A stretch of DNA of 64,000 nucleotides from Gracilibacillus orientalis (GTDB taxonomy: Bacteria > Bacillota > Bacilli > Bacillales > Amphibacillaceae), in NCBI RefSeq assembly GCF_900114645.1, contig NZ_FOTR01000009.1:124001-188000 (forward strand), given 5' to 3'. Made by a program: the position numbers and the translations under genes. Shown here piece by piece: positions 1 through 64,000 of this stretch (its first letter is position 1; each line of letters begins with the position of its first letter). The notes under the pieces were generated by a model that worked only from the letters and a program-made list of their open reading frames with translations, did no database searches and was not told where the DNA came from.

Positions 1-1
1 C

Positions 2-91
2 ACGGCTGGAATGGGTGTTGCCCTCGTAATTCCGATTGCTTCTTGGATGACTTCCTATTACCTTGTAACAATAGGAAACAAAAAGAAATAG
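2..91 (+). CDS. C-terminal end of a membrane protein (partial)
   Basis: The window opens inside a reading frame that encodes about 29 residues, a hydrophobic stretch followed by a lysine-rich tail (GNKKK) and a TAG stop. It converges on the TlpA-like gene and stops inside the shared hairpin. This looks like the last membrane helix and cytoplasmic tail of an integral membrane protein. A CcdA-type partner of the neighbouring thioredoxin is possible, but nothing in the visible part proves it. Confidence 0.5.
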   Translation, partial: TAGMGVALVIPIASWMTSYYLVTIGNKKK

Positions 92-123
92 GCCACGAAG
101 TTAGCTTGTGCTTCGGCCTATTT
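86..123. terminator. bidirectional terminator
   Basis: The arm AAATAGGCC (86-94) pairs with GGCCTATTT (115-123), and the inner arm CGAAG (96-100) pairs with CTTCG (111-115 edge). A/T runs lie on both sides. It sits between two convergent genes and overlaps both stop regions. Confidence 0.75.
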
Positions 124-636
124 CAATTTATTATATTCCAGCATCATCTGATCATAATTAAGCTGACCAAACACATAAAACTGAATGATACCATCAGAGT
201 CAATCATATAGGTAGTAGGAACAGGGCGGATTTGGTAACGATCCCCTACGATATTTTTCTTATCCAATGGTATTGTAAATGTTAAATCATACTCTTCTAC
301 AAACGGATCAATATCCTCCATATTAGATTCTGTTTTCGTCAAATTAATCGCTAAAATATTCATCCCAGTATCCTGATAAAACCTTTGCATATCTGGCATT
401 TCTTCCCGGCATGGCGGACACCAAGTTGCCCAAAAATTAAGCATTACCGGCTCACCACGATAATCCGATAATTTCACTGTTTCACCACTCCATGTTTCCA
501 ATTCAAAATCCGGAGCCATGTTTCCTATTTCCAAACCGATATTATCTGCCTCTGTAACCTTATTATCTGTTAGAACATCGACAACGACCCAAGCTATCAT
601 CGCAAGTAAAACGGCACTAAAGATCCATTTTTTCAT
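118..636 (-). CDS. TlpA/ResA-like membrane-anchored thiol-disulfide oxidoreductase
   Basis: 172 aa. Residues 1-22 form an N-terminal signal anchor. A thioredoxin fold follows, with the active site WCPPC in the stretch NFWATWCPPCREE, then the cis-Pro region RPVPTTYMID. TlpA/ResA proteins reduce or oxidise disulfides outside the membrane, often for cytochrome c maturation or envelope proteins. The start is preceded by GGAGGTAG at a suitable distance. It is a single-gene unit with a terminator shared with the convergent neighbour. The exact substrate cannot be told: ResA, StoA and YneN-type proteins share these features. Confidence 0.85.
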   Translation of the reverse strand: MKKWIFSAVLLAMIAWVVVDVLTDNKVTEADNIGLEIGNMAPDFELETWSGETVKLSDYRGEPVMLNFWATWCPPCREEMPDMQRFYQDTGMNILAINLTKTESNMEDIDPFVEEYDLTFTIPLDKKNIVGDRYQIRPVPTTYMIDSDGIIQFYVFGQLNYDQMMLEYNKLK

Positions 637-861
637 CGTAGACCTACCTCCATTACGATAATATGTATATCCTTAAGAAACGCCGATCATGACTAAAAGT
701 TTATATATGGTGAAAAATAAAAAATAGTAGTTTGTTTTATTGTTTACAATAGTCTGATATTTTATGCTTCCATTTTAGTAAGTATATGTTTTTCTTTAGC
801 CTTTCAGTTCCACGATAAGACTCCTTTTTAATGCCGTTCTTCAGTAGGATGATAGAGTATA

Positions 862-891
862 AAAAACAAGAGAGTCTCAACCCTCTTGTTC
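862..891 (-). terminator. terminator of the SEDS operon
   Basis: AACAAGAG (866-873) pairs with CTCTTGTT (884-891). On the minus strand a T run follows. The hairpin overlaps the last codons of the FtsW-like gene. Confidence 0.75.
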
Positions 892-1992
892 AACATTTTT
901 ATTAGAAGAGGCGGAAATGTTCAATAGAATACCCGCAGATACCATTGTTATCAGTAATGATGAACCACCATAACTAATAAAAGGTAATGTAATACCGGTA
1001 ATTGGTAGCATCCCCAAAATCGCACCTAAATTGATAATAGCTTGTACAATGATTTGAAAGGTAATACCGATTGCTAACAGCTTACCAAATTCATCTCGCG
1101 TGTTTATTGCAATACGAATCCCTTTCATAAAAAGAAAGAAATAGAAACTTAACACGGCAATAACACCTAGCAAGCCTAACTCTTCCGTTATAATTGACAT
1201 AATAAAGTCTGTATGTGCTTCTGGTAAATAACCGAGCTTTTGAACACTTCCTCCTAATCCGTTTCCTGTAATTCCGCCTGTATGGATCGATATATAAGAA
1301 TTCACTAATTGATATCCTGTACCTTGCGCATCAGCAAAAGGATCGAGAAAAGATGTAATCCGTTCTATCCGATAGGGGGACATCATTGCAAAGAAAACAA
1401 ATACCGATACCGCTAAACTTCCTAGTAAAAATAGATGACGAAATCGAATGCTTGTGAAAAACAAAATCATAACGCAGGAAAATAGTATAAGTGTTGCAGA
1501 ACCTAAATCTGGTTGCCTCAATAACAAACCAAATATAATTGCCAAGATAATAATTGGCGGGATAACTCCTTTACCGAAATGCCCGATATAGGCTTCTTTT
1601 CGACTATAAAAATAGGCGAAATAAATAAGCATTGCTAATTTTGCAAACTCAACTGGTTGGAATAAAAAACCACCGATTGAAATCCATCTTGTTGAAAAAT
1701 TACGCTCCACTCCGACTCCAGGTATCAAAACGAGAACCAAAGTAGCCAAAGTAAGCATTACAAATAAAGGACTTAATTTCCCATATACTTGATAAGGAAT
1801 TACAATAGCACCTATTAAAAACAAACTGCTGATAACAGCCCAAAATAACTGTCTGTGAAAATAGTATTCTGCGTTATCAAACTGGATATATGCATAAGGA
1901 TAGCTTGCACTATATACCATTACGATACCAAATATTACGAATAACAAAAGGACAATGAATAATGTTAAGTCTATATTTCTCATGCGTTTCAT
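877..1992 (-). CDS. FtsW-like SEDS peptidoglycan polymerase
   Basis: 371 aa, about ten membrane helices. SEDS signatures are RQPDLGSATL (about 159-168), the loop PEAHTDF with the conserved Asp (about 262), and the C-terminal ITLPFISYGGSSLL. SEDS proteins polymerise lipid II together with a class B PBP during septation (FtsW), elongation (RodA) or sporulation (SpoVE). The motif FQPVEFAKLA and the C-terminus resemble FtsW/SpoVE more than RodA. It lies 12 bp behind the second SEDS gene and is probably cotranscribed with it. No PBP gene is adjacent. Confidence 0.85.
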   Translation of the reverse strand: MKRMRNIDLTLFIVLLLFVIFGIVMVYSASYPYAYIQFDNAEYYFHRQLFWAVISSLFLIGAIVIPYQVYGKLSPLFVMLTLATLVLVLIPGVGVERNFSTRWISIGGFLFQPVEFAKLAMLIYFAYFYSRKEAYIGHFGKGVIPPIIILAIIFGLLLRQPDLGSATLILFSCVMILFFTSIRFRHLFLLGSLAVSVFVFFAMMSPYRIERITSFLDPFADAQGTGYQLVNSYISIHTGGITGNGLGGSVQKLGYLPEAHTDFIMSIITEELGLLGVIAVLSFYFFLFMKGIRIAINTRDEFGKLLAIGITFQIIVQAIINLGAILGMLPITGITLPFISYGGSSLLITMVSAGILLNISASSNKNVEQEG

Positions 1993-2004
1993 CGTATACT
2001 CCCC

Positions 2005-3168
2005 TTATGCAGCCAAATCATTCTCTGACGAAAACATATAATCCTTAGACCGCGCATAAATACTTTGAACCAAACCTAACGCAAGCATATTGGTGATTAA
2101 CGCACTTCCACCATAACTAATAAAAGGCAGTGCAATTCCTGTTACAGGCATTAAGCCAATCGTCATCGCGATATTCTGGAAGACTTGAAATGATATGAGT
2201 GTAGTGATCCCAACACAAATATAAACACCGAATAAATCATCGGTTTTTAACGCAATAGTTATGATGCGGTAAATGAGTAAAAAATATAGGACGATTAAAA
2301 TACTTGCACCAATAAATCCAAATTCTTCACCTATTACAGCAAAAATAAAATCAGTATGTGCTTCAGGCACACGACCACTTTGGACTTGATAACCTTGGTT
2401 AAATCCTGCTCCTGTGAATCGTCCTGCTCCAATCCCTAACACAGCTTGTTTTAATTGATAGCCATAATCCATTGTATATTCGGTAGGATTGATCCAGCTG
2501 TAAATTCGCCCTAATTGATGCGGCTTTAAAAAAGTAGTTATCCATTCCTCATGTTGAGTAAATAAATATATTAATAATCCAGTGCCCGAAATAAGTACCG
2601 AAATAACACAAGCAACCATTTTATTGCCTATACTCGACATAAATAATAGACCTAGAGCTGCCACTGCAATTAAAAGAGCAGATCCCAAATCTGGTTGCCT
2701 TAGAATCAAAATAAACGGTATTCCCAAAACAATAACGGTTTTTAGAACAAGTGGAATACTTTTGAAAAAGGATAATCTTTCTTTACCAACTTTTTTATAA
2801 ATCGATGCTAGATAAAGAACTAAAAAAATCTTCATTAATTCGGATGGTTGCAGATCCATAAACCCAAGGTCTATCCATCTTTGAGAACCATTCCGCTCAA
2901 CACCAAAAAAACGAACATAAATAAGTAAAGAAATCCCCAACATATATAAATATATCGCCCACTTTTCAAGCAAGTCATAATCAAAGTAGGCAACCGCAAT
3001 CATGATGGCGATACTGATGATGTACCAAATAAGCTGTCTCCTGGCAAAATGAAATGATTGTCCATCTGTGTACTGACCTGTACCACTGTAAACAGCTAAC
3101 AGACTAATCACTAATAAGCCGATTAAAATAAAGAATATAAAATAATCGAATGTGGGTTTCTTTGTCAT
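2005..3168 (-). CDS. RodA-like SEDS peptidoglycan polymerase
   Basis: 387 aa with about ten membrane helices. It has the SEDS motifs LQPSELMK (about 106-113), RQPDLGSALL, PEAHTDFIF with the conserved Asp (about 273), and MPVTGIALPFISYGGSALI. It resembles RodA/MrdB of cell-wall elongation. It lies between the XRE-DUF1232 gene (16 bp) and the FtsW-like gene (12 bp) in a probable three-gene operon. A tandem pair of SEDS genes away from mreBCD or the division cluster suggests accessory copies, for example for sporulation or stress; this is an inference. Confidence 0.85.
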   Translation of the reverse strand: MTKKPTFDYFIFFILIGLLVISLLAVYSGTGQYTDGQSFHFARRQLIWYIISIAIMIAVAYFDYDLLEKWAIYLYMLGISLLIYVRFFGVERNGSQRWIDLGFMDLQPSELMKIFLVLYLASIYKKVGKERLSFFKSIPLVLKTVIVLGIPFILILRQPDLGSALLIAVAALGLLFMSSIGNKMVACVISVLISGTGLLIYLFTQHEEWITTFLKPHQLGRIYSWINPTEYTMDYGYQLKQAVLGIGAGRFTGAGFNQGYQVQSGRVPEAHTDFIFAVIGEEFGFIGASILIVLYFLLIYRIITIALKTDDLFGVYICVGITTLISFQVFQNIAMTIGLMPVTGIALPFISYGGSALITNMLALGLVQSIYARSKDYMFSSENDLAA

Positions 3169-3183
3169 TTGTCTCGTCCTTTT

Positions 3184-3792
3184 TTACTGCTTCATTGATA
3201 AAGATTGCATAACGTACTGTACAGCTAATGCATCATCTAAATACCCTATAGGAAATAAATAATCCGGAATCATATCCATCGATGCTATAAAGTAAAATAA
3301 TGCGCTTCCTATCAATAAAAGATCGTTTTTAGATGCTTTCTTTTCTTTAAATATTTGATACATAGACTCTAACTGTTGTATATACGGACCTTGTCCACCT
3401 AATGCATCCATTTTTGACCTGAATTTGTGCAAAATAGAATTTCTACCTTCTACTGTGCTACTTTCTCGCTGATACTCTTGTAAACTTTTCTTCAACCTTT
3501 CAGCTGAAAAATCTTTTACAGGCAATTTCATTTGCTTGATTAGAGCACGTACATGTTGAAAAGATACTGGCTGGTTTGACTCGCTACGTTCATCAGAACT
3601 TACTAAGTCTGATAAAGGAATATGTAAACTTCGTGAAATTGCTTTTAGATGATCTAATCTGGCTTTTCTCTTTCCATTAATAATTCTAGAGATCGTAGAA
3701 ACGTTAATTCCTGTTTCATTTGCCAATTGACGCATGCTTTTGTTGCTTTCTTTTAATGCTTCTTTTATGAACGTCGCATAATTTGTTGACAT
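3184..3792 (-). CDS. XRE-family regulator fused to a DUF1232 membrane domain
   Basis: 202 aa. Residues 5-65 are a Cro/CI-type helix-turn-helix (SMRQLANETGINVSTISRIINGKRKA). The C-terminal part (about 155-195) matches DUF1232/YkvA, with the signature SMDMIPDYLFPIGYLDD and a short hydrophobic segment. The domain pair suggests a DNA-binding protein tethered to or sensing the membrane. It is the first gene of the unit with two SEDS polymerases. The GTG-rich region AGAGGTGG forms its ribosome binding site. A perfect palindrome lies in its own promoter, so autoregulation is likely (inference). Confidence 0.8.
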   Translation of the reverse strand: MSTNYATFIKEALKESNKSMRQLANETGINVSTISRIINGKRKARLDHLKAISRSLHIPLSDLVSSDERSESNQPVSFQHVRALIKQMKLPVKDFSAERLKKSLQEYQRESSTVEGRNSILHKFRSKMDALGGQGPYIQQLESMYQIFKEKKASKNDLLLIGSALFYFIASMDMIPDYLFPIGYLDDALAVQYVMQSLSMKQ

Positions 3793-3824
3793 ATTTAGAC
3801 CACCTCTTTTAAAACCTATATTTA

Positions 3825-3858
3825 AAGATAAAGGAGTGTTGACATTTTGTCAACACTC
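3825..3858 (-). promoter_or_regulatory. sigma-A promoter overlapped by a palindromic operator
   Basis: On the minus strand TTGACA (complement of 3848-3853) is followed after 17 nt by TATCTT (complement of 3825-3830). The -35 box and spacer lie inside a perfect inverted repeat, AGTGTTGACA (3835-3844), 3 nt, TGTCAACACT (3848-3857), extendable by one G-C pair. A related TGACATTTTG recurs at 3900-3909 on the yczE side. The arrangement fits repression by the XRE protein encoded next to it. Confidence 0.7.
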
Positions 3859-4017
3859 TGCTGAACTACTTTTAAATCCTGATAATTAAACAGTTTTCCT
3901 GACATTTTGACCTATCTATATCTAAATATTTCCGCTATAATATGTTTTGGACAACTACTATTTTAAAATATGAAAGATTTGATCTTTTTAAATATAGATA
4001 ACAAAAGGAGACACAAC

Positions 4018-4674
4018 ATGAAAGCGATGACATGGAGAAGATTTAATATGGTGCTTATTGGTAACTTGTTTATCGGGATTGCTGTCGCACTGTTAAGAAT
4101 TAGCGCTTTGGGGACAGATCCTTATTCAACATTAAACCTTGGAATAAGCGGATTTTTAAGTATCTCATTTGGCGTTTATCAGTTGATATTTAACCCCCTT
4201 TTACTTGTGGTTGTATTTCTTTATTATAGAAGTTTAATTGGCATCGGGACTATTGTGAATATGGTGGGAATTGGCTTTATATCTGATTTTATTGTCTTTG
4301 GTTATGGCATCTTCTTTGATGATATGTCTATCCTTGCCATTCGCATTGCTTTAGTAGCAATAGCTGTTATTTTTGCAAGCTTGGGTGTTGCTTTATATAT
4401 TACGCCGAACTTAGGAATTTCACCGTATGATGCGTTAGCTTTCGTAATTGAGAAGATATCCAAAAATAAAATATCTTTCCCCATTGCGAGGATTACAACG
4501 GATATTCTATGTGTGGCAATCGGTTTTTCATTTGGGGCAATAGTTGGAGTAGCAACGATTATACTCGCCTTTTTCACCGGTCCATTCATTCAATTTTTCC
4601 GCAAACGCGTAGCTGAACCAATGCTGGCACATGAGAAAGCACCAAATGTTACACCTGTAGCAGCACATAAATGA
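4018..4674 (+). CDS. yczE: YczE/YitT-type integral membrane protein
   Basis: 218 aa from the ATG at 4018, which has AAAGGAG eight bases ahead; a start further upstream at 3970 has no such site. The protein has five to six membrane helices with the family pattern RISALGTDPYST near the N-terminus and NLGISPYDALA in the second half, an internal duplication typical of YczE/YyaS/YitT proteins. The function is not well defined; YczE has been linked to lipopeptide production in Bacillus. A TATAAT lies at 3936-3941. It is divergent from the XRE-SEDS operon. Confidence 0.75.
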   Translation: MKAMTWRRFNMVLIGNLFIGIAVALLRISALGTDPYSTLNLGISGFLSISFGVYQLIFNPLLLVVVFLYYRSLIGIGTIVNMVGIGFISDFIVFGYGIFFDDMSILAIRIALVAIAVIFASLGVALYITPNLGISPYDALAFVIEKISKNKISFPIARITTDILCVAIGFSFGAIVGVATIILAFFTGPFIQFFRKRVAEPMLAHEKAPNVTPVAAHK

Positions 4675-4714
4675 TTAAAAACAAGCCTGCCTAGCTCTGA
4701 ATCGAAATCGATAC

Positions 4715-5150
4715 AAACTGTGAACTAATGAAAATTCATTTTTAGTAAGATGTTCTTCCATTCTTCTGGAGAGGACTGCTAATTTCGTCGCTGCGGAAAA
4801 ATACTCCCTTTCACCCAAGGGCACAAGTACAACATCAACTCAAGCAAAGATCGCTTTCGTAGTGTTTTCTATGCCGTCGGGGAACGCCTCAGCCTCCTCG
4901 GCAGAAAACCACTGCCTGTGGGGTCTTCAGACTGTTCCTTTCCCACAGGAGTCTCGCATTTTTCCGCAGCTTAGAGTAGGTTTTCTAATGAAGGGAGAAG
5001 AAATCCCAAAGATGTATATTCCAGGGATTTTATCCTTTCAATCATCAGTGAATCCTTACCAGCGTAGACAGAATACGCAGACTCCTACGGGAATAGCGCG
5101 AGCCTTGGGTGAAAGCGAAGTATTCTGCCGAAGCGTTTCCCAGCACTCAC
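4715..5150 (+). repeat. interspersed repeat, copy A (right end truncated)
   Basis: Non-coding repeat. It starts with AAACTGTGAACTAA. Module 1 is bounded by the inverted arms GCTGCGGAAAA (4790-4800) and TTTTTCCGCAGC (4959-4970). Module 2 (about 5060-5140) contains AGAATACGCAGACTCC and ends near GAAGTATTCTGCCG. Both modules recur, inverted, in the copy at 16558-17031. The right terminal repeat is missing and the terminator at 5155 follows directly. Small reading frames inside lack ribosome sites and are not conserved between copies. Confidence 0.8.
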
Positions 5151-5154
5151 CATC

Positions 5155-5190
5155 AAAAAGGATCTCTACTTAAAAGCAGAGATCCTTTTT
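5155..5190. terminator. terminator of the alpha-galactoside operon
   Basis: AAAAAGGATCTCT (5155-5167) pairs with AGAGATCCTTTTT (5178-5190), directly behind the GH36 stop on the minus strand. T runs stand on both sides. Confidence 0.85.
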
Positions 5191-5192
5191 GA

Positions 5193-7418
5193 TTATATCT
5201 TATGAAGTACCAATAGGCGGGAGTGGAAGTCACCGGTTACTTCATGTTCATGGTGTTCAGTGAATCTTTCGTGATCTAATGGTATACCAATTGCCATTAA
5301 TTCATCTCCATGATATACGCCTTGATATCCATCGATTTCATAGCTTCCCTCTGGGTCTAACCCCTTCAGTAATAGACGCTTAAAACCTGGATTTGGACGG
5401 GATAACACTTGATAGTCAGCCGCTACGGCCTTGGACTTATCTTTTGATACAGAAATCCATGATGTGCGATTACCGTCTTTTTCAAACGGACTATGGATAC
5501 GATGAAATGTACCGAATTGGAATACTTCCCGATGTTTTTTGAAAAATGCAATTTGCTCTTTCATTTCCTGTTTTTCTTCTTCTTGCATCCTTGTCACGTC
5601 TAATTCGTAACCAAATGCGCCAAAGTACGCTACTTCTGCTCTTGTTTTAAGACTTGTATAACGACCCACCTGGTGGTTAGGGACTGCTGATACGTGTGCC
5701 CCCATCGAACTTATCGGATACACAAATGACGTACCATATTGTATCTTCAAACGTTCTACTGCATCCGTATCGTCACTTGTCCATGTTTGTGGTGCATAGT
5801 ACAACATACCAGGGTCAAATCGGCAGCCACCGCTTGCACAAGATTCAAATAAAATCTCTGGGAATTCGGATGTTAAACGTTCATATAAATCATAAACACC
5901 CAATATATACCGATGTGTTACTTCGCGCTGACGATCGACAGGTAATGTAACCGAACCAATCTCCGTTAAATAGCGGTTCATATCCCACTTCACATAGGAA
6001 ATAGGCGCATCTCGTAAGATGTCAGCCATCATATGATAAAGTGCGTCCACCACTTCTTCACGCGAAAAATCTAGCACAAACTGATTACGTCCATGTGATT
6101 GATTACGATGTGGTACATGAAGGATCCAGTCAGGATGCTCCTCATACAACTTACTTACTTTCGACACCATTTCAGGTTCAAACCACAAACCGAAATCCAT
6201 TCCTAAATCAGTAATCTTCTCAGCTAAGCCAGTTATTCCATTTGGTAGTTTATCATAGTCAACGAACCAATCGCCTAATGACGTTGTATCATCATTACGT
6301 TTGCCGAACCAACCATCATCCAGTACAAATAGTTCGACACCTAAGTCTTTTGATTGTTTCGCCATTTCGACAATTTTTACTTCATCAAAATCAAAATACG
6401 TTCCTTCCCAGTTATTTGTTAAAATTGGTCGTGCTTGATCACGCCATTTGCCTCTGACTAAACGTTTTTGATAAAGATGGTGGAAATTCTGACTCATCCC
6501 ATTCAAGCCTTGATTAGAATATGTCATGACTACTTCCGGAGTTTGGAAGCTTTCGCCTTCTTCCAACACCCAATTAAAGTCAAAAGGATTTATTCCTAGA
6601 CTGACACGTGCAACATCTAAATAATCCACTTCTACTTGGGCAAGAAAGTTGCCACTATACACTAAGCTGAAACCATAGACCTCACCTTGATATTCATTCG
6701 TGTCTGGTCGCTTCAGTGCAATAAACGGATTGTGCTGGCTGCTGCTAATACCACGAGTACTCGAGATATTTTGGATTCCTTCCTCCAATCTCCGTGTTTT
6801 AATATGTCGTTCTCTGCTCCATGCTCCTGATAACTGCACCGTTTCATAATCTGAGTCGAAGAAATCAATATTTGCACTCATCGCTCGTGTTACATTGAGT
6901 TTCTGCTTGCCATCATTTTTAAATTTGGCACTGCGAACGATCGCATCTTGCTCTTCAAAAACAGAATAAAGTAACAGCAATTCTGCATCGATTTCGTCAT
7001 CATACAAAGTAATTTCCACTGTCTCTACTGGATCACCATTTTCAGCATATGTGGCAGGTAAGCCAACCAATTTGGGCTTACCTTTATAAACCTTGTGACT
7101 TTTATATTGAAAATCCGTAATTCTGCTGCCGTTCGCTTGCAGCACTTGGAATGCTGGTTCACGGAAATCGGTTGTACCATAAGATGGATATTCCTGTTTT
7201 GTCTGTTCTAATGAAAAAGTCATATCCCCATCTTTTAAGTAGGTAATATTGGAACGAAATCCTGTTTCCAGATAATGTTGAAAAGAAGCTTTATGTTTCA
7301 CTTTTTTACCATAATATAAATGACCCAGTTGTTCATTTTCTAAAATCGTAAAAATATAGCTAGATTGATTTGTTTGTAAATGGAATTCTCTTGTTTGTTC
7401 ATTATAGTTAATTGTCAT
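5193..7418 (-). CDS. GH36 alpha-galactosidase
   Basis: 741 aa, the usual length for bacterial GH36 (AgaA/RafA type). It has an N-terminal beta-sandwich, a central TIM barrel (about 330-650) and a C-terminal sheet domain. Key sites are LFVLDDGWFG (about 363-372), the nucleophile Asp479 in YVKWDMNRY, SCASGGCRFD (about 526-535), and the acid/base Asp549 in TSDDTD. There is no signal peptide, so it hydrolyses melibiose, raffinose or stachyose inside the cell. It is the last gene of the importer operon, 12 bp behind the second permease. Confidence 0.93.
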   Translation of the reverse strand: MTINYNEQTREFHLQTNQSSYIFTILENEQLGHLYYGKKVKHKASFQHYLETGFRSNITYLKDGDMTFSLEQTKQEYPSYGTTDFREPAFQVLQANGSRITDFQYKSHKVYKGKPKLVGLPATYAENGDPVETVEITLYDDEIDAELLLLYSVFEEQDAIVRSAKFKNDGKQKLNVTRAMSANIDFFDSDYETVQLSGAWSRERHIKTRRLEEGIQNISSTRGISSSQHNPFIALKRPDTNEYQGEVYGFSLVYSGNFLAQVEVDYLDVARVSLGINPFDFNWVLEEGESFQTPEVVMTYSNQGLNGMSQNFHHLYQKRLVRGKWRDQARPILTNNWEGTYFDFDEVKIVEMAKQSKDLGVELFVLDDGWFGKRNDDTTSLGDWFVDYDKLPNGITGLAEKITDLGMDFGLWFEPEMVSKVSKLYEEHPDWILHVPHRNQSHGRNQFVLDFSREEVVDALYHMMADILRDAPISYVKWDMNRYLTEIGSVTLPVDRQREVTHRYILGVYDLYERLTSEFPEILFESCASGGCRFDPGMLYYAPQTWTSDDTDAVERLKIQYGTSFVYPISSMGAHVSAVPNHQVGRYTSLKTRAEVAYFGAFGYELDVTRMQEEEKQEMKEQIAFFKKHREVFQFGTFHRIHSPFEKDGNRTSWISVSKDKSKAVAADYQVLSRPNPGFKRLLLKGLDPEGSYEIDGYQGVYHGDELMAIGIPLDHERFTEHHEHEVTGDFHSRLLVLHKI

Positions 7419-7430
7419 GTTAATACTCCT

Positions 7431-8261
7431 TTATCCTTTTACTGATCCTGATGCTAAGCCTTTAATAAAATATTTTTGTAAAAATAAAAACAGAATAACC
7501 ATTGGCAGCATTGCTATAATAGCTGCAGATGCTACGAGATTTAAGTTGTTTGTATTTTCACCAAAGAACCCCGATAATGCCACTGTCATCGTTTGTACCG
7601 ATTTATCTTGTAAAAAGAAAATCGCAAACTGATAATCATTCCAAATAAATACACATGCAATGATCAAAATGGAAGCTGTAACAGGTTTTAATAGCGGAAA
7701 CACAATACGAAAGAAAATACTCATTGTACTTGCACCATCAATTCGAGCTGCTTCTTCTAATGACTTTGGTATTGTCGATCGGATAAAACCGGCATATAAG
7801 AATATTGTTAACGGTAAATAGGCTGCCACATTGTTAAAAATGGCTACCTCATGTGTATTCATTAGCCCAATGCTCACTACTAATTGATACAGTGGTACTA
7901 ACGCTGCTAATGGCGGCACCACCATTATCGCAATGAAAAACATATACATAAATTTATTTAATTTCGTTTGTCTTCTTGCTAAAGGATAGGATGCAAGAGA
8001 ACCTACGACAATTAACAGTATTGCTGCAAAGAACGTTATAATCATTGTATTCAACAGCGCATTACCGAGGTTTGCCTGTTCCCAAGCTTCACTGAAATTA
8101 GCCCAATTTATTTCTGTAGGAAAAAACCATTTAGAGCTGAAGTCACCTTTTGCCTTTAATGCAGTTGTTATTAGAATATAAAATGGTATGAGATGTAAAA
8201 GTGTAATAACAAAGGCTAACATCGATAACATTGTTTTTTTTCTTTTAGATGTATAATTCAT
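7431..8261 (-). CDS. carbohydrate ABC transporter permease (MalG/MsmG type)
   Basis: 276 aa with six membrane helices and the permease EAA loop (EEAARIDGASTMSIFFRIVFPL, about 166-187) that contacts the ATPase. The C-terminus KGLASGSVKG is typical of MsmG/AraQ-type permeases. It overlaps the previous permease stop by one base (TAATG), indicating translational coupling. No ATPase gene is present in the cluster, so a shared MsmX-type ATPase encoded elsewhere is expected. Confidence 0.9.
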   Translation of the reverse strand: MNYTSKRKKTMLSMLAFVITLLHLIPFYILITTALKAKGDFSSKWFFPTEINWANFSEAWEQANLGNALLNTMIITFFAAILLIVVGSLASYPLARRQTKLNKFMYMFFIAIMVVPPLAALVPLYQLVVSIGLMNTHEVAIFNNVAAYLPLTIFLYAGFIRSTIPKSLEEAARIDGASTMSIFFRIVFPLLKPVTASILIIACVFIWNDYQFAIFFLQDKSVQTMTVALSGFFGENTNNLNLVASAAIIAMLPMVILFLFLQKYFIKGLASGSVKG

Positions 8262-9157
8262 TATGCCTCCACCTCCTTACGTCGGAAGTACACAAGCGCT
8301 GATAAACTTAAAATTAAAATAATCACCATCATTAAAACACCTTGAGTTGCTGCATACCCTGCATCTTGTCTAGAAAAATACAAGTCATACATAAATGTAG
8401 ACATCGACTGAGATGCATTACCAGGACCACCGCCTGTCAGTGAAATGATAACATCGAATAATTTTAAACCACCGATAATGTTAATTACCATATTAATCGT
8501 TATAGATGGCATTAATAATGGTAATGTGATGTTTTTAAACTGTTGAAAAGACGAAGCGCCATCAATATCAGCTGCTTCATAAAAGTCCTTTGAAACGCTT
8601 TGTAGACCTGCTAAATATATGATCATTGCTATTCCGACGAATTGGAAAGTATTTACGAATACGATAATCCAAATATTTAAGTCTGAATTTCCTAATGCAT
8701 TAATTTGATCCATCCCTAATGCCATAAGGACATCATTTAATGCACCACCTTGGTAAGCAAAGAAAAAATACCAAATATATCCCATTATTAATGGACTGAT
8801 AATAACGGGTAAATAAACAATGGTACGCGTTACGGCTTTAAATTTGATACTTTGATTTAAAAGCAATGCATAAGCTAAGCCTAAAACATTTTGAAACACT
8901 GTACTACCTATCCCGTATAATAGTGTATTTCTTACAATCGTCCATGTATCCGGATCTGTAAGCATACGTGTATATTGTTGCAAACCTATAAATTCATACA
9001 TTTGCGAAAAACCATTCCAGTTTGTAAACGAAATCCGAATCCCGTTTAAAAATGGATACACAATAAAAAAGGCTACAAACAGGAATGCCGGTAAATACAT
9101 CCACCAAAGTGATGAATTTTTTTCTATTTTTGCAGTCTTTCTGGTGCTTAAACTCAT
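8261..9157 (-). CDS. carbohydrate ABC transporter permease (MalF/MsmF type)
   Basis: 298 aa, six membrane helices, with the EAA loop [21 protein letters not shown] (about 190-210) in the second half. It pairs with the downstream MalG-type permease to form the membrane channel. It follows the binding-protein gene after 64 bp that hold a stem-loop. With an alpha-galactosidase as last gene, raffinose, melibiose or stachyose is the likely substrate. Confidence 0.9.
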
Positions 9158-9180
9158 CGCTATTCAACTCCTATTATGAA

Positions 9181-9206
9181 CGAGCAGGGGGATAATTCCC
9201 TACTCG
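9181..9206 (-). other. intercistronic stem-loop between binding protein and permease
   Basis: CGAGCAGGG (9181-9189) pairs with CCCTACTCG (9198-9206) with one mismatch. There is no T run. Such hairpins behind MalE-type genes protect the upstream mRNA and reduce permease expression. Two other importer operons in this window have hairpins at the same place. Confidence 0.6.
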
Positions 9207-9221
9207 TTATACACAGTGTTT

Positions 9222-10505
9222 TTATTCTGATCCTTCTTGTTCTAACAGACGAGTATATTCAGTAGCCATTTTTTCTGATACCTCTTCAGGTGTTAAGGAT
9301 CCAGATAATAATTCTTGTCCTACAGTACCCATCGGCTCCCACATACCACTCGGCAAGTATACTCTGTCGAAATAAGGTTCTACCATTACATCAGCATACT
9401 CATCATAGTAAGGTTGGAAATAAATATCTGCAGATGCGTTTGTAAGTCCTGCTGGGAGTGATGTACCCTCTGCTAATTCCTGAACAATTTCTGGTTGAGC
9501 TAAAAATTCTATAAATGTCTTAGCTTCTTCTGGATACTCTGTATCTTTCCAGATAGCATAGGTGTGACGTTCCCCTCCAATCCAGCTTTGCTCTCCGCCT
9601 TCATGAATTGCAGGCACTGGCATAACACCTAATTCTGCATCAGGATTTAATTCACGAACAGCACCAATTGGAGTTGTTGCCATAACAAAAGCGATTTTAT
9701 CTTGTGCTAATAACTGTGTTTTTTGATGTACTTGTGCTGTTAATGCATCTACATTAATTAATTCTTTTTCTTGCATTTCTAATAACTTTTCAGGTAAGAA
9801 TGTATAAGGTTTCCAATCGAACGATCCATCTAATAATGCTTCACTGTAATCATGATCAGGGTGTGTGATTAATAATGGCGTAGCAAATTGATCAAAAAAC
9901 TGGCCAAATTCACCTTCTTCACTACCACCAAACCATAGTGGTATTACTTCCCCATTGCTTTCTTCTTTTATCGTTTCAAGTGCAGTCATCAATTCATCAA
10001 ATGTACTCGGTGGCTCGATTCCAAATTCATCAAGTACGTTTTTGTTATATGTTAATCCATCTTTAGCTTGATTTATTGGGTAAGCATATACTTTTCCTTC
10101 CTCATCCATAAAAATTTGCTCTAAAGCTGGGTCTAAATCCGCTACCCAGTCCATATCACTTAAATCCATTGTGTACTCTCCATAACGGTTTTGTGACCAA
10201 CCATGTGTATCGAATAAGTCAGGCATGTCATTTGCTGCCATTTTCACACGTAATTGACTCTCATACTCCCCTGCTGGGAAGTTATAATCAATATTAATAT
10301 CTGGATATTCTTCCTCGAATTGTTTAATAACAGATTCCATTGCTGTTTGATCTGCTTCATTCGTCACTGTTGAGTATAACGAAAGTGTTATTCCATCCTC
10401 ACTTCCATTGTTACCGCCCTTATCTGATGATCCTCCATCAGAACAACCGATTAATAGGAAAGAAATACAGGTCATAAACAAAAATGATTTAAAAAACGTT
10501 TTCAT
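9222..10505 (-). CDS. alpha-galactoside ABC transporter binding lipoprotein
   Basis: 427 aa. A lipoprotein signal ends in the lipobox LLIGC (Cys21), followed by a Ser/Gly/Asp linker and a family 1 sugar-binding fold (ADQTAMESVIKQFEEEYPDI; FIEFLAQPEI near the C-terminus). It delivers oligosaccharide to the two permeases encoded downstream. It is the first structural gene behind lacI. A cre-like TGAAAACGTTTTTT overlaps its own ATG (10491-10504). Confidence 0.9.
   Translation of the reverse strand: MKTFFKSFLFMTCISFLLIGCSDGGSSDKGGNNGSEDGITLSLYSTVTNEADQTAMESVIKQFEEEYPDINIDYNFPAGEYESQLRVKMAANDMPDLFDTHGWSQNRYGEYTMDLSDMDWVADLDPALEQIFMDEEGKVYAYPINQAKDGLTYNKNVLDEFGIEPPSTFDELMTALETIKEESNGEVIPLWFGGSEEGEFGQFFDQFATPLLITHPDHDYSEALLDGSFDWKPYTFLPEKLLEMQEKELINVDALTAQVHQKTQLLAQDKIAFVMATTPIGAVRELNPDAELGVMPVPAIHEGGEQSWIGGERHTYAIWKDTEYPEEAKTFIEFLAQPEIVQELAEGTSLPAGLTNASADIYFQPYYDEYADVMVEPYFDRVYLPSGMWEPMGTVGQELLSGSLTPEEVSEKMATEYTRLLEQEGSE
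10491..10504 (-). promoter_or_regulatory. possible cre site over the start codon
   Basis: Minus-strand TGAAAACGTTTTTT matches the CcpA consensus TGWNANCGNTNWCA at 12 of 14 positions. It includes the ATG of the binding-protein gene, so part of the match may be coding constraint. Confidence 0.3.
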
Positions 10506-10552
10506 TATAAAACTCCTTTTTTAAAATATTCAAGAACTGTAATCATTGTAAG

Positions 10553-10647
10553 GAGCACTAAACTTCATTTATAATGAAAGTGCTCTTGTCCAAAAAAGAG
10601 TGCCCGTAGTCCTAGAATCGTTCCGCCAAAAACCTTTCTAGGGCTAC
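10553..10647 (-). terminator. two stem-loops between lacI and the importer genes
   Basis: GTAGTCCTAGAA (10606-10617) pairs with TTCTAGGGCTAC (10636-10647), a 12-bp stem with one G-U pair; on the minus strand it is followed after 8 nt by a T run, so it may end lacI transcription. The second hairpin, GAGCAC (10553-10558) with GTGCTC (10580-10585) and an inner TTCATT/AATGAA stem, has no T run and would lie in the leader of the binding-protein mRNA. Confidence 0.5.
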
Positions 10648-10709
10648 ATCCTTACATATCTTTCAAAATTCGTTTTACTCACCTCCTTAAAGTAGTAAGT
10701 ATATCTGTT

Positions 10710-11928
<1,219 letters not shown>

Positions 11929-11955
11929 AGGATTGAAATTTTTTCAAAAGATAAA

Positions 11956-11993
11956 GAAACACCTTCTTTTTTCGAGAAAAAGAAGGTGTTCTC
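11956..11993 (-). terminator. terminator behind melA
   Basis: A long hairpin, GAAACACCTTCTTTTTT against AAAAAGAAGGTGTTCTC, lies directly behind the melA stop. It separates melA from the lacI-importer unit. Confidence 0.8.
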
Positions 11994-11997
11994 ATTT

Positions 11998-13296
11998 TTA
12001 TTGATATTCTGGCAGCCATTTACCATGTTCTTCAATTAAATCGTCACATAAAGCGATAATATCATCTATTGATAATTCTGCTGCAGTATGGGGATCAAGT
12101 AGTGCAGCTTGATATATTTTATCTTTCTTCTTTGTTAGTGCCGCTTCTATTGTTAAAAGTTGTGTATTAATGTTGGTTCTGTTCAGTGCTGCCAATTGTT
12201 CTGGCAAATCACCAACATAAGTGGGAGTTACTCCACTTGAATCAACTAGACACGGAACTTCGACAACAGCGTTTTCCGGTAAATTACTAATAAGCCCTCC
12301 TGTATTCAGCACATTACCACCTATTTTAAAAGGCTTATTCGTTTCCATTGCTTCTATGATGTATGATCCATATTCATGTGTACGTTCATGTTGTAAGTTT
12401 TGATCGTTGATAAGGTCATCACGCATTTTTTTCCAGTCTTCAATCTGGTTGACACAACGACGTGGATATTCATCTAATGGAATATTATATTTATCGATTA
12501 ATTCCGGATACTTGCTCTTAATAAAGTATGGATGGTATTCCGCATTATGCTCCGATGACTCTGTGACATAGTAGCCAAACTTATCCATCAATTCAAAGCG
12601 AACCATATCATCATGCTTTTCCTGTTGTTTTTCTTTTGCGCGTTTTTTGATTTCCGGATAAAGATCTTCCCCATTCCTTGTAATGTCAAGTAGCCATGCC
12701 ATATGGTTGATACCGGCAATCTTCCATTGAATATGATCCTTTGGCATGTCTAGGGAATCTAATAAATGACTAGCACAAGCCTGAACACTGTGACATAGTC
12801 CAACCGTTTTAATTCCTTCTTTCAACATCACATTGGTTAATACCGCCATCGGATTCGTGTAATTTAAAAACCATGCATCAGGGCAAACTTCTTTCATATC
12901 CCGTGCAAATTCTTGCATGACAGGAATAGTTCTCAAATCACGGAAGATCCCACCTATTCCTAGTGTATCGGCAATGGTCTGTCGTAATCCGTATTTCTTC
13001 GGTACTTCAAAATCGGTAATCGTACTCGGATCATACCCTCCAACTTGAATAGCATTAATCACATATTTTGCACCTCTTAATGCTTCCTTACGGTCATGAT
13101 AAGCCTTCACTTTCACGTCTGAATTTAAGCTTTTCTTTAAATTATTTAACATCATTTCTGAATCAGTTAAGCGCCCGTGATCAATATCGAACAAGGCAAA
13201 TTCAAAATCTTGCAAGGCATCGACAGTCATGCAGTCTCCTAGTACATTTTTTGCAAAAACCGTACTCCCCGCACCTAAAAACGTTATTTTAGTCAT
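11998..13296 (-). CDS. melA: GH4 alpha-galactosidase (MelA)
   Basis: 432 aa from the ATG at 13296, which stands six bases behind AGGAGG; upstream ATGs lack a site. GH4 features are the NAD-binding GAGSTVFAKNVLGD at the N-terminus, NAIQVGGY, TIADTLGIGGIFRDLRTIP, the metal-binding Cys and His in GLCHSVQ and AGINHMAW, and EYHPYF. GH4 enzymes use NAD+ and Mn2+ in an oxidation-elimination mechanism. It acts in the cytoplasm on melibiose or raffinose-type sugars. It follows the AraC gene and stands beside a second, unrelated GH36 enzyme. Confidence 0.93.
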   Translation of the reverse strand: MTKITFLGAGSTVFAKNVLGDCMTVDALQDFEFALFDIDHGRLTDSEMMLNNLKKSLNSDVKVKAYHDRKEALRGAKYVINAIQVGGYDPSTITDFEVPKKYGLRQTIADTLGIGGIFRDLRTIPVMQEFARDMKEVCPDAWFLNYTNPMAVLTNVMLKEGIKTVGLCHSVQACASHLLDSLDMPKDHIQWKIAGINHMAWLLDITRNGEDLYPEIKKRAKEKQQEKHDDMVRFELMDKFGYYVTESSEHNAEYHPYFIKSKYPELIDKYNIPLDEYPRRCVNQIEDWKKMRDDLINDQNLQHERTHEYGSYIIEAMETNKPFKIGGNVLNTGGLISNLPENAVVEVPCLVDSSGVTPTYVGDLPEQLAALNRTNINTQLLTIEAALTKKKDKIYQAALLDPHTAAELSIDDIIALCDDLIEEHGKWLPEYQ

Positions 13297-13409
13297 ATTC
13301 ATCCTCCTCATAATTCGTATTAAATTGCTAGTGCTTAATACCATCATAAGGAGATTCAAAACCGTTCACAATCGTAAATATTTCTGATAAGAGTAAAATA
13401 TTGCGGTTA

Positions 13410-14294
13410 TTAGTCAATGAATAATCGATCAACCGGCATGACAGATTTATTTTGACGGTAATTACTCGGCGTCTCATTCAACAACTTTTTAAACACTTTA
13501 CTAAAATAGTTACTTGATGTATAGCCAACTTCATTCGCAATTTCTTCAATTGACCTTTCATTATATTGTAAAAGGTCTAATGCATGCTGGATACGTACTT
13601 TCGTTAAATACTGGATCGGTGTTTGATTTACAGAGGTAGAAAATAGTCGAGTGAAATGATATTTAGATAAACCAGAAACGGTGACCATATCATTTAATGA
13701 AATATCTTCTGCATAATTTTTTTCAATAAAAGAAATCGCCTTGGCAATCGAAACAGGTAAATGATACTCTTGGCGTTGTTCATATTCGAGATATTGCAAG
13801 CATTCCATTAAGAAAGAATAGGCATAACCAGAAGCCTCATAGGCATGGTTAATACCAGTTGTTTCTAATTTCTCTAACATTCGCAATATATGTTTAATCG
13901 GATTTGCATGGTCAGGCAGTCGAAGAATATGGCCATATTTTTCTGTTATACGATGAAAATGATGTAATGCCTCATTTCCATAAACAGTGATATACATAAA
14001 ATCCCAGCGATCCGAATCTTCTGGTAAGTAATAACAATGATCACTAGGGATCTGAACGAAAAAAGCATCACCTTTTGTTAAGGGATAGATTTTCTCCCCA
14101 ATTCTAATTTTTCCCTGTCCACCTAATGTATATTGAAAAACAACACGTCCTTCTTCCCCTCTTTTTAATCCATCCCATATATAAGAATGCTCTGTACGCA
14201 ATTCCTTCCCAACGGAATGGAGACCGGCCACCCGCTCTTGATAATCCCCTTTTAAACGAAAACCGTATGAGTGATGTTTAGAATAATCTGTCAT
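13410..14294 (-). CDS. AraC-family regulator of the melA locus
   Basis: 294 aa. An N-terminal cupin-like sugar-sensing domain (about 40-130, FQYTLGGQGKIRIGEKIYPL) precedes two C-terminal helix-turn-helix motifs (about 190-285; ISLNDMVTVSGLSKYHFTRLF and SIEEIANEVGYTSSNYFSKVFKK, the second being the AraC signature). It resembles MsmR/RafR activators. It lies 113 bp ahead of melA in the same direction. A weak cre-like site (12 of 14) lies at 13355-13370 in the gap. Confidence 0.88.
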   Translation of the reverse strand: MTDYSKHHSYGFRLKGDYQERVAGLHSVGKELRTEHSYIWDGLKRGEEGRVVFQYTLGGQGKIRIGEKIYPLTKGDAFFVQIPSDHCYYLPEDSDRWDFMYITVYGNEALHHFHRITEKYGHILRLPDHANPIKHILRMLEKLETTGINHAYEASGYAYSFLMECLQYLEYEQRQEYHLPVSIAKAISFIEKNYAEDISLNDMVTVSGLSKYHFTRLFSTSVNQTPIQYLTKVRIQHALDLLQYNERSIEEIANEVGYTSSNYFSKVFKKLLNETPSNYRQNKSVMPVDRLFID

Positions 14295-14418
14295 AATATC
14301 TTTCCCTTTCTACAAAAATAAATAAAACGTCGATGCTTCTATATGAAAACTTACTACTCTATGGTGAAATTACCCTTATTTTGATTCTTTAGAACTATAT
14401 TAGAAAGGAGGAATTCAT

Positions 14419-14746
14419 ATGTTACTAGCTGATGTACTTAAATTAATTGGAGCTGTTTTAGAATTTATTTTAGGCATACTTGGAATCGGCGGTGCTATTG
14501 TTCTTTCATTATTTCGGATACCGTTACTTGTAACGTTAGTTTATCATATTGTAACACTAGTTTTAGCTAAAAATAATCATGCTACTGTATGGTAGGTAGC
14601 GTAGCTATGTACTTGGAATCATTCCAGGTTTGGGTACGGTATTGCATTGGGTCGCTTTTATTTGTTTACTCATTGATGGTCTTTCAAATCTTATAAATGA
14701 AAGACAAAGAATAATACTAGATGTTAACTTCTCTTATGTTTCATGA
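14419..14746 (+). pseudogene. frameshifted small membrane protein gene
   Basis: A strong AGGAGG precedes an ATG at 14419 that opens a 58-residue hydrophobic frame ending in TAG at 14593-14595. The missing half continues in other frames: SVAM, then LGIIPGLGTVLHWVAFICLL in the third frame, ending in TGA at 14744-14746 just before a terminator. Read together they give a roughly 105-residue protein with two to three membrane helices. Two small indels near 14590-14620 break it. The family is not recognised. Sequencing error is the alternative explanation. Confidence 0.5.
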
Positions 14747-14764
14747 TTAAGAGGAGTTTTTTTA
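14726..14764 (+). terminator. terminator behind the broken small gene
   Basis: AACTTCTCTTA (14726-14736) pairs with TAAGAGGAGTT (14748-14758) with one G-U pair, followed by a T run. Confidence 0.8.
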
Positions 14765-14856
14765 TTTTAATTATCCAGGTAGCCCATTGATTGACTTCCT
14801 AACCCAAATCGCTTAAGCTTGCTTTATGATATGAGATAATGGAGGAATTATGGAGT

Positions 14857-16476
14857 ATGCTACAAGCAACTAATGTAAGTTTACGTTTTGGTGATCAGAA
14901 GTTATTTGAAGACGTTAATATTAAGTTTACAGCTGGAAATTGCTATGGTTTGATCGGTGCCAATGGTGCTGGTAAATCAACTTTCCTTAAAATATTGTCA
15001 GGTGAACTCGAACCACAGACTGGTCAAATTGCACTTGGAAAAGATGAGCGTCTCGCTATGTTAAAGCAGGATCACTTCGCCTTTGAAGAATATGAAGTGT
15101 TAAAGACTGTTGTCATGGGACACACTCGTTTATATGAAGTGATGCAGGAGAAAGATGCTATTTATGCTAAAGGGGACTTCACTGAAGAAGATGGCATGCG
15201 TGCTGCCGAATTAGAAGGTGAATTTGCTGAGATGGATGGTTGGGAAGCCGAATCCGATGCAGCTATTCTTTTAAAAGGCCTTGGGATTGAAGAAAATCTC
15301 CATACAAAAAAAATGGCGGATTTAACAGGTTCTGAAAAGGTAAAAGTCCTACTTGCACAGGCATTATTCGGTAATCCAGATATTTTATTATTAGATGAGC
15401 CGACAAACCACTTGGATATTCAAGCGATTCAATGGCTAGAAGAATTTTTAATTAATTTTGACAATACAGTTATTGTGGTCTCTCACGATCGTCACTTTTT
15501 AAATAAAGTATGTACACATATTGCAGATGTCGATTATGGAAAAATTGAATTGTACGTCGGAAACTATGATTTCTGGTATGAATCCAGTCAATTAGCGATG
15601 CAAATGGCTAAAGACCAAAATAAGAAAAAAGAAGAGAAAATGAAAGAATTACAAAACTTTATCGCTCGCTTTAGTGCTAATGCATCCAAATCAAAACAAG
15701 CGACTTCTCGTAAAAAAATGTTGGATAATATTACATTAGATGATATTAAACCATCTTCCCGCCGTTATCCGTATGTAGCCTTCCAGGCCGGCCGTGACAT
15801 TGGAAATGATTTATTACGTGTCGAAGGTATTTCGAAAACAATTGATGGTGTGAAGCTGTTAGATAACGTAAGTTTTACGTTAAAACCTTATGATAAAGCT
15901 GCTTTTGTCGGGCCGAATGAACAAGCTAAAACAGTGTTGTTTGATATCTTAATGGGTGAAATGGAACCTGACGAAGGACGCTATACTTGGGGTGTCACTA
16001 CTTCACAATCGTACTTTCCGAAAGATAACTCAGAATTTTTCGATGGCAATAACATGTCCTTAGTGGAGTGGCTCCGTCAATATTCACCAGAAGATCAAAC
16101 GGAAACTTTCTTACGCGGATTCCTTGGCCGTATGTTATTCTCCGGGGAGGAAGCCTTGAAAAAAGCGAATGTTTTATCTGGTGGAGAAAAAGTCCGTTGT
16201 ATGTTATCGAAAATGATGTTAAGCAATGCCAATGTCCTAGTATTGGATGAACCAACAAACCACTTAGACTTGGAGTCAATTACTGCGTTGAACAACGGCT
16301 TAATAAAGTTTAAAGGTTCCCTTCTGTTTACATCTCATGACCATCAATTCATTAATAGTATCGCCAGTCGCCTTATTGAAATTACACCAAAAGGAATTGT
16401 CGATAAAGAAATCAGTTATGATGAATATGTAGCAGATCAGAAGTTACAAAAAGAAATCAGTGCGATGTACGTATAA
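14857..16476 (+). CDS. ykpA: ABC-F ATPase YkpA
   Basis: 539 aa from the ATG at 14857, 11 bases behind GGAGG; an ATG at 14839 overlaps that site and is less likely. Two ABC domains are joined by a charged linker. The first has Walker A GANGAGKST, an unusual signature LTGSEK and Walker B LLLDEPTNHLD; the second has an eroded Walker A (GPNEQAKT), signature LSGGEK and VLVLDEPTNHLD. The same erosion occurs in the Bacillus YkpA/YbiT subfamily. ABC-F proteins act on ribosomes and are soluble. It is a single gene with its own terminator. Confidence 0.92.
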   Translation: MLQATNVSLRFGDQKLFEDVNIKFTAGNCYGLIGANGAGKSTFLKILSGELEPQTGQIALGKDERLAMLKQDHFAFEEYEVLKTVVMGHTRLYEVMQEKDAIYAKGDFTEEDGMRAAELEGEFAEMDGWEAESDAAILLKGLGIEENLHTKKMADLTGSEKVKVLLAQALFGNPDILLLDEPTNHLDIQAIQWLEEFLINFDNTVIVVSHDRHFLNKVCTHIADVDYGKIELYVGNYDFWYESSQLAMQMAKDQNKKKEEKMKELQNFIARFSANASKSKQATSRKKMLDNITLDDIKPSSRRYPYVAFQAGRDIGNDLLRVEGISKTIDGVKLLDNVSFTLKPYDKAAFVGPNEQAKTVLFDILMGEMEPDEGRYTWGVTTSQSYFPKDNSEFFDGNNMSLVEWLRQYSPEDQTETFLRGFLGRMLFSGEEALKKANVLSGGEKVRCMLSKMMLSNANVLVLDEPTNHLDLESITALNNGLIKFKGSLLFTSHDHQFINSIASRLIEITPKGIVDKEISYDEYVADQKLQKEISAMYV

Positions 16477-16481
16477 TATTT

Positions 16482-16518
16482 AAGGCTATCTCTTCTTAAG
16501 AGATAGCCTTTTTTTTTT
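16482..16518 (+). terminator. ykpA terminator
   Basis: AAGGCTATCTCTT pairs perfectly with AAGAGATAGCCTT over a 3-nt loop, followed by nine T. Confidence 0.95.
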
Positions 16519-16557
16519 AACAAGGTAAGAAAATATATAATTGCGCACATTAAACAT

Positions 16558-17031
16558 AAACTGCGAAGTAACTTTATAAAGAATTTGCTTCCTACCATTC
16601 TTTCTTGTAGAGACTGTTATATCACCGCTACGGCAGAATACTTCGCTTTCCACGGGCACGGCCTCAGCCTCCTCAGAAAACCAAGTACTTTTTCTTGCGG
16701 GGTCTTCGGCTCGCGCTGTTCCCGTAGGAGTCTGCGTATTCTGCCTACGCTGGTAAGGATTCACTGATGATTGAAAGAATAAAATCCATGGAATATAAAT
16801 CTTTAGAATTTCTTCTCCCTTCATTAAAGAACTACTCTAAGCTTCTGAAAAAATGCGAGACTCCTGTGCAGTCTTGAAGACCCCGTGATGGGCCTGTGTC
16901 TTCTAGTAACGCTTCGTAGTATGCTTCCTCGGTGAAAAGGAGCGTTTTTCCGCAGCGATGGTTTACCACTCATTCACAAAAGAATGGATGGGAGCCTCAC
17001 TATATAGAGAATTTTCATTGGTTCGCAGTTT
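16558..17031 (-). repeat. interspersed repeat, copy B (full length)
   Basis: 474 bp bounded by perfect terminal inverted repeats AAACTGCGAA (16558-16567) and TTCGCAGTTT (17022-17031). Inside are two hairpin modules. One, near the left end, runs from CGGCAGAATACTTCGC to GTCTGCGTATTCTGCC. The other, near the right end, runs from AAAAATGCGAGACTCC to GCGTTTTTCCGCAGC. The order is inverted relative to the copy at 4715. No conserved reading frame and no transposase, so it is MITE-like. Confidence 0.85.
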
Positions 17032-17280
17032 CCATCTAGTGCGAATAAGGACCGTTTTTTTCTTATTACGAAAGTTTATTGCTAAACCCTGCTAGGTCAT
17101 TTTCATGGAGCACTTTTGTAACTTTGAGTACTCTTCATGCAACTATTACAACACTAGAAAATGATATATTTTATACTATTTTTAGAATTCCTATCTTTTC
17201 CTTTATATTTTCTATATTAAATTTACCTATGCTATATTTTTGTGTATGCTTAATAGACAAAGAGTTTCGGAGGTTCTTAT

Positions 17281-17889
17281 ATGAATAAAGGTATTTCAAC
17301 TTATATAACGATTGGCGAATGGATTTTTAAAATTCTATTATTAAACTTGTACTGGTTTATCTTTTCTGTTTTAGGCTTATTTATAGTTGGTATTTTCCCA
17401 GCTACTGTAGCCTTGTTCGCCACTATAAGACAAGACATTAAAACCGAAGATGATATAAAGCTATTTCAACAATTCATCCATTATTACAAACAGGAGTTTA
17501 TTAAATCTAATATTCTTGGTTACATACTAACGGCTGCTACAGCTGTTTTGCTGTTCAACGTTCAAGTCTTAGGGCGATTAGACAGCTCACTACTAAATTC
17601 AACATTAATGGTGATGACATATATCTTGTTAGCCATCATTGCGCTTGTTTCTGTTTTCATTTTCCCTATCTACGTGCACTATCATTTTTCTGTGCTTGGT
17701 TATATTAAATATTCTGCTATTTTAGTTATTGGTAAGCCTCTTCACACTATTGCCATGCTTATCTTAATTGCGGCAACCTGTTATCTTTATTATATAGTGC
17801 CAGGTTTTATACCTGCTTTAGGCGTTAGTTTGCTAGCATATATTATTATGCGTACGGCTTTTTCTTTCTTTGCAACACCCGAACAATGA
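17281..17889 (+). CDS. YesL/DUF624 membrane protein
   Basis: 202 aa with five to six membrane helices. The N-terminus LYWFIFSVLGLFIVGIFPATVALF is the YesL/DUF624 signature. Start ATG at 17281 behind GGAGG. YesL-type proteins accompany LplABC-type sugar importers and two-component systems in Bacillus and may modulate their activity; an LplABC operon lies 3 kb away in opposite orientation. It converges on the oxidoreductase gene. The exact function is unknown. Confidence 0.75.
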   Translation: MNKGISTYITIGEWIFKILLLNLYWFIFSVLGLFIVGIFPATVALFATIRQDIKTEDDIKLFQQFIHYYKQEFIKSNILGYILTAATAVLLFNVQVLGRLDSSLLNSTLMVMTYILLAIIALVSVFIFPIYVHYHFSVLGYIKYSAILVIGKPLHTIAMLILIAATCYLYYIVPGFIPALGVSLLAYIIMRTAFSFFATPEQ

Positions 17890-17906
17890 TTGAAGATGTA
17901 ACATAG

Positions 17907-18821
17907 TTAGTCGATTGTAAGAACAACTTTCCCGTAACCGTGTCCTACTTCGACCTCTCGATGTGCTTCCACAACTTCATCAAGTGGGAATGATTTTCTA
18001 ACGTGTATATATAATTTTCCTTTATTGTACAGGTTAACAAGTTCGGAAAGCCGTTCAGTTGAACGTTGACTTCGTATAGGTAGAACTCCTAATTCCTCTA
18101 CTAGGTCGAATGCAACAATGGTACCAATACGGTCCTTGTTTTCCACAAGATCCATGGAAGCGATCAGAGCATCGCTTCCGGCGGCATCAAAGGCAACGTC
18201 TATCCCATCCGGGAAGAGAGAACGCACTCTGTTAGTAAGTCCTTCTCCATAAGTGACAGGAATCACTCCAAGGAATCCCAGGTAATCGTGGTTGGATTCA
18301 CTTGCGGTGCCAATGACGGTTGCTCCCCACGCTTGCGCTAATTGCACTGCGAATGTACCCACTCCACCAGCTGCAGCGTGAATTAATACAGTGTCTCCCT
18401 TTCCAACACCGAGTTCCTGTAACGCGGTATGAGCTGTTTGACCTGAGGCTGTTATGACACCTGCTTCCTCCCAAGTCATCTGCTGTGGTTTTTTTACGAT
18501 CTGATCCGCCTTGACTACTACATATTCAGCATAACAGGCCATTAACTCCCAACCTAAAACCTCATCACCCACTTTAAAGCCAGTGACATCTTCCCCTACT
18601 TGATCAATAATTCCAGAAAACTCATTACCAAGAATCTGCGGAAAACTTACTGTTAGATCTGGTGGTGTCCAGCCACTACTACGTACAGCACAATCAAACG
18701 GTTGAATGCCAGCGGATTTGATCCGAACACGTACTTGGTCGACTGATGCTTTTGGCTCATCAAATTCCATTATGCGTAGTACCTCCGAGGGGCCATAGCT
18801 AGAAAACGCGGCAACTTTCAT
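17907..18821 (-). CDS. MDR-superfamily NADP-dependent quinone oxidoreductase
   Basis: 304 aa, the short zinc-free length of quinone oxidoreductase-like MDR proteins. A GroES-like N-terminal half (ILGNEFSGIIDQVGEDVTGFKVGDEVLG) is followed by a Rossmann domain with the nucleotide site AAAGGVGTFAVQLAQAWGA (about 149-167). The structural zinc cysteines are absent. It may reduce quinones or activated alkenals with NADPH. It lies 51 bp downstream of the VOC gene and is probably cotranscribed, suggesting a joint detoxification role under the LysR protein (inference). Confidence 0.85.
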   Translation of the reverse strand: MKVAAFSSYGPSEVLRIMEFDEPKASVDQVRVRIKSAGIQPFDCAVRSSGWTPPDLTVSFPQILGNEFSGIIDQVGEDVTGFKVGDEVLGWELMACYAEYVVVKADQIVKKPQQMTWEEAGVITASGQTAHTALQELGVGKGDTVLIHAAAGGVGTFAVQLAQAWGATVIGTASESNHDYLGFLGVIPVTYGEGLTNRVRSLFPDGIDVAFDAAGSDALIASMDLVENKDRIGTIVAFDLVEELGVLPIRSQRSTERLSELVNLYNKGKLYIHVRKSFPLDEVVEAHREVEVGHGYGKVVLTID

Positions 18822-18872
18822 ATAACATCTCTCCTTTCTTTAACATTGATTTAGACTTGAGCATCTTTGTAC

Positions 18873-19211
18873 TCATCTAAAAACCTCAATAGTAAACCCA
18901 CCCGGGGCTTTAACATAGAAAGTCCAACGATGTGCTCTTTTGGGCGGTTTTACATCGATCCCATCATCTTTCATACGTTGATTGATTTCATTTACCTGCT
19001 CTTCGTTTACTTGCTCAAAGCCTATATGAAAGGAATTGGGATAGTTGACCTTAGAACCTTTCATTAAAGCAAGCAGTAATCCGTCATCGTCTACCAATAA
19101 AGCGAATGAATCTTTATATGTGCTTCTAGTTTGTAGATAGAAATATTTTTCTAAAAACGCTCGAGCAACATCAACATCAGTGACGGTTAGGTTAATATGG
19201 TTTAGCTTCAT
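18873..19211 (-). CDS. VOC-family (glyoxalase/bleomycin-resistance fold) protein
   Basis: 112 aa covering one pair of beta-alpha-beta-beta-beta modules (NHINLTVTDVDVARAFLEKYF; FYVKAPGGFTIEVFR). Likely metal ligands are the first His and the C-terminal Glu of TIEVF. The family includes glyoxalases, dioxygenases and drug-binding proteins, so the substrate is open. It is the first gene of a two-gene unit with the oxidoreductase, divergent from lysR. Confidence 0.85.
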   Translation of the reverse strand: MKLNHINLTVTDVDVARAFLEKYFYLQTRSTYKDSFALLVDDDGLLLALMKGSKVNYPNSFHIGFEQVNEEQVNEINQRMKDDGIDVKPPKRAHRWTFYVKAPGGFTIEVFR

Positions 19212-19371
19212 AGCTTACACTCCTTCTTAAGATAATAAAACACTTGACATTTTCCTAGTATATCTGTTGTCAACTTACAGTATTTATTTTAATATCATAA
19301 ATAAATAAATTAAAATATATTTTTATTCATTAATATATATATTTAAGTATATGAATAATGGGGTGATTTGC

Positions 19372-20265
19372 ATGGAATTGTTACAATTGCATTATTTTCG
19401 AACAGTTGCCAGATTAGAACATATGACAAAAGCGGCTCAAGAGATTCGCATTGCACAACCTGCTCTTAGTAAAACCATTGCTAGATTAGAGGAAGATTTG
19501 GGTGTACCCTTATTTGAGCGTAAGGGAAGAAATATAAAACTGAATGCTTTCGGGAAGGTGTTTCTGAAGAAAGCTGAAATTGCTTTGGGAATTCTTGAAG
19601 AGGGTCGAAAAGAAATCGAAGACCTTGCGGGAATGGAACAAAGGCGTGTTAATATATCAACTACTACTCATAAATGTTTTTCTGATCTCATTGGCTCTTT
19701 CATAGACATGCATCCTGATATAAAACTACAAATCAGCCAAGCTACAACTCAAGAAAAGGTAACACAATTAAGAAATGGTGATATCGATTTTTGTATTACT
19801 TTTCCACCGTTAAAAGAGGATGGGATAAAGGGAAATTCCTTTCTCACCGAAAAAATATTATTAGCTGTTCCTCCTAAACATCGATTTGCTAATCGAAAAA
19901 GCATCAATCTAAATGAATTGGCCAATGATTCATTTATAAATATAAAAGAAGGGAATCCTTTTCGAGAAATGACGGACTCTTTTTGCAAAGAAGCAGGTTT
20001 TACTCCGAATATTGTTTGTGAAGTTGATGAACTATCGGCCATAAGTCATTTTATTCGCACGGGAATCGGTGTTGCCTTTTTACCAGAAACCTTCGTCGAA
20101 GAAAGAGATGCATCGTTCCACGTGGTGCATATTGATGAACCTTTATGTCAGCGAACTTATCAAATCGCATGGCTCGAAGAACGCTATCTGTCCATGGCTG
20201 CTTGTACATTTCGAGATTATTTGGTCGATTATTTTAATGAATTCCATACAATAATTGGTAATTAA
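19372..20265 (+). CDS. LysR-family transcriptional regulator
   Basis: 297 aa from the ATG at 19372 (MELLQLHYFRTVARLEHMTK), which has GGGGTGAT ahead; an upstream ATG at 19351 has none. An N-terminal winged helix (AAQEIRIAQPALSKTIARLE) is followed by a LysR substrate-binding domain (about 90-290). It is divergent from the VOC-oxidoreductase pair with a very AT-rich 160-bp spacer, the usual geometry for a LysR protein controlling its neighbour. Confidence 0.88.
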   Translation: MELLQLHYFRTVARLEHMTKAAQEIRIAQPALSKTIARLEEDLGVPLFERKGRNIKLNAFGKVFLKKAEIALGILEEGRKEIEDLAGMEQRRVNISTTTHKCFSDLIGSFIDMHPDIKLQISQATTQEKVTQLRNGDIDFCITFPPLKEDGIKGNSFLTEKILLAVPPKHRFANRKSINLNELANDSFINIKEGNPFREMTDSFCKEAGFTPNIVCEVDELSAISHFIRTGIGVAFLPETFVEERDASFHVVHIDEPLCQRTYQIAWLEERYLSMAACTFRDYLVDYFNEFHTIIGN

Positions 20266-20273
20266 TCGAAAAA

Positions 20274-20351
20274 TTGTTCGCGAGATTGTGCGTATCATTG
20301 GCGAGATATTCGCGTTTATCTCGTGAACAGACTGTTTTATCTCGCCAACAG
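20274..20351. repeat. REP-like cluster of four short inverted units
   Basis: Four copies of a 13-14 bp unit stand within 78 bp. Two are in one orientation (TTGTTCGCGAGAT 20274-20286, TTGGCGAGATA 20298-20308) and two inverted (TATCTCGTGAACAG 20317-20330, TATCTCGCCAACAG 20338-20351). Copy 1 can pair with copy 3 and copy 2 with copy 4. They lie between the convergent lysR and lplC genes. Confidence 0.6.
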
Positions 20352-20370
20352 ATTTTGTGTGAATTTCATA

Positions 20371-20409
20371 CTAAAAAGAACAGAACTGCTTGATTCCAGT
20401 TCTGTTCTT
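20371..20409 (-). terminator. terminator of the LplABC-type operon
   Basis: AAGAACAGAACTG (20376-20388) pairs perfectly with CAGTTCTGTTCTT (20397-20409); on the minus strand TTTTT follows. Confidence 0.9.
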
Positions 20410-20413
20410 CCTT

Positions 20414-21328
20414 TTATCCTTTTACAGATCCGATTAACACACCTTTTTCAAAGTATTTCTGGATAAATGGATACAGGACTAATACAGGTAGGGAGGATAC
20501 TATAATGACACCGTATTTAACCTGATCGGCATAACGCTGTGCGTACCCTCCACCGGTTCCACCACTTCCCGCACCCTCTGCAAACACTTGATTGGATAAC
20601 AAGATATCTCTCAATACGATCTGTAAGGGCTGCAGGTTATAATCACGGATATAAATTAACCCTGTAAAGAAATCATTCCAATGCCATACTAGATAATAAA
20701 GCCCAATTACAGCGGTAACAGCCTTGGATAATGGTAAAACAATGGTAGAGAAAAATTTAAAGTGTGAACAGCCATCCATTGTTGCTGCTTCAAACATTTC
20801 ATGCGGGATGTTGTTTTCAAAGAATGTTCTCGTAATAATTAAATTAAAGACATTAACAGTGAGTGGATTAAATATAAACACCCATGGCGTATCTAATAAG
20901 CTTAAATCCCTCATTAACATATAGGTAGGTATTAACCCACCATTAAAAAACATGGTGAAGATAAAGAAAAACATCAAAAACCTTCTTGCTTTAAACTCAT
21001 GACGAGACAACACATATGCTGCCGGTAACGTTAAAAGCAAATTAATCAATGTCCCAAAAAGAGCATAGAATAATGTATTACGATACCCAATCCAAACTCT
21101 TGAATCACCAAAAATTTGTTCATATCCAAATAAACTAAATCCCTTTGGAAGAAAAAGAACTTTTCCAGTTGAAACATAAGTAGGGTCACTAATCGATGCA
21201 ATGACAATGAAATATAAGGGATAAGCTACAATAAAAAACATTAATATACAAATCGCCACTATTGTAACATCAAATAATAAATCGGTTGGCTTTTTATTTC
21301 TAATTCTATTCATCGTGATAGAAGGCAT
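20414..21328 (-). CDS. LplC-type carbohydrate ABC permease
   Basis: 304 aa with six membrane helices, the EAA-like loop FEAATMDGCSHFKFFSTIVLPLS (about 186-208) and the C-terminus KGVLIGSVKG. The family (LplC/YtcP) works with an LplB-type permease and a large binding lipoprotein. It is the last gene of the importer unit. No ATPase is encoded, so MsmX-type sharing is expected. The substrate is probably a plant-polymer oligosaccharide. Confidence 0.9.
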   Translation of the reverse strand: MPSITMNRIRNKKPTDLLFDVTIVAICILMFFIVAYPLYFIVIASISDPTYVSTGKVLFLPKGFSLFGYEQIFGDSRVWIGYRNTLFYALFGTLINLLLTLPAAYVLSRHEFKARRFLMFFFIFTMFFNGGLIPTYMLMRDLSLLDTPWVFIFNPLTVNVFNLIITRTFFENNIPHEMFEAATMDGCSHFKFFSTIVLPLSKAVTAVIGLYYLVWHWNDFFTGLIYIRDYNLQPLQIVLRDILLSNQVFAEGAGSGGTGGGYAQRYADQVKYGVIIVSSLPVLVLYPFIQKYFEKGVLIGSVKG

Positions 21329-21362
21329 TCCTTTTCCCCCTTCAAATTGATTGGAACTACAT

Positions 21363-22313
21363 TTACCAAAGGCTGATGCGAGCTACTTTCTTCGCAATGG
21401 TGTTAACAATAACCAGCATCATGAAATTAATGAATGTATTGAATAAACCAATTGCAGCAGCATAGCTAAATTGATTGGATACAATACCAGTTTTATACAC
21501 ATACGTTTCAATCACTTCTGATATTGGTAAATTGAGAGAGTTTTGCATTAAGAATATTTTTTCAAACCCTGTGCTGATAACTGTTCCCATATTAAGTATT
21601 AATAAAATGATGATAGTCGGGATAATAGCCGGGATCTCGACATTCCTAATAATTTGCCATTTATTCGCACCATCTATTTTTGCTGCATCATAAAGTTGTG
21701 GATCTACAGCGGCTAATGCTGCCAGATAAATAATACTGTTCCAACCAACATGCTGCCACACATCCGATAATACATATATCGGAACAAATGCATTTACAGA
21801 TGCTAATAGATTTCCTTCCACACCTAGCTTGGCTAATAGTAAACCGAGAACACCGGTATTTGGAGATAACATTACATTTAATAAACCAACTAATACAACG
21901 ATGGAAATAAAGTGAGGCAAATAAACGGTCGTTTGGAGAATCCGTTTTCCTCTTTTCCATCTGATTTGGTTGACTAATAGAGCGAGAGCGATTGGTGCCG
22001 GAAAACCAACAACAATTGTTGTGATACTAATTAGTAACGTGTTACGAATCAAATCCCAGAAAAGATGACTATTGATAAATTGCGCAAAATATTTAAATCC
22101 TGCCCAATCTCCACCCGTCAAACCAGCAGTGAAATCATATTCCCGAAATGCTAATTGGATGCCATACATCGGAATATAGTTAAATATGATGACACAGATG
22201 ATCGCAGGTAGAATCATAAGCCACAATTGATAATCTCTTTTTAGTGTATTAATAACTGTTGCTTTTTTCGCCTTGGGCAAAGTTTCTGTATTAGTTCCTT
22301 GGATCAAGGCCAT
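21363..22313 (-). CDS. LplB-type carbohydrate ABC permease
   Basis: 316 aa with six membrane helices. The N-terminal LWLMILPAIICVIIFNYIPMYG is the LplB/YteP signature; the EAA loop is PQLYDAAKIDGANKWQIIRNVEIP (about 219-242). It forms the channel with the LplC-type permease 34 bp downstream. It follows the binding-protein gene after 63 bp holding a stem-loop. Confidence 0.9.
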   Translation of the reverse strand: MALIQGTNTETLPKAKKATVINTLKRDYQLWLMILPAIICVIIFNYIPMYGIQLAFREYDFTAGLTGGDWAGFKYFAQFINSHLFWDLIRNTLLISITTIVVGFPAPIALALLVNQIRWKRGKRILQTTVYLPHFISIVVLVGLLNVMLSPNTGVLGLLLAKLGVEGNLLASVNAFVPIYVLSDVWQHVGWNSIIYLAALAAVDPQLYDAAKIDGANKWQIIRNVEIPAIIPTIIILLILNMGTVISTGFEKIFLMQNSLNLPISEVIETYVYKTGIVSNQFSYAAAIGLFNTFINFMMLVIVNTIAKKVARISLW

Positions 22314-22334
22314 GATAAGACTCTCCTTTTTTTA

Positions 22335-22365
22335 GAGAGATATTAGCTGTTTGCCAATATCTCTC
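22335..22365 (-). other. intercistronic stem-loop behind the binding-protein gene
   Basis: GAGAGATATT (22335-22344) pairs perfectly with AATATCTCTC (22356-22365). No T run follows on the minus strand beyond a short TTT, so partial read-through or mRNA protection fits better than full termination. Confidence 0.6.
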
Positions 22366-22376
22366 CTACTATTTTT

Positions 22377-23990
22377 CTAGTTTGATTTTTCCTTGTAATC
22401 ATCATAGTAACCTTGGATAATCTCAATATTTGATGGTAAGCCCATCTGTTCTACTTGTTGCACATAGCTATCCCATTCATCTTCAATACCACCTGAGGTA
22501 ATCCATTCACCAAACTTGGAAATGGCAATATTCATAAAGTCTGTATTAACAAGTGTCATTTGATTATGATCCTCTTCTGAATATTTCAGCATCATTCCAG
22601 GGAACACATCATTTTCACGATCCAGTGATTCGAAGGCAGCATTAAATGGCGCTTGTTGTTCATCTACTGCTTGCATATCCACAGGTAACTCAACATCTAA
22701 TTCATCCGAAATAAACATTGGTCCGTTATCCGCCCAAGTAGAAGTCCATTTCCATGTACCTGGATCCATTTCTTCATCTTGTGGTTCAAGGATTTTGTAG
22801 GAGTTATCCCCAGTCTTTTCAATATTAGGTCCTAAAGAACCAAATAATACTTGCAGACTGACTTCAGGATCATAAAGTTCATTGATAAACTTCATGGCTG
22901 CTTCTTTATTGCTTGTCGCTGATGACATTTGGATAAAATTAACGCCAAAGTTTAATTCATTATAGTCATAAGACCAGCTAACTTCACCATCATAATCAGC
23001 AGATGCTTTCATCGGATCAAACGATTCATATTGATCTGAAACACCTAAACCAAATCTGTCTGTTCTTTCCCAACCAAATGTATAGCCTATTTTGGCTACA
23101 TCACCATCACCACGTGCTAAAGCCTGATACTGTGAATAATCTTGCGTGAATGCTTCATCATTTATTAAACCGTTTTCATATAATTTGTTTAAAAAGGATA
23201 CAAATGTTTTGTATCTTTCATCTACAAAGAAGTTCTTCACTTCGCCATCTTCCAAGAAGTAACCTTGGCCGCCGCCACCTGTTACCGTCATCCCCATACT
23301 ACCTAGTAATACTGTTGGGTGGAAATAGCCAAATCCTGTTTCAGCTACCGGGGCAAAATCCATTGGAATCTCATCATTTGGGTCTCCATTACCATTGGCA
23401 TCCTCTTCTTTAAAAGCCATTAATACATCAAACAATTCATCCCAATTCGTTGGCACATCCAACCCTAAATTTTCTAGCCATTGATCATTAATGAATTGCA
23501 TGGTAGCTGTTTCCGGCCAGAACTTTTGATACTTGGATAACCCATAGATTTCTCCATCCGTTTGCGTTGAAAGTAATTCCGTTTCTGGATGCTTATCAAA
23601 CATCGCTTGAATGTTTGGTCCCTGCTCTTCAATTAATGGGGCAAGGTTTTCAAATAAGCCAGGGAACTGTGCAAAATCCGCATCTGTGATGGCATTCGGA
23701 CCAACAATTATATCAGGAATATCACCACCAGCTAACATCGCACCTTTCTTTTGATCCCAGTCAGCTGTTACTTCTTCCCATTTTATTTCTACACCTGCTC
23801 TTTCTTCTACTTCTGCTAACCATTCCATGTCTTCAAGGTCTTTGGTCAACGGGTGCTTCGTTATAAGGCCTGTTAATACAACCTTTCCATCTTCGGTTTC
23901 TTCTGGCTCACTACTTGTTTCGTCATCACTACAAGCTGCTAATATGAACACCAAACAAATTGTGATAAATAATATTATTTTCTTCTTCAT
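22377..23990 (-). CDS. LplA-type extracellular sugar-binding lipoprotein
   Basis: 537 aa, the long LplA/YtcQ class. The signal peptide ends in the lipobox ILAAC (Cys20). It contains the acidic DANGNGDPNDEIPMDFAP segment (about 195-212), a calcium-site-like feature common in this class. It binds an oligosaccharide outside the membrane for the LplBC permeases. A perfect CcpA cre site lies about 126 bp upstream. No dedicated regulator is adjacent. Confidence 0.9.
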   Translation of the reverse strand: MKKKIILFITICLVFILAACSDDETSSEPEETEDGKVVLTGLITKHPLTKDLEDMEWLAEVEERAGVEIKWEEVTADWDQKKGAMLAGGDIPDIIVGPNAITDADFAQFPGLFENLAPLIEEQGPNIQAMFDKHPETELLSTQTDGEIYGLSKYQKFWPETATMQFINDQWLENLGLDVPTNWDELFDVLMAFKEEDANGNGDPNDEIPMDFAPVAETGFGYFHPTVLLGSMGMTVTGGGGQGYFLEDGEVKNFFVDERYKTFVSFLNKLYENGLINDEAFTQDYSQYQALARGDGDVAKIGYTFGWERTDRFGLGVSDQYESFDPMKASADYDGEVSWSYDYNELNFGVNFIQMSSATSNKEAAMKFINELYDPEVSLQVLFGSLGPNIEKTGDNSYKILEPQDEEMDPGTWKWTSTWADNGPMFISDELDVELPVDMQAVDEQQAPFNAAFESLDRENDVFPGMMLKYSEEDHNQMTLVNTDFMNIAISKFGEWITSGGIEDEWDSYVQQVEQMGLPSNIEIIQGYYDDYKEKSN

Positions 23991-24115
23991 ACCTAATTCC
24001 CCCTTAATTGATTTCCCTCATATGGGTACGCTTATTATTTAGATCAAAGCGTGCCTGCCAACAGAAAAAAGTAGTTCAAGACATTTCTCCTCCTTCGTGT
24101 AATAAAATCCGATAA

Positions 24116-24129
24116 TGTTACCGCTTACA
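24116..24129 (-). promoter_or_regulatory. CcpA cre site of the LplABC-type operon
   Basis: Minus-strand TGTAAGCGGTAACA matches TGWNANCGNTNWCA at all 14 positions, in the upstream region of the binding-protein gene. Confidence 0.75.
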
Positions 24130-24288
24130 TAAAGAGGATAAAATATAAATAAGTTAAACTAGTTTCTTGTTCGTACATGTTTTTGAACTATTGCAATAGA
24201 ACTTATTTACAGTATGCCACCATAAAGAGATTGTGTGAATTCACTTTTTTGCGAAAACATATCCTTTTTTTAGATTTTCCTTGATCCC

Positions 24289-24342
24289 ACACTTATCCAC
24301 ATCTATTTTTATGTTGATAACAGTGTGGATAAGTGTTTTTTA
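24289..24342. other. hairpin containing two inverted perfect DnaA boxes
   Basis: ACACTTATCCACA (24289-24301) pairs with TGTGGATAAGTGT (24324-24336), followed by TTTTTT on the plus strand. Each arm contains the DnaA box TTATCCACA (24293-24301 and, inverted, 24324-24332). ATTTAGTAAAT-like motifs flank it at 24340-24350 and 24402-24412. The 517-bp gap from 23991 to 24507 otherwise holds the cre site and AT-rich promoter DNA, and no gene. Confidence 0.55.
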
Positions 24343-24467
24343 GTAAATATAGACTATTTTTTTCTCGCATAATTTTCTAATGTGCATTATATGATAGTTA
24401 TTTACTAAATTGGTGCTTACATATTTTTGGTTAATTTACATATAATTTAACCGGAAAGCTTTAACAT

Positions 24468-24506
24468 AAAAAAAGTCACCTGAGGTTCTAACCTCAAGCG
24501 ACTTTT
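24468..24506 (-). terminator. trp operon terminator
   Basis: CTGAGGT/ACCTCA and AAAAGTC/GACTTTT arms flank a small internal loop; T run on the minus strand directly behind trpA. Confidence 0.85.
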
Positions 24507-24507
24507 C

Positions 24508-25296
24508 TTACCTTTGTTTTGAAATATGTGCGGATGCGATTAATTCGCGTATTGCATCCCTGTCATCCTTATATAAGGAATCAACGATTTTACTTCCAAC
24601 TACCACTCCATCGCAATGTTCTGTTAATGAGTGTACATGTTCAGGACTGGATACACCAAATCCAGCGAGTACTGGTACATTACTTTTTTCTCGAAGTGCT
24701 TGTAAATGAGCACCCAGATTTTCTTGAAAAGAAGCACGAACCCCTGTAGTTCCAGTGACGGTCACAGCATAGAGAAAGCCTTCCGTACGCTTTCCGATCT
24801 CAGCTAAGCGTTCATCCGTACTGGTTAATGCTGCTAAACGAATGAGTGCAATTTCGTTTTTCTGTAAAGCAGGGACGATGATTCCTTCTTCCTCCAAAGG
24901 TAAATCAGGAATGATTAATCCATCGACTCCTGCTTCCTCACAAGTTTTAGCAAAACTATCTACGCCATAAGTATGAATCGGATTAATATACGTCATCAGC
25001 ACAATTGGGATATTCCGGTCATCTTTGCTTTCTTTTAATTTTTCTAGAACCGCACTAAGTGATACGCCATTTGCCAATGCACGGAGACCCGCTTCTTGAA
25101 TTGTCGGACCATCTGCCACCGGATCTGAAAAGGCAATCCCTAACTCTACGACAGTTGCACCTGCTTCTTCTAAAAAGGCTAGCTGCTCATCTAATTTGTC
25201 TAAACCACCATCACCAGCCATGATATATGGTACAAAGGCTTTATCTCCACGTTCTAATACTACATTGAATGCCTGATCTATTTTTTCCTTACCCAT
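24508..25296 (-). CDS. trpA: tryptophan synthase alpha chain
   Basis: 262 aa from the ATG at 25296 ([10 protein letters not shown]), which lies nine bases behind AGGTGG. It is a TIM barrel with [18 protein letters not shown], carrying the catalytic Glu of VELG and the Asp of SDPVADGP. It cleaves indole-3-glycerol phosphate to indole and passes it to TrpB. It overlaps trpB by eight bases, so the two subunits are translationally coupled. It is the last gene of the operon. Confidence 0.95.
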
Positions 25297-26494
25297 TTGC
25301 TTCACCACCTAATGCATCTCTCACTGTTTCCACATCTTTATCTCCACGGCCAGATAAACAAATAACCATCACTTCTTCTTCTTTCATTTCCTTGGCCAAC
25401 TTCATCGCATATGCAATCGCATGGGAGCTTTCCAATGCTGGAATAATCCCTTCTGTTCTTGATAATTCCTGTAAGCCATCTAGCGCTTCTTCGTCTGTAA
25501 TATCAACATAGTTGACACGACCAATATCCCGTAAGTGACTGTGTTCAGGTCCTACACCAGGATAATCAAGACCTGCAGAAATCGAATGCGCTTCTTGGAT
25601 CTGTCCGTTTTCGTCTTGTAATAAATAGGTCATCGTACCGTGCAAGATACCTTTTTTTCCATAACTCAATGTGACAGCGTGTTGATCCGTATCAACACCT
25701 TTTCCGCCAGCTTCGACGCCATAAAGCTTCACTTCTTCATCCTCAACAAACGGATAGAACATTCCCATTGAGTTACTGCCGCCCCCGATACAAGCAACTA
25801 CCGCTTCCGGTAAGCGACCTTCTTTTTCTTTCACTTGTTTTTTCGTTTCAGAACCAATCATGCTTTGGAAGTCACGAACGATTTGCGGGAATGGATGCGG
25901 TCCGACAACAGAACCAATAATATAATGGGTGTCCTCAACATGGCTTACCCAGTAGCGCAATGCTTCGTTTACAGCATCCTTTAATGTACCGCTACCTTGA
26001 TCGACACTTTCGACACGAGCACCTAGTAGTTCCATACGAAAGACATTAAGTTTCTGACGACGAACGTCCTCTTTTCCCATGAAAACCACACACTCTAAGC
26101 CAAGCAAGGCGCAAACCGTAGCAGTTGCCACCCCGTGTTGACCTGCGCCTGTTTCTGCGACAACTTTTTTCTTACCCATTCTTAAGGTTAAAAGCGCTTG
26201 TCCCAATGCATTATTAATTTTGTGCGCACCAGTATGATTTAAGTCTTCACGCTTCAAGTAAATTTTCGGACCACCTAATTTTTTTGTAAAACGTTCTGCA
26301 TAGTAAAGCGGTGTTTCCCTTCCTACGTATTCTTTTAAATAATAATCAAATTCATCTAAAAATTTCTCATCATTAATAGCTTCCTTATATGCCTTTTCCA
26401 ATTCTAAAACGGCTGGCATTAACGTTTCCGGTACAAAACGGCCACCGTAATCCCCGTAATGACCTGTTTCATTTGGCACATGATATTTAACCAT
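25289..26494 (-). CDS. trpB: tryptophan synthase beta chain
   Basis: 401 aa from the ATG at 26494 behind AAAGGTGA. A PLP enzyme with the Schiff-base lysine in [13 protein letters not shown], the phosphate-binding GGGSNSMG, and [12 protein letters not shown]. It condenses indole with serine to give tryptophan. It begins directly behind the trpF stop and overlaps trpA. The N-terminal [16 protein letters not shown] marks the standard TrpB1 type that works with TrpA. Confidence 0.96.
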
Positions 26495-26495
26495 T

Positions 26496-27107
26496 TTAAT
26501 CACCTTTCTTTACTGCATTTATAAATGTTTGTATTTTGTCTACATCCTTCTGGCCATCAGTTTCGACACCACTGGATACATCGACACCAGCAGGAGCAAC
26601 TTCTGCGATCGCCTCTTCGATGTTATCGACTTTCAGACCACCTGCAAGCAAAATCTTTTTGTTCAAAAAGTCAAATTCTTTTACTATGGACCAGTCGAAC
26701 GCTTCGCCTGATCCGCCACGATATTTACCGGCCGGGCTGTCTAATAAATAGTACGCACAGTCATAGGGTTCAATTTCATCCAAATCGCTCGCCTGACGCA
26801 CCTCAAATGCTTTAATTACGGGCAAGCCAATTTCCTGACAAAAAGCAGGCGACTCATCCCCATGTAATTGTACATAATCCAAGCCAACATCACGAGCTAT
26901 TTCCTGGATTACCTCGATGCTTTCATTGACAAAAACACCGACTTTCTGCACATGAGATGGGACAAATCGGGCCAATTTGATTGCCTGGTCTTTCGTGACT
27001 CTTCGTTTACTTTTGGCAAACACAAATCCAATGAAATCTGCACCTGCTTCTGCTGCAGTTTGAATCGTCTCTTCATTTTGTAATCCACAAATTTTTACTT
27101 GAACCAT
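26496..27107 (-). CDS. trpF: phosphoribosylanthranilate isomerase
   Basis: 203 aa TIM barrel. The catalytic Cys is in [11 protein letters not shown] and the general-acid Asp in [21 protein letters not shown]; the phosphate site is [11 protein letters not shown]. It converts PRA to CdRP. A separate gene two bases from trpC rather than a fusion, in the usual Bacillus order. Confidence 0.94.
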
Positions 27108-27109
27108 AC

Positions 27110-27889
27110 TTATTCTCCTAACGGCACTCTTAAACTGTCAAATGTTTCTTTTAAGTCAACAGAACGCATCATTGTTTCACCAACTAAAATTCCTTTGGCA
27201 CCAACCTTCTGCACACGTTCAACATCTGCTTTTTCCTTCATGCCACTTTCACTGATTAATAGTGTTTTAGTTGTGTCTATTTTTTCTGCCAGTTTCTCGG
27301 TTGTAGCGAGGTCTACTTCAAATGTCTTTAGATCACGGTTATTGACCCCGATAATCTTTGCACCGATTCGTTCAGCAACCGCTAACTCCTCGTCATTGTG
27401 TACCTCAAATAAAATTTCTAAGCCTTTTTCATCAGCATATTGATACAATGCTGCTAGTCTTTGTTCAGGCAAGGCTGCTGCGATTAATAAAATCAAATTC
27501 GCACCGGCATCATACGCACGGTCAATTTGAATTTCATCAATAATAAAGTCCTTATTCAATACCGGAATCTCCACTACTTCCCTGACCGCTTGCATATCTT
27601 CAATCGTTCCTTGGAAAAAAGGTGTATCGGTTAGCACGGAGATCGCACCTGCTCCACATGTTTCGTAGATGCGTCCTTGTGTAGCAGGTTCGACCCCATC
27701 ATTAATTAACCCTTTCGACGGTGAAGCACGTTTCATCTCTGCTATAATGCTCATCTTTTCAGCGTTCATAAAGGTATCATATAAGGAAATATTGACACGT
27801 CTTCCATGTATCGATCCCGGCTGATAGCTGTCTTTTAATTCCGCTACTTCCTTTTCTTTTTCTGCTATAATTTTATCTAAAATGGTCAT
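27110..27889 (-). CDS. trpC: indole-3-glycerol phosphate synthase
   Basis: 259 aa TIM barrel. The N-terminal MTILDKIIAEKEKEVAELK is typical, with catalytic residues in IIAEMKRASPSKG (Lys) and NKDFIIDEIQI (Lys) and the phosphate site SESGMKEKADVERV. It closes the indole ring on CdRP. It starts one base behind the trpD stop. Confidence 0.95.
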   Translation of the reverse strand: MTILDKIIAEKEKEVAELKDSYQPGSIHGRRVNISLYDTFMNAEKMSIIAEMKRASPSKGLINDGVEPATQGRIYETCGAGAISVLTDTPFFQGTIEDMQAVREVVEIPVLNKDFIIDEIQIDRAYDAGANLILLIAAALPEQRLAALYQYADEKGLEILFEVHNDEELAVAERIGAKIIGVNNRDLKTFEVDLATTEKLAEKIDTTKTLLISESGMKEKADVERVQKVGAKGILVGETMMRSVDLKETFDSLRVPLGE

Positions 27890-27890
27890 G

Positions 27891-28916
27891 TTACACCTCT
27901 TGTTTCATGTTATTGCTTATCGAAATAAGATTCTCTAATTTAGCTAATGCGGCACCGGAATCAATTGACTCTCGTGCTAATTCTACCCCTTTTTGTACCG
28001 TATCTGCTTTGCCATTAGCAAAAATGCCTAACCCTGCATTTAATAAAACTGTGTCACGATGTGGGCCTTTGTTTCCTTCTAATACACTGCGTAAAATCTC
28101 TGCATTTTCTTTCGCATCGCCACCTCTGATTAAATCATTTTCTACAATTGGCAAGTTCACTTCTTCTGGTTTAAGGGTGAATTTCATAATTTCACCTCGA
28201 TCTAATAATACCAAATGATTCTCACCTGCTAAAGACGCTTCATCCATATAACCAGCACCATTCACAATCAATGATCGTTTGCGCCCTAATTTATGCAATA
28301 CACCTGCCATTGTTTCTAATGAGTCACGACGATATGTCCCCATCAATTGAGAAGTTAGTTTCACAGGATTCGTTAATGGTCCAATCACATTAAAGATAGT
28401 CGGCACACCTAATTCTCTTCTCACTTTCATTGCACGCTTCATTGCTGGATGTACATTTGGCGCAAATAAGAAGGCAATACCATTTTGTTTTAAAATGGCA
28501 TATGTTTCAGGCCGAGTGAACTCTAAAGGAACACCAAGATGCTCTAATACATCTGCACTTCCTGTTTTACTCGAAATACTACGATTACCATGTTTTGCTA
28601 CGGTAATACCTGCACCTGCAATGACAAAAGCAGAAGTTGTACTAATATTAAAACTTTGTGAACCATCGCCTCCTGTGCCACAGTTATCCATTGCACCTGC
28701 AAGTTCATCCGGCAATGCGAGTGGAGAAATTTCTAACAATACGTTTACTAGCCCTGTAATCTCATCCACTGTTTCTCCTTTTGTCTTCAGCGCTGCTAAA
28801 AAGGCACCAATGGCAATATCACTTGTTTCTTCTGAAAAAATAAACCTTGCAGCTTCCTCCATTTCTGTCAATGTCAAATCTTCTTTTTCCATCACTTTTT
28901 TTAATAATGTTTTCAT
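27891..28916 (-). CDS. trpD: anthranilate phosphoribosyltransferase
   Basis: 341 aa. The PRPP-binding motif DNCGTGGDGSQSFNISTTSA (about 83-102) and HGNRSISSKTGSADVLE are complete. It transfers phosphoribose to anthranilate. It overlaps the trpG stop by four bases. It is a stand-alone enzyme, not fused to TrpG. Confidence 0.95.
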   Translation of the reverse strand: MKTLLKKVMEKEDLTLTEMEEAARFIFSEETSDIAIGAFLAALKTKGETVDEITGLVNVLLEISPLALPDELAGAMDNCGTGGDGSQSFNISTTSAFVIAGAGITVAKHGNRSISSKTGSADVLEHLGVPLEFTRPETYAILKQNGIAFLFAPNVHPAMKRAMKVRRELGVPTIFNVIGPLTNPVKLTSQLMGTYRRDSLETMAGVLHKLGRKRSLIVNGAGYMDEASLAGENHLVLLDRGEIMKFTLKPEEVNLPIVENDLIRGGDAKENAEILRSVLEGNKGPHRDTVLLNAGLGIFANGKADTVQKGVELARESIDSGAALAKLENLISISNNMKQEV

Positions 28917-29500
28917 GCTTTTTGCCCCTTTCTAATCGACTCAAAAAAATTATTTAATAATTGCTTACCTTTTCCAGTTCCGATTGATTCTGGGTGAAAT
29001 TGTAGTCCGTAGACAGGTAAATACGTATGTTTGACTGCCATAATTTCCTTATCATCCATTGCCGTTGCGGTTACTAATAACTGATCAGGAATTGTATCTT
29101 TTTCAATTACTAGGGAGTGATAACGCATCACTTCTAGCGGTTGCTCTAAATAATTAAAGATTTCATCGTTTTGATGACGAATCATCGATGTTTTCCCATG
29201 TTTGATCTGTCCTGCATGTGTGACAGTTGCTCCATATGCGGCACCAATTGCCTGATGACCAAGACATATACCTAAAATCGGAAACTCACTCGATAGAGCT
29301 TTCACCACATCAATACAAATTCCTGCTTCTTCAGGAATGCCTGGCCCCGGGGACAGGATAATAGCTTCGGGATCCAGCTCTCTAATTTCCTCTAAAGTGA
29401 TTTTATCGTTACGGACCACTTCGACTTGTTTGCCTAGTTCTGACATATATTGAAACAAGTTATAGGTAAATGAATCATAATTATCAATTAATAGAATCAT
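28913..29500 (-). CDS. trpG: anthranilate synthase glutamine amidotransferase subunit
   Basis: 195 aa class I amidotransferase. MILLIDNYDSFTYNL opens it; the catalytic Cys is in ILGICLGHQAIG (about 78) and the His/Glu pair in LQFHPESIGT. It supplies ammonia to TrpE. The start ATGA overlaps the trpE stop. Unlike B. subtilis, where the trp operon lacks it, the subunit lies inside the operon. It might also serve PabB, which cannot be told from here. Confidence 0.92.
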   Translation of the reverse strand: MILLIDNYDSFTYNLFQYMSELGKQVEVVRNDKITLEEIRELDPEAIILSPGPGIPEEAGICIDVVKALSSEFPILGICLGHQAIGAAYGATVTHAGQIKHGKTSMIRHQNDEIFNYLEQPLEVMRYHSLVIEKDTIPDQLLVTATAMDDKEIMAVKHTYLPVYGLQFHPESIGTGKGKQLLNNFFESIRKGQKA

Positions 29501-30876
29501 TTTTTACTTACCTCCAATAGCGATTTTGCTTTATTTAACGTTTCCTGGTATTCCGATTGCGGATCAGAGTCATAGACTACACCAGCTCCTGCTTGCACAT
29601 AGGCATGTTGGCCTTTAATTACCATCGTTCGAATCGCTAACGCTAAATCGAGGTCACCATTCATATTGATGTAGCCGACAGCTCCTGCATATACACCACG
29701 CTTTTTGTCTTCCAGATCATTAATGATTTGCATGGCCCGGATTTTTGGTGCCCCTGACACGGTACCTGCTGGCAGTGTCGATATCAACGCGTCTAAACCT
29801 GTGTAGTTTTGAGTTAATTCACCATGTACTTCTGAAACAATGTGCATAACATGTTGATAACGTTCAATCGTCATATATTTAGGTATCGTTATCGAACCAA
29901 CTTCACAAACACGTCCCAGGTCATTCCGGCTTAAGTCCACTAACATTTTGTGTTCTGCCAATTCCTTATCATCTGCTAATAATTCCGTTGCTAATTGCTG
30001 ATCCTCTGTGTCTGTTTTCCCTCTTGGTCTTGTACCAGCAATCGGGTTTGTCACAACCTCTCGTCCGGTTGTTTTAATTAAGCTCTCTGGTGATGCCCCG
30101 AGTACAATATAATCATCAAAATCGATAAAATACATATAAGGTGATGGATTGGATACTCTTAACCTGCGATAAAAAGTGAACGGGTCGGCATCAAAGCTTG
30201 CTTTCATTCGCTGTGATAAGACCACCTGGAAAATGTTTCCGTCAACAATGTGTTGTTTAGCCGTTTCGACCATGTTCAGATAGGTTTGCTTTTCAATCGA
30301 TGGTTCGAAGCTGACGAGTAACTCTTCGTCTGGCATTGTTGCTTCCGGTGTCAATATTTGATCCTGTAGTTGATCTAAGTTTGCTGCTAATTGGTCATCA
30401 TTTCTTGTGCCATCTAAGTTGATCGTCATCATCGTTACCTTTTGTTTCACATGGTCAAAAACAATAACGTCCTGATAGAACATCATGTGGACATCTGGCA
30501 TGTCTATTTCGTCTTCTAAAAGTTCGCCAATGTATTCGTATTGTCTAATGGCGTCATAGCCAATATAGCCGATTGCTCCACCATAAAAAGCATATGGTAA
30601 TGGCAGTTCTTCGTTTGGGATATGTGCTTTCACTACTTCTAAAGGCTTTTGCTGAATGGATTGTCTTGTTCCGTCGGTATGGTTAATGACACTTGTTTCA
30701 GTCGCTGTTCCGATAACTTCTTTGTACGGATTTAGTCCAATGAAAGAGAAGCGCCCTTTTTCGCCATGACTGATGGAGCTTTCCAATAAAAATTTTTTCT
30801 TACCTTTGATTCTGTTGAATACGGAAATTGGTGTGATAGTATCTCCGTTTAGTTCCGTACTTTTATAGTTAACCAT
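29497..30876 (-). CDS. trpE: anthranilate synthase component I
   Basis: 459 aa from the ATG at 30876 behind AAAGGAG; longer frames would run through the leader terminator at 30936-30973. It has the feedback site LLESSISHGEKGRFSF near the N-terminus and the chorismate site (VVLSQRMKASF, NPIAGTRPRG, VDLSRNDLGRV, SGAPKIRAM, GAVGYINMNGDLDLALAIRT, QAGAGVVYDSDP). It forms anthranilate from chorismate with TrpG. It is the first gene behind the tandem T-box leader. Confidence 0.95.
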   Translation of the reverse strand: MVNYKSTELNGDTITPISVFNRIKGKKKFLLESSISHGEKGRFSFIGLNPYKEVIGTATETSVINHTDGTRQSIQQKPLEVVKAHIPNEELPLPYAFYGGAIGYIGYDAIRQYEYIGELLEDEIDMPDVHMMFYQDVIVFDHVKQKVTMMTINLDGTRNDDQLAANLDQLQDQILTPEATMPDEELLVSFEPSIEKQTYLNMVETAKQHIVDGNIFQVVLSQRMKASFDADPFTFYRRLRVSNPSPYMYFIDFDDYIVLGASPESLIKTTGREVVTNPIAGTRPRGKTDTEDQQLATELLADDKELAEHKMLVDLSRNDLGRVCEVGSITIPKYMTIERYQHVMHIVSEVHGELTQNYTGLDALISTLPAGTVSGAPKIRAMQIINDLEDKKRGVYAGAVGYINMNGDLDLALAIRTMVIKGQHAYVQAGAGVVYDSDPQSEYQETLNKAKSLLEVSKK

Positions 30877-30935
30877 TTTAATTCGACTCCTTTTCGCAAA
30901 ATTTATATTTAATTCTTCCGTAAAAGATAAAAAAC

Positions 30936-31190
30936 CGTCCTTATACATACTTTTTAGTATGTATAAGGACGGTTGATTTACCGCGGTGCCACCTTTGGTT
31001 GAAGGGCTATATAATATATAGCCTTCCGCTCGTTATCCGTTAACGGGGATGAGCCGTTGCTCTGTACTATCATTTCCAGGCACTCTCGAAGGTCCATTCC
31101 AATTTCCATGTATACCGGATTTTCAGCATCTCCGGTTCTCTGTTATACAGGGGGAAATTGTACTCTTCCTTCTCATCGATTTATTTGATT
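30936..31190 (-). ncRNA. T-box leader 2 of the trp operon (Trp specifier)
   Basis: The T-box AAAGGTGGCACCGCGG lies on the minus strand (complement of about 30981-30997). The specifier loop carries GGAATGGACC with TGG (complement of 31094-31096), the tryptophan codon. A strong terminator, CCGTCCTTATACATAC against GTATGTATAAGGACGG (30936-30973), ends in a T run just before trpE. The competing antiterminator uses the T-box. Uncharged tRNA-Trp should permit read-through. Confidence 0.88.
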
Positions 31191-31226
31191 AATATTTTTC
31201 TTGACACTTGGCTTTTTCAGGAAATC

Positions 31227-31500
31227 AAAAAGGGTTTCCACATCCTAAAAGGACGAGGAAACCCGTGGTACCACCTTTGTTAGCTGCACATACAGCTCAC
31301 TTAACACGTCAATGGTTGAATCCATGAACGCTACCCTTTTGTAACAAGTGGGTATCTCGCCAAAGCCTACTAAATAATCGTTCGGTTTGGGGCTCGGAAG
31401 TCCATTCACTTACCTTGCACACTGATTCGCACCAGCCATCAGCTCTCTTTTGTGCTTGCGTATAAGCTACTTCTCTTCGTCAATGCCATCACGTTTTTTA
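31227..31500 (-). ncRNA. T-box leader 1 of the trp operon (Trp specifier)
   Basis: First of two in series. Stem I contains the conserved AGAGAGCTGATGGCTGG and GTGCGAATCAGTG; the specifier is TGG in GTGAATGGAC (complement of 31402-31404). The T-box AAAGGTGGTACCACGGG lies at about 31260-31279. The terminator pairs GGGTTTCC with GGAAACCC (31232-31264) and ends in TTTTT. Confidence 0.9.
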
Positions 31501-31511
31501 ATGTTGTTACT

Positions 31512-31540
31512 ATCATAGTATGCTCTTGATATTTTGTCAA
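31512..31540 (-). promoter_or_regulatory. trp operon promoter
   Basis: TTGACA (complement of 31535-31540), 17-nt spacer, TATGAT (complement of 31512-31517), immediately upstream of T-box 1. Confidence 0.85.
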
Positions 31541-31577
31541 TAGCATCCGCTTGAATTTTCGGAAAATTTACGCAATA

Positions 31578-32126
31578 TTAAAACTCGATAATTTCTTCCT
31601 CGATTTTCTCACCAAGATGACGACCTGGTTCATCGACCTTCACTAAAATCCGTTCACCTTCTTGCAGTGAGATTGCTTGTTTTTCCAGATGTTCAGGAGT
31701 TAATAAGTGAACACTATCTGCTTCTTGAAGCGTCGCAGAAATTTCCGTATCACCAACGGTTGCTACCACTCGGATAAGAGGACGCTTTTCTATTTTCACC
31801 CTACCTATCGCAAGTTTTCGCGTTCCACCTGTTTCATTGTAAACCGTGATGCTATCACCTGGTTTCAGTTCTGCTAAATAAGCTGTCTTCTCACCTTCTT
31901 TGACAACATAGTGATGGATCGCCCCACTATTTATCCGAAAAGGTCTGGCAGGATATGTATCGGTTGTGCGATTTTCTGCTAATACTAGAAAGTACCCATG
32001 ACCTGTATTTCCCAATAGTATTCCCTCTGTCGGTGAAAGATGGTCCACTAAATCTAAACAGACCCGTGATCCCTCACCTATGCTCTCTATGCGGACAATT
32101 TCAGCCTCTTGCAAGTTATTTACCAC
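31578..32126 (-). CDS. stand-alone C-terminal domain of 3-dehydroquinate synthase II
   Basis: 182 aa from a GTG with GGGGG ahead; an in-frame TAA two codons upstream excludes a longer start. It matches the C-terminal half of archaeal-type 3-dehydroquinate synthase: GEGSRVCLDLVDHLSPTEG, GYFLVLAENR, ARPFRINSGAIHHYV, KTAYLAELKPGD, IGRVKIEKRPLI and AGRHLGEKIEEEI-like ends. The N-terminal half with the proposed imine-forming lysine is missing. It stands just upstream of the trp promoter in the same direction. A role in aromatic biosynthesis or its regulation is plausible; full synthase activity is not. Confidence 0.7.
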   Translation of the reverse strand: MVNNLQEAEIVRIESIGEGSRVCLDLVDHLSPTEGILLGNTGHGYFLVLAENRTTDTYPARPFRINSGAIHHYVVKEGEKTAYLAELKPGDSITVYNETGGTRKLAIGRVKIEKRPLIRVVATVGDTEISATLQEADSVHLLTPEHLEKQAISLQEGERILVKVDEPGRHLGEKIEEEIIEF

Positions 32127-32237
32127 TTTTTAGCCCCCATTCATAATTTTATGCGTTTTTCCACAGAAATTACATAGTTATTATAAAGATTATCATATAC
32201 AATATATGTTGGATTTACAAATAGGGAGAGGTAACTT

Positions 32238-32357
32238 ATGAGACAATTATTAGTAGTATTATTTCTTCTATTAATTACATGCTTCGGTATGATTGGATAT
32301 TCAACTAGCAACCATTCGGTAAATGATAAAGTAATAGAAATGGAGCAAGATCAATAG
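32238..32357 (+). CDS. 39-residue single-helix secreted or membrane peptide
   Basis: ATG at 32238 behind AGGGAGAGG. The peptide is a hydrophobic helix (residues 3-20, LLVVLFLLLITCFGMIG) with a Cys at 15, followed by a polar tail ending KVIEMEQDQ. It has its own terminator and AT-rich upstream DNA, and is divergent from the DHQS-II-like gene. The family is not recognised. LLITC resembles a weak lipobox. Confidence 0.5.
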   Translation: MRQLLVVLFLLLITCFGMIGYSTSNHSVNDKVIEMEQDQ

Positions 32358-32366
32358 AAGAAATTA

Positions 32367-32394
32367 AAAGGCTGTTGATCAATCAACAGCCTTT
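32367..32394. terminator. bidirectional terminator
   Basis: AAAGGCTGTTGAT pairs perfectly with ATCAACAGCCTTT. It serves the 39-aa gene and the convergent oxidoreductase. Confidence 0.85.
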
Positions 32395-32399
32395 GTCTA

Positions 32400-33692
32400 T
32401 TATTTTCTTTTCAAATCAACAAGATCTTCCACTTTTACCGCTTGCCCTGTTGCTAATGATTTATTTCCGGCAATACCAGTTAAAATTGAAATGGCGCCAT
32501 CAACATGAGAAGCTGCTCGTTTGAATTCATCCTCTTTTGGTACTCCAAATAAGTCATTCAATAACTCGGGGTCACCACCGCCATGGCCACCTTTTTTTTC
32601 TTCCACTTCTACTTCATACGATTCTCCAAACATCGGCAACACGCGTATTGATTTCTCACTAAGTTTCCCTTCATCACTCTTGTTACCACCCGAATTGATA
32701 TAGGATTGCTCACGTACCCGTACTTCGATACGACCTTCTGTACCATTAAAGGCAATTTGATAACCTTCCCATGGTAAATATGCATTTAGGGAATACGTTA
32801 AAATTGCTTTATTTTTATAGGTGACATTCACACCTAATGTATCCTCAATATTGATGCCATCACCAAACACACTTTGATCACGGTGATATCCGTCTTCTTT
32901 TTCTGCATCTAAATACATCGATTTCAAATGTTCGTTGGACTCTAAATCAATGGCAAATGGATCTTCTTTTGCATATTCACTTCCATGTGCCCTTTCATAG
33001 AATTTCGTCACACCACGTTCTTCAGCATTTTCCTTCCCGTAAAAACGAAGGCCGCCTGTTGCATAAACAACATCTGGTTCCGTGTCTAGCCAAAAGTTAA
33101 CCAAGTCAAAATGGTGTGTGGATTTATGAACGAGTAACCCACCACTGTTACGCTTATCACGGTGCCAACGACGGAAGTAATCCGCTCCATGCTGTGTATC
33201 TAAAGCCCATTCAAAGTGAACAGAATTAACTTGACCAATCGCACCCTCTCGAATTAATTCACGGATCTTCGTATTATGTGGTGCATAACGGTAATTGAAT
33301 GTTACGCGAACATTTTGACCTGTTCGTTCTATTGTATCTATAATCGCTTGTGTTTTTTCAGCATCGACTGTCATCGGTTTTTCCGTAACAACATCACAGC
33401 CTAACTCCATTGCACGGATAATGTAACGATGATGTGTTCTGTCCATTGAAGTGACAATGACAATGTCTGGTTTTTCTGTTTCGACCATTTCATCAAAACG
33501 ATCTGCTGTATACGTATTGATTTCAGAAACTTCATATTTGTCTTTTAATAGTTTGTTAGCATAGTTTAATCGTGTTTGATTTGCATCACAAAAAGCTACT
33601 AGTTCACATGTTTCCTGAAAATCACGTACTAATGCACCATAAAAAAATTCTGCACGGCCACCGGTTCCAACTAAAACATATTTTTTCTTCAC
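32400..33692 (-). CDS. Gfo/Idh/MocA-family oxidoreductase
   Basis: 430 aa from the GTG at 33692 (VKKKYVLVGTGGRAEFF) behind AGGAG; the longer frame to 33734 lacks a site and would cover the operator. An N-terminal Rossmann fold (VGTGGRAEFF; VTSMDRTHHRYI; the EKPMTVD motif, with Lys of EKP at about 104) is followed by a C-terminal alpha/beta domain (RRWHRDKRNSGGLLVHKSTHHFD carries the likely catalytic His). The substrate is probably a sugar or sugar acid with NAD(P). A single gene under a regulated promoter. Confidence 0.88.
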   Translation of the reverse strand: MKKKYVLVGTGGRAEFFYGALVRDFQETCELVAFCDANQTRLNYANKLLKDKYEVSEINTYTADRFDEMVETEKPDIVIVTSMDRTHHRYIIRAMELGCDVVTEKPMTVDAEKTQAIIDTIERTGQNVRVTFNYRYAPHNTKIRELIREGAIGQVNSVHFEWALDTQHGADYFRRWHRDKRNSGGLLVHKSTHHFDLVNFWLDTEPDVVYATGGLRFYGKENAEERGVTKFYERAHGSEYAKEDPFAIDLESNEHLKSMYLDAEKEDGYHRDQSVFGDGINIEDTLGVNVTYKNKAILTYSLNAYLPWEGYQIAFNGTEGRIEVRVREQSYINSGGNKSDEGKLSEKSIRVLPMFGESYEVEVEEKKGGHGGGDPELLNDLFGVPKEDEFKRAASHVDGAISILTGIAGNKSLATGQAVKVEDLVDLKRK

Positions 33693-33714
33693 TTTGAACA
33701 CTCCTAATGTTTTT

Positions 33715-33781
33715 TGTAATCGCTTGCAGTTCATAATAACAACGTTGTTAAAATTATAAGATATTTACCCTGAAATAGCAA
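33715..33781 (-). promoter_or_regulatory. promoter, palindromic operator and cre of the oxidoreductase
   Basis: TTGCTA (complement of 33776-33781), 17-nt spacer, TATAAT (complement of 33753-33758). Directly downstream is the perfect 14-bp palindrome TAACAACGTTGTTA (33737-33750) with the central CG typical of LacI/GalR operators. Then comes a cre-like TGTAATCGCTTGCA (33715-33728, 13 of 14). The layout suggests specific repression plus CcpA control. Confidence 0.7.
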
Positions 33782-33988
33782 CTCTTAATCTGTGATTTTT
33801 TTTAATTGTTTTTGGTTTTATTTGTTTTGTGTCTTAAGAAAGAATAATGCATATGGAATCAAAAATATGAAAAGGCAAGTTATGAAAATGAACCAAGCCT
33901 ACCATTTCTGGCTATTACTCTTCTTTCAACATAACTTTATGCATTCTTATAGTTAAGAAAAACCAGGAAAGCCCACCCAGTCCTTTCG

Positions 33989-34394
33989 TTTATAAACCAG
34001 GATAATGTACTCTAACCAAGTTAGAAATGATGAAATGTTTTCATCTGCTACGGCAACCGCTTCGGCTGACCGTTTCGCTTTCCGGGGGCATGCTCTTCAG
34101 CTAACTTTGAAAAGGAAAGCGCTTTTCAAAATGGATCTTCAGATCACGCTAATTCCCCAGGAGTCGAAACGGTCGGCCTGCGCTATTGTTATGTTCTACA
34201 ACTTATTTTATAGAATCATTTTTGCGTTTACTGCATCATGTAGACCCCTATTTTCTATCGCTATAAAAAGTTAAAATATTAGCTGTCACCATAGGTGTAG
34301 AGCCTATCTTAAAGCGAAGCATTTTTCCGGAGCTATGCCCAGCACTCTATACATTTCAAAACGCTGTTATACCGAGGATTTTATACTTTCTTTC
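33989..34394 (+). repeat. second repeat family, copy C
   Basis: About 406 bp, from TTTATAAACCAGGATAATG to TTTTATACTTTCTTT. It shares its first ~100 and last ~90 bp with the copy at 59782-59976. An internal part (CTAACTTTGAAAAGG, TGGATCTTCAG, AGGAGTCGAAACGG) resembles the module of the copy at 37367. No convincing reading frame. It fills most of the 33782-34443 gap. Confidence 0.7.
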
Positions 34395-34432
34395 ACAAAA
34401 AAAACTCTCTCGTTTCAAAACGAGAGAGTTTC
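34395..34432 (-). terminator. terminator of the LysM-3D gene
   Basis: AAACTCTCTCG (34402-34412) pairs with CGAGAGAGTTT (34422-34432); T run on the minus strand. Confidence 0.85.
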
Positions 34433-34443
34433 TAATTATTTTA

Positions 34444-35283
34444 CTAGTCTAATATAGTGACGTCGACAGTGCGGACGCCCCAATCGTAGGCTTCGTCTTT
34501 GTTTGGAACGTGAACATCGATTTTGTTCCCTTTAATCGCTCCACCAGTATCTCCTGCAATTGCTTCTCCATAACCTTCCACATGTACTCTAGTTCCAAGT
34601 GGGATAACGCTAGGGTCTACAGCAATTACTTTCATGTTAGGATTTTCTAATAAATCAATTCCTGTTGCAGTGACACCTGAACAACCGTCACATTTTGCAG
34701 TATATGCAGTAGCTGAAACTTCAATTGTTTCACCGCTTTGCTCAGAAGATTCTTCACTTGATGTATTGGACTGTTTTTCAACCTTTGGCTCAGAAGCTTC
34801 TGGTGTTTCTTCTGTATTGGCTACTTCTTGCGTTTCCTCTGTGTTGTTTGTTTCTTTTGTTTCTTTTGTTTCTACTTGTGTGTTTGCTTCCTGTGTTTCT
34901 TCTTGACTTGCTTCAGACTTTTCTTTGTCTACTTCTTTAATAGTTAATTCTTCATCAATAATAATTAAATCTGTTTCGAGGTTATTCCATTCTTTTAAAT
35001 CGCTAACTGTTACATCATATTCCTTAGCGATCTCGCTTAATGAATCTCCTCTCTCTACCACGTAATCAATTTCTCTATCTATCTCTAAAATTTGTTTTGG
35101 AAGAATTAAGTCTGACTCTAGCCCGTTTGTCTCCTTTATTTCTGCAACTGTTGTATTATGTTCTTGTGCAAGTTCCCATAAGCTATCTCCTTTTTCTACT
35201 TCGTGTTCCGCTGCTGAAATCGGTAGTACGAAGAAGAAGCTAGATGTTAGAAAACCCATTGACACTAAAAACTTTCGCATCAT
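34444..35283 (-). CDS. LysM and 3D domain cell-wall protein (YocH-like)
   Basis: 279 aa. Signal peptide (1-24, cleavage after ISAA), two LysM domains (about 27-68 and 71-115, each starting with a YVV/HEVEKGDSL pattern), a Glu/Thr-rich repetitive linker (about 116-185), and a C-terminal 3D domain (about 186-279) with the conserved Asp residues of VIAVDPSVIPLG, AGDTGGAIKG and IDVHV. 3D domains of this type are lytic-transglycosylase-like wall hydrolases. In B. subtilis yocH is activated by WalRK. Confidence 0.88.
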   Translation of the reverse strand: MMRKFLVSMGFLTSSFFFVLPISAAEHEVEKGDSLWELAQEHNTTVAEIKETNGLESDLILPKQILEIDREIDYVVERGDSLSEIAKEYDVTVSDLKEWNNLETDLIIIDEELTIKEVDKEKSEASQEETQEANTQVETKETKETNNTEETQEVANTEETPEASEPKVEKQSNTSSEESSEQSGETIEVSATAYTAKCDGCSGVTATGIDLLENPNMKVIAVDPSVIPLGTRVHVEGYGEAIAGDTGGAIKGNKIDVHVPNKDEAYDWGVRTVDVTILD

Positions 35284-35341
35284 AGTTGCCTCCTTTCAAT
35301 GTTGACAAGCACAACTATAACATACCTGAATAACGGTTGTG

Positions 35342-35386
35342 GTTACAGCAAATTTAAGAGTCTGTAACAAAAATTACGATGTTACA
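35342..35386 (-). promoter_or_regulatory. TGTAAC-type repeats ahead of the LysM-3D gene
   Basis: Three TGTWAC half-sites lie at 35342-35347, 35363-35368 (inverted) and 35381-35386. They resemble, but do not fully match, the WalR box TGTWAH-N5-TGTWAH. The core promoter is weak at -35, as expected if an activator is needed. Confidence 0.35.
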
Positions 35387-35484
35387 AAGGCTTGTCACAT
35401 TTGTCATTATGGGGCAATAATGATGGGTTTTATACATCAATTCGTAATATTTTTCTATGTTTATACCAATTTTTCAATCTATCA

Positions 35485-37029
35485 TTATTGAAGGATACGA
35501 AAATAACTAGTTGTGTTTGGAACCAGTTCGTCCCTTTTTAAAAGGTCATCAGCAATCAATTCTGTCATATCTATCGGAATATCTTTCACCACTTCTTTGT
35601 CTTTAAACATATGATAGTCTCCACCACCACTAGCCCGATAATTGTTCATGACGACTTGAAATTCTTGATTTAGATCAAGTGGCTGCCCTTGATATTCCAA
35701 GGTAATCACTCGTTCCCCAATTGGATTCGATGCCTTTACTTCGTAGTAGATCCCTTGCCACATATCATAATTATAAGGTTGAGGTTTGGGTTTCAAAAAG
35801 GTCGGATTAATGACCATTTCATTATTTTCCACTTGAAAATAGCTGACGGACTTTTCTATAGCATCTTTTATATCATGCCCTGTGATTTTCAGTACCTTAA
35901 GCGTATTGGGATAAATATAATTAGATACAATATCTCTCATCGTTATTTGTTCTGGGAAACCTGGTGACTGGTCGTGAAATAATGCTGTGCAAGAAATATC
36001 TGCCTTCGCTATATCCAACTGCAATTGATTAATATAGTTAATAAAAGGATGTCCTTCTAACCGTACTTCCATTGGATCATGTATTTCCATATCACCCTTC
36101 ACGGTTGTTATAGTTTGATCTAAAAAGGCTTGGACAGCTCTTTCTTCCTCTAGTATGCTATTTTCCACTTGGCTATCTACTATTGTCTGTTCATCTACAT
36201 AGTGCAGAGTAGAAGTAATTGATTGGATCGTCTGATCAATTTCTAATGTTATTTCTGCTATAGCTTGACCATTATTCCCTGGTTGAACAACTGTTACGCC
36301 ATTAATCTTTTCTGTTAAAAAACGATGCTGGTGACCTGTAATTAATATATCTATTCCCTCTACTTCCTGGCAGATTTGATAACCTTGATTTTCTCCTGTT
36401 AAATCTTCAGTCAATTCACCTGTTTGAGGATCACGTTCCAATCCACCGTGGTAACTAACAACCATTACATCTGGTGCTTCTGTTTTACGAATTTTTGTTA
36501 CCCAATTCTTTGCTGACTTACAGGCATCTTCAAATGTAAGATTTTCTATATGATTAGGGTCCTCCCAATTGGGTATGTAATGTGTCGTTAACCCTAAAAT
36601 GGCGAATCGGATACCCGCTATTTCTTTGATCATATAGGGCTTACCTAGAAATGGCTGGTGCGTGTTATTATCGATTATATTAGCAGATAACCAAGGAAAA
36701 TCGGATGCTTCGACTGCCTCTTGTAAATATTGCAATCCATAATTAAATTCATGATTACCTATTACCGCTAGATCATAGTTTAATTGATTGGCAACATTAA
36801 TCATTGGACTGGGTTGATCTGGCTGCTTTTTGGCAAAGTAATATGTAAAGGGACTTCCTTGAATAAAGTCTCCGTTATCGATTAATATCGTATCATTTTT
36901 CTCCTTTACCTTTTTTATAATAGTAGCTGTTTTTGCCAAACCTATATGTTCTTCTTGATTGTTGCGATAATTCGTGGGCATGATATATCCGTGTACATCA
37001 CTTGTTACACAAATTGAAACTGTCTTCAT
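35485..37029 (-). CDS. metallophosphoesterase/5'-nucleotidase family protein
   Basis: 514 aa from the ATG at 37029 behind AGAGGAGGAG. An N-terminal calcineurin-like phosphoesterase (TSDVHGYI, DNGDFIQGSP, IGNHEFNYG, SYHGGLERD, ITGHQHRF) precedes a C-terminal 5'-nucleotidase domain (about 330-500, RDIVSNYIYPNTLKVLKITG, NYRASGGGDYHM). There is no signal peptide, so it acts in the cytoplasm, like YunD or 2',3'-cyclic phosphodiesterase relatives. Upstream is TATAAT (complement of 37061-37066). Confidence 0.88.
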   Translation of the reverse strand: MKTVSICVTSDVHGYIMPTNYRNNQEEHIGLAKTATIIKKVKEKNDTILIDNGDFIQGSPFTYYFAKKQPDQPSPMINVANQLNYDLAVIGNHEFNYGLQYLQEAVEASDFPWLSANIIDNNTHQPFLGKPYMIKEIAGIRFAILGLTTHYIPNWEDPNHIENLTFEDACKSAKNWVTKIRKTEAPDVMVVSYHGGLERDPQTGELTEDLTGENQGYQICQEVEGIDILITGHQHRFLTEKINGVTVVQPGNNGQAIAEITLEIDQTIQSITSTLHYVDEQTIVDSQVENSILEEERAVQAFLDQTITTVKGDMEIHDPMEVRLEGHPFINYINQLQLDIAKADISCTALFHDQSPGFPEQITMRDIVSNYIYPNTLKVLKITGHDIKDAIEKSVSYFQVENNEMVINPTFLKPKPQPYNYDMWQGIYYEVKASNPIGERVITLEYQGQPLDLNQEFQVVMNNYRASGGGDYHMFKDKEVVKDIPIDMTELIADDLLKRDELVPNTTSYFRILQ

Positions 37030-37093
37030 TTTGACTCCTCCTCTAAACCTATTATCTAACATTATAACGATAGATATTGGAATTAGGAAAAAC

Positions 37094-37147
37094 TTTACAT
37101 TATCTTAACTGAGACTTAACACCCTATTTTCATTTATTTGATATAGT
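37094..37147 (+). promoter_or_regulatory. PHO box and -10 of a candidate small RNA
   Basis: TTTACA (37094), TTAACT (37105), TTAACA (37116) and TTTTCA (37127) repeat at exactly 11-bp steps, the TT(A/T/C)A(C/A)A-N5 pattern bound by PhoP. TATAGT (37142-37147) follows at a distance suited to a PhoP-activated promoter without a -35 box. They point rightward, into DNA without a gene. Confidence 0.65.
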
Positions 37148-37153
37148 TAAAGT

Positions 37154-37248
37154 GTTCCAAATTGAGCAATGCTGCAAAGATTGCTTTCTCACAAAATGAT
37201 AGCCCCTTTTTCTTTTGGCCGATGATTATGTCATCGGCTTTTCTTTTT
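37154..37248 (+). ncRNA. candidate small RNA with intrinsic terminator
   Basis: A transcript of about 95 nt is predicted from the -10 box to the terminator GCCGATGA (37218-37225), TTATG, TCATCGGC (37231-37238), TTTTCTTTTT. A 5' hairpin forms from AGCAAT and ATTGCT; between the two hairpins lies the single-stranded pyrimidine tract AGCCCCTTTTTCTTTT, a seed-like feature of Firmicute sRNAs. No plus-strand gene precedes the terminator for about 5 kb. An 18-codon frame from 37170 lacks a proper ribosome site. Confidence 0.55.
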
Positions 37249-37269
37249 GTAGTTAATAGATAAATTAAT

Positions 37270-37313
37270 ATAAAGTAACACTTCCATCAGTCAGGTTTTA
37301 CGGACGATTAGCA
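37270..37313 (+). repeat. 44-bp interspersed repeat, copy 1
   Basis: From ATAAAGT to TTAGCA, containing CTTCCATC and TTTTACGGACGATTAGCA. The same unit recurs inverted at 46228-46271, also 44 bp, and in altered form at 42896-42944. Confidence 0.6.
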
Positions 37314-37366
37314 CAATGATAAAACACCCTGACATCCCTTCTGTTCATGTAATTCAAAATAGATAA

Positions 37367-37734
37367 AAACTGCAAAGTAATGAAAATTCTGTTTAGTATA
37401 GCTTTTTTCCATTCTTCTGAAGTTGAATGCTAATTCGTCGCTGCGGAAAAGCACTCCCTTTCCGTGGGCACAGGCTTTGAGCTAACTTGGTAAAGAAAAC
37501 CACTTTACCAAGTGGATCTTCAGCTTGCGCTGGTCCCACAGGAGTGTCGCATTTTTCCGCAGCTTAGATTAGTTTTCTGGTAAAGTGAGAAGAAATCCAT
37601 AGAATATAATTCCTTGGTTTTTACTCTATAGGAAGCAGAACATCACGTGTCCGAAGACCCCACAGCGGAGGTATAACACTCACTTACTTCAGAATGGTAG
37701 GAAACAAATTCACAACAAGTTTACTTCACAGTTT
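37367..37734 (+). repeat. interspersed repeat, copy D
   Basis: 368 bp bounded by AAACTGCAAA (37367-37376) and TTCACAGTTT (37725-37734). The hairpin module from GCTGCGGAAAAGCACTCC to GTCGCATTTTTCCGCAGC is the same as in copy A and in the same orientation; the second module is reduced. An inner inverted repeat, ACTTGGTAAAG against CTTTACCAAGT, is present. Confidence 0.8.
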
Positions 37735-37763
37735 TTATTTTCTCTGCAATGTTGCCTAGCAGC

Positions 37764-37802
37764 AAAAAAACGCATCAGAGTCTAATACTTCCGATGCGTT
37801 TT
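37764..37802 (-). terminator. nitroreductase terminator
   Basis: AAAACGCATC (37767-37776) pairs with GATGCGTTTT (37793-37802), overlapping the stop; T run on the minus strand. Confidence 0.8.
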
Positions 37803-38367
37803 ACTCTATAACGGTAATTCTTTTGTTTGCTGATGTTCTTGGAATCGGGGCATGGTTTTTTGCCGGGTACCCTACTTGTATTTGTCCTACTACTCTTTCA
37901 TCTTCTTTTAAGCCGATCAATTCTGCTGTTTCTTCACAGAAGGCCAATTTTCCTGTTTTCCAAAAAGTACTTATTCCTTTTTCCCATGCTAATAAACTAA
38001 AATTCTGAATTAAGCAACTGGAAGAAGCATAGTCCTCTTCTCTTAATTTTTCTTGTGGATTTAATTTATTTATGACAAAAAAGATATATGGTACATTCAT
38101 AATTTTGTGATAGGCATTATCGCTCACTATTTTTAATTCTTCATCTGAATTACTATTAGTTTTGGAAATTGTGACTTGACGGTTAATATCTGCCAGTTTT
38201 TTTTGTGCTTCTCCTTGTATAAAAACAAAACGCCATGGTTCTGTCATTTTATGATTGGGAACCCAAATAGCTGTTTCTAATAATTCTTCTATTAAACTTT
38301 TTGAAACCTCTTTATCACGATAGGCAGCTATTGAACGACGTTCTTTAATTAGCTGTTGTAGGTTCAT
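37801..38367 (-). CDS. nitroreductase-family flavoprotein
   Basis: 188 aa from the ATG at 38367 behind AAGGAGG; the longer frame to 38403 would cover the Fur box. FMN-binding nitroreductase fold: RRSIAAYRDKEVSKSLIEELLETAIWVPNHKMTEPWRFVFI at the N-terminus and GLKEDERVVGQIQVGYPA near the end. Likely an NAD(P)H-dependent reductase of nitro compounds, quinones or possibly ferric complexes. A near-perfect Fur box overlaps the promoter, which suggests a role in iron limitation. Confidence 0.85.
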   Translation of the reverse strand: MNLQQLIKERRSIAAYRDKEVSKSLIEELLETAIWVPNHKMTEPWRFVFIQGEAQKKLADINRQVTISKTNSNSDEELKIVSDNAYHKIMNVPYIFFVINKLNPQEKLREEDYASSSCLIQNFSLLAWEKGISTFWKTGKLAFCEETAELIGLKEDERVVGQIQVGYPAKNHAPIPRTSANKRITVIE

Positions 38368-38387
38368 GGAGATGTCCTCCTTGTTAT

Positions 38388-38440
38388 TGATAATCATTTT
38401 CAACTAAAATTTAGCATATCATATATATAGGAAGTGTCAA
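38388..38440 (-). promoter_or_regulatory. promoter with Fur box
   Basis: Minus-strand TGAAAATGATTATCA (complement of 38388-38402) matches the 7-1-7 Fur box TGATAATNATTATCA at all but one position. Upstream are TTGACA (complement of 38435-38440) and TATGCT (complement of 38413-38418) with a 16-nt spacer. Confidence 0.75.
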
Positions 38441-38480
38441 GTTATCCAGTATAATTCGTACCATAATTTTCAAAATGCAC

Positions 38481-38509
38481 TTGAATTTGGTTGATTATTG
38501 ATGTAGAAT
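38481..38509 (+). promoter_or_regulatory. yitJ-metE promoter
   Basis: TTGAAT (38481-38486), 17-nt spacer, TAGAAT (38504-38509), about 33 bp ahead of the S-box core. Confidence 0.65.
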
Positions 38510-38541
38510 ACTATCAAATGTTACTAACTGAATAGTTTTTT

Positions 38542-38690
38542 CTTATCCTGAGAGGTGGAGGGACTGGCCTTACGATACCTCAGCAACCGTCTGTAATTGA
38601 CAAGGTGCTAATTCCAGCAAGCATAACGTGCTTGGAAGATGAGAGTCTTTTTCTAATTAATCTCCGTCTTTCTATAGCCGGAGATTTTTT
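38542..38690 (+). ncRNA. SAM-I riboswitch (S-box) with terminator
   Basis: The S-box core opens with CTTATCCTGAGAGGTGG and GGACTGGCC; ACCTCAGCAACC, GGTGCTAATTCC and GAAGATGAGAG follow in the usual order. The terminator pairs AATCTCCG (38659-38666) with CGGAGATT (38679-38686) and ends in a T run. High SAM should switch off the two methionine genes. Confidence 0.95.
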
Positions 38691-38718
38691 ATATTTTACA
38701 GAAAAGAGGTGAAACTTA

Positions 38719-40563
38719 ATGTCTAATTTAATCACTAGTTTACAAAATGGGTTAATGGTCGCTGATGGAGCAATGGGGACTTTACTTTACTCCCATGGAG
38801 TGGATCGATGTTTTGAATCTTATAACACTACTCATCCCGATGAAATTCTTCATGTTCATCAAACCTATCTTGATGCCGGCGCAGAAATTATTCAAACCAA
38901 CACATATGGAGCGAACTATATTAAATTGTCTCGTTTTGGTTTAGAAGATCAAGTACATCAATTGAATACCAAAGCGGTTCAGCTTGCTAAGACTGCTGCT
39001 AAAAACCGAGCATTTGTCTTAGGAACAATTGGTGGAATTAGAGGGGTTCAAAAAATAGTAACTTCCAAAAAGGAAATTCTCCGCAGCTTTAAAGAACAAC
39101 TATTCTCACTATTATTAGAAGGTGTGGATGGCATATTACTGGAAACTTACTATGACTTCGAAGAAATCAAGCAAGTGTTAGAGATTGCTAGACAAGAAAC
39201 AGATCTACCAATCATTGCAAATGTATCGATGCATGAACCTGGTGTGATGGAAAATGGGATCCAGCTAGCAACTGCCCTCCAAACACTAGAAGATATCGGT
39301 GCAGATGTTGTAGGAGTCAATTGCCATTTAGGGCCTCATTATATGATCAAAGCCCTGGAGTCTGTTCCGCTTCTTGAAAAGGCTTTTTTAGCGGCATATC
39401 CAAATGCCAGTCTCCCTGCTTATCAAAATGGTAAGTTGGTTTACAGCCAGCATAGCCACTACTTTGAGCGATGTGCGAAGGATTTCCGTGATCAGGGAGT
39501 TCGCCTAATAGGTGGATGCTGTGGTACAACACCTGAACACATTAGGGCACTCCAAGACGGTATTAGCGACCTAGAACCTATTAAGGAAAAAGAAATTAAG
39601 CAAGTAACATTTACCGAAAACACACATGACCAGCAACCACCACTACGAACAACACTTGCAGATAAGGCTCAAAAACGACACACCGTTATTGTGGAATTAG
39701 ACGCACCAAAACATCTGGACACAGACTCCTTCATGGATGGTGTGTTTGCATTGGAGAATGCTGGGGTTGATGCCATTACATTAGCTGATAATTCCTTAGC
39801 TACTCCACGTATTAGTAATCTAGCAATGGCCGTAAAAATGAAGCAAGCAGGTTGTCACACAACACCACTTATCCATTTGACATGTCGTGACCGAAATTTA
39901 ATCGGGCTTCAATCCCATTTAATGGGACTTCATACATTAGGCTTACATGAAATTCTAGCCATTACGGGAGATCCGACTCGAATAGGTGGTTTTCCGGGAG
40001 CATCATCTGTTTTTGATGTAACATCTGCTGAATTAACCAAGCTTATTAAACAGTCTAACCAAGGACTTTCTTTCTCTGGTAGTTCTTTAAAAACAAACAC
40101 CCAATTTCAAGTAGCTGCTGCATTTAATCCTAATGTAGCTAATCTCGAAAAAGCAGTGAAAAGAATGGAACGGAAGATAAAACATGGTGCGGACTACTTT
40201 TTGACACAGCCGATATTCAATCATGAGCAAATTATCGAGTTACATCGACATACCAAACATATTGATAAACCCATTTTCATTGGAATAATGCCACTCACTT
40301 CCCATCGAAATGCGGAATTTCTTCATCATGAAGTACCGGGCATGAAACTGTCTGATGAAGTTCGTTCAAGAATGCAGCGTCATGATAACCGCCAAGATAG
40401 TTTACAAGAAGGTTTGCAAATCGCCAAGGAATTAATCGAGACGGCTATGAACTATTTTAATGGCATTTATATTATTACTCCGTTTATGCGCTATCCATTA
40501 ACAGTAGAACTTACAAAGTATGTTCATCAGCAAGCTAAGTCAGTAACAAAAATAAAAAATTAA
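38719..40563 (+). CDS. yitJ: bifunctional homocysteine S-methyltransferase / methylenetetrahydrofolate reductase
   Basis: 614 aa. The N-terminal half (1-285) is a homocysteine methyltransferase domain ([14 protein letters not shown]; zinc cysteines in GVNCHLGP and [14 protein letters not shown]). The C-terminal half (about 315-605) is a MetF-like TIM barrel ([43 protein letters not shown]). It links methyl-THF formation to methionine synthesis. Start behind AGAGGTGA. It lies 16 bp ahead of metE in one S-box operon. Confidence 0.93.
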
Positions 40564-40579
40564 AAGGAGTTTTCACACA

Positions 40580-42877
40580 ATGACAACGATTTTTAGTGCC
40601 AATTTAGGTTACCCACGTATTGGAGAAAAAAGAGAATGGAAAAAAGCAATTGAAGCATTTTGGAAAGGAGATATTGACGACAAATCACTTAAAGAACAAA
40701 CAAAAAAATTACGCTTAAACAATTTGAAAAAGCAAAAAGAACACGGAATTGATTTTATTCCTGTAGGAGACTTTTCATTTTATGATCATATATTAGACAC
40801 AGCCGTTTCTTTCAATATTATACCGGAACGATTTAATCATCATAATCCTAAAGACTTGTCTAGCTATTTCGCCATTGCTCGTGGTGAAACAAATGCTGTA
40901 GCAGCTGAAATGACAAAATGGTTCAATACGAATTACCACTATATAGTGCCGGAATTAAAAGGAACTACACCAAAATTAATCGAGAACCGGGCATTACACT
41001 ATTATGAAGAAGCAAAAGAAGAATTAAATATTGATGGAAAGCCTGTCATTGTCGGACCCGTCACATTTGTGAAACTTGCTAAAGGCTATCAAGAAAGTGA
41101 ATTGGAGAGCTGGGTTAACCGATTACTACCATTGTATGAACAAATCCTTAGCGAATTAGCAGCGGCCGGAGCCAAGTGGGTGCAGATAGATGAACCAATT
41201 TTAGGCACCAACCTTTCCGAAAAGGAACTACAACTTGTAGAACAAGTTTACCAAACGATCGATAACAAGGTATCAGGTATTCAAATCATTTTACAAACCT
41301 ATTTTGAGACTGTTCAACATTATGAGCGAATTACAGCTCTACCGGTAAAAGGAATTGGCTTAGACTTTGTGCATGGGGATAATTTGGCATTAATCGAAAA
41401 GTTTGGCTTTCCTTCTGATAAAGTTTTAGGCGTTGGTATTATCAACGGACGCAATGTGTGGCGTGCTGATTTAGAGGAAAGATATCAGCTTTTACAAAAT
41501 ATCCAGCAAGTAGCAAATCCAGAAACATTGGTCGTACAACCTTCCTGTTCCTTATTGCATGTACCTGTGACGAAACATCTGGAGGAAAAGCTAGATCCTG
41601 TTGTAAAGGACGGCTTAAGCTTTGCCAATGAAAAATTAGAAGAATTGCAAAGTCTAACAATCGCTTTACAAGAAGGAAAACAATCTGCTGAGGATGCCTT
41701 TAAAGCCAGCGTTCAAGCCATTGCCAATTTAGATCAATCCGATTACCGCAGTCAAGCACCTGCCATTGCAAGAAAAGATGCGAAACGCGAGGTCCCTTTT
41801 GCAGAAAGAAAGAAACATCAAGAAGCAACATTAAAACTGCCATTATTACCTACTACTACAATCGGAAGCCTGCCACAAACACAGAAAGTTAAACGAACGA
41901 GAACCAAATGGCGTAAAGGTGATATTTCTGATCAAGCGTACAACGAATTTATAGAAACGGAAACGAAAAGATGGATCAACATTCAGGAAGATCTGGATTT
42001 AGATGTGCTTGTTCACGGAGAATTCGAACGAACAGATATGGTTGAATATTTTGGAGAAAAATTAAAGGGATTTGCGGTAACCGAATTTGGTTGGGTTCAA
42101 TCCTATGGTTCACGTTGTGTTAAACCACCTTTATTAGTTGGAAATGTTGAGTGGGAAAAAGCCATCACCGTAAAAGAAATCGCCTATGCGCAGTCTTTAA
42201 CCGATAAACCCGTCAAAGGAATGCTGACCGGAGCTGTTACGATCTTAAACTGGTCATTTGTTCATGAGGGCTTTCCTCGGTTCACAGTTCAAGATCAAAT
42301 TGCCTTAGCTCTGGAAAAAGAAGTATTGGCACTTGAAGAAGCAGGAATTAACATTATACAAGTTGATGAGCCTGCATTACGTGAAGGATTACCACTGGAT
42401 CGTTTAAAATGGCCTGCGTATTTTGATGCAGCTGTCAATGCTTTTCAACTTGCAACGTCAACAGTCAAACCAGAAACACAAATCCATACTCATATGTGCT
42501 ACTCTGAATTCGGAGAAATTTATGAAGCTATCGATGGATTAGACGCTGATGTTATTTCCATCGAAACTTCTCGGAGTCATGGAGAAATGGTTGAAACCTT
42601 TGAAAAGAATGACTATAAGAAAGAGATCGGGCTAGGGGTCTATGACATTCACAGTCCACGTGTCCCAACTCTTCAAGAGCTTGAGGCAAACATCAAACGT
42701 GCCCTGGAAACCATTGATGTCGAACAATTCTGGATCAACCCTGACTGTGGACTTAAAACAAGAAACGAAGCCGAAACGATCGCTGCCCTAGAAAAAATGG
42801 TGGAAGCGGCTAAAAAAGCCAGAAAGGAATGGGCTAAGGAAACAAAGGAAACGTCTCGTTTCGATGTTTTAAATTAA
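40580..42877 (+). CDS. metE: cobalamin-independent methionine synthase
   Basis: 765 aa, full length. Two homologous TIM-barrel halves: the N-terminal half starts [16 protein letters not shown]; the C-terminal catalytic half begins near [11 protein letters not shown] and holds the zinc site in HTHMCYSEF and NPDCGLKTR, and the substrate site [16 protein letters not shown] and [10 protein letters not shown]. It transfers the methyl group of methyl-THF-polyglutamate to homocysteine. It is controlled with yitJ by the S-box. Confidence 0.96.
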
Positions 42878-42895
42878 AACGAGTAAATTTCACAT

Positions 42896-42944
42896 ATAAA
42901 GTGAGGCTAACCATCCGATTTTTGACCCTCACGGATGGTTAGCA
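42896..42944 (+). repeat. 44-bp repeat family, divergent hairpin copy 3
   Basis: It starts ATAAAGTGAGGCT and ends ACGGATGGTTAGCA like the other two copies. Here the arms GCTAACCATCCG (42906-42917) and CGGATGGTTAGC (42932-42943) form a perfect 12-bp stem. It lies 18 bp behind the metE stop. Confidence 0.55.
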
Positions 42945-42956
42945 CCATAATAAAAT

Positions 42957-43003
42957 ACTCAGGATAAAAGCTATGAAAATTAACTTTTATCCTGAGTTTA
43001 TTA
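42957..43003. terminator. bidirectional terminator between metE and dctM
   Basis: ACTCAGGATAAAAG (42957-42970) pairs perfectly with CTTTTATCCTGAGT (42984-42997). Confidence 0.8.
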
Positions 43004-43029
43004 TAATAGAAGTCTTTTATTTAATTATT

Positions 43030-44307
43030 TCACTCCAAAAAGGACGGTAAAAATAACGAGAATTGTGGAATATACGCTACAAGCATCAATACGATTAACA
43101 TCGCACTATAGAATGGCAGCATGCCTTTTGACGTTTTTTCTATTGGTATTCGCCCTATAGCAGACCCAACAAACAGAACGGAGCCTACAGGTGGAGTAAC
43201 TAATCCTACAGCTAAGCATAAAATTAATACGACACCAAAATGAACCGGGTCCATTCCCACTGTAGTTGCCACAGGTAATAATATAGGGGTTGTAATAAGA
43301 ATTAATGGTGCCATGTCCATTACCGTGCCTAATACAAGTAAAATGACAACAATAAAAAATATCGTTACATAATTATTAGGTGACATACTAATCAGAGCTT
43401 CTGATACCATTGTTGGCACTTTTAATAATGCTAACAACCATCCAAATGAAGAAGAGGTTGCTATTAAGAACATCACCATTGCTAACGTTTTAAATGTATT
43501 ATGCAAAATATGAACAAATCGGCTGATTGGAATCTCTCTATAAACGAAAAATGTGATGATGAATGCATAGAGTGCCCCAATTGCTGCAGATTCAGTAGCA
43601 GTAAAGAATCCACTTAGAATTCCTCCCATAATTAACACTACTGTCAATAACCCAAGTATTCCCTCCCAAAAAATTCTTGGTATCTCTTTTCGATCAATCT
43701 TTTCACCTTTCGGATAATTTCTTTTTACTGCTATAACATAAGTCAGGATCATTAAGATAAGACCGAGTAACAGCCCTGGTCCTAATCCTCCCATAAACAA
43801 TGCACCAACGGATACACCACCTGCAGCTGTGGAATAAATAATCATATTATGACTAGGTGGTATCAACACACCTTGAGCAGCACTTGAAATCGTAACAGAA
43901 ACTGCATAATCTGAGTCATAACCGTTTTTCTTCATCATTGGAATTAAAACGGAACCTAAAGAGGAAGTATCAGCTAAAGCAGATCCTGAAATGCCACCAA
44001 AAAAGGTACTTGTAAGTACGTTGACCATTGCTAGTCCGCCGCGAATCTTACCAATTATTACGTTTGCCAAATTAATTAATCTCTTTGAAATCCCACCTTC
44101 ATTCATAAGCTCTCCGGCTAAAATAAAAAATGGAATAGCTAAAAGTGAAAAAGAGTTCACGCCACTTACCATTCTTTGCAGAATAGCAGCTGGTTCTATC
44201 CCCATATATACCCCGGTTATTAAAGAGGAAATGATTAATGTTAGCGCAATGGGTACTCTAAATAACAACAATATGATAAAACTACCTAACAAGATCGCTA
44301 CTTCCAT
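43030..44307 (-). CDS. dctM: TRAP transporter large membrane subunit
   Basis: 425 aa from the ATG at 44307 behind GTGAGG. About 12 membrane helices; TRAP DctM signatures are LTIISSLITGVYMGIEPAAILQRM, FFGGISGSALADTSSLGSVLIPMM and GLVTPPVGSVLFVGSAI. It forms the channel with DctQ and takes up an organic or sugar acid in a Na+-coupled process. It overlaps or abuts dctQ and is the last gene of the unit. Confidence 0.93.
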   Translation of the reverse strand: MEVAILLGSFIILLLFRVPIALTLIISSLITGVYMGIEPAAILQRMVSGVNSFSLLAIPFFILAGELMNEGGISKRLINLANVIIGKIRGGLAMVNVLTSTFFGGISGSALADTSSLGSVLIPMMKKNGYDSDYAVSVTISSAAQGVLIPPSHNMIIYSTAAGGVSVGALFMGGLGPGLLLGLILMILTYVIAVKRNYPKGEKIDRKEIPRIFWEGILGLLTVVLIMGGILSGFFTATESAAIGALYAFIITFFVYREIPISRFVHILHNTFKTLAMVMFLIATSSSFGWLLALLKVPTMVSEALISMSPNNYVTIFFIVVILLVLGTVMDMAPLILITTPILLPVATTVGMDPVHFGVVLILCLAVGLVTPPVGSVLFVGSAIGRIPIEKTSKGMLPFYSAMLIVLMLVAYIPQFSLFLPSFLE

Positions 44308-44311
44308 AATC

Positions 44312-44812
44312 TTAAGCCTCACTTTTCTCGTTATTTAATTCCTGATGCAAACCTTTCTTAAACAGAAGTTCCACTCCATAAAAAATGATAAACAGTCCAC
44401 CAACCGGAATACTTGCATATAAGTAACTGGATTTCAATCCTGTTCCTGGCATAGTTGAGCCACCCATTAATACAATGAAATGATATCCATAATATACCAT
44501 CATGGCACCAAATCCAATGAGTAATAGTTTGGAAAGATAATCAAAGATATGTTGAACTGACTTTGGGAACATATTGACAAACAATCCTAAAGCGATATGA
44601 AGTTTTGCTTTTACACCATAGGCTATTCCCAGAAATGTTATCCAAACAAGTAAGAGCCTTGAAAGTTCTTCTGACCAAGATGGCGTATAACTAAAAAACT
44701 GCCTTGAGAAAACTTGTACTATAATGACAACAACCATTGTTGCAAGCATAGTTAGCGCAGTAAACAAGAAAATTCTATCTATCAATGACTTGATGCTCTT
44801 CATAATATTCAT
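44312..44812 (-). CDS. dctQ: TRAP transporter small membrane subunit
   Basis: 166 aa with four membrane helices and the DctQ pattern PSWSEELSRLLLVWITFLGIAYG (about 39-61). Start behind AGGAGG. It bridges DctP and DctM. It follows dctP after a 54-bp spacer with a stem-loop. Confidence 0.92.
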   Translation of the reverse strand: MNIMKSIKSLIDRIFLFTALTMLATMVVVIIVQVFSRQFFSYTPSWSEELSRLLLVWITFLGIAYGVKAKLHIALGLFVNMFPKSVQHIFDYLSKLLLIGFGAMMVYYGYHFIVLMGGSTMPGTGLKSSYLYASIPVGGLFIIFYGVELLFKKGLHQELNNEKSEA

Positions 44813-44832
44813 AATAGATCCTCCTAGAAAAT

Positions 44833-44855
44833 GAAGGAGAGAACTCCTCTCCTTC
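44833..44855 (-). other. intercistronic stem-loop behind dctP
   Basis: GAAGGAGAG (44833-44841) pairs perfectly with CTCTCCTTC (44847-44855) over a 5-nt loop. No T run. Same position relative to the binding-protein gene as at 9181 and 22335. Confidence 0.6.
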
Positions 44856-44866
44856 TAATTTCTTCT

Positions 44867-45883
44867 CTATTCCGATAACTTATCGATCCAATCACCATAT
44901 TGATCAGCATATTCATCATAAACAGGTTGAACAGCTTCTCGCCATTCTGACAAATCATCTACCTCTGTTAATTCAGCGCCACCTTCTATTACTGCTTCTT
45001 TAGCTTCTTCAGTTAATTCTGCCCATGCCTCACGTTGTACCTCGACTGATTCTAAGGCTGCTTCTCTAAATGCAGTTTGATCTTCTTCACTTAAAGTATC
45101 CCATACTTGTTGAGATGCGATGAGTACTTCTGGTGTTCCTGAATAACCATTCACAGTATAATAGGGAGCTACTTCATAGTGATTAGTAGTATAGTAACTT
45201 GGAAAGTTATTCTCAGCACCGTCGATAACCCCTGTTTGTAATCCAGAGTATACTTCCTCATATGCCATTGGACTAGCTGATGCGCCTAATGCTTCCACCA
45301 CTGAAATGGCTACATCAGATTGTTGCACACGAATTTTTAAACCTTCTAAGTCTTCTGGTGTTTTCACAGGATGATCCGAGTTATAGAAAGCCCTTTCACC
45401 TGAATCATAAAAAGATAGGCCAACTAAGCTGGTACCCTCAAATGTTTGTAAAAGTTCTTGGCCAACTTCCCCATTTAGCTTTTGCCATTTTTCCTCTTCA
45501 CTTTTAAATAGATAAGGCATAGACAGCACCCCTATTTGATCATTGAATTGCGTAAGGGGAGTCGCATTTACACGCGCAAGATCAATAGAACCTAATTGTA
45601 CTTGTTCAATTGAACTAACTTCATCCCCAAGCTGTCCACCTGCATAAACATCAATTTTATAACGTCCATCTGTCTTTTCTTCTACTAATCTAGCAAATTC
45701 TTTATCACCTATTGTAGTTGGATAATCTTCCGGTTGATTTTCCGCTAATCTTAAAGTCGTTGTCCCTTGATCTTCCTCACCTGAACTGTCAGTACTTGTG
45801 TTTGATGAGTCATCACTACACGCTGCTAATAAAATGATAACGCTTAACATTGTTAAAAATAAAGATAATAATTTCTTGTTCAC
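44867..45883 (-). CDS. dctP: TRAP transporter substrate-binding lipoprotein
   Basis: 338 aa. Lipobox LLAAC (Cys22), acidic linker, then a DctP fold with the helix and arginine region TPEDLEGLKIRVQQSDVAI and EVYSGLQTGVIDGAENNFPS. The conserved Arg of KIRVQ binds the carboxylate of the ligand. The family sequence suggests the sugar-acid branch (DctP/UehA/SiaP-like), ligand unknown. The promoter region carries a cre-like site and two repeated operators. Confidence 0.92.
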   Translation of the reverse strand: MNKKLLSLFLTMLSVIILLAACSDDSSNTSTDSSGEEDQGTTTLRLAENQPEDYPTTIGDKEFARLVEEKTDGRYKIDVYAGGQLGDEVSSIEQVQLGSIDLARVNATPLTQFNDQIGVLSMPYLFKSEEEKWQKLNGEVGQELLQTFEGTSLVGLSFYDSGERAFYNSDHPVKTPEDLEGLKIRVQQSDVAISVVEALGASASPMAYEEVYSGLQTGVIDGAENNFPSYYTTNHYEVAPYYTVNGYSGTPEVLIASQQVWDTLSEEDQTAFREAALESVEVQREAWAELTEEAKEAVIEGGAELTEVDDLSEWREAVQPVYDEYADQYGDWIDKLSE

Positions 45884-45927
45884 AAAAATCCCCTCTTTTC
45901 AAAGTTTTGATTAATTTTTCTAGCTGT

Positions 45928-46083
45928 TAGTTTGTTTGGTTAACAAATTATAATGTGAGGTTATTATATATGATACCGCTTTCTTTTTCAAGACCTAAAT
46001 TAAGTAGTAAATTTACCTTATACCCCCTGCTATAACAAGAATACATGCGAAATATATATTAGTTTGTTTGGCATACAAAATAT
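45928..46083 (-). promoter_or_regulatory. dctP promoter region with two repeated operators and a cre
   Basis: TTAGTTTGTTTGG is followed by TTAACAAA at 45928-45947 and by CATACAAAA at 46058-46079; both give a TTGGNNNACAA-like dyad similar to GntR-family hexuronate operators (TTGGTATACCAA). TATAAT (complement of 45947-45952) borders the first copy. A cre-like TGATACCGCTTTCT (45971-45984, 13 of 14) covers the -35 region. The rest of the 384-bp gap (45884-46267) holds the yhcR terminator and a 44-bp repeat. Confidence 0.55.
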
Positions 46084-46140
46084 TAACAGAAATAACTTAA
46101 AACCATTTTAAGTCGTAGTCTATAGTTTTCTGTGAACCAA

Positions 46141-46173
46141 AAGCCTCTCTTTCATATATATGAAAGAAAGGCT
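46141..46173 (-). terminator. yhcR terminator
   Basis: AAGCCTCTCTTTCATA pairs with TATGAAAGAAAGGCTT with one mismatch; TTTT follows on the minus strand. Confidence 0.7.
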
Positions 46174-46227
46174 TCAGTCCTTAAGATATTCCAATTTTGA
46201 TTAATTGTTGATCGTGTATTTTCACGA

Positions 46228-46271
46228 TGCTAATCGTCCGTAAAACCCCACCGATGGAAGTCTCACTTTAT
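46228..46271 (-). repeat. 44-bp interspersed repeat, copy 2
   Basis: Read on the minus strand it runs ATAAAGTGAGACTTCC, then TTTTACGGACGATTAGCA. It begins at the yhcR stop codon and continues downstream. Nearly identical to copy 1 at 37270-37313. Confidence 0.6.
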
Positions 46272-49200
46272 TTAACTATTTTTCTTCTTTGAATCATTAT
46301 TCCAAAGCCGATTATCAATACTACCAACCCGATCAGTAAGTAATTAAAGCTGGATGTAGCAGTATTTGGCAGTTCATTGTTTGATGATGTCTCAGAACCT
46401 TTTCCGTTCTCTTGCCCTTCCTCATCTTTGTTTTTGTCACTGTTGTTTGTTCCGTCTCCGCCTTCATCAGCATTTTCCTCTTCATCACTAGAGTTTCCAT
46501 CACTGTTGTCGGTGTCAGTTTCTTTTGAATTACCGTCATCGTTATTTGGTTCACCGTCTTCATTGTTTCCATCGGTATTATCTGAATCTTCATCGCTACC
46601 TGGATCATCTCCAGGGTTACTGTCATCATTAGCTGGTTCAGCTTCCAATACCGTAAAAGTGGAAAAGTGATTAGTTGTTACCGTTACAATACCATCTTGA
46701 TACTCACCGCCAACTTCTTCCCATTTACCAGTTTCTTCATTTAAATAGAACACCTTTAGAAGATCAGGATTTTCAATATTTTCATCATGGATGTTAAAGG
46801 CTAATCGTACACCCTCTGTTTCAGAAAAATCACTTACTACATTTTCACCTTCCATAATAGTGAAATCATAAACAGCACTTTTTGCACCTTCTACATCTGA
46901 AAGTTTTTCAATAATGATAGTTGTATCTTGTTCATCGTTAAAGACTGCTGCTGGAAAATCTAGATTAACATCATTTTTTTTTACAGATAGTGCTGCATTC
47001 TTATTCTTCAGTTTTGCTAATTGTGAACAGGTCAATGAAATTTCTAATGGTTGGCTTTCATCAATATTTTCTACTTTAGTAAAGTCAATCATAACCTTAC
47101 CGTTTGCAGCCGCCTGATCAAAAATGACATCTTTTACTTTTGCCTTATTCCCTACAACTTCTGGTAATGTTACTTTCGGTACAGCAGAGATACGACCTTC
47201 TGAACCGTATACCAATGGGTTATCTTCTGTAGTTTCTAATGAACTAATATAGTTCTCAAGTGCTTCCACATCAACTGGTCCTTCTTCTTGCTCAGAATCA
47301 ATCGATGCAAATACGCCACTGGAAGCTAAATAGTTATTCGTTGTTAACGTATAGGTATCTTTCTTTTTAACTTTCTTACCATTTGGAAGTGTTATCGATA
47401 TCACCTTTTGTGCCGCTTTATTATAGCGATAATGGAATCCAGCTACACTATAATCTGAGCCGTTTTGAGAAAGCTGAGCATTTAAAATCTCTTCTAATTC
47501 AGCTCCTGTCACTTCCATCTTCACCAAAGTGTTACCATGGGTCAGTATCTGCTCTAATGATGATGTAGTAATCTCTCCTGCTAACAATGATGAACCGATT
47601 CCGCCACCATTGGTTACAGCAAAATCACTGTCCATTTCAAATTTCATACTGTCAGTAATTAAATTACCTAAGCCATGATCTATACCATTTGTATAATCTC
47701 CTACTAAATCTTGTGCATTATAACCGACCATATAACTTTCATCGTCTATGTCCGGTATTTCATCTGTTTGTGCGATACGTCCTTCAGGTCCAATTTCTAA
47801 TGGGTTATCTTCCGTTGTATCTAGATACTTCATGTAGTCTACTGCAGCATCGACATCAACTGGACCCATTACTGGATTCTTACCAAGATTGCTAATTGGG
47901 CCATCCTGTGTACCAATATAATTGTTCGTTGCTAATACATACGTTTCTTCGGGATCAATCGGAGTTCCATCAGGTAAAGTAATATCTACTACATGCTGAT
48001 AATCGTGATTATAGGTGTAATGTAACCCAGACACACTATAATCTGAACCGTATCCTGATAAATTGTCATTTAAAATAGGAATTAAATCTTTCCCTTTGAT
48101 TTCCACTGACATTACGCTATTAGCAAAAGGTAAAATATTAAATATTTCCCCCCATGTAATTGGACCAGTGGTTAAAGAATCGCGAATACCACCACCATTG
48201 TGCATCGCAAAATCAGCATCCATGACCCACTTCATACCATCCGTAATTAAATTACCTAAACCATGATCGCCATCATTGGTATATTGGCCTGTTAATTCTT
48301 GTGCATTATAACCGATCTCTTCATTAACAATTGATTCGATTTCTGACTCATACTTGTTAAGAATACTTTCAACTGCTGGTTCTGCTTCGTAATCATCTTG
48401 CTTTACAAACACAACTTCTGATTCTGCATCAATAATATCATTTGTCTCACGGTCAATTTGAATATCCACATCTGCAAAAGCTTTTCCATATTCAGATGCT
48501 TGAATAATCAACTTATTATCCACCACCGTATCCACTACCTGGTGGTTATGTGCTGCAAAAATAATATCTACCGCATCATCTACATTATTAGCCATATCTG
48601 CTGCCGCTCCTGTAGCAGATGATTCAGATTCTGTTGCCGGCATATGCGCCAGAACAATAATTGCTTCAACACCTTGCGCCTGTAATTCTTCGGTAGCATC
48701 ATTAACCGCTTCTGTTTCATCAGTAAATGCCACATTTTCAAGAGAAGATGGCATAACCATGTTCATTGTTTCTTGTGTGTTGACACCGATAAAACCAATC
48801 TCTACACCATCGACTTCTTGAATAGCATATGGCGGTAAATAGGTTTCACCTGTATCTTCCTGAATACAGTTGGCACAAAGAACGTCAAAGTTCATTCCTT
48901 CGTATCCCTCTGTACCAAGTCCTTCCGGATGATCGCCGCCATCAACCATACGTTTTAATTCGGCTAAACCTTCATCAAATTCATGGTTTCCTACTGTTCC
49001 TACATCAAAGCCCATTTCATTCATTATTTCAACGGTCGGCTCATCCTGAAGTAATCCGGAAATTGGTGAACTTCCACCAATCATATCACCAGCATGAACA
49101 AGTAATGTGTTCTCATTTTCTTGTTCACGTTCTTTAATAGCTTGCGCTGTATAATCCATACGGCCATAAACAGCTTCTTCACCATCTACATCCAATGAAT

Positions 49201-50950
49201 ATTCCTGATCAATCTTACCATGTAAGTCATTCATGCTTAATATTTGTACTTCTAGCAGCTCATCAGATGGTTCTTCCGCCTCTACTGCTGCTGTGTAACC
49301 TTGTGTCTCTGCTTCTTCCACACTTGCAAAGAAGATACGTTTTTCCACAGGAACTTCTTCGTATGCCGTTGGTTCTACATACTCTTTTGTATCTGAATTA
49401 CCTACATAACGGTGGAAATCGCCACCTTCTGTAATCGCACGGTATGCAAAGGGTAACTCGGTCAACGGGTTGGCTGGATTCCAAATACCTAATTCATTAT
49501 CAATCGCTTCTTTGACAGTATCTTGATACGTTTGATATGTCGTTTCATCACCAATAGGCCAGATAAAGTAGGTACTCGCGTAACCTTCTTCAACCATTTG
49601 CATATTGGTATTAATACCATCTTCATTAATAACTTCTGCTAGTAATCTACCATATTGATCAGTTGGTTCTTCACCAATTTTCAATGTTACTTCTGAACCT
49701 TCTGGTAACAATTCTTTCAAACGGTCTGTTGCATATTGGCCATGTTCTTTTTGATTCGCCTCATCTGCACCATTTGCTCCAGATACACTTGTTTCAGGTG
49801 TGTCGATGTTAAGAAAACGTACTCGATCCGCCCCTAAAACTGGTGTCGTTAATCGAATCGTGTCTCCATCAGAAACATATTCAACAGTTGAAGTATATTC
49901 GCCACCCGCATCTGGTGCCTCTGGCTGCTCTTCTGCTAATGATAGATCACTAGCTTTTCGCGGCAAAATTTGATAGCTATTGTATTGACTTAAAACAGCT
50001 GTAATATCATACCAATTTCCTTCTTCTAATGTCGTGACATCTAATGTTCCTTCCATTACTCTTAATGTCGTACTATTAAAATCACTGTCTAGTAAAGAAA
50101 TGTTATAGCCGCCACCAGCAGGATCAGACGGAATGCTTTGAATGTATCCTGAAACAGAAACTAGTTGGCCTTCTAACGGCTCAGCTGCTGCTTCATCATT
50201 TAAGTCTGCTAGCGTGATAGCTGTTGGGAATGGTAATGCTTCACCACTTGCTAGAACTTCCATATCATTTGGTATAATCTCTATTAATCCATTATAAACA
50301 TCTATTTCACCTGTTACTTTGACACGATCCCCTTCATTAAGTGTCGGGAAAGCAGTTTCATCAAAAGCAAAAAGGTTAATACCTGCTGTTTCATCTTGTA
50401 TATAAGTGGATAATTGGTCACTATTTGGATCTGATAGATTACTAGACGTTACCACTCCTTCAATGGTTACGACACTGCCTGTTGTTTGCTGGCGAGCATC
50501 TTCTATCGCCAGTTCACTCGGATCTTCATCCTCTATTACGTCACCATCCACAAACTCAATACTTGTTACAGATTCAATGGATTCCTGATTAGAGTAGACA
50601 TCCCTTGTTCCTGTTACGATAATTTTTTGTCCTAATGCTGCTTCATTTAACTCTGGACTAAATTGATCTCGTTGATCTGTTTCTAACTTTACAATCAGAG
50701 ACGTTGCATCCTGATTATTTTCTTCCGCTACTTTAATTGCATACTGACTATTAAAAGGGGCAACGATATACCCTTCCATTATTACTTCTGTATCATGACT
50801 TTCTGACAAAGCCTCCGTTACAGAAAGTGCCTCTGTCTCTTGTGCATTCACTTCTACTAATGGTACAAATGCACTGGATAGCTGAGTAAAAACAAGTAAA
50901 AATGCTAAGAACAAACTCGTTATTTTTATTCTTGAATGCTCATTCATCAA
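46268..50950 (-). CDS. yhcR: wall-anchored multidomain nuclease/5'-nucleotidase (YhcR-like)
   Basis: 1560 aa. Signal peptide (1-36), three OB-fold nucleic-acid-binding segments (about 50-135, 155-235, 255-335), a staphylococcal-nuclease domain (about 353-500; DRVRFLNIDTPET and DQYGRLLAEV hold its arginines), a calcineurin-like phosphoesterase (about 567-830; MNDLHGKI, HAGDMIGGSS, GNHEFDEG), two 5'-nucleotidase C-terminal domains (about 890-1060 and 1095-1260), an Asp/Ser/Asn-rich stalk and the sortase signal LPNTA (about 1527) with a membrane helix. It degrades extracellular nucleic acid to nucleosides and phosphate. It is longer than B. subtilis YhcR because of the second C-domain. A PHO box stands upstream. 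Confidence 0.92.
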   Translation of the reverse strand: MMNEHSRIKITSLFLAFLLVFTQLSSAFVPLVEVNAQETEALSVTEALSESHDTEVIMEGYIVAPFNSQYAIKVAEENNQDATSLIVKLETDQRDQFSPELNEAALGQKIIVTGTRDVYSNQESIESVTSIEFVDGDVIEDEDPSELAIEDARQQTTGSVVTIEGVVTSSNLSDPNSDQLSTYIQDETAGINLFAFDETAFPTLNEGDRVKVTGEIDVYNGLIEIIPNDMEVLASGEALPFPTAITLADLNDEAAAEPLEGQLVSVSGYIQSIPSDPAGGGYNISLLDSDFNSTTLRVMEGTLDVTTLEEGNWYDITAVLSQYNSYQILPRKASDLSLAEEQPEAPDAGGEYTSTVEYVSDGDTIRLTTPVLGADRVRFLNIDTPETSVSGANGADEANQKEHGQYATDRLKELLPEGSEVTLKIGEEPTDQYGRLLAEVINEDGINTNMQMVEEGYASTYFIWPIGDETTYQTYQDTVKEAIDNELGIWNPANPLTELPFAYRAITEGGDFHRYVGNSDTKEYVEPTAYEEVPVEKRIFFASVEEAETQGYTAAVEAEEPSDELLEVQILSMNDLHGKIDQEYSLDVDGEEAVYGRMDYTAQAIKEREQENENTLLVHAGDMIGGSSPISGLLQDEPTVEIMNEMGFDVGTVGNHEFDEGLAELKRMVDGGDHPEGLGTEGYEGMNFDVLCANCIQEDTGETYLPPYAIQEVDGVEIGFIGVNTQETMNMVMPSSLENVAFTDETEAVNDATEELQAQGVEAIIVLAHMPATESESSATGAAADMANNVDDAVDIIFAAHNHQVVDTVVDNKLIIQASEYGKAFADVDIQIDRETNDIIDAESEVVFVKQDDYEAEPAVESILNKYESEIESIVNEEIGYNAQELTGQYTNDGDHGLGNLITDGMKWVMDADFAMHNGGGIRDSLTTGPITWGEIFNILPFANSVMSVEIKGKDLIPILNDNLSGYGSDYSVSGLHYTYNHDYQHVVDITLPDGTPIDPEETYVLATNNYIGTQDGPISNLGKNPVMGPVDVDAAVDYMKYLDTTEDNPLEIGPEGRIAQTDEIPDIDDESYMVGYNAQDLVGDYTNGIDHGLGNLITDSMKFEMDSDFAVTNGGGIGSSLLAGEITTSSLEQILTHGNTLVKMEVTGAELEEILNAQLSQNGSDYSVAGFHYRYNKAAQKVISITLPNGKKVKKKDTYTLTTNNYLASSGVFASIDSEQEEGPVDVEALENYISSLETTEDNPLVYGSEGRISAVPKVTLPEVVGNKAKVKDVIFDQAAANGKVMIDFTKVENIDESQPLEISLTCSQLAKLKNKNAALSVKKNDVNLDFPAAVFNDEQDTTIIIEKLSDVEGAKSAVYDFTIMEGENVVSDFSETEGVRLAFNIHDENIENPDLLKVFYLNEETGKWEEVGGEYQDGIVTVTTNHFSTFTVLEAEPANDDSNPGDDPGSDEDSDNTDGNNEDGEPNNDDGNSKETDTDNSDGNSSDEEENADEGGDGTNNSDKNKDEEGQENGKGSETSSNNELPNTATSSFNYLLIGLVVLIIGFGIMIQRRKIVK

Positions 50951-50987
50951 TTTTCCTCCTCTATTAGATTATGTATCTCACCTACTT

Positions 50988-51052
50988 AATTCTAACAATT
51001 GAAAATATGAATTAATTAAACTCACGGTAAAGTCTGTGTTAACTTTTGTAAA
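50988..51052 (-). promoter_or_regulatory. PHO box of yhcR
   Basis: On the minus strand TTTACA (complement of 51047-51052), TTAACA (51037-51042), TTTACC (51026-51031) and TTTAAT (51015-51020) follow each other at 10-11 bp steps. A TAGAAT-like -10 lies at about 50988-50993. This matches PhoP-activated promoters. Confidence 0.6.
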
Positions 51053-51194
51053 TTCATGAATAAAGCGAGACCTTAACGGGAATATCTTCGTCTCTTATTG
51101 ATTTTTAGTATGAGTTTTTGCTATATACTTCCTTGATTCTTCGAAGTTTTGAAATGGTGTTATTCACCGAGATAAATTATTTACATTGTTATTC

Positions 51195-51223
51195 TTGTAT
51201 CTCTGACTAAAATCACGTACAAT
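51195..51223 (+). promoter_or_regulatory. gal operon promoter
   Basis: TTGTAT (51195-51200), 17-nt spacer, TACAAT (51218-51223), 58 bp ahead of galK. Confidence 0.65.
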
Positions 51224-51281
51224 ATAGTTAATAAATTAATTTAATTAAGTCGACAAAATATTTCAAAGGGTGATAAATAAA

Positions 51282-52445
51282 ATGAATTTAGTCGAAAAGT
51301 TCCAGGATATTTTCCAAACAAATGAACAACCCAGAACATTTTTTGCACCAGGCAGAATTAACTTGATAGGTGAACACACAGATTATAATGGCGGGCATGT
51401 CTTCCCTGCTGCTATTTCCTTCGGTACGTATGCATTAGCAATACCGAGACAAGATAAAACGTTACGTCTCTATTCAGATAACTTCCCTGATAAGGGGATA
51501 AAGGAAGTGTCACTTGATGACCTTGCTTACAAAAAAGAAGACGATTGGACGAATTTCCCCAAAGGAATGATTCTTTACTTTCAGGAAGAAGGATTTAACA
51601 TTGATACAGGGTTTGATGTATTATTTTATGGAAATATTCCAAACGGTGCTGGTCTTTCCTCTTCCGCTTCGATTGAACTTGTAACCGGTGTATTATTAGA
51701 AAATATTTATCGGCTGGATATAGACCGTATTCGCATGGTCCAAATCGGGCAAAAAGTAGAAAACGATTATATCGGTGTCAACAGTGGTATTATGGATCAA
51801 TTTGCAATTGGTATGGGAAAAGAAGATCACGCCATGTTATTAGACTGTGATACATTACATTATGAATATGCACCAATAAAATTGGAAAATCATGATATCA
51901 TTATTATCAACACGAACAAAAGACGAGAATTGGCGGATTCAAAATATAATGAACGTCGCAATCAATGTGAAGCGGCACTAGCCGACTTGCAAAAAGAGCT
52001 TCATATTAGCAACCTTGGCGAGTTAACACCGAAGCAATTCGAGGAAAATCGTTCATTGATTAGAGATGAATCGAATCAAAAACGTGCCAAACATGCCGTA
52101 TACGAAAATGCCAGAACCATCGATGCATTGAAAAAATTAAAAGCTGGTGAGCTAAAAACATTTGGTGAGTTAGTGAATCAATCCCATATTTCATTACGGG
52201 ATGACTATGAAGTTACAGGTATAGAACTCGATACTATTGCAGAAACAGCCTGGCAACAAAAAGGAGTCCTTGGTGCCCGCATGACAGGTGCTGGATTTGG
52301 TGGATGTGCGATAGCTATCGTAGAAAAATCTGAAGTAGAACCTGTAAAAGCAGCAATTGACAAAGCCTATCAGGAAAAAGTAGGCTATGCGCCAACCTTT
52401 TATGTAGCAGCCATCGGAGACGGAGCCAAGGAAATTACACTTTAG
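51282..52445 (+). CDS. galK: galactokinase
   Basis: 387 aa from the ATG at 51282, eight bases behind AAAGGGTG. GHMP kinase with the galactokinase signature GRINLIGEHTDYNGGHVFP, the ATP loop GAGLSSSASIELV and the C-terminal GARMTGAGFGGCAIAIV. It phosphorylates galactose released by the alpha- and beta-galactosidases of this window. First gene of the Leloir operon; the 500 bp to galE contain repeat copy E. Confidence 0.96.
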   Translation: MNLVEKFQDIFQTNEQPRTFFAPGRINLIGEHTDYNGGHVFPAAISFGTYALAIPRQDKTLRLYSDNFPDKGIKEVSLDDLAYKKEDDWTNFPKGMILYFQEEGFNIDTGFDVLFYGNIPNGAGLSSSASIELVTGVLLENIYRLDIDRIRMVQIGQKVENDYIGVNSGIMDQFAIGMGKEDHAMLLDCDTLHYEYAPIKLENHDIIIINTNKRRELADSKYNERRNQCEAALADLQKELHISNLGELTPKQFEENRSLIRDESNQKRAKHAVYENARTIDALKKLKAGELKTFGELVNQSHISLRDDYEVTGIELDTIAETAWQQKGVLGARMTGAGFGGCAIAIVEKSEVEPVKAAIDKAYQEKVGYAPTFYVAAIGDGAKEITL

Positions 52446-52475
52446 GCTTAACCCACCCTTCTTACTGGTAGATAC

Positions 52476-52893
52476 AAACTGCGAACTAAGTATAGCTTCC
52501 TCCCATTCTGATTAATGATGAGTGTTTGGAAATGCTCCGGCAGAATACTGCGCTTAATTTAGTGTTGTGATTATTGAAAGAACAGAACCCATGGATATGT
52601 ATTCTTTTTATTTCCTGTCACTTTATCAGAACACTATTCTGAACTGCGGAAAAATGCGACACTCCTGAAGGAACTTAAGCGATGAAGATACACTTGTAAA
52701 GTGCTTTTTCTTTACCAAGTTAGCTCAAAGCCTGAGCCCCGGCATAGAAAACACTAAGAAAGCGATTTTTGTTTGAGTAGATGTTGCACTTGTACCCTTG
52801 GGTGAAAGGGGGTATTTTTCCGCAGTGACGATCAAGCACTCATCAATAAAAGAATGGATGAAAGCAAGTCTAAAAAGTATAATTTCATAGTTT
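52476..52893 (-). repeat. interspersed repeat, copy E (inside the gal operon)
   Basis: 418 bp from AAACTGCGAACTAA (52476) to TTCATAGTTT (52884-52893). It has the hairpin module CTGCGGAAAAATGCGACACTCC to GGTATTTTTCCGCAG and a segment (about 52755-52815) that is the reverse complement of the arm at about 4810-4870 of copy A, including CACTTGTACCCTTGGGTG. Orientation as in copy B. It fills the galK-galE spacer (52446-52943). Confidence 0.75.
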
Positions 52894-52943
52894 ATGTTTT
52901 TGGTGAATGGTTACTATTTTAAAATTAGAAAGGATGATGACAA

Positions 52944-53936
52944 ATGCGTGTGTTAGTTTTAGGTGGAGCAGGATATATTGGTTCGCACGCCGTATATCAA
53001 TTAATTGATCAAGGGTATGAGGTAGTGGTGATTGATAACTTGTTAACAGGCCACAGTGGAGCGGTTCATCCTGACGCTACTTTTTATAATGGTGATATTC
53101 GTGATATTGAATTCTTGCGTGAAGTATTTACACACGAAAAAATCGATGGAGCACTCCATTTTTCAGCGAACTCTTTAGTAGGAGAATCTATGGAGGATCC
53201 ACTAAAATATTTCGATAACAATGTTTACGGTACCCAGGTATTACTACAGGCAATGACAGAATTCGATATCAAACATATTGTCTTCTCTTCCACCGCCGCA
53301 ACATACGGGGAACCTGAGCAAGTTCCAATTACAGAAACAATGGTAACAAACCCTACAAATACGTATGGAGAAACAAAATTAACGATGGAAAAAATGATGA
53401 AATGGACCCAAGCAGCACACGATATCCGTTTTGTATCACTTCGTTACTTTAATGTTGCCGGCGCTCGCAGTACAGGAGAAATTGGTGAAGACCACCGCCC
53501 TGAAACACACTTGATCCCCATTGTCTTACAAGTAGCATTAGACCAAAGAGATCACATTTCTATCTTCGGTGAGGACTACGATACACCGGATGGTACATGT
53601 ATTCGCGACTACATTCATGTCGAAGATTTAATAGATGCTCACATATTGGCACTTAAATATTTAAAAGAAGGTGGAGATAGTAATGTCTTTAACCTTGGAA
53701 GCAGTCAAGGCTTCTCTGTAAAAGAGATCATTGATGCATCACGAAAAGTAACAGATCATCCGATTCCGGCAGAAGTTGCACCGAGAAGAGCTGGCGATCC
53801 TAGTACGTTAATTGCCGCATCAGATAAAGCCAAACGTATTCTTGGCTGGAACCCAACAAGAACAGATATTGATCGCATCATAACCGACGCGTGGAATTGG
53901 CATCAAGCGAACCCAACAGGCTACAAGGAGGATTAA
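52944..53936 (+). CDS. galE: UDP-glucose 4-epimerase
   Basis: 330 aa SDR enzyme with the NAD site GGAGYIGSHAVYQL, the catalytic Ser in SSTAATYGE and Tyr-X3-Lys in NTYGETKLTME (about 147-157). It interconverts UDP-galactose and UDP-glucose. Start behind GAAAGGATG; three bases separate it from galT. Confidence 0.96.
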   Translation: MRVLVLGGAGYIGSHAVYQLIDQGYEVVVIDNLLTGHSGAVHPDATFYNGDIRDIEFLREVFTHEKIDGALHFSANSLVGESMEDPLKYFDNNVYGTQVLLQAMTEFDIKHIVFSSTAATYGEPEQVPITETMVTNPTNTYGETKLTMEKMMKWTQAAHDIRFVSLRYFNVAGARSTGEIGEDHRPETHLIPIVLQVALDQRDHISIFGEDYDTPDGTCIRDYIHVEDLIDAHILALKYLKEGGDSNVFNLGSSQGFSVKEIIDASRKVTDHPIPAEVAPRRAGDPSTLIAASDKAKRILGWNPTRTDIDRIITDAWNWHQANPTGYKED

Positions 53937-53938
53937 TC

Positions 53939-55432
53939 ATGTCCAACATCTCAAGCTTAGTTAACGCATTAGTCAATAAAGCCATTGAGAAAGATTTGAT
54001 CCAAACTAGAGACCGAATTTATACACGGAACCAGGTGTTAGGACTTCTCAATGAAGCAAACTATCAGGAAGACGCTGAACTGCTTAACCTAGATATTCCG
54101 GATATGCTAGAAGAATTAGCGGACCAAGCCGTAAAAAAAGGGTTAATCGAAGGCTTATTGGATGAACGAGAACAATTAACAGCCAAAATAATGGATGTTT
54201 TTATGTCAAAGCCTTCGGAAGTAAACCAAATTTTTTATCTAAAATACCAAGAGTCACCAGAAAAAGCGACGGACTATTTCTATCAATTGAGTAAAGATAG
54301 CAATTATATTCAAACCAAACGAATTGCTCATAATATTCATTTCAAATCATCATCAGACTATGGAGATTTAGATATTACAATAAACCTGTCAAAACCTGAA
54401 AAGGATCCGGAACAAATTAAGCGCGAAAAAGAAATGAAAAAGGATGTCGCATATCCGAAGTGTTTATTATGTGCAGAAAATGAAGGCTATGTAGGACGTA
54501 TCGGTCATCCTGCTCGCTCCAATCACCGGATCATTGAGGTTCCATTAGAAGGAGAAGATTGGTTTTTACAATATTCTCCGTATGTCTATTACAATGAGCA
54601 TAGTATTCTGTTCGCAAAAGAACACCGCCCAATGAAAATTAACCGGGATTTATTTTCTCGCCTCACGGCATTTGTAGAAAAGTTCCCGCATTATTTCATT
54701 GGTTCAAATGCTGATTTACCGATTGTCGGAGGAAGTATTTTATCACACGACCATTATCAGGGCGGTCATTACACATTTGCCATGACAAATGCTGAAGAAG
54801 AATTCAGCTTTACACTGAATGCTTTTTCAGATGTTGAAGCAGTTGTGGTCAAATGGCCTTTATCGGTCATTCGCCTCCGTCATGCTGATCGTAACAAACT
54901 GGTAGATGCTTCTGATTACATTTTACAAAAATGGCGAGAATACAGTGATCCTGATGCAGATATCCTTGCATATACAGATGACACGCCACATAATACCATC
55001 ACACCAATCGCTCGCAGACGGGGGGAATTATTCGAAATCGACCTTGTATTACGTAACAATCGTACGACAGAAGAACATCCAATGGGTCTCTTCCATCCAC
55101 ACGAGGATGTACACCATATCAAGAAAGAAAACATTGGGCTAATCGAAGTAATGGGGCTTGCAGTACTTCCTCCCCGCTTAAAAGATGAACTGGAATCAAT
55201 CAAAAATCATCTTCTTAATGAACAGGTAACGGTTGCAGATTATCATCAGGATTGGGTACAATCTATTAAAGATAAACATTCCAATATTACACAAGACAAC
55301 GTAAACAAAATAGTAGAAGATGCATTAGGACAAAAATTCGCTCGTGTCTTGGAAGATGCTGGTGTCTATAAAACAGATCAGATCGGAAGAGATGCATTAA
55401 AACGATTTTTGTCACACTTAAATGTAGGATAA
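53939..55432 (+). CDS. galT: UDP-glucose-hexose-1-phosphate uridylyltransferase (Firmicute type)
   Basis: 497 aa from the ATG at 53939 behind AAGGAGG; the frame extends upstream but only inside galE. It belongs to the long Firmicute GalT class, with CLLCAENEGYVGRIGHPARSNHR and the active-site GGSILSHDHYQGGHYTF. It swaps UMP between UDP-glucose and galactose-1-phosphate. Confidence 0.95.
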   Translation: MSNISSLVNALVNKAIEKDLIQTRDRIYTRNQVLGLLNEANYQEDAELLNLDIPDMLEELADQAVKKGLIEGLLDEREQLTAKIMDVFMSKPSEVNQIFYLKYQESPEKATDYFYQLSKDSNYIQTKRIAHNIHFKSSSDYGDLDITINLSKPEKDPEQIKREKEMKKDVAYPKCLLCAENEGYVGRIGHPARSNHRIIEVPLEGEDWFLQYSPYVYYNEHSILFAKEHRPMKINRDLFSRLTAFVEKFPHYFIGSNADLPIVGGSILSHDHYQGGHYTFAMTNAEEEFSFTLNAFSDVEAVVVKWPLSVIRLRHADRNKLVDASDYILQKWREYSDPDADILAYTDDTPHNTITPIARRRGELFEIDLVLRNNRTTEEHPMGLFHPHEDVHHIKKENIGLIEVMGLAVLPPRLKDELESIKNHLLNEQVTVADYHQDWVQSIKDKHSNITQDNVNKIVEDALGQKFARVLEDAGVYKTDQIGRDALKRFLSHLNVG

Positions 55433-55449
55433 GTAGGAGGATACGGGTT

Positions 55450-56496
55450 ATGGAAGTAAAAACAGATGTAGTCAAAGTGAAAGACCAGCAATGGAAAGAG
55501 TTTACTTTACTCAATGATAATGGCATGGCTATTTCCATTCTTGATTTTGGTGGTATCATTACAAAGATTCTTGCACCAGATCGTGATGGAAAGCTGGAAA
55601 ATGTCGTCGTTGGGTTTAAAAACTATGAAAGTTATCTTGAAAATCCAGGCTTTTTCGGTGCCTTGGTCGGCCGTGTGGCTGGGCGAATTGAAAATGCACA
55701 GTTTGAAGTCGATGACAAGACCTATACATTGCCAAAAAATGAAGGAACACACCATTTACACGGTGGTTCACCAGGTTTTCATAATTCGATCTGGAAGGTT
55801 GTTCCTTTTGAAAATAATGAGGAAGCAGGATTAACATTGACATTACAAAGTGAAGATGGTGAGAATGGTTATCCTGGAAAACTAAACATGACTGTAACGT
55901 ACACCTTGAATAATGATAATGCTTTTACCATTACCTATGAGGGGATGTCCGATCAAAAAACCGTTTTAACAAGTACCAACCATTCTTATTTTAACCTTAG
56001 CGGTAATTTGCAATCAGATATTACAGATCATGAAATTACTTTAGACAGCAGTAAATTCGTTGAATTGGATGAAGAGTTAATTCCAACTGGCAACATTCTA
56101 GATGTAAATGATACAGTTTATGATTTCCGTAATGGCCGTTTGATGAAGGATGGTATTACATCCGACTTTAAGCAAAATCTTGTGGCGAATCATGGCTATG
56201 ATCATTATTTTATCTTTGACCACTCCAAACAGGAAAGTGCTGTTGTTCGAGAGAAAGAAAGCGGTCGCCGGTTAACGGTCATTACCGACCAACCTGGTGT
56301 TGTTATGTATACATCTAATAATCTGCCTGAAGGATTAACATTACGTGAACGTGAATCGGTAAGATATTTGGGCCTATGTCTTGAAACACAAGGTTCACCT
56401 GCATCAATACATCATGAAGGGTTTCCATCCATCTGGTTAGATAAGGATGAAAAATATTTTGCCAAAACTACTTTCATTTTTGATATAATAGAATAA
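55450..56496 (+). CDS. galM: aldose 1-epimerase (mutarotase)
   Basis: 348 aa beta-sandwich. Substrate-binding motifs are GRVAGRIENA, the catalytic His of TNHSYFNLSG, the DGYDHYF-like NHGYDHYF, and the catalytic Glu in GLCLETQGSPAS. It supplies alpha-galactose for GalK. It lies 17 bp behind galT and is followed by a clear terminator. Confidence 0.94.
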   Translation: MEVKTDVVKVKDQQWKEFTLLNDNGMAISILDFGGIITKILAPDRDGKLENVVVGFKNYESYLENPGFFGALVGRVAGRIENAQFEVDDKTYTLPKNEGTHHLHGGSPGFHNSIWKVVPFENNEEAGLTLTLQSEDGENGYPGKLNMTVTYTLNNDNAFTITYEGMSDQKTVLTSTNHSYFNLSGNLQSDITDHEITLDSSKFVELDEELIPTGNILDVNDTVYDFRNGRLMKDGITSDFKQNLVANHGYDHYFIFDHSKQESAVVREKESGRRLTVITDQPGVVMYTSNNLPEGLTLRERESVRYLGLCLETQGSPASIHHEGFPSIWLDKDEKYFAKTTFIFDIIE

Positions 56497-56499
56497 GGA

Positions 56500-56534
56500 A
56501 AAAGACACTCTTTTACCTAGAGAGTGTCTTTTTT
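56500..56534 (+). terminator. gal operon terminator
   Basis: AAGACACTCT (56502-56511) pairs with AGAGTGTCTT (56521-56530), then a T run. Confidence 0.9.
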
Positions 56535-56544
56535 ACGCCTTTTT

Positions 56545-56617
56545 CAATATATAGTAATGTGAATTGTTAAAAAACACTATATATTGAGAAAACGTATCGA
56601 TTCTGATACGATATAAT
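56545..56617 (+). promoter_or_regulatory. two NrdR boxes and nrdJ promoter
   Basis: CAATATATAG (56545-56554) and CTATATATTG (56577-56586) have centres 32 bp apart, three helical turns, as in tandem NrdR boxes (consensus ACACWATATATWGTGT). TATAAT lies at 56612-56617. A 6-bp inverted repeat, CGTATC/GATACG (56593-56610), fills the spacer. NrdR represses ribonucleotide reductase genes when dATP is plentiful. Confidence 0.7.
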
Positions 56618-56672
56618 AGATTTAATTTAGTTATCATTTTTCACATATATAGATAAAGGAGGCTATCACCCA

Positions 56673-57467
56673 ATGCAATCAACGAAAGACCAGTCATTGG
56701 CAATCAATGTGGAACAGCTGAACGAGGATATTAAAACATTTCCACAAGTTCACCCGATTACACCTGACATGCATACAACACATAAGGGTGTATCACGACT
56801 TGTTATGCTGGACCGATATGCATTCAAAGATACAGAAAAAAAGACTTTAAAAATAGGAGACTTTGTCGTCTTAACTATTAAAGAAGACCCTAAATTCCCT
56901 GCAAGAGGTACTGGTACTATTTTAGAAATTAATGAAACAAACCGCAAAGCCCGTATTCAAATAGATAAAGATTATGTTCATGTGTTAGAAAAAGATGCAG
57001 AGCGTGAAACTGGTGTGATTGAACGTTCTTTAAGCATTATAGATAAACCGTTAGAAGTCTATTACGAACAAATTGCAAAACGTAATGCAACAGGTCTTGC
57101 AGAAGTAGAAACAACCAAAGAAAAACAAGATCAATCATTCGAACATTTCTATCAGGAACTGTCTAGCTTAAACTTTGTTCCAGCAGGACGTGTCCTATAC
57201 GGAGCAGGATCGCATACAGATGTAACGTATTTCAATTGCTATGTAATGCCTTTTGTAAGAGATTCCCGAGAAGGTATCAGTGATCATCGTAAGCAAGTAA
57301 TGGAGATCATGTCTCGTGGTGGCGGTGTTGGTACCAACGGATCAACACTTCGTCCTCGAAATGCGTTAGCTAGAGGTGTAAATGGTAAATCATCCGGCTC
57401 TGTCTCTTGGCTGGACGATATCGCCAAATTGACACACCTTGTTGAGCAAGGCGGATCAAGACGTGGT
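56673..57467 (+). CDS. nrdJ: B12-dependent ribonucleotide reductase NrdJ, exon 1
   Basis: Codons 1-265 of an 852-aa protein. Start behind AAAGGAGG. It holds the N-terminal region and the beginning of the class II reductase barrel: AGRVLYGAGSHTDVTYFNCYV, with Cys189 the likely redox-pair cysteine, and GGGVGTNGSTLRPR. It ends in GGSRRG, directly before AQMIML of exon 2 in all full-length relatives. Unspliced translation would stop 12 codons into the intron. The enzyme makes deoxyribonucleotides with adenosylcobalamin and does not need oxygen. Confidence 0.93.
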
Positions 57468-57929
57468 AAATTTGAGTGCCTCGTCTATAAAAAAACCTCG
57501 TGAATTGCTGGGAACTCTTTAAGTTATAAATGGTAATTGAGACCTTAACTTATAACAAGGGAGATTATCATGAAAATGTATGATGCTAAAAATAATCAGA
57601 GTTGTAAACTGTGTGAATATAAAATATCTCATAATAAACAACTTTGATTATGTGAAAAGCATTATACAAAACTTGTTGGCTACAACGTAACCGGAAACGG
57701 TAAACGTGAATGCTCAAAAATAACAAGTCAAAAAAGACAATCAGCAGCCAAGCTCCTGTAAAATGGAGAAGGTTCAACGACCATCGAAACCACACGTTTT
57801 TCGTGGAAGGGAGTAGAGTAGGAAGTAAGTACTTCCGAAGCGCGAGGGTATCTAAAGATACAAGATATGGTCTGAACTCTAAGGTGACTTAGAGAGTTGA
57901 TGTAACGAATCAACGCAACATTTTATATG
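57468..57929 (+). ncRNA. group I self-splicing intron in nrdJ
   Basis: 462 nt. P1: exon end GACGTGGT (57460-57467) pairs with the guide GCCTCGTC (57478-57485), with the canonical U-G at the splice site. P10: TTTGAGT (57471-57477) pairs with exon 2 GCTCAAA (57930-57936). P4: TGCTG (57506-57510) with CAGCA (57742-57746). R GTTCAACGACCA (57773-57783 region) and S AAGATATGGTC (57862-57872) form P7 GACCA/TGGTC. P9: CTCTAAG-GTGA-CTTAGAG (57877-57894), a GNRA loop. The last base is G (57929). Subgroup IA is likely. Confidence 0.93.
57570..57761 (+). pseudogene. degenerate intron-encoded ORF with zinc-finger-like motif
   Basis: An ATG at 57570 behind AAGGGAG opens 25 codons ending in TGA (57645-57647); the same frame continues for 37 more codons to TAA at 57759. 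Across the stop it reads CKLC, then LCEKHY, a C-X2-C ... C-X2-H pattern. It lies in the P5 loop, between the P and Q core strands, a known site for intron ORFs. It may be the remnant of a homing endonuclease or accessory protein. Confidence 0.5.
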
Positions 57930-59693
57930 GCTCAAATGATTATGTTAAACGATTGGCACCCTGATGTGATTGAATTTATCATCTCGAAGATGCAAAATCC
58001 AAGAATATTACGTTATTTAATTGAAAATACCGAAGACGAAATCATTCAGCAATTGGCAAGTGATAAATTAAATTTCACACCACTTTCTGCTGAAGAGGTA
58101 CAACTATACCAAGGTATTGTCAATTTTAAAAACATGCCAGGTCAAGGTGGATTCTCCGATGCCAATATTGAAAAAGCAGAAGCAGAATTACACAATGGTG
58201 GATCCTATTCTGTTCACAACCGTGACTTTTTAACAGGTGCGAATATTTCTGTTTGTATTACCGATGAATTTATGGAGGCTGTTGAGCAAGACCTTGAATA
58301 CGACTTACGCTTCCCTGATGTAGAAAATTATACGGCAGAAGAAATGGAATACTATAACAAGCATTGGCATGAAGTCGGCGATGTTAGAGAGTGGGAAAAA
58401 TTAGGGTTTGGTGTGAAAGTTTATAAGCGCATCAAAGCAAAAGAATTATGGGACTTAATTAATGTTTGTGCCACTTACTCTGCTGAACCTGGTATTTTCT
58501 TTATTGATAATGCCAATAAGCAAACAAACGCAACTGCGTATGGACAAAAAGTAGTAGCAACAAATCCATGTGGGGAACAACCACTCGCTCCGTTTTCTGT
58601 CTGCAATTTAGCTGCCGTTAACTTAGCGAATGTAGCGGACAAAGAAAAGAAAGCACCAGACTTTGATAAATTAAAACAAACGGTTGAAATCGGCGTGCGC
58701 ATGCAAGATAACGTTATTGATTCAACACCTTACTTCCTTGAAGAAAATCGTGTACAAGCACTAGGCGAGCGTCGTGTCGGTTTAGGTGTCATGGGGCTTC
58801 ATGACTTACTGATTTATTGTGAATCAGAGTATGGCTCAAAAGAAGGTGATGAATTAGTAGATAAGGTATTCGAAACAATTGCGACAACCGCTTATCGTAC
58901 TTCCATTGAATTAGCAAAAGAAAAAGGTAGCTTCCCATTCTTAGTTGGTGAGACAGAAGAGGAAACACGAAGCTTACGTGAAAACTTTATCTCTACTGGT
59001 TATATGCAAGGTATGCCAGAAGATATTCGAGAAGGGGTTTTAAAGTACGGTATTCGTAACTCACACTTATTAACCGTTGCGCCAACAGGTTCAACTGGTA
59101 CCATGGTTGGTGTTTCTACCGGACTTGAACCTTACTTCTCTTTCACCTACTATCGAAGCGGAAGATTAGGTAAATTTATCGAAGTAAAAGCAGATATTGT
59201 TCGAGAATATTTAGACAACAATCCAGAACAAGATCCAGATCATTTACCTAAATGGTTTGTAACAGCTATGAGTTTACCACCAGAGGCACACGCAGATACA
59301 CAATGCGTGATTCAGCGCTGGGTAGACAGCTCTATTTCCAAGACTGTAAATGCACCAAAAGGATATAAAGTCGAACAAGTGGAGCAAGTTTATCGTCGCT
59401 TATACCGCGGTGGTGCAAAAGGTGGTACGGTTTATGTGGATGGAAGCCGTGATTCCCAAGTCTTAACACTAAAAGCAGAGGAAAATACCTTTTCAGAACA
59501 AACAGAACTATTTGAAGATGAAGAAAAGAAAGTAGTTATCGTGGATACAGTAAACGAATTAGATAAAACAGACATGTCGATCGGCTCTGAAGTTGGCGAA
59601 ACATGCCCTGTCTGCCGTAAAGGTAGCGTCGAAGATATTGGTGGATGTAATACTTGTACTAATTGTGGTGCACAGCTTAAATGTGGCTTGTAA
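57930..59693 (+). CDS. nrdJ: B12-dependent ribonucleotide reductase NrdJ, exon 2
   Basis: Codons 266-852 of the spliced protein. It holds the radical site NPCGE (Cys479) and the redox partner in SVCNLA (Cys490), the loop APTGSTGTMVGVSTGLEPYF, and the C-terminal four-cysteine motif CPVC...CNTCTNC that re-reduces the active site or binds zinc. The in-frame ATG at 57927 belongs to the intron end, so apparent initiation there is an artefact. A terminator follows. Confidence 0.94.
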   Translation, partial: AQMIMLNDWHPDVIEFIISKMQNPRILRYLIENTEDEIIQQLASDKLNFTPLSAEEVQLYQGIVNFKNMPGQGGFSDANIEKAEAELHNGGSYSVHNRDFLTGANISVCITDEFMEAVEQDLEYDLRFPDVENYTAEEMEYYNKHWHEVGDVREWEKLGFGVKVYKRIKAKELWDLINVCATYSAEPGIFFIDNANKQTNATAYGQKVVATNPCGEQPLAPFSVCNLAAVNLANVADKEKKAPDFDKLKQTVEIGVRMQDNVIDSTPYFLEENRVQALGERRVGLGVMGLHDLLIYCESEYGSKEGDELVDKVFETIATTAYRTSIELAKEKGSFPFLVGETEEETRSLRENFISTGYMQGMPEDIREGVLKYGIRNSHLLTVAPTGSTGTMVGVSTGLEPYFSFTYYRSGRLGKFIEVKADIVREYLDNNPEQDPDHLPKWFVTAMSLPPEAHADTQCVIQRWVDSSISKTVNAPKGYKVEQVEQVYRRLYRGGAKGGTVYVDGSRDSQVLTLKAEENTFSEQTELFEDEEKKVVIVDTVNELDKTDMSIGSEVGETCPVCRKGSVEDIGGCNTCTNCGAQLKCGL

Positions 59694-59707
59694 AAGTGAA
59701 ATAAATG

Positions 59708-59746
59708 AACCCGCTTCGAGATCATTAGATCTAGAAGCGGGTTTTT
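59708..59746 (+). terminator. nrdJ terminator
   Basis: AACCCGCTTC (59708-59717) pairs with GAAGCGGGTT (59734-59743); TTTTT follows. Confidence 0.9.
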
Positions 59747-59781
59747 GTGTAAGTGTCCAGATTATTCTAAAAAACGTAAGA

Positions 59782-59976
59782 TTTATAAACCAGGATAATG
59801 TACTCTAACCAAGTTAGAAATGATGAAATGTTTTTATCTGCTACGGCAACCGCTTCGGCTGACCGTTTCGCTTTCTGGAGCTGTGCCCAGCATTCTATAC
59901 ATTTCAAAACACTCTTTATTTATGTCGCTTCTATAAGACAAAACGCTGTTATACCAAGGATTTTATACTTTCTTTA
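59782..59976 (+). repeat. second repeat family, copy F (internally deleted)
   Basis: About 195 bp with the same ends as copy C (TTTATAAACCAGG; TTTTATACTTTCTTT) but without its middle; near the right end it keeps about 35 bp that copy C lacks. The direct repeat AAGTGTCCAGA stands on either side at 59751-59761 and 60017-60027. It fills most of the nrdJ-lacZ gap. Confidence 0.7.
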
Positions 59977-60031
59977 ATTACCAGTAAATACATAAAAGTA
60001 TCCAAATAACCACTGAAAGTGTCCAGAAAAA

Positions 60032-63795
<3,764 letters not shown>

Positions 63796-63816
63796 AGAAT
63801 GTGAACTCCTTTCGTA

Positions 63817-64000
63817 TTACCTGCTAACATCTTCTTTTGTATCCTGAACAAATCGTTCCATCTCTTCCATTTCTGGTAATCCTTCCACATCACCATTTAC
63901 CATGGTAACCATAGCACCTATTGCATTAGCTCTTGCAATTGTTTTTTCAAGAGAGAGATTTTCTAATAACCCTGATATCACCCCTGCAGCAAATCCATCT
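63817..64000 (-). CDS. kdgK: 2-keto-3-deoxygluconate kinase, C-terminal part (PfkB family)
   Basis: Sixty residues from the window edge to TAA at 63817. It begins DGFAAGVISGLLEN, the end of the PfkB signature with the catalytic Asp, and continues TIARANAIGAMVTMVNGDVEGLPEMEE, typical of KdgK-type kinases. The N-terminal three quarters lie outside the window. The neighbouring eda gene supports the substrate call; other PfkB sugar kinases are possible. Confidence 0.75.
   Translation of the reverse strand, partial: DGFAAGVISGLLENLSLEKTIARANAIGAMVTMVNGDVEGLPEMEEMERFVQDTKEDVSR

Follow-up and report, generated by a model that had tools for sequence, protein, structure and literature searches.

A group I intron with a relic endonuclease in the class II ribonucleotide reductase gene nrdJ of Gracilibacillus orientalis

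In the window (the whole stretch of 64,000 nt of the Gracilibacillus orientalis genome that was analysed) the gene nrdJ, which encodes a class II ribonucleotide reductase (RNR), is interrupted by an insert that our sequence comparisons confirm as a group I intron (Table 1). We consider it about 93% probable that this intron is spliced, that it derives from homing, that its endonuclease has collapsed and that it is now inherited mainly vertically. Taken alone, the window intron is a typical representative of a class already known; the interesting part is the wider hotspot in nrdJ.

Host gene and intron boundaries

Both exons match the NrdJ equivalog profile NF005991 (vitamin B12-dependent RNR), which they tile without a gap, and the exon 2 open reading frame alone scores 1134 bits against the 854 required; on TIGR02504, exon 1 corresponds to positions 20–157. 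The sequence-only reading, which had named a class II RNR as the host, is supported by these matches. Exon 1 ends with the codon GGT at 57467 and exon 2 starts with GCT at 57930, and removal of the 462 nt yields an NrdJ of 852 residues with no internal stops, in which GGSRRG is joined to AQMIML. These edges, together with the final G at 57929, are those that had been proposed from the letters alone. The closest named NrdJ among the relatives listed is that of Gracilibacillus kekensis (94% identity).

The Rfam model Intron_gpI (RF00028), a check proposed beforehand, matches at 61.2 bits (E 4.5e-13, cut-off 50). The model places P1 inside exon 1 (match 57390–57894); we rejected this placement in favour of the one indicated by the frame, the U-G pair and the empty alleles, and the intron ends were set by P1, the terminal G, the reading frame and the relatives with an empty site rather than by Rfam. 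The resulting P1 is the one described previously, with one U-U mismatch and a U57467-G57478 wobble at the 5' splice site, which together with the terminal G57929 is characteristic of group I introns. In one comparison the window copy scored 59.6 bits, less than several bare copies, among them those of the congeners G033 (78.5) and G030 (82.9), through the endonuclease relic described below or through some decay.

The genome searched comprises 4.61 Mb on 29 contigs, and the window lies on contig 23. A second, intact and intron-less nrdJ, which had been named in advance as a finding that could overturn the identification, was not found on any of the 29 contigs. The other large RNR subunit of this genome is encoded by a complete class I gene (762 aa; NF006665 1204 bits versus 1057), and nrdJ is not the sole RNR gene. 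Estimated over 350 codons, the dN/dS of nrdJ against three intron-bearing congeners (G033, G028 and G030) is 0.067, 0.038 and 0.042, respectively (G022 gave no estimate), values that indicate strong purifying selection. Such low values in a gene with a frame-breaking insert imply that the insert is removed, and from this selection and the conserved core we infer that splicing is active.

Elsewhere in the genome, a weak second group I match (28.7 bits, cut-off 50) was dropped as another candidate, being a second group I intron that splits the tmRNA gene at its T-loop (contig 16; L176 2318–2936, minus strand), an intron type already described (PMC11915505); ARAGORN did not find a tmRNA in this stretch. 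Two T-box leaders in tandem and one SAM riboswitch are also present in the window (30962–31492, minus strand; 38540–38645, plus strand).

Table 1. Features of the interrupted nrdJ gene; positions are those of the window, and cells are counted over 52 same-site introns.
Feature	Positions	Strand	Details
nrdJ exon 1	56673–57467	+	265 codons, last residues GGSRRG; NCBIfam NF005991 positions 4–266 of 858
Group I intron	57468–57929	+	462 nt, terminal G; RF00028 61.2 bits; empty-site relatives; covariation
nrdJ exon 2	57930–59693	+	587 codons + stop, AQMIML first; NF005991 266–858; TIGR02504 158–606
In-frame TGA stop	57501–57503	+	met by exon 1 translation read on into the intron
P1	57460–57485	+	57460–57467 with 57478–57485; U57467-G57478 at splice site; 412/416 cells paired, 8 predicted pairs
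P10, 5' strand	57471–57477	+	with 57930–57936; sequence; 212/326 cells
P3, 5' strand	57496–57502	+	3' strand 57841–57847; 364/364 cells paired
P4, 5' strand	57505–57511	+	3' strand 57741–57747; 364/364 cells paired, zero double changes
P5, 5' strand	57516–57519	+	3' strand 57734–57737; endonuclease insert in its loop
Relic, N-terminal zinc-finger-like scrap	57570–57647	+	25 codons then TGA; Shine-Dalgarno-like AAGGGAG upstream
Relic, C-terminal scrap	57631–57690	+	different frame; ends ...LLATT stop; aligned with G310 endonuclease C-terminus
P5 extension helix	57672–57727	+	57672–57678 with 57721–57727; 352/360 cells; double changes in 7/7 pairs
P5 extension hairpin, GAAA loop	57685–57707	+	57685–57693 with 57698–57707; 363/364 cells; double changes in 5/7 pairs
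P6	57753–57768	+	57753–57756 with 57765–57768; 208/208 cells; double changes in 2/4 pairs
P7, 5' strand	57779–57784	+	3' strand 57867–57872; hand-placed, pseudoknotted with P3; 310/312 cells, near-invariant
P7.1 and P7.2	57790–57836	+	57790–57796/57802–57810; 57821–57826/57831–57836; 91 and 50 doubly changed cells
P8	57848–57861	+	57848–57853 with 57856–57861; 302/312 cells paired
P9, GUGA loop	57877–57894	+	363/364 cells paired
P9.1	57896–57914	+	309/312 cells paired

Secondary structure and covariation

Pairing was counted in 52 introns inserted at the same site, folded with RNAalifold and with P7 placed by hand; nine of the 61 same-site introns were excluded for missing anchors or extra inserts. 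Covariation across this set supports most helices, in line with the original assignment to group I. The share of paired cells, rounded, is 100% in P3, P4, P6, P7.2 and P9, 99% in P1, P5, P7 and P9.1, 97% in P8 and 96% in P7.1. Double changes occur in P3 and also in P6, P7.1, P7.2, P8, P9, P9.1 and the P5 extension helices; in each of these, P3 aside, the observed pairing was reached by 0 of 500 shuffles, figures that are not probabilities, since the shuffles ignore relatedness. One and the same alignment served to predict the structure and to count the pairs. P4 and P7 are nearly unvarying, without double changes, and hence uninformative by covariation. The core helices P3, P4, P6, P7 and P8 are all conserved in the 52 introns. 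Group IA is marked by two additional helices, P7.1 and P7.2, lying between P7 and P3; both are present here, with double changes in 6 of 6 and 5 of 6 pairs, respectively. Helices P4, P7 and P9, discerned in the sequence-only reading (P9 with a GNRA cap), are paired in nearly all cells of the set. The seven-pair P10 that it described is present in the window but is not general, for only 65% of the cells in the 52 introns are paired, so that its full length is lineage-specific.

The relic endonuclease and its intact relatives

The intron carries, at 57570–57690, remains of an endonuclease gene that had previously gone unmentioned. Approximately the first 24 and the last 20 residues are retained, in differing frames; 168 nt are left, and about 750–790 nt are gone relative to a full-size gene. 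The N-terminal scrap matches the intact endonucleases of G118, G310 and G467 (tblastn E 4e-10 to 9e-9), while the C-terminal scrap is 80% identical to the endonuclease of G310 over 30 aa, in an alignment that runs past the stop (E 8e-14). The C-terminus with its LLATT-stop is encoded in ribozyme sequence, 87–92% identical to the best-matching Staphylococcus and Serratia phage introns. In place of the intact endonuclease of a homing intron, the window copy thus has two out-of-frame scraps; autonomous homing today is unlikely for a copy with such a relic, which is probably no longer autonomously mobile.

Among the 61 same-site introns, seven (in G118, G310, G440, G279, G467, G258 and G221) encode a full-length endonuclease of 288–318 residues, six a full-size but broken one and 15, the window included, a partly deleted one; 29 are bare, three carry a LAGLIDADG gene alone and one lacks the anchors. 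The seven intact proteins have invariant cysteines and an ECDGDYWH motif in common. Two of the three that were scanned match DUF559 above the cut-off and all three match Vsr below it, and a seven-row profile matched the Vsr structure 1cw0 at E 0.012. A single endonuclease sequence searched against the PDB yielded no useful match, the best being a helicase at E 0.0033. We propose that the ancestral endonuclease, encoded in the P5 loop, combined a zinc-finger-like region with a DUF559/Vsr-like nuclease. The 1953-nt intron of G221 (L245) contains two endonuclease genes, a DUF559/Vsr-like one near the 5' end and LAGLIDADG_2 further on.

Occupancy of the insertion site

Four insertion points were distinguished (the slash marks the point): A, RRG/AQM; B, RR/GAQM; C, the point before WHP; and D, SR/RGAQM. 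In the family, a query spanning the junction matched 140 of 159 genomes, of which, as read by eye from the match table, 32 have a split gene, 74 a contiguous one (including the partial G154 and G026 with 66% identity) and 34 weaker RNR matches only; 32 of 106 NrdJ-bearing family genomes are thus split near the site. In the order, 347 of 397 genomes matched and about 81 are split, by a similar reading of the table. We analysed 73 of the 74 split genes outside the family, leaving out that of G404, which spans contig ends; G172, G282 and G497 underwent a second search and were not counted as split. The first interruption lies at site A in 29 of the family's 32 split genes and in 32 of the 73 from the order. 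Over all 105 split genes (the window, 31 of the family and 73 of the order), the first insertion point is A in 61, D in 27, C in nine and B in eight, and a second interruption before WHP occurs in ten; the genomes were chosen as split near RRG/AQM, and these counts are not rates for the whole gene. The three other points lie within about 31 nt of A. Such occupancy in family and order agrees with the suggestion, made from the window alone, that a highly conserved coding site is used for homing, and the intron-less alleles that were to be sought in relatives exist in the 74 contiguous family genomes, the congener G. kekensis also having an empty site.

Five congeners (G033, G028, G030, G022 and G036) keep the intron after loss or decay of the endonuclease; the window core is 93–96% identical to the introns of G033, G028 and G030, and 91.5% to that of G022. 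In G016 (L144), G010 (L154), G259 (L195) and G221 (L245) the intron ends in A, not G, at the inferred 3' splice site; here either the last base is unusual or the junction is shifted. G013 (L167, 2060–2920) has two group I introns in nrdJ with an exon of about 30 nt between them, and L142 shows a group I match within exon 2 (3033–3329, 83.5 bits). In several family nrdJ genes that are empty at the site, the open frames reach only about 480–510 or 670 codons, which suggests more interruptions downstream.

Descent, horizontal movement and viral counterparts

We compared intron and exon trees for 49 introns (three near-identical rows left out) in an alignment that is short (about 310 nt) and structured. 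The intron data reject the exon topologies (delta lnL 263 and 248, AU p about 1e-47 and 1e-46), and both exon data sets, protein and DNA, reject the intron topology. Of the 15 intron splits with at least 95% support, three clash with supported splits of the exon protein tree and two with those of the exon DNA tree, the clearest clash being the grouping of Gracilibacillus introns with those of G454 and G468 from other families. As a control, the exon trees also differ from each other, with an RF of 0.48 where intron and exon trees differ by 0.76–0.80; the exon protein tree is itself rejected by exon DNA (AU p 0.005). We take the conflict as indicating horizontal movement, although it could partly be an effect of the short, structured alignment. 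Since fourfold sites approach saturation (median 36%), pairwise comparison of intron with synonymous-site identity was not decisive on transfer and was dropped in favour of the topology tests.

On a NrdJ tree of 58 occupied and 92 empty alleles (150 rows after removal of 21 identical ones from 171, without introns of sites B, C and D, the empty alleles being best matches and not a random sample) occupancy requires at least 32 changes, versus a mean of 46 and a minimum of 38 for shuffled labels, which argues that occupied alleles cluster by descent and that the intron has also often been gained or lost. The insertion point follows the intron lineage, with five changes versus a shuffled mean of 26 and minimum of 20 on a tree of the 78 of 114 introns that have the needed anchors. 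Five site-A introns (G415, G512, G322, G219 and G162) have a 3' end typical of B and D introns, and the LAGLIDADG protein of one site-A intron shares 61% identity over 119 residues with that of a site-B intron; together these observations point to movement between adjacent sites.

A viral scan with the G310 endonuclease gave 100 confirmed stretches, and the best 80 were retained; gene context was read at two of these 80, L250 and L251. In L250, a viral contig of 107 kb, nrdJ is interrupted after TIGR02504 position 157, identically to the window, by 1220 nt that contain a matching 3' core and code for an endonuclease of 42% identity. This endonuclease is seemingly interrupted in its N-terminal reading frame, and Intron_gpI of Rfam was not found in the 1220 nt up to E 1. 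A further intron-like stretch (2299–2760) breaks the same viral nrdJ farther upstream, after QKNGG. In L251 a 41%-identical protein lies within an NrdJ intein (TIGR01445, 48 bits), about 7 residues downstream of the corresponding point. The G118 endonuclease had four matches at E 1e-5 in 50,697 phage records, none covering more than 80% of its length.

Our tentative proposal, to which we give somewhat less than even odds, is that GGSRRGAQM of nrdJ is a shared landing strip, where several ribozyme lineages occupy four adjacent points, along with inteins, and where endonuclease families hop from one adjacent site to another and from intron to intein platforms or back, with phage nrdJ genes as the vehicle by which bacterial chromosomes of the order are seeded.

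Proposed history and alternatives

According to the explanation that we favour, the intron would be transcribed with nrdJ and fold so that its guide pairs with both exons (P1, P10). Guanosine bound in P7 would cut at U57467-A57468, and the exons would be joined after G57929, restoring the 852-residue NrdJ; guanosine attack and exon joining are the splicing steps of this intron family. The intron would have arrived here or in an ancestor through endonuclease-driven homing at the conserved GGSRRG/AQM codons, the endonuclease in the P5 loop would later have collapsed into the two scraps, and, judging from the intron tree, persistence in Gracilibacillus would now be mainly vertical. The Rfam score, the gapless tiling of the exons, the split and contiguous genes of the family with 29 of 32 splits at exactly this site, the covariation, the low dN/dS, the matches of the relic, the rejection of both exon topologies by the intron data and the viral interruption at the same codon favour this explanation; against it stand the Rfam score lower than those of bare copies and the unconserved seven-pair P10.

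With a complete class I large subunit in the genome, loss of splicing might be tolerated, and this, along with the dead endonuclease, would fit a scenario in which splicing has been lost, nrdJ is a pseudogene and growth is carried by class I RNR. We regard this as very improbable, because the exons are intact, the core helices are kept and dN/dS is 0.04–0.07 against intron-bearing congeners. Even less credible to us is a fractured gene whose halves are translated apart into a two-piece enzyme: an ATG at the intron end (57927) does open an ORF of 588 aa, and a working two-piece RNR is known from phage Aeh1, according to PMC3653736, but no Shine-Dalgarno was found by eye before 57927, same-site introns elsewhere end in TTG, CTG or TAG, some with a stop there, and the ribozyme is conserved by covariation.

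Unlikely, if less so than either of these, is that the endonuclease-free intron is kept as a splicing switch on class II RNR output. Its retention in the five congeners named above would agree with such a role; however, empty sites are common, G. kekensis included, an unsystematic look revealed no regulatory element, and precise loss of introns is rare, which could by itself explain retention.

Relation to known systems

The nrdJ site is a single chromosomal site that, across close and distant genomes, offers empty alleles as well as introns whose endonuclease is intact, broken, partly deleted or missing. It is therefore suited to studying the spread and decay of inserts, as the homing cycle, its rates and the phage link are testable in a bacterial chromosome. 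We found no report on nrdJ introns of this order in the open-licence literature, judged on titles and the starts of abstracts; more than 100 group I introns are curated in RNR entries, according to PMC2795772, and some nrdJ cases may thus already be known to curators. For annotators, split nrdJ genes in the order may be introns, not frameshifts.

A segment of about 100 nt of the window core is 70–79% identical to introns of relatives in most matches, and seven of the eight matched loci examined are in what we take to be flagellin-like genes. These introns were first taken for tandem nrdJ introns, which translation ruled out. The flagellin-like genes of relatives (L168, L170–L175) often have two group I introns about 450 nt apart, and L168 has four, with a spacing of about 1.5 kb. 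Flagellin introns (Hayakawa and Ishizuka, as cited in PMC3984707) resemble the window intron in being chromosomal and in having Bacillus-type hosts, but they sit in another gene and at other sites, often several per locus.

The RNR introns of phages and Bacillus (nrdE and nrdF; Twort, SP-beta, the B. cereus group) share with the window the intron class and the enzyme superfamily, whereas the host gene here is the class II nrdJ and the site GGSRRG/AQM; moreover, the endonuclease of the window lineage is DUF559/Vsr-like and lies in the P5 loop, as against HNH in Twort (PMC3653736). Phage introns have core DNA in common with the window intron: matches at E 1e-3 occur in 245 of 50,697 phage records, introns of Staphylococcus phage recA are 92% identical to the window core over about 110 nt in two pieces, and the Twort nrdE intron is 86% identical over 42 nt. 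The cyanobacterial RNR intron (Meng et al. 2007, as cited in PMC3984707) likewise belongs to group I and interrupts an RNR gene on a bacterial chromosome, but holds an insertion sequence, as its title states. Finally, tmRNA T-loop introns, as described in PMC11915505, also occupy several neighbouring subsites in one short conserved stretch; they differ in having an RNA gene as host, and 36 of 883 (4.1%) contain an endonuclease gene.
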